A program made the position numbers and the translations under genes. Shown here one piece after another: positions 1 through 64,000 of a stretch of 64,000 nucleotides of DNA. The notes beneath the pieces are model-generated. The model saw only the letters and a list, made by a program, of their open reading frames with translations, had not been told where the DNA came from and did no database searches. The DNA is from Hysterangium stoloniferum. Its lineage: Eukaryota > Basidiomycota > Agaricomycetes > Hysterangiales > Hysterangiaceae. Location of the stretch: NCBI GenBank assembly GCA_015178975.1, contig WHVD01000018.1, positions 412,001-476,000 on the forward strand. Reading direction: 5' to 3'. Each line of letters opens with the position of its first letter. Position 1 is the first letter of the stretch.

Positions 1-383
1 TAGTTACACTCAGTTGTGCGCAAATAGTATGCAAATGTCTGTATCAATTACCTGTAATGAGACAGTTACACTATGTTGCATAAGTACAAGTAGATAAGTA
101 AGAAAAACATTAACTCACCTCAGTCGTGCGCAAATAGTATGTAAATGTCTGAGGTGATATGCACCTAGCTCAAAGACTAAATATGAAATGTAGTCTTTTC
201 ACGTACAAATACGTAGATGTAGATCAATAACAAATGCATTGTTGAAAATGCTATGTGAAACAAGGTTAGTGTGATGAGACACTAAACAAAAAGGGGTTGG
301 ACGAATTTATATAACAATTATGTCAATTTGGAACAATCGGAAACAAAAGGTCAATAGACTGTGTCGCACTTGTATTTCCAACA
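1..383 (-). repeat. 3' LTR of the decayed copia element, with internal duplication
   Basis: This long terminal repeat matches the copy at 4911-5183. Its outer edge next to the coding region ends in ACA at 383 and is followed by a polypurine tract read on the minus strand (384-394). Compared with the other LTR it carries an extra stretch of about 50 bp (roughly 73-121). A second partial copy of the same LTR segment lies at 5-41, so the LTR end appears tandemly duplicated. The true left end may lie outside the window, and I see no convincing target-site duplication. Confidence 0.75.
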
Positions 384-390
384 CTCCCCC

Positions 391-3300
391 TCAAGTTGAG
401 CGCAGTCCTAGTTCAGCAGCGAAATGCTTGACTTTCGGTGAAGGCAAGGCTTTGGTTAGGGTGTCGGCAACCATGTCGGCTGTGGGACAATAGATAAGGT
501 GCAGTTTACCATTTTCGATAACCCAACGAATGAAGTGAAAACGGATGTCGATGTGTTTCGTGTGAGCGTGATATTGATGATCTTTTGCAAGTGCAATAGC
601 AGATTGGTTATCAGAAAAGAGAGTCGTTGGACCAGAGATAGGTGTGAAAAGTTGCCCAATAAAAGTATGGAGCCATAATGCCTCTTTCGCAGCATGTGTT
701 GCAGCAACATACTCACTGTCTATTGTCGAAAGTGAAACAATTCCTTGATGCTTTGAGGACCACAATACAGCTTTACCATCAATGAGGAAGGCATATCCTG
801 ATATCACTCATTGATCTTCACCCATACTTCCATCCGCATCTGCAAAACCAGTCAGCACTTTCTCAGCTCCCCCATATGTCAATTTCAGATGCTTTGAGCC
901 TAACAGATAATGATAGATGTGTCGAACAGCATCCCAGTGTGTTGGTCCAGGGTTGCTTGAAAATCGTGATACGGTGGTTACAGCATAAGAGATGTCAGGA
1001 TGTGTGCCAAGAGAGGCATATATCAGTGAGCCTACTGCTTCACGATAAGGGACATGACACATTATTGCATACTCTTTGCCAGTTGAGGGGGCTTGCCCAG
1101 AATGGAGGTGAACATTTGGCTCCATTGGAGTGGATACAGGCTTAAGTTCTGTGAAACCAAAATGACGTAGAATAGAGTCGATGTAGGATGCTTGGGATAG
1201 GGAGTAGGGAAATAGTATGTGTGTCTCGATTTCTTGTGACCTCAATGCCTAGCAACCAATGGAGTTTACCCAAATCAGTAATCTCAACGTACTTGCTGAT
1301 TTGTGACTTGAGGGAAATAACATGATCAAGGGATTTTGCAGCTATAGTGCAATCATCCACATGTACCACCACAATTGTGTGTTCACCTGAGTCTCCACGT
1401 CGAAAAAATACGGCTTGGTCAACATTGCACTGTACAAAGTTTAGTTTGTCGACTAGAATTTCGACTAGCCTCTGATACCAATGGCTCCCACTTTGTTTTA
1501 GGCCATACAATGTTTTACATAATCGACAGACCTTTTGGGGTGTTTGGACGATTCGAAGCCTGGTGGTTGACGCATGTAGAGGACCTCATCTTCAGTGAGG
1601 GTACCATTCAGGTAAGCACCTTTGATGTCGATCTGATGAAGTTCGAGGTCGAGACAAGCTGATAGGGCTAGGACAGTTCGTATGGAAGACAGGTTGGCGA
1701 CTGGGGCATAGGTGTCGAAATAATCAACACCAGGGACCTGTAAGAAACCTTGAGCTACAAGACGTGCTTTATGGTGTACAATATGGCCAGCAGCATCTTT
1801 CTTGGCACAGAAAACCCACTTTGATCCTACCAGATGTGCTCCAGAGGGTAAGTCAGTCAGCTCCCAGGTACCAGTGGCTTCCAATGTAGCCAACTCTTCA
1901 CGTATACCTTGCTCCCATTGTGGCCAGTCTGGATGACGCTTTGCTTCTGCTAGAGAACTGGGTTCTAAAGCTTCAGCTTCTGCAATTTCGTCATTCATCT
2001 CCATTGCGACTTCAGATGCCTCGAGAAGATCTTCTTCTATTGCAAGCATCATTTGTTCTGCTACTCCTTCTTCCTCAAAAATAACATTCTCGACTTGTGG
2101 AGGAAGTTGGAGGCCATGTGGAATTGTAGGTTCACTAGGCCAGTGAGTGTTTCTCCCAGTGCCATTTATGATGTCCAGAATGCATTGACTAGGCTTTCGA
2201 ATACGCTTTGTGGGTGGTTCAGATGCAGGTGTGGTGGTATTACTGGGTGGTGGATCTGGTGAGTCGGACGGCATCAATATTATTGCATTTGGAGTCTGAA
2301 AATCATCTTCCTCCCCCTCACATGATATCGGTGCTGCTGCAGATGGGTCAAAATAGACATTTCGCTCAACAGTGACTCTGCACTCGAGTGGCCAGTAGAC
2401 TCGACAGCCATTCTCACTGGATGAGTCAATGCCAACCCAATGGCCTTCTTTTACACGGTTGCCCAGCTGATTGCCTGTTTCTAGACGCACCCACACCTTG
2501 CTCCCCCACACCCGCAAATACCGTAAGTCAGGTTTCTTTCCTGTCACTGCCTCATGTGGTGTTATACCATTAGGCAAGGCCTTGGTAGATGTTCGGTTTT
2601 TCAGAAAGACGGCATGACTGACAGCTTCTCCCCATAGAAAACATGGTAAGCCACTGTCATGAAGCATGGCATGAACCTTCTCTATGAGAGTGCGATTCAA
2701 ACGCTCAGCAACACCATTATGCTGGGGGGTATCATGAACTGTAAGTTTTTGTGCTGTACCCGCATTCTTCAAATGGAGTGTGAATTCCTTTCCTAGGTAC
2801 TCGCCACCTCGATCTGAGTGAAGGATTTTCACTTTGGCTCCCATCTGTGTATTGCACCATGCTTCATACTCCTTGTAATCAGGAAAAGCATCAGACTTCT
2901 GCTTTAAAAAGGTAAAGGTGTGTTAAACGAGTTTTATCATCTGTGAAGGATATATAATATCTTCGTCCCCACAGAGTAGCGACAGGTGCAGGACCCCAAA
3001 TATCTGTATGGACCTCTCCAGCGAACTCTGTGGCACAGTCCCCTTGGCGAGCCTTGGCAATAGGCTTCCTAGTTGCTTTGGAATAGATGCAAGGCTCACA
3101 GAAAGTAAGCTCATCTGATGTTGTATCCAGTTTGAGGCCACTGACAAGGCCTTTTTCAACTAGTCGCTGTGCAACTTCAGGTGCAATGTGCCCCATCCGA
3201 CGATGAAGTTCCATGACAGTGACACTTTCTGTTTCAGTTACAGCATGTGTAATACCACCAGTTTCATGGACCACTCTGTAAAGTCCTTTCGCCGTCTTGG

Positions 3301-4819
3301 GAACCTGACCAATGACTTCGCCATCAGGATCAGTGATAGTGCACATACCATTTCCGAAAGTGGAGGAGAATCCTTTTTCATCAATACAGCCAATTGATAC
3401 TAATGTGTAGCCAACTTCAGGTGAAAAAAGCACTTCAGTAAGTCAAAGCATAGATACATCAAACCCATTTGGGACCTGGATGACCATTTCCCCAACTCCT
3501 GTAGTGGCAAAACTCTGTTTATTTGCAGCAGTGAATGACTTCGGGGGAATGCTTGAAAGGGTATCAAACATTTTCCGGTAAGGGGATATGTGACATGTAG
3601 TTCCAGAGTCATATAACTCAACCACTGGCTTGTCAGGACAATCTGTACTGACCCCAGCAGCTGTTCCAACTTCCTCATCCTGGGCTCTGGGTGAGTGGGA
3701 CCTTTCATCCATGAACAATCCACTGTTGCTCATCTCAGATACTTCCAGGTCTTCCATTTCGCATCCTAGAGGTGAATCGTCATCGCCTACTTCAGAGAAC
3801 CAGTCATTGACATTCTCTTTGTTTTCCATGTGGTCTTCAATATCTGCAATAGAGGAAGACTCGACAGACAGGAGTTCGGGTAAGGAGCTCTTATCAAAAA
3901 GACTAAACTCAGACTCGCTAACTGCGAATGCTCCATCCTCAGAGTTAGAGTCCTCAGCGACATTGGCCAATCCTTCATTCAGCTTCAGAAGGCCTTTATT
4001 TGCCTTGGGTGGGAGTGGACACTTGCGCTTTAAGTGTTCAGTTGAACCACAGTTCCAACAAGCCCGTGGGGGCCTATCACTGGTGTATTGACTATTGAGG
4101 GATCTGGTTTTACTATCAACTGCCATGGCTTCGTGAGCAGTGTCAGTGCCCTTGACTTGACAGTGCAGAGGGTACTTCATTTTTTGACGTTCCCACTCTT
4201 CAGATATGATGGAAATAAGGATATCTGGGTCAATGGTCTTGGTGGGACTCCAAAGCTTGGCAGAGGTGAGCTGATTTGATGTGAAGTTGGCAAGAGAGTT
4301 CGGAAGGGATTTTATGATTGTAGAGCAATAATCTTTTTCATCAATTGTAACTCCAACTGATGCAAGTTCCTCACGCTTTGTCCGTAATCCGTCCAGGAAC
4401 TGCCGTACATCACCTCCACCAGGACACAATGACTCAAGGAATTGTGTGCGCAGCTCTGTTTGTGCATATGCTCCTTTCTCAGTGATCTCCCTAGTGATCT
4501 CTGCCCACATGACAGCGACAGTGGCAAGACCCTTGACACGTAATGCTGTTGAATCAGGGATTTGTTGGGTAAGCAAGTTTTTCGCTAGGCTCTCATTCTT
4601 GCACCATTTGTTGATATCTGCTGTTTCAACAGTGGTAGGCATGGTGGCGACGAGAGGGGATGGGCAGGGATTGCTGCCATCAAACTGATTCCAGAGTTCT
4701 TTGGCTTCTACTGCAGTCTGGAAACGAAAAACGAAAATAGCCCAGTTGGTTCCTTTCGGGTCGAGCTTGGGTACATTGTTAGGGAGGGTGTCAGTAGTGA
4801 TGGCACCAGCAAGGGACAT
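391..4819 (-). pseudogene. Decayed Ty1/copia gag-pol
   Basis: This is a copia polyprotein read right to left. The gag part (from 4819) carries a CCHC knuckle (CWNCGSTEHLKRKCP). Then come a protease (DSGTTCHIS), a GAG-pre-integrase region (HRRMGHI), an integrase core (HTDIWGP, HSDRGGEY), reverse transcriptase (HVDD in place of YVDD) and RNase H ending in KHIDIRFHFIR. The order PR-IN-RT-RH is diagnostic of copia. The frame is broken by an in-frame stop at 3443-3445, a frameshift between 2891 and 2844, a frameshift near 1498-1510, another within 1142-1245, and an in-frame stop at 808-810. It cannot encode a functional polyprotein as read. Domains are otherwise complete, so it is an old but not fragmentary copy. 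Confidence 0.9.
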
Positions 4820-4910
4820 GGTTCACGAGGTAAGGCAGTGTATAAATGGTGAGACGAAGATTATAGCGCGGGGCCCATAACCTAAAAGACTTTAAGCACG
4901 ATAACCTGTA

Positions 4911-5183
4911 ACAAGACAGTTACACTCAGTTGTGTGCAAATAGTATGCAAACGTCTGAGGTGATATGCACCTAGCTCAAAGACTAAATATGAAATGTAGT
5001 CTTTTAACGTACAAATAAGTAGATCAATAACAAACGCGTTGTTGAAAATGCTATGTGAAACAAGGTTAGTGTGATGAGACACTAAACAAAAAGGGGTTGG
5101 ACGAATTTATATAACAATTGTGTCAATTTGGAACAATCGGAAACAAAAGGTCAATAGACTGTGTCACACTTGTATTTCCAACA
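4911..5183 (-). repeat. 5' LTR of the decayed copia element
   Basis: On the minus strand the LTR starts TGTTGGAAATAC at 5183 and ends near TTACA at 4911. It is about 273 bp and closely similar to 122-383. A motif GGTTATGGGCCC (minus strand, about 4872-4885) lies between the LTR and gag. It is complementary to the anticodon arm of an initiator-Met tRNA and is a plausible primer-binding site of the half-tRNA kind used by copia and Ty5. A second, partial GGTTAT directly abuts the LTR end. Confidence 0.75.
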
Positions 5184-6159
5184 AACCTCCCCTAGGAAAA
5201 GGGTGATTTCATCACCAAATCCAACAGATGGTTGGCTTTACTTAGTCATGTAAGAGAGCGGGGACAACAAAATGGACTTTACTTGCCCATTTCATGCACC
5301 ACGGACAAAGATAGGTATTATACCGACATGTGCTAGTTAGGATCATTAAACATGAATGCTATACATCTGAGTACCGCCTGTATGCATTTCAAAAATAAAT
5401 ACCAGACGAAGACTAGAAGAGAGCTAGATAACGAGCCATCCAGGCTATACACACATCGCTCCCAGCCCTATTTATAACCTTTCATTTTGTATATATACTC
5501 ACACAATACTTCTTTTTTATTTCCATTATTCTTTTTACATTTAATCTAACGTTGAATGCTGCTTTTCAACTTCCATCACATACCCGAACGGAGGATGTAC
5601 CATATTTACCCTGTGCACAGAGATAGCAATGTATATAGTACTTTCATTTTTGTACACTTGTAGGTGATCGCTGGTTAGATCGATGGACACCGCACCTGCG
5701 GAATTTGTGCGGTGATGTTATCCCGAGAATTCCCTTCTTTGAGAATGCACTGTGCACGTAAGCCTGGTGGCTTACGACATACCGATTACGTTATCACAGA
5801 CGCGCATAGTACATTTTTAGACATCATCGTGTACCGTACTGGCCGTTCTCGAGGAATACAGTTTGGTCCTATCAATGTCTGGACCGATGCCAATGTAAGG
5901 CTGCATTAGACAGCAGCCTTTCAGTGCATAGCATAAGACGACTCTGATGATTTAATCGCAACGATGTGGCGACGCTTTAGAGTGTGATAAGTCTAGTACT
6001 GATATCGATTTCGGGAACGGCGGGCGGCTTTTGGCACAGGCATCATGATACACAGAATAATGTCACCTTCATTTCGCTTCTTTATAAAAACAATAAAATA
6101 TTGCATCCTCTCTATTTCCAGCGGATGGATGAGGGCAGTGCTATGGATACAACTGTAAT
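5184..6159. other. Intergenic stretch without a supported gene
   Basis: No reading frame here has a recognisable domain. The only structure seen is the repeat at 5763-5921. The stretch ends at the target site of the intact copia element (GTAAT, 6155-6159). Confidence 0.5.
5763..5921 (+). repeat. Left arm of a ~158-bp inverted repeat (partner 20123-20278)
   Basis: The sequence from CCTGGTGGCTTACGACATAC to CAGCAGCCTTT is found as its reverse complement at 20123-20278 with high but imperfect identity. The two arms enclose the intact copia element and the first helicase-AAA gene. It may be a dispersed short repeat or the remains of transposon ends. No coding content is evident. Confidence 0.75.
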
Positions 6160-6517
6160 TGTTGGATAACACCGTAGAAATCCCATCACCATATATGGGC
6201 AAACAATAATACAATAGGATCGAAACAACAAAGGAACTATGCATGAAAGCATATCCTATTGTTCTTTTGTGTTTCATACCTTTCCTTGTTCTACCTATTG
6301 TCCGTCTTACTTATTGTTTACTTCTGGTATATATGTAGTAGCTAGAACGTCTCTATACCTCAGTCCGTTATACACTAATACGAGACTGAGGTAAGTCGCT
6401 TTACTTATACCGTTACTGCAGTATACTCATGTATTATAGATTACTATTAGGTATCTATCATAGTCCGTTATACACTAATACGAGACTGAGATTACTATTA
6501 GGTCTTACATTCTAACA
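6160..6517 (+). repeat. 5' LTR of the intact copia element
   Basis: A 358-bp LTR. It contains a TATA-like GGTATATATG near 6326 and two copies of a hairpin-forming motif, CTCAGTCCGTTATACAC followed by TAATACGAGACTGAG (about 6359-6391 and 6460-6490). Confidence 0.95.
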
Positions 6518-6562
6518 GGTTATGGGCCTATACTTTAAGTAGGACCAATACTATTTTTACCT

Positions 6563-9500
6563 ATGGCCACTCCGACTTCCGCAGATGCTCTTGCACCTTC
6601 CGTTCCCCTTGTTCGAACGAATATTACTTACACTGGACCCAAACTTGACAAACTAAAATCAAATTACCGTCCTTGGCTTCGTGCCACAGACCTCTTTATC
6701 ACCCTCACTGGGCTTTCTGGCTATATCGATGGTACAGTTCCTGAACCCGATAGCACCGAACCTCGTGCCAAGGCCAACTGGCTGGCAAACAGCTCCTTAG
6801 CTGCTGCACTCATTATCTCCACTGTTGAGACATCTGAGCAGGATTATCTTGATCGCAAGTTGGGTGCCAGAGCTTGTTGGGAGACTATCCGGCAACGACA
6901 CCAGAGTGAGGGACCTATTCGTCAGGTGCAATTACTACAGGAGGCCCTCACCACTCGCTGTACCCGGTCTACTCCCTTACCCGTAACTGCCGAGAAAATT
7001 TGTTCTCTGATCGATAGAGCTTACGAAATGGGTGCTATCTCTCAGGATTTATTGAAATGCATTGCCCTTTTAGGTTCTCTTGGAAATGATTTTAGCAATG
7101 TGCGGTCTATCGTCACTCGGGATATTTCTGCCTCCACCGACTCTACTCCTTTCACTTCCACTCAACTGCGTGTCTATTTGGACAGTGAACAGAATCTTCT
7201 TAACTCGGATAAGACGCATCCTATCGACTCTGTTGCCTTGTCCGCTCAATCCAAATCAAGTTCTATAATCTGTTCCAATTGCAAACGTGCTTACCATGAG
7301 TTAGAGTTCTGTATCCGTCCTGGTGGGGGAATGGCAGGTAAGACTCTCGATGAATCCAAGCAGGCTCGCCGTCTTGCCCGTGGCTCCAAGTCAAATAGTT
7401 CAAACTCACCTACCATTAGCCCTGGTTCCAAATCGAGCGGTTCAACTATAACTGCCATTAGTTCTACTCCTGCACCCACTGCACCAAAGGTTCCCATTAA
7501 GTTGCAAGGTGCCGACGGTAAAATCTACATTGTCAACATGGACTCATCGGACTTCTCCTCTTCGGACATCCCTACTGCCAATGTCGCTTTTTCCTCTAAC
7601 TCCATCTCATTACCCCCCCCTTCGATATCTTTGTCACCACAAGACACTATTGAGTATGATGGATGGCTTGTCATTGAGGAGGAGTTAAAAACGAATATCG
7701 ACTGGTCCAAACATAGCCAATCTACCATGGCAGCTATTAATACAACTGACATCATTCCTGTATCCTCCCCTACTCGCACACCTATCTCCAATGACTCGCA
7801 TCCATTCTGGATGGATAGTGGTGCCTCCATTCATATATCTCCTGACCGAACTGACTTCCTAACCTTGAAAGCCGTTACCCCTCGCTCTGTTAAAGGCTTG
7901 GGTGGCTCCTCTGTATGGGCGATTGGCATTGGGGATATCAAATTACGGATAGGTCGAGGCACACATATACTATTACAAAATGTTTTATATATTCCAGATG
8001 CCACCGTACGATTAATTTCAATCCACTGCCTCACAAAAGACTCGAATGTCATTGCACATTTTGATGACGCCTCCTGCTGGCTTAGCACAAAGTCGTCTGG
8101 AACAATTATAGCTCGAGGAAACTTACTTCCACAAAAACACCTTTATTCTCTGAACCTTTACTCAGCCCAAACTGAACACGCTCTCATTGCTCATCGCGCA
8201 CCTACCATTGAATCGTGGCACCGTCGACTTGGCCATGCGAACTATCAAGCTATTCATGATATGTTCCATTCTGGCCTCATCCAAGGTACGACAGCCCCCA
8301 ACCCCTCCATCACTCCCACTAAATGTGACGCCTGTATTCTTGGTAAACAGACTAAGACATCTATTCCAAAAACACGTGAAGAGGGGCAAGGGCATAGAGC
8401 GACAAGGCGATTAGAGAAAGTATGGATAGATTTGTCTGGACCTAGTCCTGTCACCTCGCGAACTGGCAATAACTACGTCATGAATATCGTAGACGACTAT
8501 TCAAGTTACTGTTGGACAATCTTACTAAAACTTAAGAGTGATGCTTTCTCGCAACTTCAAATATGGGAACGTGCACGGGAAGTTGAAATGGGGTCAAAGG
8601 TTGGAATTTACCGGACAGATAATGGAGAACTTAAAAGCCATGAAATGATTCGTTGGTTAGCCTCTAGAGGAACTGATCATCAATTCACAGCTCCATACAC
8701 ATCAGCACACATTGGACGTGTTGAACAATTGCACCGCACCTTAATGGGCAAGGCTAGAACTATGCGCATTTACGCTGGACTACCTACATATTTGTGGGAC
8801 GAATTTTATCTTACTGCAGCTCATTTGCATGTCAAAACAACTACCAAATCCCTGATAGGCAAAACACCCTGGGAATCGTGGTATGGCAGAAAACCGGACT
8901 ATTCTTACATGCGGGAGATCGGGTGCCGTGCATTCGTCTTAATTCAAAACAGGGTTAACCCAAAGATTTATGAGCGATCCATTGAGTGCATTTTAATTGG
9001 ATACGATGACAAATCTAAGACATACAGGTGCTACGACCCAAAAACACGACTAATCTACAGTTCCTATCATGTTCGATTTCTCGAAAGCCATGATGGTCAC
9101 CCACGCCCTACCACTATCACCTCCCATAGTCCAAATTTAGAATCAGATCTGATCCCTCCTTCTCAGGATCACTACTCTACCAGCATCCCTCTCGAACTTC
9201 CTGATCTGAATCCTACCTTGCCAATACAAGAAATTCCTCCCATTCAGGACATTGGCGAATCATCAGATCTACCCCTTCGACGTTCCAATAGGACCACAGC
9301 TGGCCAACCTACTTCAACTGCTCGACTTGATCGTGCTGTTCAGGAATCCAAAGATAGTGCTGAGCGTTTACGATTACAACGACAGGAACGCTTGACTGCC
9401 ATCAACGAATTACATACTACTGCTCCTACATCAACACCACCTGTTGACAATGATGAGTTACAGCGTGTTTTGTTATCCCTTCAATGCGGCTCTGACCTAC

Positions 9501-11143
9501 CAAACGAGAATGTTACCTTAGCCGCTTTAACTGATACACTTGGCATTGATCCGTTAACATGCAATGATGAACCACAAACTTGGGCGGAAGCCCTCCATTC
9601 TGGAGATGCCTCTCGATGGCGGGTTGGTTACCAGGAGGAGTTGGACTCACTCAAACAAATGGGTGTATATAAATTGGTTCCCCGGTCTGAAGTTCCCCAG
9701 GGATGCAAGATCCGAAAAGGACGTCCTGTATTTCGCATTAAACGAGATGAGTCTGGCCGAGCCATTCGTTGGAAGGTGCGATTGGTCTTTAAAGGGTTTG
9801 AGCAAATATATGGTAAGGATTATCATAAAACGACCTCACCGACTGCACACATGGAATCCTGGCGTATTTTGCTGCACATTGCCGCTACTCTCGGTTGGGA
9901 CGCACAACAAATCGACATCAAAACCGCTTTTCTTTATGGTCTCCTACCTGATGATGAGGTGCAATATATGTCACAACCAGAAGGATTTGAGGAACCTGGC
10001 AAAGAAGATTATGTTTGGATGATAGTTCGGGGCCTATACGGCATGAAACAAAGCGGCCGAATATGGAACAAAACCATGAACGAACAAATGTTAAGTTGGG
10101 GTTTCACTCGCCTTACATCAGAATCTTGCATTTATTATAGACAGACTACTACTGGAATCATCATTGCTGCCGTACATGTGGACGATTTCCTCTCTATTGC
10201 CAGTTCTGCTGCCGAGAATAACACCTTTAAGGATCAGATGCGTCATGTGTGGACCATTTCCGACCTTGGCTCTGTCCACTTTGTTGTTGGAATTGCCGTG
10301 GAATGGGATCGGCCAAATCATTCTGTTTACCTTTCCCAAACTGCCCTTATCGACAAAATTATACGTCAATTTGGCCAAGACACTTCCACCGCTGTTTCTA
10401 CACCTATGGATCATAGTTTGAAACTTCGCAGATTCGACCGTACTTCACTATCAACAATCGAGGTTGACGACCTACTCAAAATCCCATATCGATCTCTTGT
10501 TGGCTGTTTACTTTATTTAGCCATTTCCACACGTCCTGACATTTCTTTTGCTGTACAACAACTCTCACAGTTTCTTGACTCTTATTCTACACCGCATTGG
10601 CATGCTGCCATTCGAGTTGTTCGGTATCTCAAAGGCACACGAAACCTTAAGCTATGCCTGGGTGGTTCCAATAAAATTGAACTCACCGGGTATACAGATT
10701 CTGATTGGGCCAATTGTCTTGACACTCGACGCAGCATTAGCGGTTATGCCTTTACTCTGGGATCTGGCCTTATCTCATGGGCCACAAAGAAGCAAAAGAC
10801 TGTCGCTGCCTCTTCCTGTGAGGCTGAATATGTTGCTGCTTTCGAAACTGTCAAGGAGGCTAGCTGGCTTCGCGCATTATTCACCGGGATTCACTTTCCT
10901 TGTCCTGCATCCACCGCTATCTTTTGCGACAACAACGCCGCTATCTCTTTATCTGAAGACCCCCTCTTGCATTCCCGGGTCAAACATATCGATATTAAAT
11001 ACCATTTCCTCCGCGAGCGGGTCCATACTGGTGACGTTATCTTGCATTATGTCAATACTGCGAATAATCTTGCCGATATTTTTACCAAAGCACTGGAACC
11101 TTCCAAATTCACTTATCTCCGTAATTTACTAGGTCTTCGATAA
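6563..11143 (+). CDS. Copia Gag-Pol polyprotein, single frame, 1,526 aa
   Basis: This polyprotein drives retrotransposition by particle formation, proteolysis, cDNA synthesis and integration. Domains in order: Gag with a CX2CX4HX4C knuckle near residue 235-250 (CSNCKRAYHELEFC); aspartic protease near 418 (DSGASIH); GAG-pre-integrase (WHRRLGH, CDACILGK); integrase core with VWIDLSG near 622, YRTDNGE and HIGRVEQ supplying the D,D,E triad; reverse transcriptase with QQIDIKTAFLYG and the catalytic HVDD near 1206; RNase H near 1376-1480 (YTDSDWA, SSCEAEYVAA, KHIDIKYHFLR). There is no stop or frameshift, and Gag and Pol share one frame, so no recoding signal is needed. All catalytic motifs are present, and the element is probably competent. 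Confidence 0.97.
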   Translation: MATPTSADALAPSVPLVRTNITYTGPKLDKLKSNYRPWLRATDLFITLTGLSGYIDGTVPEPDSTEPRAKANWLANSSLAAALIISTVETSEQDYLDRKLGARACWETIRQRHQSEGPIRQVQLLQEALTTRCTRSTPLPVTAEKICSLIDRAYEMGAISQDLLKCIALLGSLGNDFSNVRSIVTRDISASTDSTPFTSTQLRVYLDSEQNLLNSDKTHPIDSVALSAQSKSSSIICSNCKRAYHELEFCIRPGGGMAGKTLDESKQARRLARGSKSNSSNSPTISPGSKSSGSTITAISSTPAPTAPKVPIKLQGADGKIYIVNMDSSDFSSSDIPTANVAFSSNSISLPPPSISLSPQDTIEYDGWLVIEEELKTNIDWSKHSQSTMAAINTTDIIPVSSPTRTPISNDSHPFWMDSGASIHISPDRTDFLTLKAVTPRSVKGLGGSSVWAIGIGDIKLRIGRGTHILLQNVLYIPDATVRLISIHCLTKDSNVIAHFDDASCWLSTKSSGTIIARGNLLPQKHLYSLNLYSAQTEHALIAHRAPTIESWHRRLGHANYQAIHDMFHSGLIQGTTAPNPSITPTKCDACILGKQTKTSIPKTREEGQGHRATRRLEKVWIDLSGPSPVTSRTGNNYVMNIVDDYSSYCWTILLKLKSDAFSQLQIWERAREVEMGSKVGIYRTDNGELKSHEMIRWLASRGTDHQFTAPYTSAHIGRVEQLHRTLMGKARTMRIYAGLPTYLWDEFYLTAAHLHVKTTTKSLIGKTPWESWYGRKPDYSYMREIGCRAFVLIQNRVNPKIYERSIECILIGYDDKSKTYRCYDPKTRLIYSSYHVRFLESHDGHPRPTTITSHSPNLESDLIPPSQDHYSTSIPLELPDLNPTLPIQEIPPIQDIGESSDLPLRRSNRTTAGQPTSTARLDRAVQESKDSAERLRLQRQERLTAINELHTTAPTSTPPVDNDELQRVLLSLQCGSDLPNENVTLAALTDTLGIDPLTCNDEPQTWAEALHSGDASRWRVGYQEELDSLKQMGVYKLVPRSEVPQGCKIRKGRPVFRIKRDESGRAIRWKVRLVFKGFEQIYGKDYHKTTSPTAHMESWRILLHIAATLGWDAQQIDIKTAFLYGLLPDDEVQYMSQPEGFEEPGKEDYVWMIVRGLYGMKQSGRIWNKTMNEQMLSWGFTRLTSESCIYYRQTTTGIIIAAVHVDDFLSIASSAAENNTFKDQMRHVWTISDLGSVHFVVGIAVEWDRPNHSVYLSQTALIDKIIRQFGQDTSTAVSTPMDHSLKLRRFDRTSLSTIEVDDLLKIPYRSLVGCLLYLAISTRPDISFAVQQLSQFLDSYSTPHWHAAIRVVRYLKGTRNLKLCLGGSNKIELTGYTDSDWANCLDTRRSISGYAFTLGSGLISWATKKQKTVAASSCEAEYVAAFETVKEASWLRALFTGIHFPCPASTAIFCDNNAAISLSEDPLLHSRVKHIDIKYHFLRERVHTGDVILHYVNTANNLADIFTKALEPSKFTYLRNLLGLR

Positions 11144-11185
11144 CTGGATTTCCATGCGAGGAGGAGTATCTACGGTGAGGAGGAG

Positions 11186-11543
11186 TGTTGGATAACACCG
11201 TAGAAATCCCATCACCATATATGGGCAAACAATAATACAATAGGATCGAAACAACAAAGGAACTATGCATGAAAGCATATCCTATTGTTCTTTTGTGTTT
11301 CATACCTTTCCTTGTTCTACCTATTGTCCGTCTTACTTATTGTTTACTTCTGGTATATATGTAGTAGCTAGAACGTCTCTATACCTCAGTCCGTTATACA
11401 CTAATACGAGACTGAGGTAAGTCGCTTTACTTATACCGTTACTGCAGTATACTCATGTATTATAGATTACTATTAGGTATCTATCATAGTCCGTTATACA
11501 CTAATACGAGACTGAGATTACTATTAGGTCTTACATTCTAACA
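11186..11543 (+). repeat. 3' LTR of the intact copia element
   Basis: 358 bp, identical by eye to 6160-6517. It is followed by the target duplication GTAAT and then by about 210 bp of sequence upstream of the helicase-AAA gene. The element therefore sits a short way upstream of that gene in the same orientation and could supply or disturb its promoter. Confidence 0.95.
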
Positions 11544-11755
11544 GTAATAAGATTCAGCCTGTAAGTATTCAACATGCACCTAATTTTACCGTAATTGACA
11601 CAAAATTGGTGTAAGAATGTCACAATTAGCTTCCACGGCTTCGACGATCTAACAAGCCGGAAATGGCGATGTGGGCACTTCTGTGAGAAGCCTCATGCCC
11701 ACACAGCTTCATCTGTCTTGCACTTGTTTAGCAGTCACCCTGAATTCACAACTCT

Positions 11756-14700
11756 ATGGACGACGCTAGAGCTTTGAAGCTCAGAAAACATCTTTCAGCA
11801 GTTCTCCAAGGTAAACTAGAGGTTACCCCGTCCAACTACACGCTCTTCATAGAGGCCGTCTGTGCATCGCCAGATCCCGTAAAGACCATCAGTAACATAT
11901 TATCCAGCAAACAGGGCACAATTGGCATTCAGCAGTCCCTTTGGATTGCCTCCACCCCTACCTTCTTCAATGGACCCGCGACGAAATTGATGAAGTATAT
12001 ATCGTCCTCTAAAGTATCCAATGTCGGAAGCGGTTCATTCATACAGCCACTTCTTGATGCGATGACAGACCCTCCAATGTTTTGGAACGGGCTGAAAGAC
12101 GCTTTCAAGAGTGAGCAACTAACCGAGGAGGCGCAGTTTTGTTTTGCGTGGATGTTATTCCAGCTGATTTCTTCCTCCGGTGATAACGCGGGCACGCACA
12201 TGGAAACTGCCCGTGAGCAGGAGATCATAGAGCGCCTTCTCTCCTCAAAGAACCACGACATCCGGACTATGGCGAATAAGATAAAGCACGTTGCCGCGAC
12301 CCTCGATCAAGGTGCTCCCGTCGATACTGCTGTACGGGGACCCGGTGGGCGACACGACAATGATTTCGTCGACTTTCGCGAAATAAGCATTCTTCCTACG
12401 GCCGATGAACTCGTTTCGAAAGAGGATCCTTTCATACGGCGCAGTGCTGTGCTGGAAGACCCCGATAATTCAAGCACACGCATCGCTATCCATCTTGATA
12501 ATCAGTTTCGACTCTTGAGGGAGGATATGATACACGAGATGAAGGATGAGCTGCAGATTGCGCTTGGGAAGAAGAAGGGGAAACATCGAGGATTTGATAT
12601 TGACGGGCTTGTGGTCAAAGATATCTATTACCAGACGCCGCAGAACAACAGGAAATGCAACTGGGCCATCACTTTCGAGTGCATCAAAGACCCGTTCAAT
12701 TATATCAAGCCGACTGTCAAGGACCGAATGGCCCACTTTAAAGACCGACCTAGCTTGTTCAAGCATCAATCGATGGCCTGCCTCCTCATCGACGGTGACA
12801 TTGTCGCTTTCCCCACCATCCATCGTGACGAAACCCTATTGTCAAAGGTCCCTCCAATAATTGTCCTGCAATTTACTGACAAAAAGGTCATCGATAAGAC
12901 TCTCATAAAGCTGTACAGTGTAAATCACCTCCGCCTCCTCTCAATCGACACGGCCGTATTCGCTTACGAGCCCATCCTCAAGGCATTACAAGAGAAGAAA
13001 GAGCTTCCCTTCTCGCGGGAGTTGTTACTTTGGTCCGAGGGCAGCTCTACGTGGCCACCCGAGTCTGCGCCACTAGAACTTATCCACGCTTTAAAATTAG
13101 ACCCCTTTCTAGATCTCCAGCCTTATTTATCAACGTCAAAGTCTATAAAACTTGGCGGAGCGCAAGCTGCAGCGTTTTTGACGGGCCTTACGCAGAGAGT
13201 CTCCTTGATTCAGGGGCCACCAGGTCTGTATCCAGCTTCCTCATTCATGGTCAGAATGTATTAATGCAGTTCAACACAGGCACGGGTAAATCATTTATTG
13301 GTGCACTCCTCGCTAAGGCTCTGCACAAGTATACTGAACAGAAGATCCTTGTTGTGTGCTTCACCAACCACGCCCTCGATCAGTTTCTCGAAGACCTCAT
13401 GGACATCGGTATCCCGGAAGACTGCATGGTCCGCTTAGGCGGAAAATCAACGACGCGAACGGAGAAACTTGCCTTACGTGCTCAATCCAGGGACATGACG
13501 CATCGTAAAGTCGACTATACGTTGATCAGGTTGCTCCACGCAGAGTCTGATGATCTCGCGGCTCGAATGGTAAATGTGTTCAAAGAGTACCAGCGATTCA
13601 ACCCATCCAAGAATCTCAACATGGTCTTGCAGCACTTGGAATTCGACTACCCAGAATATTACGCTGCGTTTTTAGTACCTGAATCATCCGACGGAATGCA
13701 GATTACTGGAAAAAGCGGACGGGCCATCACCCCTGACTATTTAATCTCTCAGTGGACTTTGGGATGGGGCGCCGGGGTTTTAAAGGATATCGAGAGAGAG
13801 AATAAAGCTATCTGGGATATGCACGTTGACGCTCGCAAAGCCCAGTTCGTCAAATGGTGCGAAGAGATGATGGGGGAACTTGTAGAACGGCTCCGTGAGG
13901 CCCTGGAAGCGTATAATACTTGTCGGGAGAAGATTGAGCGTTTGTACAGCGAGAGAGATGCGATAATTTTGCAGGAGAAGCGCATTATTGGGTGTACGAC
14001 GACGGGTGCGGCGAAGTACCGAGAAGCTATTGCTGCGGCACGTGCCAATGTGCTGTTAGTAGAGGAAGCGGGAGAAATACTCGAGGCTCATATCCTTACT
14101 TCCCTTGGACCAGAGACAGAACAAATCATTTTAATCGGAGATCACCAGTAAGTTCTTTTCTTCTATTCCATCTTTTCTCTACTCCGTTTTCTTGGATCCT
14201 GATTCCACCAATAGACAACTTCGTCCTAAAGTCAATAACTATCTCCTCACAGTAGAGAAAGGAGATGGATATGATCTTAACCGCAGTCTTTTTGAGCGTT
14301 TGGTTCTCAAAAAGTATCCCCACGAGAAGCTCGTGATGCAACACCGCATGCGTCCGGAGATATCTGCTCTCATTCGAGCATTGACGTATGGAGACCTGAC
14401 CGACGCACCATCCACAATTAATCGTCCTAATATTCGGGGAGTGATAGATAATATCGTGTTTATCAACCATTCCGTGCCAGAAGATGACGATTTTGCAATT
14501 GAGGACAAACGAGACCTGGCGGCGAAGTCTTCGAAGCAGAATAGGTAAGTTTGGCAACATAAAGAGACGGTATCCCCTCAGTTACCCATACTTGCTCGTG
14601 ATTCAGGCATGAGGCACTCATGGTCTTGAAGATGGTTCGGTACCTCGCTCAACAAGGCTATGGGACCGATAAGATGGTAGTGTTGACGCCATACCTTGGA

Positions 14701-17700
14701 CAACTTCGGATGTTACGGGATACGTTGAAGAAGGAGAATGATCCTATTCTTAACGACCTAGATTCTTATGACCTTATTAAAGCCGGCCTTCTGACCCCCT
14801 TACCACCAGGCTCACCTAAGAGATCTATTAGACTTTCTACGATAGGTACACCATCTTGATTGTCCTTCCATCTCCTGTCCGTATAATTTACCTAACCCTC
14901 CATTCCTACAGATAATTATCAAGGAGAAGAAAGCGACGTTGTCATAATTTCAATGACCCGAAGCAACCCTAAACATGACATCGGATTCATGTCTTCTCGG
15001 GAGCGGTTGACAGTGCTCCTTTCGCGTGCACGTAACGCACTAATTATGATCGGTAACTCTCAGACGTTCATACGATCTAGGAAAGGTGGTGAAATCTGGA
15101 AACTATTATTCGATATACTTAGGAAAAATGGTCACATTTATGACGGATTCCCTACCCGGTGTGAACGGCATCCCCAGCGAGTTTCACTTTTGAAGTCACC
15201 AGACCAATTTGACAAGGAATGTCCTAATGGAGGGTGCTCACAACCTTGGTAATACCCTTGTTTTGCCATATCAATAATTTTTGATTTTTGATTTCATTTC
15301 TCGTATTTAGCACTGCGATGATGAGTTGTAATCTCCACAAATGCACCTCTAAATGCCATCAAATATCAGACCACTCGAAGGCGGAGTGCGAGGTGTCCAG
15401 GCATAGCAAATGTCCTAATGGCCACAAACTACAGTGGCGGTGCAGCAAAGGCCCCCCTGCAACATGCCACAAATGCGACGAGGACAAACGTCGGGCGGAA
15501 AAGAAAAAACGCGAAGAGTTGGAGCATGCAGAGAAACTTGCCGCGCTGGATGCGAAAATTGCCAAAGAGGCCGAGAAGCGGCGCGATGACCGCGCTGCTG
15601 AGGAAAGGGCGAATGCTCTTTTTCAGAGGGAGAAAGACCTCGAGGATGCTCGCGCTATGGCCGCTCAGCCACGTAAATTGCGTCCCTTAACTAGGCCCAA
15701 TCCAATACCGCTGTCTTCTCAGTCAACTGATCCGGAGTCTTCACAAATAAGCATCCAAAGTACCCTCGCATATTCCCCGACCCCACCCAGGCCCAATCCA
15801 ATCCCACCCCCTCCTCAGTCACCTGATGTGGGAAACTCTTCAAAGAGAAGCATCAATAGTACCCCCGCATATCCCCCGATCCCACCCAGTCCCAGTCCAA
15901 TACCGCGGTCCCCTCAGTCAACTGATCCGGAGAAGTCTTCACAGGGAAGCGTCAATAGTACCTCCGTATATCCCGCGACTCTCCCACCAACCCCCCAACC
16001 GAGTTTCTTTCAGAGACTGCTGGGTGCTATTCCTACAGTTCCCTCGACTCCCCCGGCAGGCGTGCGAGCAGTGGCGACCAATCCATCCTCATCCCCATTA
16101 CGCTCGCCAACACGGGACGAATGGGAACGCCGCAAACGGGTGGAAGGTGATAGCAACGACGCCATTGACAAAATCATGGAGATGACCGGTCTGGAGAATG
16201 TGAAAGCTCAGGTACTCAAGATTAAAAATAAGATAGCCGTCAGTATGCGCCAGGGCTCGGATATCGCGAGTGAGAGGTTCAATGTTTCTATGCTGGGTAA
16301 TCCCGGAACGGGTATGTGTAACACTTGTGTGCTTGAGTCGTTTCGTAGCTAAAAAGGGTGTTCCTTCGTTTCAGGCAAAACCACTGTTGCCAGACATTAT
16401 GCTAAATTCCTCGCGTCCGTTCAGGTCATCCCCGGAAACACGTTTGTTGAAACCACTGGTTCCAAAATGGCACACGAAGGAGTTGGCGGTGCGAAGAAAC
16501 AAATTGACGATATTTTGAAAGCAGGCGGCGGGACGATGTTTATCGACGAAGCCTACCAGCTAGCAAGCCAACACAATGTCCAAGGTAGTCAAGTACTTGA
16601 CTTTCTTTTGGCCGAGATGGAAAATCGTGTCGGAAAGATCGTCTTTATCTTTGCCGGATATAACAAAGAGATGGAAAAATTCTTCGAACACAATCCTGGG
16701 CTGCCGAGTCGAGTCCCTTACCGTCTTCAATTTGAAGATTATACGGACGAAGAACTAGGAGACCTACTCGAGAACTCTATACACAACATTTGGAATGGAA
16801 GGATGAAGGTTGAGGATGGTATCAGAGGTCTCTACGGACGTATAGCCATACGCCGTTTAGGTCGAGGACGTGATTCACCAGGCTTCGGTAATGCTCGTGC
16901 TTTGGCTAATTTACTGGCCAAAATCCGAGAGAGACAAGCGGATAGAATTACTAAGGAGCGCACTGCAGGTCGGCGGCCTGATGATTTCACTCTGTCTAAA
17001 GAGGATCTCATCGGTCCGAACCCTTCCAAGGTCATGCAAGAATCAAAAGCATGGAAGAAACTGCAGACAATGATCGGACTAACTTCTATCAAACATGCCA
17101 TCAAAGATTTCTTTACCATGACTCAGATCAATTATGACCGAGAATTATTAGAAAAGAAACCTAATGCTGTGAGTCTGAATCGGGTGTTCCTGGGCTCTCC
17201 TGGAACGGGAAAAACCACGGTTGCAAAGCTCTATGGACAAATTTTAGCAGATCTCGGCCTCATCAGCAACGGCGAAGGTAAATACTCTTAATCTGTTCTC
17301 TGGAGTCATGGCATACCTAACACGATATATATTAGTTGTCGTCAAAAATCCCGCAGACTTCATTGGGAACGTCTTAGGCCAGTCAGAAAGCCAGACAAAG
17401 GCCATATTGGCGACGACCTTGGGGAAGGTTCTCGTTATCGACGAGGCGAGTAAGGCCAAAATGCACCTCGTATTTGTTTTTTTAACACCAGAGACAGGCT
17501 TATATGCTTTACGGTGGTTCGAAGGCTGGAGGAGCTGGGGGCGCAGACTCCTATAAAACAGCTGTCATTGATACCATTGTCGCAGAGGTCCAGAGTGTTC
17601 CGGGAGAAGACCGATGTGTTCTACTCTTAGGGTACAAGCATCAGATTGAAGAAATGTTTCAAGTACGTTTTTATTTATAGTATTATGAGACTTATCACTG

Positions 17701-19625
17701 AGTGCTTTCTGTCTCAACTCCACTATAGAATGTCAATCCTGGACTCTCTAGAAGATTTGCCATAGACAATGCATTCCACTTTGATGATTACTCTGATTCT
17801 GAATTAGCCCAGGCTCTCGATTTGAAGCTGAAGGACCAGGATTTAACGGCAACCGATCATGCTAAACAAGTTGCCTTGGAGGTCCTTAGTCGAGCTCGTA
17901 ATCGCCCCAACTTCGGGAACATAGGAGCTGTCGAAAACCTGCTCAGTGAGGCAAAAATGCGCTATCAAGACCGTCAAGGGAAATTACCGGTCCCTCAGCG
18001 ATCTCCGGATGCTCCTTTCGAACCCACCGATTTCGACCCGAAGTACGATAGGGGAAAGAATGCTGGGGCGAATCTAGCCAAGTTGTTTTCCGACGTTGTA
18101 GGCAGCGAAAATATTGTGAAAAAGCTATCCGGTTGGCAGACTATGGCAGAAAATTTAAAGAAACGTAACAGAGATCCCCGCCTAACCGTCCCGACGACCT
18201 TCATTTTCAAAGGCCCTCCGGGTTAGTGTTAGATATGGTCATAGACATTGCGGCTTACTCTCATTTATAGGCACGGGAAAGACGACTACGGCACGCAAGA
18301 TGGGCCAGGTCTATTATGATATGGGTTTCCTGTCCTCAACCGAAGTCATCGAGTGCTCCGCCACGGATCTTATTGGACAGTGGGTGGGGCAAACTGGGCC
18401 GAAGACACAACAACTCTTTGAAAAGGCCTTGGGCCGTGTGTTGTTTATAGATGAAGCATACCGACTGTCTGAGGGCCAATTTGCTAAAGAGGCGATTGAC
18501 GAGCTGGTTGGAATTTTAACACAAGAGCGATATAAGGGAAAGCTCATCGTTATCCTTGCTGGATACGATGAGGAAATGAATGATCTTCTACGGGTCAATC
18601 CTGGACTTTCAAGTCGCTTCCCGACCGAAATTATCTTCAAGAACATGACCCCCATAGAATGCCTTGAAATATTGAAGCGCAAATTGGCGCAACATGATAT
18701 GCAACTGGCAGCTTTGGATGACTCCGCCTGTCCTGAATACAGGCGACTTCTGGAACTTGTCACCCAGATGTCCTCTCTGAAGTCTTGGGGCAATGCGAGG
18801 GACGTTGAGACACTCTCAAAGGAGATAGCGGAAATTGTGTTCAGCACACCTGACCAATCAACAACAAACTCCAGCGTGTTTGTCGTTCCTCCTAAGGAAG
18901 TAATAAAGTGTGTGGAAAGAATGCGCGCAAAAATGATGGAGAGAGAGTCTGTGCCGGCCTCAAGAAAGTTTGTTCAGCCAACCCCTCATGTGCTTCCCCC
19001 GTTGCCTACGTTAAGTCCTCCTGTTGTGCCAAATGTAACTACCACGGCCAATTCAGCCAACACTACTGCAACTCCAGACGTTACTAAGAAGGAGGAAGCG
19101 AAGTCGGCCACCCCTCCCGCGATTACAGAAGTTACTGAAAAGGAGCAAGTTCAGATTGACGTTTTTTTAGATGACGGTCGCGATCCCGGAGTCTCAGACG
19201 AGATCTGGTTTCAACTCCAAATCGCCAGAAAACAACAAGAGGATGCCGACAGAGCTAGCGACAACAAATTGCGCCAGCTTAACGACGAGAAAGATGGCTT
19301 AGATGAGGAGATGGAGATTGTCAAGACTGTTCTGAAAGAGAAACTCATACAATGGGCCGCCGCCAAAGACGCTGTTGTGAAGGCCGAGCTGATGCATCAA
19401 AGAGAGGAAGAGAGACTCAGGGAGCGTGCTTTACAGTTGGCGCGTGCCAAAAGGGAAGCGGAGATCGCTGAATTGAAAAGGCAGCGGGAAGAAGAGGCAC
19501 GCATCCAGTCGAAACTCCGTGAAATGGGTGTTTGTCCCGTTGGGTTCAGATGGATCAAGCAACCTTCAGGTTATCGTTGTGCTGGAGGTGGCCATTTCAC
19601 TAGTAACGAGCAATTAGGTATTTGA
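11756..19625 (+). CDS. Giant NFX1/ZNFX1-type RNA helicase fused to three CbxX/CfxQ AAA+ modules (copy A)
   Basis: Eleven exons give an uninterrupted 2,422-aa protein: 11756-13223, 13280-14147, 14215-14544, 14607-14845, 14912-15248, 15311-16311, 16375-17277, 17336-17445, 17498-17662, 17729-18221, 18271-19625. Residues about 487-495 hold helicase Walker A GPPGTGKS. The DEAD-box equivalent is VEEAGE (about 752), followed by GDHQQLRP (about 778), STIDNYQGEESD (about 968) and LLSRARNALIMIG (about 1004), as in the Upf1/NFX1 helicase group. A Cys/His-rich NF-X1 finger follows at about 1081-1140, then a charged and proline-rich linker. Three AAA+ modules have Walker A near 1412, 1688 and 1972 and Walker B FIDEAYQL, VIDEAYML and FIDEAYRL; each has an NPGL arginine-finger motif. 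A coiled coil (about 2280-2390) and a conserved C-tail (GFRWIKQPSGYRC) end it. Relatives (ZNFX1, fission-yeast Hrr1) act in RNA silencing; a role here is inferred. Intron 8 is GC-AG. Confidence 0.93.
15693..15995 (+). repeat. Coding minisatellite in copy A: three ~33-residue proline-rich repeats
   Basis: Three units of about 99-102 bp encode variants of PNPIP..SQSTDPE..S..STLAY.P.PP in the linker between the NF-X1 finger and the first AAA+ module. Copy B has only one such unit, which accounts for most of its 225-bp shorter exon 6. The repeat keeps the frame. Confidence 0.8.
17446..17497 (+). other. Non-canonical GC-AG intron 8 of copy A
   Basis: The frame across IDEA-YMLYGG is preserved only if a 52-nt intron starts GCGAGTAAG and ends GACAG. 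The nearby GT donor gives no in-frame product with any local AG. The same GC-AG intron (53 nt) occurs in copy B at 27961-27909. Confidence 0.75.
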
Positions 19626-20122
19626 TATTAGAAGTTCCCTCTGTCGTTGTTGATTACGAGTAGTAACGAGCTCGTGTTGTTGTATTGTTCTGTGTCCTAG
19701 ATTGGCATATTCACAACTATGTTAGTGACTATCTCAAAGACTTGACCATGATGTGCAGGTTATGAGGGATTATTCTGAGTAACAAACATATACTGTGCCT
19801 ATCATTTGTTCGATTGATCTGTAGTACAATAATAGACTCTAAGATAATTACTCAACAAAAATGTAGTTACAACCCGATTCAAATATCAACTTAGACGCAT
19901 TGTTTTCCCTTCTGTACTATTTTTACCGCATCTTATGACAAATTCTAACAGAGGTGGTAAACGATCTGTATGAGATGCATGTAAAATGCCTTTCGACAGG
20001 ACTCGGAGGGACACTCAAGTTATCCCAGGAGGTTTTCTTCTAGTTGCCTGATAAAACATGCCAACCTAAATGCTTATTCAACACCTGCTGATGACAATGG
20101 CTACTACTAAACCAATGAAGTT

Positions 20123-20278
20123 AAAGGCTGCTGTCTAATGCTGCCTTACATTGGCATCGGTCCAGACGTTTATAGGACCAAACTGTATTCCTCGAGAACG
20201 GCGAGTACGATATACGGTGATGACAGTAAGTCACTACGCGTCTGTGGTAATGTAATCGGTATGTCGTAAGCCACCAGG
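20123..20278 (-). repeat. Right arm of the inverted repeat paired with 5763-5921
   Basis: This is the reverse complement of the left arm with scattered substitutions. It lies about 500 bp past the stop codon of copy A. Confidence 0.75.
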
Positions 20279-21804
20279 TTTACAGGAGTTGTCTCAATCC
20301 GTCTCTCGCCTAGAGTAGTACTTCCTCACTCGCAACCCGATCTCGCCCATGAATCACGATTTTATCCCCGTGATCATTCATGGATCTGTTGACACGCTGA
20401 GACACAGAAATCATGTAGACATAGAATGTATACAAGTGTTAGATGCGAGTGATTGGCCCAATTGCATGAACTGGTACTTCACGGAGTGACCCCCAAGGAT
20501 GCGCATCATTGTCCACTTTTACCGAACGTACGCATCTCAACGTGCTGGATGTTCACCATTTTACAACCTACAAATGACAATGGCGTCTGGCCCCAACTGA
20601 TCCATTGACCGTCGAGGTCCATCATACACTGTACATCCATCCAAAGAAAAGGCACAATAGAACGCTATCACTTCACAACTGCCTCGACTGCATTCTCTTA
20701 CCTTGACCAATTTTTCCTCGATGGATGGTACATTTCATTTCAAATTATCTACGCCTCAGGAAGGATGGAAGATCAATGAAGTCCTTCTTTCCAGCTCTAT
20801 GCCTACTAGTACCTTGCCGAATTTAGGTCTTTCAGTCCAAGGGGAACAGATCTTTGCTCTTATTGGCACCATTTCACAGACCTTTCTTCTCCCAGAATTT
20901 TTGGAAATCCATCACTATCCGCTACACAGCTCCGCAGTGAAGCGGATGCCAGTTCCCGAGCCTTCTGTGAATGCCGTGTCAGTCATCATTGAACATGTCA
21001 CACATACGAGATGACTCCACAGTGACTGCCTTAGGCAGTTGAATCAATTAAAGCTAGTTCTAAATATTTGTTTCACCCCATACATAGTACACAATTGATA
21101 AACCAAGTGATAATATATTGGCTACTGAAAATGAGAGAACAATGTTGTAGGCGGAAAGGCACAGTATGTAGAATTTCTGTTTCCGACAGCGAACGATGCG
21201 AAAGACCTGCTGGCACAGCGGGCATCTCAGTACGAGAATGGTGAGAAAATGGTGGCAACCTGGCAGATTTTCTCAGCATTTAATATCGGAAAAAATTGTG
21301 ATCTGAGGTATCGTACTATTTTCGTATTGTTCCAGGTTACTATAAAATGCTAGCTGCTCAACCAGCCAACCTCAGTCGATTTCCTACTTCGTATCGACTG
21401 AGGTATGTTACGAATATTGCGTATTCATTGTAATCGATTGCTCACATTTCTGAAAGATGTTATAATTGTTATAAGAACACGAGTAAGCGTATGCATTCTC
21501 TAGGTGATGTTATTCAATTGATTTGAGGATGGATTCGAATGTCACATCAGGAAAATGGGAAGATTATTCAGTATGCTGTATACATTGTCTAGTGTAAGGC
21601 TGTCGGTATCAGCCTCACTCGGTCAACACGGACAGGACTAAGTTTTCTTTATTTTTACATATCAGTAGGATACAAGGTGAATGCGAGGTTCCCTAGGGAA
21701 GAGTGGGAAAAGGATTAATGGTCAAAGAGAAGATATCCTATCACTATAGGATATGGGGTCTTTTATATAGAGTCAAGGTGAATGGGGTGGAAGAACAAGG
21801 AACC

Positions 21805-21965
21805 GCATGATCAGGCACAGGGGTGCTACTTAACAATAAAGTGGCGGATCAATGAGTGGCTGATGGGAGAGGTTGGTGATGATGACCGCATGATAAGGCA
21901 CAAGGGTGCTACCAAGTGGCGGAACAATGAGTGGTTGATGGGAGAGGTTGGTGATGACGTATGTG
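21805..21965 (+). repeat. Two-copy tandem repeat, about 83 and 72 bp
   Basis: Two units start GCATGATCAGGCAC and GCATGATAAGGCAC and both end in GGGAGAGGTTGGTGATGA. The second lacks a 10-11 bp stretch. No coding function is evident. Confidence 0.8.
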
Positions 21966-22065
21966 GTAAGGTGGCCAGGCTTACATCTAGAGCTATCTGA
22001 GAGAGCTCACTAGCTCGACTGGACTGGGTTAACTCACCGGGAAAAGCCTTAGCCACAAAAATGTT

Positions 22066-22341
22066 TAGGATCCTCAGTGGAGACTTATTTTATATAAACT
22101 TTGCCAATCACTCATCGGATTCTTAACTGAGTTAAAGTCGGTTAAGGATCCAGCATGTGATTGAACTTTTGGATCCTTAAAGATCCATAACCGAGTCAAG
22201 GATCTAACATGTGATTGCAGGTTTAGAATTCAACGAACTTTTGGATCCTCAAAAGATCCCTTACCAATTTTAACTCTTATAATAAAGATTCAATGGATGA
22301 TTGTTGGAGTTTATATAAATAAGGCTCTACTAAGGATCCTA
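22066..22341. mobile_element. MITE with ~48-bp terminal inverted repeats and TA target duplication (Tc1/mariner type)
   Basis: The left end reads TAGGATCCTCAGTGGAGAC and continues to TATATAAACT. The reverse complement of the right end reads TAGGATCCTTAGTAGAGCC and continues to ATATAAACT. The arms align over about 48 bp with few differences. Both ends are flanked by TA, the hallmark target of Tc1/mariner elements. The interior (about 180 bp) has no transposase and contains an internally duplicated segment (GGATC..CATGTGATTG twice). It must have relied on a transposase supplied elsewhere. Confidence 0.85.
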
Positions 22342-22762
22342 AATTTTTGGAGAGGGGGGTTATCCCAGTGACTACTTTTCGAGATCCATATTCAATGGCG
22401 ATATAAAAACTTACAATAGATTTAGGTAGTCTAGGGAGTCTACATAAAAGGCGTAGACATTCCCAAATCCCTGATGTACCCCCGTCCATCGGTGACGACT
22501 ATTCTGACACAGGATATCATGATATATAATTGGCGTGCAGTGGTCTATTTCATCGTAGGCCTTTAATCCAGAGCTGGTTTTGGTCCTTGCAAGATATGAT
22601 TAGACAGATGGCCAGAAGGGAAGTATATATTGACACTTTGTTATGGGGGAAAATTGCTCCTTGATTAACTCAATAAAGACATTATTTTGTACTACCGTTT
22701 CTTATCCACCACAGCCAGGATAGGAGTACATGTACTGATGTCAGCATTTGAAAAGCCTGGCT
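22342..22762. other. Intergenic, 3' side of the terpene synthase gene
   Basis: No gene or repeat seen. Confidence 0.4.
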
Positions 22763-23993
22763 TCACAAGTCCAAGTCACTAAGTCTGTATCGGTCAAGCT
22801 TTAGGTGCCATTCGCTAGGGAATAGAGAAAGAAAGTCTGTTTGAGCCACATTGTCTAATTCCAACACAATAATATGCACTAACACATATCCTTGCTCGGA
22901 TAATTTCCAGATGGCTAAAGCCCCAGGATCCTGCGCTAATGCCGCATGGATAGTGTCGCGCGAGATCAGCAATTCTTCTGCCATATTGGCCAACACTTCT
23001 AGAGGAGTTAAGTTCTCCATGTTTGCGCGGATGTGAACGTAGTTGCCCTTTTCGCCAGCTAATTCCTCCTTGTGAAATCTATCCGAGAGCAATTGGTTTA
23101 ATATTATATCATATGAACGGACACTCGCAGTTCGGTGGGGGATGCTCACGACAGAAGGTCGTTGACCAAATTAATCCAGCAACACATATCAGGAAGTGCC
23201 TGTAAAGTCTCCATAATCGTGAAGCTTCTCGACTTAGGATATGTTTGAAGCGCAAAAGCCGCGGCATCCCCAGATTTCTCACGTATGAACTGGGGAAATC
23301 GCCGGATGCCCTCCGCAAGAGGCATGGTGCCCATTTTCGGCTCAATACAGGTAAACGTGATATACTCCAAAGTCGACACTACAATGGTGTTCGCGGATAA
23401 TGGATCGTACATATCCCACATGTTCATAAGCACTCCGACGAGTGCGGCGAGAACGGGATTTAATTGAGGTTGGCCGCGTAAAAAGCGTTGGGCAAATTCT
23501 TTGAGGGCGACCGTACTTGGCAACACGTCGTCGACATAAATCAAATACCTGATTAGACAAATATCGGAAACATATCAAAGATTTAAGGTGGGGATGTACC
23601 AGGTATAGAGCGCAATGTTTTTCTTTTCTTCCAGGGTGCAGTGGTGATAGGATAACTGCATGGTATACGCTGGGCATCAAAGGTTGTGACATGAGCACAT
23701 CCTCTTACCTCGACCAAACTGGCCGCTAAGTGGAGTGTTCGTTCAAACTGGGAGCACTGAATATTGCGGGATTCCACTTCATATCTCATGAAAGCCTCCA
23801 ATTCAACATTTGTTGGGTCAATCTCTAAGGGCGTGTAATTCAACTTAAAGAGAAACCTCTCCAGGATTGATTTTTCTTGCACTATTTAATATCAACAATG
23901 AAGATTAATTTCAGATAAATTGGGAGGATGAAGGAACTGACTCTGTTCCCTAGATTGGGCAAGCGAACGGGAATTGGTGATCGAGGCAGTCAT
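22763..23993 (-). CDS. TRI5 (trichodiene synthase)-family sesquiterpene synthase, 331 aa
   Basis: Five exons on the minus strand give one open frame: 23993-23942, 23881-23709, 23655-23600, 23548-23150, 23078-22763. Introns are 51-71 nt with GT-AG ends. The enzyme class cyclises farnesyl diphosphate to a sesquiterpene, using Mg2+ held by two motifs. Here the first acidic motif is YVDDVLP, and the second (NSE/DTE-type) motif is intact as NDLLSFHKEE and continues into the family signature ELAGEKGNYVHIRA. The C-terminal RY pair is present (DRYRL). The length is slightly short for the family (about 370 aa), so an upstream start or exon could be missed. The assignment to the TRI5 family is firm; the product is not predictable. 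It lies between the two inverted helicase-AAA genes. Confidence 0.88.
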
Positions 23994-25837
23994 TTGGGTT
24001 CTGAGAGGTGATACCGGTGAAGATAAGCAAACACAACGATTCGTCCTTTGTATACTCTGAATCAGACGGAAAAATTGTGCTTTTTCGTACTAATATAATC
24101 GCCTTGTCGGGTACGGCAATCCCTATCTGCGATAACTTCTGCAATTTAGCGGTACTACGCCATCGGATCTCCTTCAAGCACCGTCGTCGGATTGAGCATG
24201 ACATCACACGGTCGCAACAAAACACCGTCGGGCCTCAACATCAGTAAAATGGTATTTGATCCACACGGCTCCCGGAGGAGGTCACCCCGTTCTAGGAAGC
24301 TCTTGGACATTTGTGGGGCATGTCAGAATAGTGACAAGCGCTTAAGACCATTTCACTAATTTACTAATGAAGAAATCACCTTCGGTCGGTAGCGGAGCGC
24401 GAACAATGAGCGGGGTAAGCTCTGAAGTTTCGTTTACTTCCTTCTTGCATTCGACTTCGCGAAACTTTCGATCATCACTTTTAATTTTCCAGGAAGGCAC
24501 CGTACTACGAGATCATCCCACAATTTCTTCACCAAATTGTGTAGGCTTTCGTATGACACCCCCATGGTCGCACATTGGAATTTCTTGCTTTTCACATGTG
24601 CCCTTTTTGCACCATCATACATCTACTTCTCTCGTAGCGTTTCCAATTACTGCATTTACAGACTTATATGACACCTTGACTGTCGCCATACAATTGTTGT
24701 TTTCTGCTATTTTCACATCTTCCGCTCATCATCCTTCCGGCATGATTCCTGTCGAAAGGCAAGGATGTCTGAAGGCGAGGCATGCGGGGATGAGGAAATA
24801 ATAGATTCGTTTTTCAGAAGGGAGTCCGATAGAAAATCGAGGACGTAGAATATGAAGGCAGGGAAGGAATTGAGGAGGCATGAGGACAGTTTTGCAATTC
24901 AAAATGGTATTGAACTATTCAGTGGAGATGAGTTTTCTGTCGCAAAGGCACTCGTTTTATGTATTTTTTCTTTTAGATCTCACCAATAATACTCGATGAA
25001 TTACTTATTTGGAGCTATAGATTTTAACGGTCGAATTTTTTGTATGCAAGAATGCGGCGTGGATATCGCTGTTGCTTTGGAATGCAAATCTCAATCTTTG
25101 ATGAACCAATTTAGAATGTTGTGATAATCATCGGTACCAGGGCTAAGACGACTGGATGGGAGATGTGATATTAAAACGAAAGTTCGATGGCTCTCTTGCG
25201 GACCGCTCTCTGGCTTACTAATCTCATTGTTGGCGCACCACTACCAACACGTTCCGGCCATACCAACGAAAGCCTGAGCTGCCGGCCGCACCCGACATTC
25301 TGGCCAAAACAACAAACTCTTTGCGCCACCGCACCGGAACATCCGTCCCCATTGTAAGTCTGGCACCCCAAGCAAGCACGCCAAGTGGGGCTGAAACCAC
25401 TAGACTTGGATACTCTGTGCTTTATCGTCGCGGACGTCACATTCATTCCTAATGATGCTCTACACGAAGTCAAACAGAATTGTTAGTCATGCCTCGTTGA
25501 AAGCATGTACTGAGCCGAAGCCCCAAACTTCATATTTGAATGCCACGAGTCAACACGACAGGTCCAATGGAACGGGTTTGTATAGAGCCATCCAAGTTAT
25601 ATGATTTTGACCAAAGAAAGCGTGACGTTTTCCTTCCTGTGGCATTTTCGATGGCTGCATCTTATCACAAATTCCGGGGTAGGCAGGTAAAGTATCTGTA
25701 TGAGCTGCATGAGGGACAGTCAAGTTATCCCAGCAGGTTTTCTTCATTCAAACATCTTATGATTGGAACATATGATAGTACAAAAACAATAGCTCATAAC
25801 TCCTCATAGCAAACAACGAAGGAAGGAACTTCTAATA
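23994..25837. other. Intergenic stretch between terpene synthase and copy B
   Basis: I find no gene with a supported domain. A minus-strand stretch around 24360-24620 looks weakly coding in two frames (for example SELTPLIVRAPLPTEGD) but is broken by stops. It could be the relic of a gene upstream of the terpene synthase. The segment 25630-25750 repeats sequence at 19925-20045. Confidence 0.4.
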
Positions 25838-28800
25838 TCAAATACCTAATTGCTCGTTACTAGCGAAATGAGAACCTCCAGCACAACGATAACCTGAAGG
25901 TTGCTTGATCCATCTGAACCCAGCGGAACAAACACCCATTTCACGGAGTTTCGACTGAATGCGTGCCTCTTCCCTCCGCTGCCTTTCCAACTCAGCGATT
26001 TCCGCTTCCCTTTTGGCCTGCGCCAATCGTAAAGCATGCTCTCTGAGTCTTTCTTCCTCTCTTTGACGCATCAGTTCAGCCCTCTCGGCAAGGTCTTGGG
26101 CGGCGGCCAATTTTAACAGCCTTTCCGCCTGAGCCGTCTGAACCATCTTCATGTCCTTATCCAAGCCTTCTTTCTCATCTTGAATCTCGCGCAACTTGTT
26201 CTCTGCAGCAATATCGGCCTGCTCTTGTTGTTTTTTCGCGATCTGGAGTTGACGCCAGATCTCGTCGGAGACACCGGGATCACGACCATCATATGACGAA
26301 ACGGCAAGTTGAGCTTCTTCCTTTTTAGGAACTTCTGGAATTGCGGCAGGAGTGGTTGCCTTCGCGGTGGTAGTTACATTTGTCAAGATGGGAGGGCTCA
26401 ACGAGGGAAGCATCTGCGGGGGTTTATGTGTAACGTTCCTTAAAACCGGCATAGTCGACTCTCTCTCCACCATTTTTGCGCGCATTCTTTCCACGCACGT
26501 TATTGCCTCCTTCGGAGGGACGGCAAACACGCTCGATTTTACCGTCGATTGGTCAGGCGTACTGAACACAATTTCCGCCATCTCCTTCGATAGCGTCTCG
26601 ACATCCCTTGCATTGCCCCAAGACTTCAAAGAGGACATCTGGGTGACAAGTTCAAGAAGTCGCCTGTATTCAGGACAGGCGGAGTCATCCAAAGCTGCCA
26701 GTTGCATATCATGTTGCGCCAATTTGCGCTTCAATATTTCAAGGCATTCTACGGGGGTCATGTTCTTGAAGATAATTTCGGTCGGGAAGCGACTTGAAAG
26801 TCCAGGATTGACCCGTAGAAGATCATTCATTTCCTCATCGTATCCAGCAAGGATAACGATGAGCTTTCCCTTATATCGCTCTTGTGTTAAAATTCCAACC
26901 AGCTCGTCAATCGCCTCTTTAGCAAATTGGCCCTCAGACAATCGGTATGCTTCATCTATAAACAACACACGACCCAGGGCCTTTTCAAAGAGTTCTTGGG
27001 TCTTCGGCGCAGTTTGCCCCACAAACTGTCCAATAAGATCCGTGGCGGAGCACTCGATGACTTCGGTTGAGGACAGGAAACCCATATCATAATAGACCTG
27101 GCCCATCTTGCGTGCCGTAGTCGTCTTTCCCGTGCCTATAAATGAGAGTGAGCCACAATGTCTCTGATTACATCTAACTCTAACCTGGAGGGCCCTTGAA
27201 AATGAAGGTCGTCGGAACGGTTAGGCGGGGATCTCTGTTACGTTTCTTTAAATTTTCTGCCATAGTCTGCCAACCGGACAGCTTTTTTACAATATCTTCG
27301 CTTCCTACAACGTCAGAAAATAACTTGGCTAGATTCGCCCCAGCATTCTTTCCCCTATCGTACTTCGGGTCGAAATCGGTGGGTTCGAAAGGAGCATCCG
27401 GAGATCGCTGATGGACCGGTAATTTCCCTTGACGGTCTTGATAGCGCATTTTTGCCTCACTGAGCAGGTTTTCGACAGCTCCTATGTTCCCGAAGTTGGG
27501 GCGATTACGAGCTCGACTAAGGACCTCCAAGGCAACTTGTTTAGCATGATCGGTTGCCGTTAAATCCTGGTCCTTCAGCTTCAAATCGAGAGCCTGGGCT
27601 AGTTCAGAATCAGAGTAATCATCAAAGTGGAATGCATTGTCTATGGCAAATCTTCTAGAGAGTCCAGGATTGACGTTCTGTAGTGGAGTTGAGACGGAAA
27701 GCACTCAGTGATAAGTCTCATAATACTATAAATAAAAACGTACTTGAAACATTTCTTCAATCTGTTGCTTGTACCCTAAGAGTAGAACACATCGGTCTTC
27801 TCCCGGAACACTCTGGACCTCTGCGACAATGGTATCAATGACAGCTGTTTTATAGGAGTCTGCGCCCCCAGCTCCTCCAGCCTTCGAACCACCGTAAAGC
27901 ATATAAGCCTGTCTCTGGTGTTAAAAAAAACAAATACGAGGTGCATTTTGGCCTTACTCGCCTCGTCGATAACGAGAACCTTGCCCAAGGTCGTCGCCAG
28001 TATAGCCTTTGTCTGGCTTTCTGACTGGCCTAAGGCGTTCCCAATGAAGTCTGCGGGATTTTTGACGACAACTAATATATATCGTGTTAGGTATGCCATG
28101 ACTCCAGAGAACAGATTAAGAGTATTTACCTTCGCCGTTGCTGATGAGGCCGAGATCTGCTAAAATTTGTCCATAGAGCTTTGCAACCGTGGTTTTTCCC
28201 GTTCCAGGAGAACCCAGGAACACACGATTCAGACTCACAGCATTAGGTTTTTTCTCTAACAATTCTCGGTCATAATTGATCTGAGTCATGTTAAAGAAGC
28301 CTTTGACGGCTTGTTTAATAGAAGTTAGGCCGATCATTGTCTGCAGTTTCTTCCATGCTTTTGACTCCTGCATGACCTTGGAAGGGTTGGGACCAATGAG
28401 ATCCTCTTTAGCAAGAATGAAATCATCAGGCCGCCAACCTACAGCGCGCTCCTTAGTAATCCTATCCGCTTGTCTCTCTCGGATTTTGGCCAGTAAATTA
28501 GCCAAAGCACGAGCATTACCGAAGCCTGGTGAATCACGTCCTCGACCTAAACGGCGTACGGCTATCCTCCCGTAGAGACCTCTAATTCCACCCTCACCCT
28601 TCATTCTTCCATTCCATGCTTTGTGTATGGAGTTCTCAAGCAGGTCAAGTAATTCATCATCCTTATAGTCTTCAAATTGGAGACGGTAAGGGACCCTGCT
28701 CGGCAGCCCAGGATTGTGTTCGAAGAATTTTTCCATCTCTTTGTTATATCCGGCAAAGATAAAGACGATCTTTCCGACACGATTTTCCATCTCGGCCAAA

Positions 28801-31800
28801 AGAAAGTCAAGGACTTGACTACCTTGGAAATTGTGCTGGCCTGCTAGTTGGTAGGCTTCGTCGATGAACATCGTCCCGCCCCCCTCTTTCAAAATATCTT
28901 CAATTTGTTTTTTGGCACCGCCAACTCCTTCATGTGCTAATCGGGAACCCGTGGTTTCAACAAAAGTGTTTCCAGGGATAACCTGAATGGATGCCAGGAA
29001 TTTGCCATAATGTCTGGCAACGGTGGTTTTTCCTGAAATGAGGATATATGAATTTAGCTACGACACAACTCAATCCAAGCACAGGTGTCACACATACCTG
29101 TGCCAGGATTACCAAGCATAGAAACATTGAACCTCTCACTCGCGATATCGGATCCCTGGCGCATACTGACGGCTATCTTATCTTTAATCTTGAGTACCTG
29201 AGCTTTGACATTCTCCAGACCGGTCATCTCCATTATTTTGTCAATAGCGTCGTTGCTATCCCCTTCAACACGTTTACGACGTTCCCATTCGTCCCGTGTC
29301 GGCGAACGTAATGGGGATGATGATGGATTGGTCACAACCACTTGCACCTTCACTGGGGGTGTCGAAGGAACTGTATAATTGATATCTGCCCTTATCTCTG
29401 AGGGGCTCGGCTGGAAGGTTGATGGCGAAGTTGAGGGATAGCTCTCCTGATCAGTCGACTGAGGAGGCGATGTCATTGGATTGAGGCTAGGTAAGAAACC
29501 CAATTTACGTGGCTGAGAGACTATAGCACGGGCATCTTCAAGATCTTTTTCCTTTTGTAAAATCGCATTCTCCCTTTCCTCAGCAGTCCGAGCATCGCGC
29601 TGCTTCTCGGCCTCTTTGGCAATTTCCGCATTCAGCTCGGCAAGTTTCTCTGCATGCTTAAACTCATCCTGTTTTTTCCTTTCCGCGCGCCTGTTATCAT
29701 CATCACATTTGCGACATGCTGCAGGAGGACCTTTGCTGCACCGCCATCGTTGTTCGTGGCCATTGTTGGGACACTCGGTGTACATCAGCGCTTCGCACGC
29801 CATCTTCGAGTGATCTGATATTTGATGGCACTTAGAAGGGCATTTGTGAATTTTACAATTCAGCACCGCAGAGCTAAATGCGAATAAATAAAATAAAAAT
29901 CAATATTCAATGATTATTAAATGGCAAGAAAAGGATTACCAAGGCTCTAAGCACCCTCCATCAGGACATTCATTATCAAATTCCTTTGGTAACTTCAAAA
30001 GTGCAAGTCGCTGGGGATGCCGTTCACACCGGATAGGGAATCCATCATAAATGTGACCGTTATCCCTAAGTAGCTCGAATAATGGTTTCCAGACTTCGCC
30101 GCCTTTCTTAGATCGTATAAAAGTCTCCGAATTACCGATCATAATGAGTGCGTTACGTGCACGTGAAAGGAGCACCGTCAATCTCTCCCGAGAAGACATG
30201 AATCCAATGTCATAATTGGGGTTGCTTCGGGTCATCGAAATTAAGACAACGTCGCTCTCTTCTCCTTGATAGTTATCTATAAAATGGAAAAATACATAAA
30301 TGAAATGGGAAGAAGATGAGGGAAGAATCAAAGTGGAGTACCTATAGTCGAAAGTCTGATAGGTCTCTTAGATACGTCTGCTGCGGATGGTGTCAAAAGG
30401 CCAGCTTTCACAAGGTCATAAGAGTCCAAGTCGTTCAAAACTGGATCATTCTCCTTCTTCAACGTATCCCGTAACATCCGGAGCTGTCCAAGGTATGGCG
30501 TCAATACCACCATCTTATCAGTCCCATAACCTTGCTGAGCGAGATACCGAACCATCTTCAAGATCATGAGTGCCTCATGCCTGAATTAAGAGCAAGTATG
30601 AGTGGTGGACAGAATACCAACCCTTCGTGTTGTAAACTCACTCATTCTGTTTCGAAGACTTCGCCGCCAAGTCCCGTTTGTCCTCAATCTCCAAATCGTC
30701 ACCTTCTGGCACAGAATGGTTGATAAAAACAATATTATCTCTAACTCCCCGAATATCAGGGCGGTTCTGTGTAGCTGGCGCATCGATCAGGTCTTTATAT
30801 GTCAGTTCTCGGACAAGAGCAGATATCTCCGGACGCATGCGGTGTTGCATCAAGAGCTTCTCGTGGGGATATCCTTTGAGAACCAACCGCTCAAACAGAC
30901 TGCGGTTGAGATCGTATCCATCACCTTTCTCTACTGTGAGAAGATAATGATTAACCTTCGGACGAAGTTGTCTATCATAGGGGTCAGAATCCGAGGAAAT
31001 GAAATAAAATAAAACCTGAACTTACTGATGATCACCGATCAAAATAATTTGGTCTGTGTCCGGTCCAAGGGCAGTGAGAATATGAGACTCAAGTATTTCT
31101 CCTGCTTCCTCCACCAACAGCACATTGGTACGTGCCGCAGCAATGGCTTCTCGATACTTCGCCGCACCCGTCGTTGTACACCCAATAATGCGCTTCTCCC
31201 GCAAAAGCATGGTATCTTTCTCGCTATACAAACGTTCAATATCTTCCCGACAAGTATTATACTTCTCCAGGGTCACACGAAGCCGTTCGACAAGCTCCTT
31301 TATCATCTCCTCGCGCCATCTCATGAATTGGGCTTTGCGAGTGTCAACGTGCATATTCCAGATAGCTTGATTCTCTTTCTCGATATTCTCGAAGACACCG
31401 GCGCCCCGTCCCGAAGTCCACTGAGAGATCAGATAGTCAGGCGTGATGGCTCGTCCACCCCTTCCAGCAATCTGCATTCCGTCGGATGACTCAGGTACTA
31501 AAAACGCAGCGTAATACTCTGGGTGATCGAATTGCAAATGCTGCAAGACCATAGCTAGATTCTTGAGCGGATTAAACCGCTTATATTCACCAAATGTGTC
31601 CACCATACGGGATGCGAGACCATTAGACTCCATCTGGAGCATGTTGATCGACGTGAAGCTGAATTTCCCGATTTTTACATTTTTTGTTTGACGATGTAAG
31701 GCGAGGTGTTCAGTTCGCGTTGTCGACTTTCCCCCCAAGCGGACCATGCAGCTATCTGGGATGCCGATATCCATGAGGTCTTCGAGAAACTGGTCGAGGG

Positions 31801-33409
31801 CGTGGTTGGTGAAGCACACGACCAGGATCTTCTGAGTCGTGTATTTATGCAGAGCCTTAGCAAGAAGTGCGCCAATGAATGACTTGCCTGTACCTATGTT
31901 GAAATGAGTTAGTAAAGTTTTTTGAACACGAATGAACCAGATGGACACACCTGGTGGTCCTTGAATCAGGGAAACCTTCTGCGTTAGTCCCGTCAAAAAT
32001 GAGACAGCTTGCGCTTTGTCAAGTTTTATAGATTTTGAGGTGGACAAATAAACCTGGAGATCTTGAGAGGGATCTGATTTTAAAGCATGGATGAGTTTTA
32101 GCGGCGCAGACTCGGGTGGCCGTGTAGAGTTGCCCTCGGACCAAAATAACAACTCCTGCGAGAAGGGAATATCTTTCTTCTCTTGCAATGCCTTCAGGAT
32201 AGGCTCGTAAGCGAATACGGCTGTATCGATTGAAAGGAGACGGATTTGATTCGCGTCGTGGAGCCTTACGAGAGTTTTATCGATGACCCTTTTATCAGCA
32301 AACTGCAGGACAATTTTTGGGGGGATCTTTGACAATAGAGATTCGTCACGATGGATGGTGGGGAATGCGACGATATCGCCGTCGATGAGGAGGCAGGCCA
32401 TCGATTGATGCTTGAACAAGCTAGGTCGGTCTTTGAAGTGGGCCATCCGGTCCTTGGGCTTGATATAATTGAATGGGTCTTTAATGCACTCGAACGTGAT
32501 GGCCCAGTTGCATTTCCTGTTTTGCGGCGTCTCATAATAGATATCTCTGACCATAAGCCCGTCAATATTGAACCCCCGATGCTTCCCTTTCTTCTTCCCG
32601 AGCGCAATCTGCAGCTCATCCTTCATCTCGTGTATCATATCCTCCCTCAAGAGTCGAAACTGATTATCGAGATGGATAGAGATGCGGTTGTTCAAGGTCT
32701 CGGGGTCTTCCAACATACAACTTGGCCTTATGAAAGATTCCTCCTTCGAAACGAGTTCATCGGCAGTAGGAAGAATGCTTATATCGTGGAAGTCGACGAA
32801 ATCATTGTCGTGTCGCCCGCCGGGTCTCTGTACGGAAATATTGACAAACGCCCCTTGATCGAGCGTCGCGGCTACGTGCTTTATTTTATTCGCCACAGCT
32901 CGAATTTCGTGGGTGAGTGATGTGAGAAGAGGTTCTATGATGACAGGGTCACGGGCCATTGCCATGTAGATGCTCGCTCTATCACCAGAAAAAGAGATCA
33001 ACTGTAATAACAGCCACGCAAAACAAAACTGCGCATCCTGGCTTAGCTGGTTGCTTTTAAAGGTATTTATGAGCGCGGTCCAGAATATTGGCGGCTCTGT
33101 CATTGCAAGAAGAAGTGGCTGCAAGAATAAACCGCTTCCGATATTAGAAATATCAGGAGACGATATATACTTAATGAAGTCCGTCGCGGGTCCATTGAGG
33201 AACGTAGGGGTGAGGACAAACCAAAGAGACTTCTGGATGCTACTTATTCCCTTTTCGCTGGCTAGTATGCCATTGATGGTGGTTACGGGTTCTGGCGAGG
33301 CACAGACGGCCTCTATGAAGAGGGTATGATTTAATGGCGTGATGTCTTGTCCACCATGAATAATGGCTGAAAAATGTTTCCTGAGCTTTAGAGCTCTAAT
33401 GTCGTCCAT
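25838..33409 (-). CDS. Giant NFX1/ZNFX1-type RNA helicase fused to three CbxX/CfxQ AAA+ modules (copy B)
   Basis: This is the inverted paralogue of the gene at 11756-19625, with the same 11-exon structure: 33409-31951, 31893-31026, 30971-30642, 30580-30342, 30276-29940, 29873-29098, 29032-28130, 28071-27962, 27908-27744, 27677-27185, 27135-25838. These join into 2,325 aa without a stop. Exons 2-5 and 7-10 match copy A in length exactly. Helicase motifs (GPPGTGKS, VEEAGE, GDHQQLRP, STIDNYQGEESD), the NF-X1 finger, three Walker A/B pairs and the C-terminal GFRWIKQPSGYRC are all intact. Exon 6 is 225 bp shorter because the proline-rich repeat is not expanded, and the coiled-coil part is also shorter. 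Intron 1 is a multiple of three with no stop, so its retention would keep the frame. The 5' half is much more diverged from copy A than the AAA2 region. Confidence 0.93.
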
Positions 33410-34320
33410 GTCGTGGATTCAGATGAGAGTAACTGTTTGACGAGGGTAGGTGGAGTTATAGGGGTGCAGCCAAACACGCGGCTTCTCACAAAGGTGCCAT
33501 CGTTACTTCTGGCAGTTTCTGAGGCTAGAGCATCGAAGCTGTGACGTTATTATCGCAATGTTATGTCAGGTAAGGTCAATTTAGGCACGTAATGAATATC
33601 TACCAAGTTCATTTACTATAATAAGATTCAGCTGTATCTATGGTGTTTTGAATAGTTGTTCTACCCTGTAGTTAGCCCTGTCCCTTTCCATCGGTCCGTT
33701 TCAGAGGGGGACAATATTTTATTTTTTGATAAAGAAGGGAGTAGGATGATTCACCATGATGCATTGATAGAACAAAGAAGGGCGCTTGTGGTCAGTGACC
33801 AGTGCCAAACACCGCCCGCCATCCCGAAACGGAGGTCACCGTTGGAGTCATCATATTCGAGTCGCCTCATGTTTTCAACCAACCTCACATGAACTGCGAT
33901 TAAATCACCAGACATTGTGAATAGTACTGTTATTGCGACGTCCACAATCGATGTCCCAAAGAAGAGACTGTTTTTCTTAAGTCCAGAATTCAACTGATAA
34001 TATATCACCGCATACGTTCCGCGGTGTAGAAGTACGTATCGCTGTGCATCGTTCTAACCACAACCACAAATAATTCCTACAAGTATCTAAAAACGAAACT
34101 ACTAGCTGGCTCATAATTGTAATTGCTATTTTTGTGCTTGCTGGATAGATCTCGGTCGTATCAGATCAGAGTATGTTTGTTCTCAGGCTGGCCATGTCCA
34201 TTCCTCTTGCTCTCATATCACTCACTACATTTACGGTAGTACATTTTCGTTATTGATACAAATGGAGATTACTTTGTGTCGACGCTTCAAACGTCTGCAC
34301 GCAGCTTCGTACGCACATTT
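33410..34320. other. Intergenic, upstream of copy B
   Basis: No gene, clear promoter motif or repeat supported. Confidence 0.4.
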
Positions 34321-34831
34321 TTACTTACGGCCTGCCCTCCCTTCATCCGACGGATTGCCACTACCATCAGTAGCCTTTCCCAACCCACCATCTCTATTTA
34401 AATTCCCATACCTCGGCCTCGTCTTTTCATCTTCCACCGGTTCATCATACGGTCTCTTCGGATCCCTGGTCGCATATGGACCTGCATCCAAGTCATCTTT
34501 AGACAGATGATGAGATCAGAACTATGCGTTCGCAATCGGACATACCTGTCGGCGGCTCGAATGGGCGTTGAGTTTTGTACTCGCCATCTACGACGTATGT
34601 CTTTGATGACAACGGATCTGCGAGACCCCCTTCCTTATGGTATGTGTCAGGAGTGTGGGGTGTTTTATTCGGAGAAGGGTTTGATGATGATGACGATGAT
34701 GCGTAGTAGCCTCGATAGTGACTCTGACGTCTACTCTTGCGAGTCCTTTCGTTTTGAAGCAAAGAGACTACATTGGAAGCGAGGGGGAATGGGCGAGAAG
34801 GGTGTGGAAATCGTGGGAGAAGGCATTTCAT
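34321..34831 (-). CDS. Uncharacterised 153-aa protein, two exons
   Basis: Exons 34831-34546 and 34496-34321 join across a 49-nt GT-AG intron to a 153-aa frame. The N-terminus is basic, with hydrophobic and Arg/Ser-rich character up to about residue 45 (MKCLLPRFPHPSRPFPLAS), which suggests a mitochondrial presequence. Then comes a serine tract (SSSSSS) and a strongly polar, Asp/Pro/Gly-rich tail (DDLDAGPYATRDPKRPYDEP) without a recognisable domain. I do not recognise the family. The exact frame across the intron and the low-complexity charged tail, typical of small fungal mitochondrial proteins, support a real gene, but the function is unknown. Confidence 0.6.
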
Positions 34832-35764
34832 AGTGAAGATCAGCAGTGGTGATCAAGTTGGCTGTTGTTTTAGGGAAGTCACACCCGCGTTAAGTACCTC
34901 CTGATGACGTCACCAGTTAGGCCCAACCAGCCCGCCACCCTGACCTTCTTTACGGAAATAAATTTGGCAAGTTGTTGTTGAAGGGATTGATTTTGGTAAA
35001 ATATTCATGCAGATTACAAGTGGCATGCATAGGGAGGCGGTAACAGTGATATTTCATTCTGAGAACCTAAAGTTGGTAAATCATGAACTTGATATATATT
35101 ATTAGATGATTGTAGATCATCCACCCTTAATTTCCCCTATGTTGACTATAGTTATTGTGCGAGCTTATCAACCCTTGTCTATAACAACCTGATGGTGGAG
35201 TTAATCGTGTCACCTGCAAGGCAGAGGGAAAAAGGATTAAGTCAGGAATTAAACCGCCATCGAAAACACCGTGAAAGAATATATATATCCATTTTCAACA
35301 ATTAGAACTTAGTCCTATTTAAGATAATACTTTCGTGCATGCAAAACTTCGTGGAAACTTTAAATACTACTTTGAGGAAGATATTCTTGGTACTACAACT
35401 TTCCGGGTTCGTGGTGTCGGCCAAATAACCTCTTTCGATGCGCACAAGAGTATGAAAGGAGTCAGCTATTTCATTCAGGAGGTTCGATCGAACTATCGAG
35501 TCTATTGGTATAGAACAACTGCTCGTAAGACTCCAGAAACGATCTCAGGCTGCCTTACGTTACATTGCATGGGAATGGTGTCGGTGACGCTCAAATGGCA
35601 CCTATGTCTCACAAACACTGGTGACCATACGGCATAATGTTTCACCGTGACGGTCCAAGTTCTGAATCAGATTCAAACCATACACAATGTTTACATTCTT
35701 CACACGCAATGTCTACATTCAACATCATACGTCCCAACATCATACGCAATACCTACGCTCAATT
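34832..35764. other. Intergenic region between divergently oriented 153-aa and Hsp20-like genes
   Basis: No supported gene. A plus-strand frame at 35335-35637 (100 codons) shows no domain. Short A/C-rich repeats (ACATCATACG) lie at 35728-35755, just before the Hsp20-like gene. Confidence 0.4.
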
Positions 35765-35774
35765 TATATATAAA
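35765..35774 (+). promoter_or_regulatory. TATA box of the Hsp20-like gene
   Basis: TATATATAAA lies 38 nt before the ATG at 35812, a usual spacing for a compact fungal promoter. I did not find a convincing canonical heat-shock element array. Confidence 0.45.
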
Positions 35775-35811
35775 GCTGCATCGCCTGCATTCAACCGTAT
35801 TTCATATCTTA

Positions 35812-36261
35812 ATGTCGTATAAATTTCCAACCCTTTTCGTCGAACCCGTCGCGCATCCCCTTGCAAGAGACGAGCTTCCCGTTCTTCAGTGAGTGTTTCA
35901 GAGTATTAACTCATCACAAATACGTAAAGTCATAATCTTCTTAGGACTACAATCACCCAACCAGACGATCTTAATCGCATCGAAGCCACGTTTGCCTATC
36001 CCGGTCTGTGGCGTGCAGATATGTCATTGGACGGAGATCATGACCTTCTCGTTGTTTCTGGATACGGTGACGATCCGCTTAGGGAAGCGGTAGGGACCGC
36101 TGATAGGGACGTGGCGTTTACAACTAGTGTGCCTGTGTTTAGTGATACTAACGTGCGTTATGGCTTTTTATTGCCTTGATTTTACTCGATCTGATAATAT
36201 ATGGTAGCCCGAAGATGTCGACGCTAGACTTGATTATGGTGTTTTAACAATCAGTATTTGA
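35812..36261 (+). CDS. Small heat-shock protein-like (alpha-crystallin/Hsp20 domain), 112 aa
   Basis: Three exons (35812-35888, 35945-36152, 36208-36261) with 55-56 nt introns give 112 aa. The core resembles an alpha-crystallin domain: an acidic and hydrophobic strand (AYPGLWRADMSLDGDHDLLV), an SGYGDD turn, a variable loop, and the typical closing motif DARLDYGVLTISI, which corresponds to the A-x-x-x-n-G-v-L-t-i-x-i consensus of Hsp20 proteins. These proteins hold unfolding clients in oligomers. It lacks the C-terminal I-x-I extension and is short for the family, so it may be a lone-domain form. The identification rests on the closing motif and strand pattern. Confidence 0.6.
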
Positions 36262-38444
36262 ACAGGGTAGAAAGTCAATTTAGAAGGCTACTGATGTACC
36301 CTATTATTAGAAAATAAATAGATGACGCGCATAATTTGATTTCTGTTTCGAGTCTTTACGATAATGGCGTCGAGGTACATCCTGGCTCTGCTCAATCTGT
36401 GTTATTCCCCAACAGAAAGAACATCGACAATATTGTTACATTCGTTATGCTAATGGAGGCATGGCGATCGCATACTATGGACTTCAGTTGAACTTGAAAT
36501 CTAGAAATGTGAGTCGCGAACGATGACTCAGATTTGTTACTTAAACACGACTCCGAGCTCGTCATGGACATAATATGAATAATTACAGGCTACATTCTGC
36601 GCAATCAGTCATTGTCAAGGCAAAGTCATATGAGATACAGTCGGATAACGTGGAAGACGGGGACATGGATTGAAGACAGGGCGATCACTGATGATGGGAT
36701 AGGTCCAAAACTGGAACGAAATGTTTGAACAAAAGACATAGGTACCTACATTCAAAACGCATTATATGACAATTCTGAAGATGTGGAAGTTGGCAGCAAA
36801 CTAGTACACGAGCGGAGAAAGGGCTTTAGGTATCCGGAGGAATGTTATCCTAGTACTTGTGCTTCTTTACCATGAATTATTATCCGAAAACTGCAGATAA
36901 AATTAAGTCGGAATGGACGTGGACCGTTTTATATTAAGGTCCCATATAAATAAACTGTTAAACTGACGGCACCTCCCGTTAATAGCCAGCTTAATGCTAG
37001 CTATTAAGAGACCTTTAAGTTCCTACTGACTTTTCTCTAGTTATCTCAGAGACGCCTGGCTTATGCCTTACGCCCGCGATATAAGTTCGGCATACTATGT
37101 ATTCTAATGACAATTTCCGTTTCTTAATACCAAGAACACTGTCAACTTGTCCAACGTTATTTCAAAGTGCATTCCCGGGCAGCTACATATCCATTTCCTC
37201 CGGATTCGGATGTCGTAGCCAATGGTCAACTTGAACGACAACAGTACTTCTCACACATGCTCCGAAATGATGATGCAAGAAGTTTCAGAGCCATAACACA
37301 GCCTCCTTCCAGATAAGTATCGTTAATGATTAATGATTGTTTAGTGATAAGATTGAGTTTATACATATTGCTCTCTAGTTGGTCTATCAAGCTGTAAACA
37401 GATCCACCACGAATTGCGATGTTGTTATTACTAAAAGTTCACCATATGATAATTAGTAACCTGAGAATTGGGAGGAAATTACATACTGTCTAGAATGACT
37501 TATCTTCGATCCAAAGATAGTCTCCGTGAAATATACGAATACCATCAGTGCCCGCTCTCATCCAATACCGACATTAGGTTCTCCGTCTTACGTCGGAGAA
37601 CATCTAACCCATCATTGAATAGTGCGCACACGACCGGATTGGTCGATCGCTTGATACCACTAGCATTTCCATTTAACTGTACAAACACGTGATGATGTAT
37701 ACTGTAAGGCTATCGATCAACCTTTGAGGCACCTATTTTATTAGATGCGGATGTATGGACCGTGTGGGGTGACGCGGTCTGCCTCCTGTATTGATGGGGC
37801 CTTCTCGCGAGATGAGCGTGGGTAATATATGCTCGTCTATGAGAGTTATGAGGATGACAAGATTCATCTTCCGACAAGGCCGTTCAGTGAGGTGTGGTAT
37901 CGATCGACCGAAAGGAATGGAGAGACAGCTTTTCGTCTTCGCTCTTTCGTACCCTGTTCACGGGATCGTTTTTTATATGTCTTCTGGCCCACCATTTATA
38001 TTCCCATGTATTACAGTAACAGCAAAAGGATAAATAAATAAATAAATTTTACATTTGTAATGCTCAAGCCACTAGCACATCGACACTACATGTGTCAGGG
38101 TATCTGATCGACAATCGTTTTCCACTCATTACCGGAGTACAACAGGTCTACATACCGTCCCCGTATGGGAATGTCATCGGGCAGGTCCAAGGAGATTGTC
38201 ATCAATCAATATGTCCCACCTTATTTCGGGGCTCATGTTACTGTGCAGTTGCTTAACTCATCAAGTGTCAAAGACCAGTCATTAACAAAGAGAAAATTCC
38301 GCATCTTCAAGCCAGGTTATGAAAACCATGATCGAAACAACAAAAGAATACTGCCACAAGAGTATAACAGCTTAAATATACAATTTTGCAAATCCTTCCT
38401 TGTCCATCGACCCAACTGTGACATCTACGTACATATCTTACACT
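36262..38444. other. Intergenic stretch without a supported gene
   Basis: 2.2 kb of moderately AT-rich DNA. Frames at 37468-37692, 37791-38041 and 38165-38536 have no recognisable domain and no supporting splice pattern. I would not call a gene here. Confidence 0.4.
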
Positions 38445-40447
38445 TCATCGTTCCCGCCTCACCACTCTACACCAAAACTCACAAGGCGACAAAAACCACG
38501 ATTCCTTCACCTTCCAGGGTTTCTCGATGTCTTTAATACCCAGGTCGTAATAGTATACAATCATAGGTAACAGCTTCGACATTTCCATGAGGGATATATT
38601 CTTGCCTAAGCATACCCGAGTCCCTTGTCCGAACTATATGCATAATGTCGTGGATTAGTCGACTTCGATGGGACCGAGGATGAACTCATAAGCAAATTAC
38701 CACCAAATTATACCTCTCCAAATTCTTTCTGTCTTCGGTGAGCCACCTGTCCGGATTCCATTCCTTGGCGTCGTTTCCGTACGCCCTCGCGTCATGGTGA
38801 ACTTCGTCCGGTAGCATCCCGATTAAGGTTCCCGCACCGTAAAATCGCCCGCCGATAACGTGTCCTCCTTCGGGGACTACACGCTGGAGAGGAAGACCAA
38901 TTACGGGGTTAAGTCGCATGGATTCTCTGAGAGAGAGACGGGAGGGACAGATTGGGTGCGTGAGTAGCGTGTACAACACAGCGCAGCACTCACTTTATAC
39001 AGGCACCGAAAAACTCGAGATGTGTTGACTGAGCGTATGTGATGGGCAATGTCAACCGTCCAGCGGATATCGCCTCGTCCATTTCCTCTCGGAGACGGTG
39101 GAGAGTTGGAGGGTGGCTGTAGACATGAAGGAGGAAACCAAGCATCGAGGCGTGCGTTGTGTCTGCACCTGCCATGCTGGTTTATGGTGATGGCTGTGTC
39201 AGTATATCTGGATGCCAATGATTCTAAACGACTTGCATTATGCTTAGGCAGTTCTATTCGTATCGCATATATTAGACAGAGATGGCACATGAAGGAGTGC
39301 CAATACCTTAACGACCGAGTCTAGGGGAAGCGGGACGGCCGTCTCTTGGTCTTTAGCCTCCATAAAGCGATACAACATATCCTTGTTATCCTCATACAAA
39401 ACAACGTCCTTGTCCTTCAATGCTACTCGCTCGCTTACAAACCTCACGCCATAGGCCTTAAAGAGCACGGGGCCTTTGCTCCCTAGAATCTTAAACGTAA
39501 GCCACGAAAAGACGGGGACTGTGACCAAGTAATTCAGAGATGAAAGGGTTCCAAGTATGACGATCATATGATGTGCGGCCATCATAGCCTTGAGCATGTG
39601 TTTGCTATGCTCTACGCCTTCAAGAAGGCCTGGGGCACGTGCATTTTTACTATTAGGCCACGCGGTGGCGGCCCACAATGGCTGAGGACTTACCGAATGT
39701 TTGTCCGAACCCTATGCTGCTGACACAGTCATAGGCGTATGCTGCGTGGCCGTTGGCTTGTCAGACTCGGGCAACTTGACGCCTTTGCGAGGGAGATAAC
39801 ATACTGACCTTCGATTAATTGGCTGAGATCGATAACAGCTGTGCCCTCTGATGCCTTATCCATGTTGCGAAATAGAAGTGTCGTACACGAGTCGCAGTAT
39901 TTCTCCAAAGTCACCAGGTGGTTGAATGAGTATGCTCCTGCAACGGTTTGACGGGAACGACGATGGCTGACAGGCTCACGGTTTGAGAAATGGCCGGACC
40001 CCAATACATTCCATGCCCGATAAAAGGGACCCTTCAGGAAAGTCGATTTTTGCCCGTATATCTCTGAGACCTCGTCGGGAGAAATAATGCTAACCTGAAT
40101 ATAAGTTCAAAAAAAAAAATTACATTTCATAAACGTCGAGAACAATGAAATAAAAATACTTCATTGGGCCCAATACGGACCACGTCTCCATATTTCAGGT
40201 GTTGTTGGTGTAATTCTGTGGTGAAGTTCTTGCGATATACTGCTCGTGTTTTCCATAGGTTTGTTACAGCGGCCAGTTTCGGTCCAGGGATGTCTGCGAG
40301 TGGGTGAAAACACAGCAAATAGACAACTCGAAGAACTATGTATCCAAGGGCAATATAGATATAGTGGCGAACAGCGGGGAGGACGAATATCATCGTAGCC
40401 TTTCCCATCACCGTAGCCTCTCCAATCATCGTAGCCTTTCCCCCCAT
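38445..40447 (-). CDS. Cytochrome P450 monooxygenase, membrane-anchored, seven exons
   Basis: Proposed exons: 40447-40160, 40094-39809, 39741-39694, 39629 to about 39320, about 39175-38994, 38926-38701, 38633-38445. The N-terminus has one membrane anchor (YIYIALGYIVLRVVYLL) and the proline hinge IPGPKL. Helix I has AGADTT, the helix K motif is ESMR, PDRW follows, and the heme-thiolate loop is FGQGTRVCLG with the ligand cysteine. This is a class II fungal P450 that would hydroxylate or oxidise a small molecule with electrons from a P450 reductase. The junction before AGADTT is unresolved: it needs either a weak CT|GTCTAA donor or another exon choice, so a frame defect there is not excluded. 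The start could also be the later Met of MIFVLP; the codons before it form a small tandem repeat (KATMIGEATVMGKATM). Confidence 0.85.
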
Positions 40448-40708
40448 CGTATAACACTGGTGACTGATGTGTGAGGGAGAAAGGTATCAGGGACTCAGGT
40501 GGAGCTGTCAGAAACAAGAGGGCTCACGGACGAAGAGGTGCTTTAATCAGGAACTGCTACTGACCACGCCTAATGCTATAAATCAACCCGTTCCAGGACG
40601 GATACATCGAGGTTGCGGATCTGAATGGTTAAATCCGCGTCAGTGCGTGCGGGCGTCTGCCTGTAGACCTTAAATATAGTCAGAAAATGAAGGTACATAG
40701 CCATTTGA

Positions 40709-41272
40709 ATGTCTAGCGTCAAGCTCTCCGAAAGCGGACATTCCCATCACTCACATGCAGACATGGGAAGAAGATGTCATATAAGGAGAAGAAGCGATCA
40801 TTCGGTACTTATTGTGACCGATGGGACCGTACCTGCCGAATTAGACTCGAATTCTCCAATTTCTTGCGACGATAAGAAGACAGACTGCCATTTAACCGGA
40901 TGTCCAGGTCGATTTGGTCGTGTGTTAAGTGCTTCCTTCACCATGCAATGTCGACGCGGACGCCGGGATATTCGGGAGTTTTCTTATAATAGCTTCAAGA
41001 AGGAAGGTGGGCCATTTCAATTGCCAACCTGTACTATCCGGGTGTATCAATCTGAGACGGCAGGGAGGATGCTGACAAAGCTTGACACAACTCACATCTC
41101 GACAACTCTCAACTTGCGCTGCCACATTTTTGAAATAAGTATGTTTATTCCCGCCTGGAAGTGGATCAAATCATTACTCTTATATAAATTGCAGAGATTA
41201 AATTGTCTGTCGGTTGCGGGAAATTGTGCTGTATTAAAGCGCCGTCTAATGGAAATCCCAAAAGGGGTTTAG
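40709..41272 (+). CDS. Weak hypothetical frame, 187 aa
   Basis: A single open frame divergent from the P450. It starts with a His/Ser-rich segment (SESGHSHHSHADMGRR) and is Cys- and Arg-rich, with no recognised domain. There is no splice evidence. It could be chance or exon-like sequence. Confidence 0.25.
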   Translation: MSSVKLSESGHSHHSHADMGRRCHIRRRSDHSVLIVTDGTVPAELDSNSPISCDDKKTDCHLTGCPGRFGRVLSASFTMQCRRGRRDIREFSYNSFKKEGGPFQLPTCTIRVYQSETAGRMLTKLDTTHISTTLNLRCHIFEISMFIPAWKWIKSLLLYKLQRLNCLSVAGNCAVLKRRLMEIPKGV

Positions 41273-41354
41273 TAAGCTAGTGTCGTCATAATGATGCACT
41301 TTCCGTTAGTTTCAAAATTCGACTACCCTGATTATAATTCACGTCGAAATATTC

Positions 41355-42092
41355 ATGTCATTTATCAAACGTTCTTCCATCACTACACTGCGGATTCGTA
41401 CATGGAGCATCGCCCCTGTTCCAGCCTCAATCCGTCACATTCGCATAAAGGAATCGTCACGAGTTAAACCCAATGGCGAGCATCATCCCGGACCATCAGA
41501 GAAACACGCCGTCGACAAGAGATGCAATGAACGCGCACTCGACCCACAAGCCCAGAATGCACAAAATTCAATGGCGTCGAAGCCGGAGGATCGCCCAGCC
41601 TACGTGCACGGCAAATTATACAAGGACGGGAGCAATGGGACAGGGGGAGCGTCGGTAGGGGGTAGTGAGGAGGCTACTGCTCCGAGTTGGTGGGATGCTA
41701 TGAAGCAAAAGATGGAGACGTATACTACCACCAATGAGGCAAAGCGGGGGAATCGTCAACATGACGAGTATGTGCTTGTTAATTCAGCTATTCATGGCAG
41801 CTTATGGAAATACCTAGGTGAAGGGATATTCTTGTATCGTATGCAGCGACAGAAAGTTCATGTAGGAATAACGAATGGGTATTTATGTTTACTCTTCGCG
41901 CTTCTGGTGATCGGCCTATTTGGGTCTGGGGTGTCTACCTCGGGAAGGCCCTGTGTCCGGAAAAGCATTCCGAGTGCTCAAGGTTTGAATATTGATGACA
42001 TGGATTTCCTAGGTTACCTCTGGAGTAGGCGCTGGACTATTTTGGATGGATGTGTGCAAAGCAACTTAAGCTCGGTTTTCTTGCAATTGTAG
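41355..42092 (+). CDS. Hypothetical protein, up to 245 aa, possible mitochondrial targeting
   Basis: The first ~40 residues are basic and Ser/Thr/Arg-rich without acidic residues (MSFIKRSSITTLRIRTWSI), as in a mitochondrial presequence. A polar, Asn/Gln/Lys-rich region follows (DPQAQNAQNS, EDRPAYVHGKLYKDGSNG), then a hydrophobic segment near residue 180 (YLCLLFALLVIGLFG). I do not recognise a family. The compositional bias of the first 140 codons suggests real coding sequence. The part after about residue 140 may be intron read-through. Confidence 0.4.
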   Translation: MSFIKRSSITTLRIRTWSIAPVPASIRHIRIKESSRVKPNGEHHPGPSEKHAVDKRCNERALDPQAQNAQNSMASKPEDRPAYVHGKLYKDGSNGTGGASVGGSEEATAPSWWDAMKQKMETYTTTNEAKRGNRQHDEYVLVNSAIHGSLWKYLGEGIFLYRMQRQKVHVGITNGYLCLLFALLVIGLFGSGVSTSGRPCVRKSIPSAQGLNIDDMDFLGYLWSRRWTILDGCVQSNLSSVFLQL

Positions 42093-44303
42093 GATGTGTT
42101 TGAAAAAATGATTACACTTTTTTACCTAGTTGTTTTTCATTTAAAGCCGGTGTGGGCTTAGTGCGTTAGTACAGAAGGCAAAGGGGATAAATATTGCTGT
42201 AGGCAAGGGAAAGATCTTCGAAGGTGATAGGTCACGCAAAGAACCGTAAGACTTTACGGCATGTCTTTCCTAGAATAACTTCGACACACAGCGCTGAGGG
42301 CTCAAATAATGTCGGAATATCTTCTAAAATTTATGGAGAATACGAAAGCTTCCCCCGGAATGTTTGAGTTTTGGCAATCTGCGAGAAATTTTATAGAATG
42401 CTGTAAACACTTTCCAATTTAAGTGTACATGAATATATAATTCCATTTGCATAGCGCGGACAATGCTTTAAAGTAGATGAATTACACTTCCACATTTTCA
42501 GGAAGACGTTCATAGCGTATGGATAAGGAGTATTATGTCGCCTTGACCTCCTTGATCGATGGAAAGTTACTGCGCTTGCAATATGAGAAAAATAAATATT
42601 TCTAAATACCCCAAGCAGGCGCAAGTAAGTAAGATCGGCGCAGAATCGTTGAGATGCAAGTTGCCAAAAGTCGGCAGCTCCTTCTTCGCGGCTCGCCTTG
42701 CATGAGCCAATGAAAATTAGGCGGAGTTATGGAGAGCGGACAAGTAGCCAATCTAATTTGTTAACGCTCTACAAAAGAAAATGTTGTAGTGCCTGAGCCC
42801 GAACCTCGGAAGGTGCTGCGGAGATGTAACAGAGTGAGGAGAGCGTTCTGATATTGTCTGCTTAAAATATAGAGGTTCAATGAGACTTCGGATCAGTTGG
42901 CCTTTTGCGACGACCTTCACTTTTACCGTGTTTTTTTGGGCCAGTTTGTGTACAACCTTTGAATCGTGAGTCATATAACCGATTGGGAAGCATGCCCGAT
43001 CAGGGTTCTAAAAAAAAGGCTTGCAGCATTCACACAACATCTCTCGTCTATTCAATGACATTTAAGGAAAACGGTCAAAGCTGAGATCAAATGCAGACTC
43101 TGGCAGATCCGTCAGTGGAGAATCCGGTTATATTAAGAGGCGAGAAGATCGAATTTCAGGACGACAGGGCCGAAAACTGGAATTTGCTAACCAATCTAAA
43201 TAACGAGGTAGCTCGAAGTGCTACGTGATATCAATGATAACAAATATCGTTCCGCATCATTTTTTCTCCACCTCTTCTAGTCGAGCCTGTTCTGCTCGAC
43301 AACCGCATCTTCCAAATTCACGTCCATTCCAGTTCATGTGACCATTGGACCATCCTGTGCCCTGCCACACTGACCTTTGAGCTACGCAATGTCCGACATC
43401 CGCTGGTTGAAGGATGTTCTCTGCCCTTCTCCATAGTCACATCCTGATTGCCCAGACGTTGCTGGATAGAGATGAGGCCCGAGAACGAGAGATTAGAGAT
43501 AGGTGATGTTTACAAGGGTATTTTCAGCATTTTGGGTGTCGTTGGTGTTTGCAAACTGGTTGCAGGTGACTGAGGATGAGGTCTAGCTGGGCAGACGGCC
43601 AAAGCCGTGGTTGTGATAATGCCGGTGGGGGTAAGGCACGAAATTATACGTAATGGGGCAAAACGAGTGCTCACATTTTTGTTGAGGCATTTGCGCCCTG
43701 CGTGTCCCGTAATCGAAGCAAATTAAGCAATCCGCTCTTAGGTGATTTACAAGTAAAACACTGAACACCTCCATATCGTCAATTCGGGTTGTTTGATACA
43801 TGACAAGTAATTTCCTTCTCCTTCGCCGTCAGGGGCGGGGGGCCTTGATTTTTGAAGAGGGGGGGATGTGCTTGCCATGTATAAAACGACTCGGCTTGTG
43901 AACGATCAATCGTTTGAATATTTTTAAAAAGAAAAGGGTGGTCAGCTTCCGGCTGCTTTGGAAGAAGTCTACAAGAGGAAATCTCAGGCCACTAGTCATA
44001 GCTACCTTCAATCTCCCTGCATGCCGGCATTAATAACAAAATAATTCCACCGGCATCTTGTTAGCTCCTAATAAAGTGCACGAGACAAGATTATCCATTG
44101 ACAAAGCTCGGGCGTGATTGGCAAAGCCTGGCCCGCCTTTGGCTCAGGCGGCGGTCTGAGTGGTAAAAACAACTTTCGATTTCTTCATCACTCTCAATAT
44201 CCATCTCAAATGCAGAAGAAGGCATTGGAGGATGGATGAGGATGTAATTCCGAATTGCACATTTGACATCTTGAAGCGTTTCGACAATGTCACTTTTTAA
44301 ATG
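42093..44303. other. Intergenic, AT-rich
   Basis: No supported gene. Toward 44125-44165 the sequence becomes GGC-rich (CCTGGCCCGCCTTTGGCTCAGG), resembling other GGCC-rich tracts at 44690-44830, and probably belongs to the foldback element that follows. Confidence 0.4.
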
Positions 44304-45939
44304 TCCATATCATTGCATATCACATCCTTACTTGTGTTACCCACTTGGGGTATCTGAGGCTGAAACGTTATTTAAATAGTTTATATCATTTTTTAAAAAT
44401 ATATTTGAATCTCAAAAGACATACTGTTGACAGCAGTAGTCATAGCCGACGTGAGCCTTTTTTTCTCAGGGCCTGGCCTGTCTTAGGTACAATCGCCTCT
44501 ATTGGTAGGCTACATTTGATGAAGGTTTTGATCCCGTTTCAGGAGCGGCCCATCAGCAGGTCCGGGGCAGGGTTCAACTACTAAACTTTGCAGAAGTTTT
44601 TTCAATTCACTGCTATTTGGATCACAGAATGCTTGGTTCATTGTGCAGATCCATACTGAGTGCCATGGGTAGTGAGTGGCAAGGCCCGGCCTCAGGCCAT
44701 GGGCTGGCTGAGCCAGGCCCTGAAAAGCCCAAGCTGAGCTGGGTTAGGTAGTACTTAGGCCATCCACTCTGGTCCCAGCCTAGGATATTTTAAGCCCAAG
44801 CTGGGCTGCCAGGCCACAGCCTGCTAGTGGTCCACATGGTAAGGAAAAGGTACCACAGACAAGGATGGTCAGATTTTCTTCTGTATAATGCAAGTGACCA
44901 GTTCAATTTCTCTTCAGCCCCTTTGTACACCAAAGTCAAAATCTTCCCTGGGACAGCCAAGTAAGTCCCCAGCGCACTCAGCACAGATCTGTACAATGTA
45001 CCAAGTGCTCCGTGATCTGAATACCATTGAATTGAGACAACTTCCACAAATTTTAGTAGCTGAATCTTCATCTACATGCTCTGGGCCCACCACCAAAATG
45101 GGATCAAAAAGTTTATTGAAACATAGGCTACCAATAGAGGAGATTGTATGTGAAACAGGCCTTGGGAGGATAACCCAAAACTTTAAGAGTTATTTATCCA
45201 CTAAAGTGTATATATCTATATTGTTTGTTGTAAAATTAATATTTAATCAAATTCAGTCCATCAGGTGATACTCTGGAGAATAAGGAAATATTAATATTTA
45301 TCTTGTATCTGACAAAAGTTGGTCAAACAAACATATATAGATTATCCTTTTGGGGATAAATTCCACAACATGGATTGGTTGGCCAGATAGTTCTGGTTAA
45401 CTTTCTAAACCAAATAAATTTAAATTATATGAACTATATTTGAAAGTTTGCATAATATACAAGAGAATGCATTTCATCCCAAATATTAAGTCATAACCCA
45501 AATAATTTTGGTTAACTATAATGTTTGTGGACATTTTAAAAGTCACAGAGATACTACAGAATGCATTTTATCCCAAAGATTAGGTAACAACCCAGATAAT
45601 CTTGTATAACCATCATATTTTAAAAGAGCATACAAGTCTTAAAGATCAAATTTTGGGGTAATGAAATATAAACCCCTAAAACATGTAGTCATAGCCAGAG
45701 GAAGTAGTCTCACTTAAAAATATGAGGAGTTGTTCATAAAATTTTGTATATTCAATGAATTTTGACTATCCTCCTTGAGAAAAAAAAGATCAAGTCAGCT
45801 ATGACTGCTCCTGTCAACAGTGTGTTTTTTGAGATTCAAATATATTTAAAACAAATTATATAATCTATTTAAATATTATTTCAGCCTCAGATGCCCCAGT
45901 AGGTAACACAAGTAAGGATGTGATATGTAATGATATGGA
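44304..45939. mobile_element. Non-autonomous foldback-type element with ~147-bp inverted arms
   Basis: The arms 44304-44451 and 45794-45939 are inverted copies (TCCATATCATTGCATATCAC..; CAACAGTGTGTTTTTTGAG..). A second, nested inverted pair links about 44480-44520 with 45120-45165 (AATCGCCTCTATTGGTAGGC). The outer flanks on both sides encode short acidic ends (DIESDEEIE; ELSSDEEEIHV), as at the C-terminus of some fungal transposases. No complete transposase frame exists. The interior also has a duplicated ~100-bp AT-rich segment near 45470-45620 and a GGCC-rich tract. The true ends and target duplication are not resolved. Confidence 0.55.
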
Positions 45940-46089
45940 TGGAAGTGAAGAGATTGGAGAGGAAATGACAAAGAGTAAAAATGAGACTAGAGATATAGTT
46001 TTTTTTTTTTGGCTAGCAGGGATTCAGAGGCCACATTACTTGAAGTTGAGCTATCCTCTGATGAAGAGGAAATTCATGTGTAATATACA

Positions 46090-46720
46090 TTCATAAGTAC
46101 TATCTGGTTATACTCTGATATGTCCCTTTATCCTTTGATGATCCGTTTATTCTATGTCTCACCTATGCCTGTATATACTGTGGACTGTTTCCTTTTTCAT
46201 AGTTATCACCCTCAGTTATTCACAGCCTCCGACTTTATTGTAACCTTCCTATTCTTGGTCAAGTTTATTTGTCATTGGTATTTCCACTCTTCCCTTAGTT
46301 AGTTTTTTTCTAGACACTGATAACTCATATATAAACCTGCTGTAATGTAGCTACTAAGCAATCAGAATATCAACTTAGATACCCCTCTAGTCTCTGACTC
46401 CATTTTCTATTCATGACCTCTGCATTCTGATGCCATCCAATTCACAACCCAACCTACATTTCTGACTTCATCCTCAACCCCAATATTCGTCACTTCAGTT
46501 TCTGACTGTTCGCATACAGCTCAGTTTCCAATTGCTGAGTATTGATACATTTGAAATTTAAGGACATTTGACGGTACCTTTGTGAGGGTGCAGCACATAA
46601 GCTAAAGCCAAGTCCTTCCATTCGGTCCCCATCAGATCCCTGAACCTCCCATTTTAGTTCTTAACAAGTACCCTTCAACTCAAATCCTGTTCTGGTATTC
46701 TGCTCTCAACTAGACACCTC
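46090..46720 (+). repeat. Dispersed repeat, inverted relative to about 61030-61640
   Basis: Aligned blocks include GATATGTCCCTTTATCCTTTGAT, TCTATGTCTCACCTATGCCTGT, CTGTAATGTAGCTACTAAG and CAAGTCCTTCCATTCGGTCC, each found inverted in the 61-kb region. Homology runs across the left TIR at 46585, so the repeat includes sequence outside the TIR element. Confidence 0.7.
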
Positions 46721-47548
46721 CTGTTATGACCCAGAACCCATTGGACTCTGCCCTTTCCTGGCTAGCATCTCCATGTGTCCTTGGTCATTTCCTGACCTGG
46801 ACTCTGGCTGGACTCACTGCATTTCTGTCAACCCTTGTCACTTCTCTATGCCAATGTTCCAACCTACCCAGAACCCATGGCTTTCCCAGAAATATGCACA
46901 CTTAATCATTATAGTATTAGGATCCATTCCCAGATAGTATTGGATATCCATGGATATTCCTACTCACTTCCTTTGTTCTGCATTTGGTAACTGATTGGTT
47001 GACAGATGTTCATTTGTTTGTTTATTGTTCTTGATCTTATTCCCTGATCTGTCCCCATCCTTGTATCCTTTTATCTCACTCATTATTATATGCTTAGTTT
47101 GGAAACAGTTCCAAATAGGTCTTATCATACTCCCAGATTTGTAGTACAATTATTGGAACATTTATATAGTCTTCCATAGTCATTTACTTATTCTTCAGTT
47201 TTAATCTTGACTTAGTTTCTTATCCCTTCTGTCTTTCTGTACACTCAATATCTGGAACCCTCTGGAACTCTGAGTATCCATAAACACTCCAGCATAGAAG
47301 AGAGGGTCTGGGATAATGAGCCCCCAGAAAGAGGGGTTGGCCCTTCATAATCATGCAGAACCAGTGGAGATGACTGTTAAGTTCTGGATCTCTGGGCGGA
47401 ATTTCCAGTGGATATTCCAGACACTTCCCAGAACATGTCCATGGAGTTCTGGAGAATTAGTCTGGGAGTTTCCAGGGATTAGTCTGGGGAGTATCGGAAT
47501 ATTACCAGAGTATGGATGGACTTCACTTCAGCTTATGTGCTGCACCCT
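46585..47548. mobile_element. Non-autonomous DNA element with ~30-bp TIRs
   Basis: The left end reads AGGGTGCAGCACATAAGCT and continues AAAGCCAAGTCC. The right end, reverse complemented, reads AGGGTGCAGCACATAAGCT and continues GAAGTGAAGTCC. Both ends are flanked by TGTG (46581-46584, 47549-47552), a possible target duplication. No transposase frame is intact inside. Related right ends occur at about 61099-61125 and 62118-62147. Confidence 0.6.
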
Positions 47549-47639
47549 TGTGCACTCATTCAGGTGTCCATATTTCAGAGGGCAGATACACTCTTTCTTT
47601 CAATGAGGTTGATGTGATGAAAGTGATTTCATCTTTAGT

Positions 47640-48130
47640 AGGGCTGGTGTAGAGGGGAATATGGGGAAATCGTGGTAGTATTTTTCCCACTCTATGCAGG
47701 ATCTCCAAGCCTGAGTATGTAGCATACATGTATCACCCCCCCATATGGCTAATCAACAGTTGGGGTTCTTGTAGGATCTAGCCCATTGTAAGGCTGCATG
47801 ATTGGCGATTAAGAGCACTTGTCTAGGAAGGGTCGGAAATTGACTAGGCCCTCATTAGTTGCTAGGGTTTCACATTCCATAGCAGAATAGTTACACTCAG
47901 GGCCCTTGAAAGTCTGACTCCAATAAGCAATAACCCATTCTACTATGATTATCAGGTCATCAAAGGGAGGTTGCCAATCATCCATCCACACGAATTTAGG
48001 TTTCTAAGGTTTATAATGAGGAACCATCTGGGACTGTTGGTAGGTACTTTCAGCTTGCTTCTTTACTTGTTCGAGGCAACAGCCTAGAGCAAAGTCTGAG
48101 GCATCAGTGTAGAGTTGGTATGGCATATTA
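47640..48130 (-). pseudogene. Relic of Ty3/gypsy reverse transcriptase/RNase H
   Basis: Minus-strand fragments in order: LYTDASDFALGCCLEQV (RNase H start), then after one stop a linker, IAYWSQTFKGPECNYSAMECE and TLATNEGLVNFRPFL, then LIANHAALQWARSYKN. This is the Ty3/gypsy RNase H layout (TDAS..ERNYS..E.E.LA..EGL..F..., DHAALQWA). It contains stops and a frameshift. TpG and CpA dominate where CpG would be expected, a mark of 5-methylcytosine decay or RIP. Confidence 0.8.
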
Positions 48131-48989
48131 TTGACTAAGATATTCTTTGAATATCTTAGCCTATAGTTAGTTCAAGTGCCATGTACATATACTTGTGGGC
48201 ACACTAGGCACTAAACCAGAGACTTTACACCTTAACCCCAACATGCCACCAGTGCAAGTTGAGGTTCAGGGATTGTCTCATCTGTTCAGGGCAACCCCAA
48301 TGTGTGATCCCACTTTATAACATCTCTGCTTTGTACTTTCATAGTTGAAGCTTACATGATCTAGGAAATCAATGTACTAAAGTTGATTCCCATTTATTTC
48401 TCTAATCTTCAGTCTCAAGTGGATCTATCACACTATGCGGTGACAATTCATGGAATCATTATTAGTTGCCTTGGATGCTTTCTGTGATAGATGATCAATC
48501 AATAGTAAGAAAGTAGTGTGGCAAATAGTAAAGGGATTGGAGAGTATCCACCCTGTCTACAATTCATGGATAATACAGAATATACACCTTTGGTGCATCG
48601 TCGTTTCTCGGCTTCTTAGTTTGGCTCCTCGCTGCCTCTCAGCAGACGTTTACATTTTCTAGTTATGGAACATGACCATATCTATAGTTTCACAAAGAGG
48701 TTGATAGTAAGCTGGGATTATGTTCTGTCGGTTACCAAATTCACCATTGGATGCCTTAGCCGTGTGGTTCACTCTACTTTCCGTGCAAGTTGACTTATTG
48801 GCCTTTGCAGGATAATGTGGACTTTGCCGAAAGGGATTCGATGAAAAGGTGTGTATCCTGTACACTCACAGCCACCAGGCTATGTCTGTAAATTACTAAT
48901 CGTCTAGCTATGTCTTAAAAGGGTACCGCCCTCTGGCATGTAGATGACTACTATCCACCGATCACCCACCAACGTCTATTTCTAACGAG

Positions 48990-50876
48990 ATGCCTCTAAG
49001 AAACGATGATATAGTCCCGGCTGAGACCATGCTGGAAGGCATTGATTGGTTTCCTCCGTTGGTTTCCCCAGGTGTATTGAGTTCAAAAAACCGGGACGAG
49101 ATGGAGATGAGGGAGAGATTCCGAGCAAAGATTCGAGGACGATGGAGCTGTGATGAACCGGGCCATGATTTATGTTACCAAGCACCCAATGATACGGAGC
49201 ACATAGCACTGTCTGCAAACGATGTAGAGGTTTGGGTTGACGAGTGGGTGGGTAAAAAAAACAAGGGTCTAATGCTTTTATCATGTGATTTGTCTCACAT
49301 TATACGCTTTTCAGTGCGAAGGAGAAACCACGTATCACGAGCCACCGACTGTTATTATTATGGGAAGGAAATCTACGAACGCATCCAGGTTTAGTCCATA
49401 TCGGGATGATGGCGGAGACTGGGGGGCGGAATCACAGGACGTGGGCTCATCTTCAAGTATTAACATTGTCCTTGGGTACTACTGCGGAGTGGTGTTGGAA
49501 AAGGTTGGTGCGAAAATGCTCTACAGCGCAAAAATTGCCTCGTTGATGGCAAAATTGATTATATACGAGCGAAATGGAGGTGTATTGGGTCACGACAACC
49601 CCAGGTTCCGGTGCAAGAATTTAACTCTACCAAGTCTGGGAAGACTAATTCAGGAGTGCGTTGATTTGTTGAGGTAGGAATTCATTCAGCGTCAAGCATT
49701 GAATATACTCGAACTACTTCTGCCTTCGTAGACCCTCATACCCTCGTCGAATTCGAGAACGAGCGCGGAGAATATTAGGCGGCGCCTGGGGGTCTCCACT
49801 TGATATAGAACAAACGGAACATGGTGGCAATGTCAAGGTTATGGTATATTTGGGCTGGACCTTCGCATGGTGCCCCAACACCGCATGGTGGAGTGAAGCT
49901 GGTGATCCGATCACGTCATCCCTTTACAAGGCTGTAATCGAATCAGCACTACACACCAATTTTAATGAGGTTGCATCGGAATTTGTCGTACAATTAGCCA
50001 GATATTTATCATCCGTCGAAAATCACTGGCAGCCACTCGTTCTCGGCTTTGTGAATATCGTAGAAGGTGTATGGCACATCCGTCAGCTGTCTGGAGAGGA
50101 ACTCACTGCGATCAGAGGCTTCTTTGAATTCTTGCTACAACACAGGTGCGTCGCGACGTCACATCTTTACATCCTGCTGACTAACGTCATCGTAGACCCA
50201 CTAACCAGCAACGGCCGTGGTTTCATCAAGAGTATTTCAGACTTCTCCTGTACTGCATCAATGAAGATGCGTGGTTTCAAGATATTGCTGGAGATGTATT
50301 GGAGAGTACAATGGACACCATAAACATGAACATAGCGATCCTGAAACGTGATATTGACTCGTACAGATCAGTTTCACTATGGGGTGGTACCCTGGTCGTG
50401 AAGATGTTCTTCGACCACAGCATGCTTCTCACCGATCGCATCAACCAGCTGAATATGATTTCCACGCTCACTTGGCGCCTAATACGGTATGTTGACAATG
50501 TACATTCCAGGCATCGTCTTAAATCCGAGTAAGCAATCGTCCTATTAGGCTCATTCTGGAAAAGCATCCAAAGTGGGACCACTATGCTGCAGGCGACCAA
50601 ATTATAGGAGTAGCTCTGAAGCTGATAGCTGCATCTGCCGAGCCCGAAGCAGCGTGCACGACAGTACGCAACCTCGATACCATCCCCATTCTCGTCTCTC
50701 TTCTTGCGCATTGTCAAGCAATGTGCGACTCTGTCCACGACCAAGTTATCATTCACCACCTTGATAATTTAATTGTCATCACTCATGATTTCCTATGCGT
50801 TATCGCCAACCCATTCACTGGAGTATCGATAACGTCGACTTTAAACGGGGTATCGGTGTTGAAGAAATATCGTTGA
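48990..50876 (+). CDS. Uncharacterised 549-aa protein, five exons
   Basis: Exons 48990-49247, 49315-49673, 49732-50145, 50196-50486 and 50549-50876 join with GT-AG introns of 50-67 nt to exactly 550 codons including the stop. The N-terminal 90 residues are acidic and Arg/Glu-rich. A Trp- and Cys-containing middle (GWTFAWCPNTAWWSEAGDP) is followed by a helical, Leu/Ile-rich C-terminal half (QLARYLSSVENHWQPLVLGF; VALKLIAASAEPEA), which suggests an alpha-helical repeat fold. There is no signal peptide, membrane segment or catalytic motif that I recognise. The clean exon structure inside an otherwise repeat-filled region shows it is under coding constraint. It starts at the first ATG after a stop-rich stretch; no function is assigned. 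Confidence 0.75.
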
Positions 50877-51914
50877 CCTGCCGCACGTATTCCTCCTTCA
50901 TTCTTTCGTGATATCAACCTTTCTCGTAAATCACACTGACACAGGCTCAACCAAACCACAACCTCCGTTTTCCTTTGGTTAACTCGCTCTGTGACCTCAT
51001 TTTCCAGTTGTATAATGTTAAAAAGTTTGTGCCATTTTAAAGCACATATAATCACTTCTTACCATCGTCATGAGTGTTAGTACTATATGTACATACGTTG
51101 ATGTGTTTGTTAGTGAGGATAACTGTTTTGAATCAAATACGGCTAGTAAGTGTCAAAGAAGGCCCCATCACCATTATTCTCGTGACTGTTAAATGAAAGG
51201 GCACAAAATAAGCCTTTATGGTGCAGAGCTTTTGCGGAAAAAGATCAGCGACAGTCACTTAGTAATTTATGCCCATTTATGTCATGTCCAGGACAAGATC
51301 TTGAAGAGTGATTTCCGTCCCCTAGGATCGGAGATATTTTAGCCACAGAGTTTTACGACACAACGGGGTCTGGACAGCCTCGGTGCGAAAATTTGTTAAT
51401 TCAGCTCTCTCCTTTTGAATTTATTTTCGGTTGATTATGAGCTTCACACACAAAATTGAAACTCAGCTCTCGCACTAATCAGCAAACTCCCACACTTCAG
51501 GCAGCTTGTGCAACATACAGTACTCGATACCCTACATATTGGAGCCTCACGCTCCATCGTACCCCTGCACCATCAGATTAAGCTTCTTCTGTTAAACTAT
51601 TAACAATTCTGCCCAAGAAGAAGGACCAACCAGCTCTGCCGACCTGTTTCATCTGATCCCATGCCAGTACTGCTACTCCCATAACTTTTAATTCCAACCC
51701 CCCTTTCCCAATCCTTATTTCTTTCCTTTCTTGATCCGGTCATCTCTCCGTCTATTTCAACTTCGGAATTGTCAGCTTTTCCCCCATGTTTCTTTCCTCA
51801 CCCAAAGCCCCAGTTAAAACTGTTCTTCACTGCCTGGTCCTGCTTTAGCAACTTGGTTAGACAATTGCCCATTATTTGCAATGCGATTCCTCCCTTTCAG
51901 CTTCAGCCCCAAAT
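50877..51914. other. Intergenic between the 549-aa gene and the rDNA relic
   Basis: No gene, no repeat recognised. Confidence 0.4.
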
Positions 51915-52118
51915 GGGAGTATGGTTGTAAGGCTGAAACTTAAAGGAATTGATGGAAGGGCACCACCAGGAGTGGAGCCTGTGGCTTAATTTGACTCAAC
52001 ATGGGGAAACTCACCAGGTCCAGACATAACTAGGATTGACAGATTGATAGCTCTTTCTTGATTTTATGGGTGGTGGTGCATGGCCGTTCTTAGTTGGTGG
52101 AGTGATTTGTCTGGTTAA
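51915..52118 (+). rRNA. 18S rRNA relic, segment 1 (truncated 5' side)
   Basis: Recognisable fungal SSU sequence from GGGAGTATGGTTGTAAGGC through AAAGGAATTGATGGAAGGGC and ATTTTATGGGTGGTGGTGC to TTTGTCTGGTTAA. Differences from the conserved SSU are mostly CpG to TpG/CpA (for example GACGG to GATGG, CACGGGG to CATGGGG). The 5' two-thirds of 18S is absent. It stops abruptly at GGTTAA, where the 6.1-kb cassette begins. Confidence 0.92.
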
Positions 52119-52225
52119 CAAGCTTAGGAACCCTTGCTACGCTGCGGGGCGGTCGCTTCGCGACCGGCCCCACAACTTCGCTGCGGGCTCCAGCTTGTTG
52201 GGGGGCGAAGCCCCCCAAACCCCCC
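52119..52225. repeat. GC-rich hairpin module, copy 1
   Basis: It begins CAAGCTTAGGAACCCTTGC and contains perfect hairpins: CGGTCGCTTCGCGACCG and GGGGGGCGAAGCCCCCC. It is followed by CGACAACTTTTAAGTATTTC, leading into the 18-bp array. Copy 2 is at 55569-55690. Confidence 0.9.
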
Positions 52226-52259
52226 CGCGTCGACAACTTTTAAGTATTTCTGAGACTCA

Positions 52260-52640
52260 TTGTTTGAACGGAAAGTGTTTAGAGAACGGAAAGTGTTCAG
52301 AGAAAGTCGCATTGGAACGGAAAGTCGCATTGGAACGGAAAGTCGTGTTGGAACGGATACAAAAGGGAACAACTGTTACAAAGGGAACAACTGTTACAAA
52401 GGGAACAACTGTTACAAAGGGAACAACTGTTACAAAGGGAACAACTGTTACAAAGGGAACAACTGTTACCAAAGGGAACAACTGTTACCAAAGGGAACAA
52501 CTGTTACCAAAGGGAACAACTGTTACCAAAGGGAACAACTGTTACCAAAGGGAACAACTGTTACCAAAGGGAACAACTGTTACCAAAGGGAACAACTGTT
52601 ACCAAAGGGAACAACTGTTACCAAAGGGAACAACCATTAC
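52260..52640 (+). repeat. Minisatellites of 18 then 19 bp
   Basis: A short array of GGAACGGAAAGTCGCATT-type units (52260-52360) runs into about 15 units of AAAGGGAACAACTGTTAC. The unit is 18 bp at first and then 19 bp (an added C) from about 52460 on. The change of length within one array shows a one-base insertion that then spread through the neighbours. Confidence 0.93.
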
Positions 52641-52694
52641 ATAACTTTTAAGTATATCTGGGGCTTTGCTGTTTTAGAACTAAAGGCATTTAAA

Positions 52695-53058
52695 GAATGG
52701 AAAGTGTGCTAAGAACGGAAAGTGTTCTAAGAACGGAAAGTGTTCTAAGAACGGAAAGTGTTCTAAGAACGGAAAGTGTTCTAAGAACGGAAAGTGTTCT
52801 AAGAACGGAAAGTGTTCTAAGAACGGAAAGTGTTCTGAGAACGGAAAGTGTTCTGAGAACGGAAAGTGTTCTAAGAACGGAAAGTGTTCTAAGAACGGAA
52901 AGTGTTCTAAGAACGGAAAGTGTTCTAAGAACGGAAAGTGTTCTAAGAACGGAAAGTGTTCTGAGAACGGAAAGTGTTCTGAGAACGGAAAGTGTTCTGA
53001 GAACGGAAAGTGTTCTAAGAACGGAAAGTGTTCAGAGAACGGAAAGTGTTCTAAGAAC
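52695..53058 (+). repeat. 18-bp minisatellite, about 20 units of AACGGAAAGTGTTCTAAG
   Basis: Nearly perfect tandem units; a few read TTCTGAG or TTCAGAG. It is the same seed as the larger array at 55722-56478. Confidence 0.95.
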
Positions 53059-53427
53059 AGAAACATCAGTCACAAATGGGAGTACAAAAGGAGACAATGG
53101 TTACAAAAGGAAACAACAGTTACACAGGAAACAACGGTTACAAAGGAGACAATGGTTACAAAAGGAAACAACAGTTACACAGGAAACAATGGTTACAAAA
53201 GGGGAGAAAGGTTACAAAGGAAACAATGGTTACAAATAGAAAGAGTGGTTAAATTGACTCTCAACTGCAAGTAATTACTGTGGTCACTCAATTTATTTAT
53301 TTTGATTTAACATATTGTATTTTGATTTATTGAATTTTATTTTATTGTTTTTCATTTCAATTTATTTTATTTTTAAACATTTTATATTCATTTATTATAT
53401 TTTATTTGAATTATTCTGATTATATTG
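53059..53427 (+). repeat. Imperfect GGTTACAAAGGAAACAA array followed by an AT-rich tract
   Basis: Units of about 18 bp (ACAATGGTTACAAAAGGAA) to 53240, then a T/A-rich tract of TTTATTTTGATTTA-like units at 53275-53427. Confidence 0.8.
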
Positions 53428-54597
53428 AGGCCGATCAGAGGGGGACAGAGGAAGAAGGAAACAAACAGTACACAGCAGCTGGACAAAGAGAGAAGGAAAC
53501 AGTACACACACTCACTGAAGAAAGGGTACCCACACCACCTGGAGGAAAGAGAGGGCTGGTCAGAGGAGGATGGTGGAAGAAGGAAATGGTAGACATACTG
53601 TAGGAAAGAGAGAGTAGGCCAATCAGAAGAACACGCACTGGAGGAAAGAGAATGGAGGCCAATCAGGGCAGGATGAAGAGAGAAGGAAAGGGTACACAAA
53701 CCAACTGGAGGGAAGAGAGAGGACCGATCAGAGCAGGATGGAGAGAGAAGGAAATAGTACACGCACTTGCTGGAGGAAAGAGAGAGGGCCAATCAGAGCA
53801 GGATGGAGGGAGGAGGAAAGGGGACACGCACCTCCTGGAGAAAAGAGAGAGGAGGACGAAGGGAGAAGGAAACGGTACACGCAGTGGCTGGAGGAAAGAG
53901 AGAGGAGGCCGATCAGAGGAGGAAAGAGAGAGGAGGCCGATCAGAGGACAAAGAGAGAAGGAAACGGTACACACACCTCCTGGAGGAAAGAGAGAGGACA
54001 AAGGGAGGAGGAAAGAGAGAGGACAAAGGGAGGAGGAAAGAGAGAGGACGAAGGGAGGAGGAAAGAGAGAGGACGAAGGGAGGAGGAAATGGTACATGCA
54101 CCGGCTGGAGGAAAGAGAGAGGAGGACAGAGGGAGAAGGAGCAGAGAGGAGAACAAAGGGAGAAGGAGCAGTACACGCACCGGCTGGAGGAAAGAGAGGG
54201 GGCCGATCAGAAGAGGACAGAGAGAGAGAGAAATGGAACGCGCACCGGCTGGAGGAAAGAGAGGGGGCCAATCAGAAGAGGACAGAGGAAGAAGGAAATG
54301 GCAGACGCACCGGCTGGAGGAAAGAGAGAGGGTCCCGATGAGAGGAGGACGGAGAGAAAAGGAAACAGTACACACCTGGAGGAAAGAGAAGATGATGATC
54401 AGAGGACAAAGAAAGAGGAAATGGTACACGCACCGGCTGGACAAAAGAGAGAAGAGGTCAATCAGAGGAGGACAGAGAGAGAAGGAAATGGTACACACAC
54501 TGGCTGGAGGAAAGAGAGAGGAGGCGGATTAGCACAGGACGGAAGGAGAAGGAAAGAGTACACACATCACCTGGAGGAAAGAGAGAGGGTGGGCTGT
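53428..54597 (+). repeat. Polypurine minisatellite, ~1.2 kb
   Basis: The plus strand is made of GAGGAAAGAGAGAGGA, GGACAGAGGGAGAAGGAAA and ACACGCACCGGCTGGAGG blocks repeated with variation at roughly 60-80 bp. T is rare throughout. Such long purine strands can form triplex (H-) DNA. The long reading frames across it on both strands are a by-product of composition. Confidence 0.9.
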
Positions 54598-54599
54598 GA

Positions 54600-55435
54600 A
54601 TGGGAGTGGGTGCGCAGTGGTGATGGGTGCGGGTGGATGGGTGCGCAGCGGATGGGTGCACGTGCGGGATGGATGGGTGCGGGATGGATGGGTGCGCGGT
54701 GGATGGGTGCACGGTGGATGGGTGCGCAGCGGATGGGTGCAGGTGCGGGATGGATGGGTGCACGGTGGATGGGTGCGGGTGGATGGGTGCGCAGCGGATG
54801 GGTGCAGGTGCGGGATGGATGGGTGCGCCGTGGATGGGTACGCCGTGGATGAGTACGCCGTGGATGAGTACGCCGTGGATGAGTGCGCCGTGGATGGGTG
54901 CGCGGTGGATGGGAGTGGGTGCGTCGTGGATGGGCGCGCGGTGGATAGGTGCGTGGATGGGCGCGCGGTGGATGGGTGCGCGGTGGATGGGTGCGCGGTG
55001 GATGGGTGCGTCGTGGATGGGCGCGTCGTGGATGGGCGCGTGGTGGATAGGTGCGTGGATGGGGGCGCGGTGGATGGGTGCGCGGTGGATGGGTGCGTCG
55101 TGGATGGGCGCGTCGTGGATGGGTGCGCCGTGGATGAGTGCGCCGTGGATGGGTGCGCGGTGCATGGGAGTGGGTGCGTCGTGGATGGGCGCGCGGTGGA
55201 TAGGTGCGTGGATGGTGCGCCGTGGGATGGGTGCGCCATGGATGGGTGCGCGGTGGATGGGTGCGCCATGGATGGGTGCGCGGTGGATGGGTACGCGGTG
55301 GATGGGTGCGGGTGGATGGGTGCGCGGTGGATGGGAGTGGGTGCGTCGTGGATAGGCGCGCGCGGGGCGGGCGGTGGATAGGTGCGTGGATGGGTGCGTG
55401 GATGGTGGGCCGTGGGATGGGTGCGCCGTGAAATG
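54600..55435 (+). repeat. 15-bp CpG-rich minisatellite, GATGGGTGCGCGGTG
   Basis: About 50 units of 15 bp with a variable CGCGG/CGCCG/CGTCG core and occasional inserts (GATGGGAGTGGGTGCG, GATAGGTGCGTG). Because 15 is a multiple of three, several frames stay open; I do not regard them as genes. Confidence 0.93.
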
Positions 55436-55496
55436 GGTACGCTGACTAAGGAGGTGACTAAGCTGATGGTACCTTTTACCTGCCTTTTACAGAGGG

Positions 55497-55700
55497 AGTT
55501 CGGGCGCTCCGCGCCCTCACAGCGCCTAAAAGCGCCCACAGACCCACCATGCTCCTTTCACTTATTTGACAAGCTTAGGAACCCTTGCTACGCTGCGGGG
55601 CGGTCGCTTCGCGACCGGCCCCACAACTTCGCTGCGGGCTCCAGCTTGTTGGGGGGCTTCGCCCCCCAAACCCCCCCGCATCGACAACTTTTAAGTATTT
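55497..55700. repeat. GC-rich hairpin module, copy 2, with a GGGCGCTCCGCGCCC hairpin upstream
   Basis: It contains GGGCGCTCCGCGCCC, then CACCATGCTCCTTTCACTT, then AAGCTTAGGAACCCTTGC and the same hairpins as copy 1. The second hairpin is inverted relative to copy 1: GGGGGGCTTCGCCCCCC here against GGGGGGCGAAGCCCCCC there. Confidence 0.9.
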
Positions 55701-55721
55701 CTGAGACTCATCGTTTGAATG

Positions 55722-56478
55722 GAAAGTGCTCAGAGAACGGAAAGTGCTCAGAGAACGGAAAGTGCTCAGAGAACGGAAAGTGCTCAGAGAACGGAAAGTG
55801 CTCAGAGAACGGAAAGTGCTCAGAGAACGGAAAGTGCTCAGAGAACGGAAAGTGCTCAGAGAACGGAAAGTGCTCAGAGAACGGAAAGTGCTCAGAGAAC
55901 GGAAAGTGCTCAGAGAACGGAAAGTGCTCAGAGAACGGAAAGTGCTCAGAGAACGGAAAGTGCTCAGAGAACGGAAAGTGCTCAGAGAACGGAAAGTGCT
56001 CAGAGAACGGAAAGTGCTCAGAGAACGGAAAGTGCTCAGAGAACGGAAAGTGCTCAGAGAACGGAAAGTGCTCAGAGAACGGAAAGTGCTCAGAGAACGG
56101 AAAGTGCTCAGAGAACGGAAAGTGCTCAGAGAACGGAAAGTGCTCAGAGAACGGAAAGTGCTCAGAGAACGGAAAGTGCTCAGAGAACGGAAAGTGCTCA
56201 GAGAACGGAAAGTGCTCAGAGAACGGAAAGTGCTCGGAGAACGGAAAGTGCTCGGAGAACGGAAAGTGCTCGGAGAACGGAAAGTGCTCGGAGAACGGAA
56301 AGTGCTCGGAGAACGGAAAGTGCTCGGAGAACGGAAAGTGCTCGTAGAACGGAAAGTGTTCGTAGAACGGAAAGTGTTCAGAGAACGGAAAGTGTTCAGA
56401 GAACGGAAAGTGTTCAGAGAACGGAAAGTGTTCAGAGAACGGAAAGTGTTCAGAGAACGGAAAGTGTTCAGAGAACGG
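55722..56478 (+). repeat. 18-bp minisatellite, about 42 units of GGAAAGTGCTCAGAGAAC
   Basis: Units are perfect and ordered by variant: a long block with GCTCAGAG, then about six GCTCGGAG, then single GCTCGTAG and GTTCGTAG, then about six GTTCAGAG. The blocks of identical variants show recent local expansion by slippage or unequal exchange. Confidence 0.96.
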
Positions 56479-57160
56479 TTACAAACGGAATCAACGGTTA
56501 CAAACGGAATCAACGGTCACAAACGGAATCAACGGTCACAAACGGAATCAACGGTCACAAAAGGACACAACGTTCACAAAAGGACACAACGTTCACCAAG
56601 GCATCAATGGTAACAAAGGCATCAACGGTCACAAAAGGACACAACGGTCACAAAAGGACACAACATTCACAAAAGGACACAACATTCACAAAAGGACACA
56701 ACATTCACAAAAGGACACAACATTCACAAAAGGACACAACATTCACCAAGGCATCAACGGTCACAAAAGGACACAACGGTCACAAAAGGAAACAACGTTC
56801 ACAATGGGAAACAATGTTCACAAAGGGAAACAACATTCACAAAGGGAAACAACGTTCACAAAGGGAAACAACGTTCACAAAGGGACACAACTTTCACAAA
56901 GGGAGACAACGTTCACAAAGGGAGACAACGTTCACAAAGGGAAACAACGTTCACAAAGGGAGACAATGTTCACAAAGGGAGACAATGTTCACAAAGGGAA
57001 ACAATGTTCACAAATGGAAACAATGGTGACAAATGGAAATGACATTCACAAAGGGAAACAACGGTGACAAATGGAAATGACAGCTACAAAAGGTGCAACA
57101 GTGACAAAAGGTGCAATAGTGACAAAAGGTGCAATAGTTTCAAAAGCAGCAATGGTTTCA
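56479..57160 (+). repeat. 18-20 bp minisatellite, ACAAAAGGACACAACATTC family
   Basis: About 35 units grading from ACAAACGGAATCAACGGT through ACAAAAGGACACAACATTC to ACAAAGGGAAACAACGTTC and finally ACAAAAGGTGCAATAGTG. It continues directly from the preceding array through the shared CGGTTACAAACGG junction. Confidence 0.92.
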
Positions 57161-57164
57161 ATCA

Positions 57165-57600
57165 AACATTGAGTTGATCTTACTGTCATGTATTGTAGTT
57201 TATTTTACTTTATGTAATTTAGTTTATTTTATTATATTTTACTTTAATTTATTGTACTTCATTTGAATTTAGTGTTATTTATTGTATTTTATTTTATTTT
57301 GTTTTGTTTTGTTTTGTTTTATTGCATTTTATTTTGACTCATTGTATTTTATTCTGATTTATTACATTTTACTTTGGTTTATTCTATTTTATTATATTTT
57401 TAAACATTTTATTTTGATTTATTGTATTTGATTTTGATTTATTGTATTCTATTTTGATTTATTACATTTTGCTTTAGTTTAATTCAATTTTTAAGCATTT
57501 TACTTTTATTTTTTGTATTTATTTCGATTTTTCCTATTTTATTTGTATTTTATCCTATGTTATTTTGATTTATTGTATTTTATTCTAATTAACCCGGAAA
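57165..57600 (+). repeat. AT-rich tract, ATTTTATTTTGATTTATTGT-like units
   Basis: A low-complexity T-rich strand with roughly 10-25 bp units. It resembles the tract at 53275-53427. Confidence 0.85.
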
Positions 57601-58218
57601 ACCATGTAGACCTCCTCCGGGGATTACCATCCTTCTCCGGGGAAATGGCTTTACAGGGGCGTGGGAAATAGTTCCACAAAATGTGTGGAAAATGCCTGAG
57701 GGGCGCGGGAAATAGTTCCGCGAAGGTATGGAAAATCACTGTGTGAAGGGCGCGGGAAATTCCCCCGGAAATGACGTGGGAAATGCTTACATGAAGGGCG
57801 CGGGAAATGTTCCTTGGCGAGTCGTGCGTGGGAAATGTCTTCATTAGGCTGTGAAATGGTTCCGCACATGTGACAAATACTCCCGCGGCATTACAAAATA
57901 CTCCCGCGCGTGTAACAATACTTCCGTGCACGTGACAAAACACTCCAGCGCCTGTAACAATACTCCCGCGGCGCCATAAATGCTCCCGCGCCGTGAGAAA
58001 AGCTCCCGCGGCGTCATTAAATACTCCTGCGTGTGCAAAAATGCCCCCGCGCTGACTAATAAGAGACTTCGGGCGCTAACGCACCCTCAGCTTAGTCACA
58101 CAGGGCGCTGCGCGCCCTCACAAATTGGGGAAAAAGCTCGGGCGCTCCGCGCCCTCACAAATAGGGCCTGCGGCGCCCAAAAACGCCCACCACCCACCAT
58201 GCTCCTTTCACTTATTTG
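57600..58218 (+). repeat. GGGCGCGGGAAAT and ACTCCCGCG repeat clusters with terminal hairpins
   Basis: First, units of about 36 bp carry GGGCGCGGGAAAT and TTCCGC (57640-57850). Then come units of about 28-30 bp with ACAAATACTCCCGCG (57860-58050). Finally there are hairpins GGGCGCTGCGCGCCC and GGGCGCTCCGCGCCC, each followed by TCACAAAT, and the boundary repeat CACCATGCTCCTTTCACTT just before 18S resumes. Confidence 0.85.
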
Positions 58219-58652
58219 ATTCTGATAATGAACGAGACCTTCCCGTGCTAAATAGCCTGGCTGGCTTTGGCTGATCGTCAGCTTCTTAGATGGACTATCA
58301 GCAACTAGCTGATGGAAGTTGGAGGCAATAACAGGTCTGTGATGCCCTTAGAAGTTCTGGGCCACACATGCACTACACTGACAGAGCCAGCGAGTTTATC
58401 ACCTAGGCCAGAAGGTCCGGGTAATCTTGTGAAACTCTGTCATGCTGGGGATAGAGCATTGCAATCATTGCTCTTCAACGAGGGATTCCTAGTAGGCGTG
58501 AGTCAACTGCTCACATCAATTATGTCCCTGCCCTTTGTACACACTGCCCGTCGCTACTACTGATTGAATGGCTTAGTGATGTCTTCGGATTGGCTTCAGG
58601 GAGCTGGAGACAGCACCCTGTTGCTGAGAAGTCAATCAAACTTGGTTGTTTA
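58219..58652 (+). rRNA. 18S rRNA relic, segment 2
   Basis: SSU resumes at ATTCTGATAATGAACGAGAC and runs through GAGGCAATAACAGGTCTGTG and GTACACACTGCCCGTCGC to AACTTGGTTGTTTA. CpG sites are mostly mutated (CATGCACTACACTG where functional copies have CACGCGCGCTACACTG). Confidence 0.93.
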
Positions 58653-59327
58653 GGAGGGTGTTTATAATTACTATAATCTCAAATATTTACTAATAAAAGT
58701 CTTATTTTTACAAAACTCCATCTTTAAATAGTGATATCTATTCTGAAACAATTATATCATCAAAAAACAACCATCAGAAATAGTTCTCCATATTACATCT
58801 TATACAACCCATACTTATTTAACAAATTCCATTGTATATAATTTCCTTCCTTTTACAGATGCCTACTAATACTTTTATTAGTACTTTGTTTTTTAAAAGT
58901 TGTAATGAAGTTATTTCCATGTAAAATATGTAAAATATTATTGGAAATTTTTCATACCACAGCTGTCTTTATTAAGTAAAACCCCCTATATATTCTGGGT
59001 ATGTTGAATCAAGTAGAAATCTGTTCAGATTGACAGATCCATTCCAAAGTAATACATATGTATTTAGAGGTGCCAATGATATACATATGCATGGAATGGA
59101 CTATCTAAAGGTATCTATTTTTTAAAAGTATTAGTGTTTCAAACTACTAATTTTTTTGATTGTCTACTTGTGTCTGGAAAGATTCATTAGTTTGTAATGT
59201 ATGAGAGAGTTTAAAACTTTTTGAAAGTTTTAAAAACCAAATTATGTTTGAATCACATCCCAGATGTTTAAATGACCTTTAGAGTACATTAGAATTTGGT
59301 ATACTTAATAGTTTTCAGATATCCTCC
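58653..59327. mobile_element. 675-bp AT-rich insertion in 18S, PIF/Harbinger-like (TTA duplication)
   Basis: It is flanked by TTA on both sides (58650-58652, 59328-59330), and removing one copy restores the conserved ATTTA-GAGGAAGTAAAAG of SSU. The ends are inverted (GGAGGGTG.. and ..ATATCCTCC), though similarity fades after about 10 bp. A 3-bp TTA target is typical of PIF/Harbinger elements. No open frame or group I intron core is visible. Confidence 0.65.
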
Positions 59328-59330
59328 TTA

Positions 59331-59386
59331 GAGGAAGTAAAAGTCATAACAAGGTTTCCGTAGGTGAACCTGCAGAAGGATCATTA
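59331..59386 (+). rRNA. 18S rRNA relic, 3' terminal segment
   Basis: GAGGAAGTAAAAGTCATAAC through TAGGTGAACCTGCAGAAGG to TCATTA, the conserved 3' end of SSU. GTCGTAAC has become GTCATAAC, and TGCGGAAGG has become TGCAGAAGG. Confidence 0.95.
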
Positions 59387-59550
59387 ACAAATGAAACTTA
59401 AAGTGCCTTTGAGGTGCGACATCTCACACACCTGTGCACCCGGTGGACGTCTTGAGACTCTCAAGCTGTTCACTACAATTTTTTTTTTACAATGATGCCT
59501 GTAACGAAAGCATGTCCCTTGAGCTCTATGGAGTGCAAACAACATTAATA
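59387..59550 (+). other. Internal transcribed spacer 1 (relic)
   Basis: Lies between the SSU end and the 5.8S start. It is about 164 bp, in the normal fungal range, and has a T run at 59479-59488. Confidence 0.85.
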
Positions 59551-59707
59551 CAACTTTCAACAATGGATCTCTTGGCTTTCGCATTGATGAAGAATGCTGC
59601 GAAAGTGCAAAGCATAATGTGAATTGCAGAATTCAGTGAATCATCAAATCTTTGAACACATCTTGCGCTCCTTGGTATTCTGAGGAGCATGCCTGTGAGT
59701 GTCGTGA
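59551..59707 (+). rRNA. 5.8S rRNA relic
   Basis: It starts CAACTTTCAACAATGGATC (functional copies have AACGGATC) and contains GTGAATTGCAGAATTCAGTG and AATCTTTGAACACATCTTGC, ending near GCATGCCTGTGAGTGTCGTG. CpG to TpG/CpA changes at several invariant sites mark it as non-functional. Confidence 0.95.
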
Positions 59708-59908
59708 AGTCTCTCAAGTCTGAGTCTCTTTTGACTTCAGGGTTCAGATTTGGACGTTTGCCGTTCTTGTTGGCTTGTCTCGAAATGCATTAGCCGTTCC
59801 CATTTCCACAGACAACAGTGTGATAAATGAAAATTGCTCGTGTCTTGTGGTAACAAAAATGGGGGATGGCTTACAGTCATCCTTTTTGGACAATACACAT
59901 GTCATCTG
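59708..59908 (+). other. Internal transcribed spacer 2 (relic)
   Basis: About 200 bp between 5.8S and the LSU start, with the usual fungal TTTGACTTCAGG-type start region. Confidence 0.85.
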
Positions 59909-60690
59909 ACCTCAAACCAGGTAGGACTACCCACTGAACTTAAGCATATCAATAAGCAGAGGAAAAGAAACTAACAAGGATTCCCCTAGTAATGGCGAGT
60001 GAAGTGGGAAAAGCTCAAATTTGTAATCTGGCAGTCTTCAGCCATCCAAGTTGTAGTCTGGAGAAGTGTCTTCCGTGCCAGACTGTGTACAAGTCCCTTG
60101 GAACAGGGCATCGTAGAGGGTGAGAATCCCGTCTCTGACACAGACTGCTGGTGCTCTGTGATGTGCTCTCAAAGAGTCGAGTTGTTTGGGAATGCAGCTC
60201 AAAATGGGTGGTAAATTCCATCTAAAGCTAAATATTGGTGAAAGACCAATAGCAAACAAGTACCATGAGGGAAAGATGAAAAGCACTGTGGAAAGAGAGT
60301 TAAACAGTATGTGAAATTGTTGAAAGGGAAACACTTGAAGTCAGTCGTGTCTTCCGAGACTCAGCCAGGTTTCTTACCTGGTGTACTTCTCAGTGTTGAT
60401 GGGCCAGCATCGATTTCGACCGTTGGAGAAAGGCTCTGGGAACATGGCACCTTTGGGTGTGTTATAGCCCTCTGTCGTATGCGACAGTCAGGATTGAGGA
60501 CCACAGCATGCCCTTCACTGGGCCGGGGTTCATCCACATAATGCACTTAGGATGCTGGCATAATGGCTTTAAGCGACCCATCTTGAAACATGGACCAAGG
60601 AGTCTAACATGCCTGCGAGTGTTTGGATGGAAAACCCAAGCACGTAATGAAAGTGAAAAGGTCGGGACCTCCCCCATGGAGGGCACCAAA
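59909..60690 (+). rRNA. 28S (LSU) rRNA relic, 5' ~780 bp (D1-D2)
   Basis: GACCTCAAACCAGGTAGGAC, then ACTTAAGCATATCAATAAGC, AACAAGTACCATGAGGG and AGCGACCCATCTTGAAACATG are all diagnostic LSU segments. It ends around CCATGGAGGGCACC, after which the sequence is unrelated. CpG depletion matches the SSU relic. Confidence 0.95.
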
Positions 60691-61029
60691 CTACAGTTTC
60701 TACATGTATATATAGATTTTAGAGTCATCTTCTAATTCAGACACATGACAAGCCAAGCCAAGCCAAGTATAGAACACAAAAAGAGAAAGGCCAAATCAAG
60801 TGAACAACAGGAACAATATGACAAATCAGGAAGGGATCTCAGGTTCCAAAAATACATCTGATAATTCATTGGAAGTTGAAAGGGGATTGGAAACATAATC
60901 AGGTCCAAGACAAGGTTGTTGGTCAAGGTCAAGTTCAAGTTCCAGCACTTGTCTAGATAAGGTGAAATATGAGAGTAAGTTGTATGTGGCTGCACTTACA
61001 GTATGACTATGGGGATTATGGATGATTAT

Positions 61030-61640
61030 GGCAGAGTGTTAGGATGTTAAGAACTGAAAACTGACTGATGTTGGTAGACTGATGGGGACCAAATGGAAGG
61101 ACTTGGCTTCAGCTTATGTGCTGCTCCCTTGCAAGTTACTGTTGGGTGTCCTTAAATTTCAGGTGGGCAAAAACTAGTCCTGTCGAGTAAACCTCTCCAT
61201 AAACAACTGATCAGAAACCGAAGGATAAGTTGAGGGTTGGGTTGGAGAGTCAGAGACTGAGAGTTGGAGACTGAGAGTTTGAAATCGTAAATGTACGTTG
61301 AATCATAAATTGGATGGGGTCAGAATGTGGTGGTTGTGAATAGATAATGGAGTCAGAGATTAGAAGGGTATCTAAGTAGTAGCTATATTACAGCAGGTCT
61401 ATATACAAATTATTGGCATCTAGAAATTACTAACTAAGGGAAGAGTGGAAACACTATTTGACAAATAGACTTGACTAGAAACTGGAAGGTTATGATAAGA
61501 TCAGAAGCCATGATTAGCTGAGAGTGGGATTACAAGAAAAGGGAATAGTACATAAGCTACAAGTATTTACAGGCATATGTGAAACATAGAGTAGAGCGGA
61601 TCAACATAAGTAAAAGGGGACATATCAAAGCATAACCAGA
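61030..61640 (-). repeat. Dispersed repeat, inverted copy of about 46090-46720
   Basis: It contains GGACTTGGCTTCAGCTTATG at 61099 and matches the 46-kb region in inverted orientation through ATGGAGTCAGAGATTAG, AGTAGCTATATTACAGCAGG and GGGGACATATCAAAGCATAA. Confidence 0.7.
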
Positions 61641-62215
61641 TGGTATGAGCATAACTTGACAGGGGTGTAAATGGGGTTTGATCACCATGAGGGTGTACAT
61701 CAGTGTTGGTGTTCTGACAGTTGCCGAAACAATGACTTGATCAATAACTTGGAACATTGATAGACAGTAGTATCCTCAGGGACTGTCAGGTTGTGACACA
61801 GTTATGACATGGTTGTAACATAGGACCCAATCTTGGCACCAACCTCAGCTCTAACCCCTGAACCTGATATCAGCCCTAATTGCAACTCTGATCTCATCAA
61901 ATGATGGGTGTCAAGATTCAAGATTGTAAGGGGACATTTCATTTCTTGCTTTCTTTAATTTGGTATCATTTTGATATATATCTTAACCAGTTTCCCAATT
62001 ATTTACACTTTCAAATCCTCTCCTAGGGTTACCAGCTCCCCCATAAATTACTTTGACTTGGTTTGTTAAGGGTTCATACATGGAGGGTTTCTGGGGAAAC
62101 CCATGGGAAATCCAGTAGGACTTGGCTTCAGCTTATAGGCTGCACCCTCGCGAGATCATCTTGTCCAATTTCAAACAGGCAGATGGGAATCCCAGGGAGT
62201 CTGGGCAGAGTTCAT

Positions 62216-62470
62216 GGGTTGAGAGGTTGTGGGTTGAGAGGTTGTGGGTTGAGAGGTTGTGGGTTGAGAGGTTGTGGGTTGAGAGGTTGTGGGTTGAGAG
62301 GTTGTGGGTTGAGAGGTTGTGGGTTGAGAGGTTGTGGGTTGAGAGGTTGTGGGTTGAGAGGTTGTGGGTTGAGAGGTTGTGGGTTGAGAGGTTGTGGGTT
62401 GAGAGGTTGTGGGTTGAGAGGTTGTGGGTTGAGAGGTTGTGGGTTGAGAGGTTGTGGGTTGAGAGGTTGG
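62216..62470 (+). repeat. 15-bp minisatellite GGGTTGAGAGGTTGT, 17 units
   Basis: Perfect tandem units with only the last slightly altered. They lie about 70 bp after a further copy of the GGACTTGGCTTCAGCTTAT end at 62118. Frames across it are compositional artefacts. Confidence 0.97.
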
Positions 62471-63138
62471 GGAGTCAAGATAGATAAGTCGGAGGTTGAG
62501 TGATAGATGCATCAGAGCCTGTGGGCTCTGACTAGTGAGAGCAGTGTGATTCAAAGAGGAGTTTAGAGTGGAAAATGTACTAGATTACTGGGGAGAATCT
62601 AAGCTGATTTTCTGACTGGATTGTATGTACAACATCTGCCAGACTATATAGACTGTGGAATGAATAACATACCAAATCCAGTAATAATGAAAATGAAACT
62701 AACAAACATAAAATGAGATAAGTAAACACCAAACTTGGTGTTAGGAATGGGATGGAATGGAAATGGAGTCTGAATCATGACAGGTCATAAAACCATAATG
62801 GGAATGGAGCTCAGTTAGAGGGATGATGGGTGTGAGGTATCAGCTTTATCTCATAATTTTCTCTTAATTTTCTTTGAATTTATTAATATTTTCTCGAATT
62901 TATTGTATTTTTATGATATTTTTATTGTGAAATATAGGCTCTATTACTTTTAACTTCACATAATAATAGCATATATGAACTCATATTATGCTATTATATC
63001 TTAGTTAATTTATTATAATTTCTAACTAGTTATTTATATTTTATTTACTTAGTTATTACCTTTCGGCACCTTGTGCAGCCTAGTTTGCGCATTTTTGGAG
63101 TCATGTGACCTATTACATAAGCCTCCGGTGTCGGGATG

Positions 63139-63232
63139 TCACAAAGGTCACGAATGTGACTACCCGAGTCACACAAGTCACGAATGTGACTACCCGAGTC
63201 ACACAAGTCACGAACGTGACTACCCGAGTCAT
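63139..63232 (+). repeat. 30-bp tandem repeat, about three units
   Basis: CGAATGTGACTACCCGAGTC followed by ACACAAGTCA, repeated. Each unit contains the self-complementary halves GTGACT and AGTCAC. Confidence 0.85.
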
Positions 63233-63519
63233 TATTAGGTTCCGCCGACTCATCGTTTGCTTCCGTCCCGGGACCGCGGCCTTGAACCTACATGTTCAAG
63301 CAAGAGGTTACAACCCTTGTCTCAGAGAAGAGAATCACATCATAGACAAAGGGTAAATATTGAGTAGAATATGAGGTCATTATGATCTCACTAATGACCT
63401 CATAAACTAATGTTAAATTTGATGATGAAACACACCTTTTTATAGGGGGAGTCCACCAATTATTGCAACTTTTCATATGAAGATGCTAATTGTGGACCAT
63501 GCTTTTGGAGGTTAATGTG

Positions 63520-64000
63520 TGTCAGAACCACTATACACCTCCCAGAGCATCCAACCTATATTGTCAGGAGGTGCTACACTAACTGACACAAGATATTGAG
63601 ACACAAAGTACTTTTATTACAAGCTTATTAAACTCTTGTATATTGTGTATTGCAATAGAGTCAACTCATACTATTTTTAATAACTAAATAGTTAGCTAAT
63701 CATTGAGTTATCAAAATGTATATAAGGAGGGCCAAGTTTCCAATAAAACCAATCTATCTCTCACACATTTTACAGTACAGCACAGAAGCTTACCTCATCA
63801 TCCTAAGGACAATAATAGCCTTAGTCTGATACACTCACTGCAAGCACCTACACTTGCAGCATCTTGAATCTTTGTCAGCAACTCTTGAACTTAGCTAATC
63901 ATCTAAGTTCCCCCAGCCTCACAGCTACCCTTTAGGCTTATTAATTACATAATAAACCTAATAAGTATCCTTACTGAAATCCCTGCCAATACTAGATTAC
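63520..64000 (+). repeat. Probable 5' LTR of a gypsy-type retrotransposon, running off the window
   Basis: It starts TGTCAGAACCACTATACACC and has a promoter-like TATATAAGGAGGGCC near 63719 followed by CCAATAAAACC and CTATCTCTCACAC, a layout common in fungal Ty3/gypsy LTRs. No primer site or second LTR is visible because the window ends, so this is an inference from layout. Confidence 0.4.

Follow-up and report, generated by a model that had tools for sequence, protein, structure and literature searches.

Two head-to-tail units with Helitron ends interrupt a decayed SSU rRNA gene of Hysterangium stoloniferum

Several mobile elements are known as rDNA insertions, such as R1 and Pokey, and R2 is described as inserting site-specifically in 28S genes. 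For Helitrons the textbook 3' end is CTRR, and DINE-TR1 and other Drosophila Helitrons are non-autonomous, with a tandem array inside. The tandem-repeat-carrying DINE-TR1 is cited by title in PMC9659126. Canonical Helitrons insert between A and T (the AT target), a rule stated in PMC5148889 and PMC4289320, and HELPO2 of Pleurotus ostreatus (Castanera et al. 2014, PMC4289320) is described as having a 3' CTTG, AT insertion, a hairpin and a RepHel. Adjacent head-to-tail Helitrons with unlike partners are described for maize in PMC2267711, where a case from the bat Myotis is cited as well, and one model given there for the maize pair is insertion between an A of the host and the T with which the resident element begins. 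In Fusarium oxysporum, FoHeli elements are described with stacked 5' termini, in which the first 73 or 85 nt are repeated (PMC5148889). Among the titles and abstract starts covered by our literature search, no title on Helitrons in 18S rDNA was found, which is weak evidence of absence.

The window, i.e. the whole stretch of 64,000 nucleotides that was analysed, contains an SSU rRNA relic interrupted by 52119-58219, with target bases neither missing nor duplicated (Table 1). The relic reads to ...TCTGGTTAA at 52118 and picks up at TTCTGATAATGAACG at 58220; the A at 58219 could be assigned to the relic or to the insert alike, and the AT rule gives it to the insert. In the 111-Mb genome, the nine other SSU copies spanning the insertion point are all uninterrupted, four of them at letter level (C15, C110, C516 and C246) and five by coordinates (C353, C496, C533, C90:356 kb and C477); the SSU piece C496:529701-530003 stops short of the insertion point and was left out of this count. 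Since the spanning copies are uninterrupted, all of 52119-58219 is inserted DNA, and the sequence-only reading was right that the SSU sequence is split at 52118 and resumes without loss. The left part of the relic is 94-98% identical to six other copies over the whole or nearly the whole stretch, matches C90:356 kb in two pieces of 94 and 98%, and shows 83-84% identity with two further copies.

Table 1. Features of the interrupted rDNA relic (positions within the window; empty strand cell, no strand given).
Positions	Strand	Feature	Basis
51915..52118	+	SSU rRNA relic, left part; its last base is the A of the AT target	copy comparison, alignment
52119..55569	-	Unit 1, 3451 bp, almost certainly a non-autonomous Helitron; 5' end TCAAATAAGTG at 55569, 3' end CTAAGCTTG at 52119	end words, element comparison
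52119..52254	-	3' terminal 136 bp of unit 1, common to RepHel-coding elements at 89-90%	element comparison
52127..52191	-	Hairpin of unit 1, 3' subterminal, ending 8 nt short of the element's end	folding
52266..55442		Unit 1 between its ends, with 18-19-bp minisatellites, an AT-rich stretch, polypurine repeats and a 15-bp array of the GGATGGGTGCG type	repeat analysis
55492..55569	-	First 78 bp of unit 1 (5' terminus), matching the C334 RepHel-coding element at its 5' end with 98.7% identity	element comparison
55570..58219	-	Unit 2, 2650 bp, almost certainly a non-autonomous Helitron, adjoining unit 1 head-to-tail and running from its 5' end at 58219 to its 3' end at 55570	end words, element comparison
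55578..55642	-	3' subterminal hairpin of unit 2	folding
55717..57146		Arrays of unit 2: 18-bp (42 copies), then 19-bp and 18-bp	repeat analysis
57978..58219	-	First 242 bp of unit 2 (5' terminus), matching RepHel-coding elements at 80-82% in stretches at or close to their 5' ends	element comparison
58220..58653	+	SSU rRNA relic, continuation from the T of the AT target	Rfam scan, genome copies, alignment
58654..59327		MITE-like second insert, 0.67 kb, ends GGAGGGTGT/GGAGGATAT, 3-4-bp target duplication	genome copies, CpG and sequence comparison
59328..59386	+	End of the SSU relic beyond the second insert	alignment, by reading
59552..59704	+	5.8S rRNA of the relic unit	Rfam scan
59930..60593	+	LSU rRNA, 5' part, of the relic unit	Rfam scan

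The inserted block consists of two units with identical 15-17-bp ends, which meet at 55569/55570 with no extra bases. CAAGCTTAGGAACCC is present at 52119 and again at 55570, and the last base of CTCCTTTCACTTATTTGA falls on 55569 and, a second time, on 58219; in minus-strand view each unit opens with TCAAATAAGTGAAAGGAG and closes with GGGTTCCTAAGCTTG, and the pair sits exactly between a host A and T. We are nearly certain that the block represents two head-to-tail, minus-strand, non-autonomous canonical Helitrons of the AT-inserting kind, probably moved by the RepHel of related elements. This reading is based on the observed ends, the AT target, the lack of duplication, the empty sites, the ends shared with RepHel-coding elements and the tandem junctions.

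The 3'-end word CAAGCYTRGGAACCC has 364 exact copies genome-wide, against 0 for a reversed-pattern control. In plus-strand view 360 of them are preceded by A, meaning that T follows in Helitron view, and the four that do not adjoin A count against the Helitron reading. For the 5'-end word CTTTCACTTATTTGA, 93 exact copies were found, and 145 with at most one mismatch (control 6). On the outer side of the exact 5' ends, 45 have the expected target base T and 39 the 3' end of another member, the remainder being the next repeat within one stacked array (8) or another sequence (1). The two sets of ends, with these 39 family junctions included, and the SSU empty sites agree with AT insertion without target duplication. 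Exact head-to-tail junctions number 47 in the genome when TTGGA ends are allowed (control 0). The list of family copies is a lower bound, with 27 of 1721 candidates scored; the flanks that were read by eye at insertions elsewhere look unrelated to rDNA. Twelve elements were delimited, 11 of them picked by the 5' word and cut at the AT target, and the C234 RepHel element cut at its neighbour, so the TC start in all 12 is consistent with Helitrons and not independent evidence. None ends in CTRR: CTTG is found in 12/12, which were picked by that word, including two RepHel elements. This departure from the textbook motif was counted against the Helitron reading, yet CTRR is too narrow as a rule because HELPO2 has a published CTTG end.

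The last 75 nt of these elements were folded with RNA energy parameters and no shuffle control. In 11 of the 12 they form a 65-nt hairpin that stops 8 nt short of the 3' end, the position shortly before the end that is expected in Helitrons, and its inner stem is present in all. In C106 the outer stem is missing, which counts against the Helitron reading. Five pairs vary among the 11 hairpins: two stay paired as G-U, two are broken in one element each, and at the fifth one element has a compensatory A-T and another an A-C mismatch. The hairpin is clearly present, while the support from covariation is slight.

Between the ends, the interior of the block contains tandem repeats, polypurine DNA and GC hairpins, as had been described from the sequence, and the claim that it holds no enzyme gene agrees with our scan. 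The block has 11 stop-to-stop frames of at least 250 aa, and in the 10 scanned against Pfam no enzyme family was found, seven being without any match. The other three matched repeat-rich or low-complexity families, namely EGF_Teneurin and Collagen (in one frame), Extensin_1 and LED_rpt. EGF_Teneurin is the sole match above the cut-off (E 3.1e-08), with no individual stretch passing, and we take it as translated minisatellite; a gene-bearing insert was discarded on these grounds. A group I intron or other structured RNA was also rejected, since the Rfam gathering scan of the whole window returned three rRNA matches only. Inverted repeat pairs of at least 25 bp (seed 14) are absent over 51700-64000, shorter ones being judged by eye, which speaks against a TIR transposon and agrees with the lack of terminal inverted repeats in Helitrons. 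The minisatellites would be cargo that expands and contracts inside the element, and not part of the mobility machinery.

Putative partners supplying the enzyme exist in the same genome, where RepHel elements of 7.2-7.3 kb with open frames (Helitron_like_N plus PIF1) carry the same kind of ends. In the element at C234:22640-29866 the open frame is 1913 aa long and matches Helitron_like_N (E 1.1e-57) and PIF1 (E 9.5e-74); in that at C334:1621463-1628794 it is 1923 aa long, and the 1817 aa scanned match both families. In the two frames we found the strings that we take to be the HxH, YxxxY and Walker A motifs of RepHel proteins. The C334 element is 99.1% identical to the C234 element over 7253 bp and has an extra 78-bp 5' end. 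The 3' end common to both and to 10 non-autonomous units extends over 136 bp at 87-92% in nine units and over 66 bp in C106; compared with the C234 element only, the 136 bp match eight of the 10 at 88-91% and C212 at 87%. At the 5' end, the stretch that each of the 10 units has in common with the C334 element is 78 to about 260 bp long, and three of the units have no 5' match to the C234 element, including unit 1, for which this was counted against the Helitron reading.

PF14214 (Helitron_like_N) has 151 matches in the genome. When the best 95 of these 151 were paired with the 93 exact 5' ends, 25 end-Rep pairs had the Rep 3.0-5.7 kb downstream on the Helitron strand, and none on the opposite strand. 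These pairs represent 16 distinct Reps (counted by row), since a single stacked end accounts for nine pairs and a single Rep for two. Among the same best 95 Reps, there are nine further pairs in which the Rep lies to the other side of the 5' end, all nine on the same strand, as expected if the Rep belongs to a tandem neighbour. The RepHel of the related elements would recognise the shared ends (5' TC..., 3' hairpin plus CTTG) and probably acts in trans on units 1 and 2, and a putative rolling-circle transposition would carry them into AT dinucleotides without target duplication. The earlier suggestion of a repeat-only parasite holds in that the units have no gene, but they have the ends of RepHel-coding Helitrons that occur in this genome.

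With HELPO2, and also HELPO1, as described in PMC4289320, the family shares AT insertion, a subterminal hairpin, Rep and helicase in one frame and the lack of target duplication; the CTTG end is that of HELPO2. The likeness is one of descriptions, and there are differences: the account of HELPO2 in PMC4289320 reports no intact non-autonomous copies, whereas non-autonomous units are present here, and the stop-to-stop frames of the present elements have 1913-1923 aa, while the HELPO RepHel is given there as about 1400 aa. The view that no rDNA insertion of this kind had been described fails at the level of kind, given the canonical Helitron anatomy. The kind of Helitron is already known, and the family may be undescribed.

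Units 1 and 2 are different subtypes and neither is a copy of the other, since the matches between them extend over 36% of unit 1 and 53% of unit 2, and their best common piece is 82% over 550 bp. For unit 2, the elements of C234, C512, C475 and C334b give full coverage and C106 gives 98%, the best pieces being 90-97%; for unit 1, the two C334a elements and C212 give 87-89%, and the best pieces are 83-89%. This dissimilarity makes it rather improbable that both units are one rolling-circle read-through, a tandem dimer landed in a single event. The exact head-to-tail junction without added bases is compatible with such a dimer, and according to PMC2267711, where Helitron read-through is postulated, two separate insertions would be expected to have a host A between the elements, which is not present here. 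However, insertion at the host A plus the resident's first T, also proposed in PMC2267711, yields the same junction, and RepHel-coding elements adjoin non-coding ones elsewhere, directly in C234 and with 3 bases between them in C334. The CTTG-TC junction fits both readings, and two insertions are favoured because the units are unlike.

With two insertions, unit 1 would have come first and unit 2 later, into the target formed in Helitron view by the flanking A and the first T of unit 1. If insertion takes place only between A and T, an added element can come only on the 5' side of the resident, which makes unit 1 the earlier one. Stepwise accretion, one of the options offered by the sequence-only reading, comes near to this favoured account of two insertions, the later at the AT made by the 5' end of the earlier unit. 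As in the maize and Myotis cases of PMC2267711, the 3' end of one element directly precedes the TC of the next; the maize study describes one pair, whereas the 47 junctions here come from one genome. Neighbouring insertions and multiple stacked 5' ends are common to FoHeli (PMC5148889) and this family, as in the extra 78 bp of C334 and in C51, where nine 5' ends are spaced 44 bp. On the other hand, FoHeli is described there with Helitron2-like ends and other targets, in contrast to the AT insertion and 3' hairpin found here.

An assembly chimera, in which repeat-rich reads were wrongly joined to the rDNA contig, is very unlikely. Long near-perfect minisatellites and high-copy ends are difficult to assemble, and contigs C186, C331 and C550 have family copies where they begin. 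Nevertheless, both outer joins fall exactly on the boundary seen at nearly all 3' ends and at the 5' ends described above, and the contig, 1.02 Mb long, runs on into the 5.8S and LSU of the same relic.

The relic differs from the majority of four other SSU copies at 38 positions, 26 of them C>T or G>A. Its CpG o/e is 0.31, compared with 0.85 for C516, which is the least decayed of the copies read, and the two units have 0.90 and 1.07. Decay of the rDNA first and arrival of the Helitrons later would be the simplest reading, judging from CpG content only, which in repeats may also reflect different methylation; both units would then have arrived after the death of the rDNA copy. An rDNA-specific repeat parasite homing to this SSU site like an R-element, as the precise insertion within conserved SSU sequence might suggest, can practically be dismissed, and the earlier idea that the block uses rDNA as target finds no support, since the 364 exact 3' ends are spread over the genome, the flanks read elsewhere are seemingly unrelated to rDNA, the nine other spanning SSU copies are empty and the target looks already decayed. 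The location in rDNA looks like chance. Insertion in rDNA is what the block has in common with R1, R2 and Pokey, while its Helitron family is not rDNA-directed. With DINE-TR1 it shares the plan of an interior tandem array, and repeat units, host and ends differ.

A supposed new class of rDNA insertion is thereby replaced by an ordinary transposon insertion. What remains of value is a clean and abundant case of end-to-end Helitron accretion with minisatellite cargo and RepHel relatives in the same genome, a system suited to testing Helitron target choice and the seeding of tandem repeats. Since 39 of the 93 exact 5' ends are taken by the 3' end of another member, we tentatively consider that this lineage, whose non-autonomous members would have little beyond minisatellites between Helitron ends, might prefer the 5' ends of its own members as insertion sites, building by itself mixed head-to-tail arrays, a possibility that we hold to be rather doubtful. 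If true, Helitron self-targeting would be a source of long satellite-like arrays.

Two features of the region had been overlooked when it was read from the sequence alone, namely the two-unit structure joined at 55569/55570 and the second insert at 58654-59327 within the SSU relic.

The MITE-like second insert of the SSU relic, the decayed 18S rRNA gene copy in the window, is found in at least 15 additional places of the Hysterangium stoloniferum genome with 98-99% identity, according to a genome-wide listing of its copies. Its termini are GGAGGGTGT/GGAGGATAT, and in two of its copies, the one in the window and another that was read, the target duplication is 3-4 bp (TTA or TTAG / ATA or ATAG). 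The insert looks like a recent MITE, which may be PIF/Harbinger-like.

From the dispersed SSU copies of the genome, four were read for CpG o/e (C246, C15, C110 and C516). CpG is as scarce in the C246 copy (0.32) as in the window relic (0.31); the copies on C15 (0.66) and C110 (0.72) are intermediate, and the C516 copy reaches 0.85. By sequence reading and the rRNA matches of the Rfam scan of the window, the relic rDNA unit lacks the SSU 5' part and most of the LSU, being truncated on both sides (window ~51912 and ~60690).

Features in and around the rDNA relic and SSU copies elsewhere
Feature	Location	Description
Second insert of SSU relic	window 58654-59327	0.67 kb, MITE-like
15-bp tandem array	window 62215-62469	17 copies, perfect; downstream of rDNA relic
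30-bp tandem array	window 63138-63231	3 copies; downstream of rDNA relic
Dispersed SSU copies	C15, C110, C246, C353, C477, C496, C516, C533, C90:356 kb	

The Helitrons coding for Helitron_like_N and PIF1 (RepHel elements) at C334:1621463-1628794 and C234:22640-29866 share 99.1% identity, and pairwise comparison sets the former apart by 78 bp of additional 5' terminus. This extra terminus is nearly identical to the 5' terminus of unit 1, a non-autonomous Helitron within the window SSU relic. The 5' difference between the two elements is an end swap or end addition. Nine stacked copies of the Helitron 5' terminus, spaced by 44 bp, were also observed at C51:36595-36961, 5' of a RepHel element.
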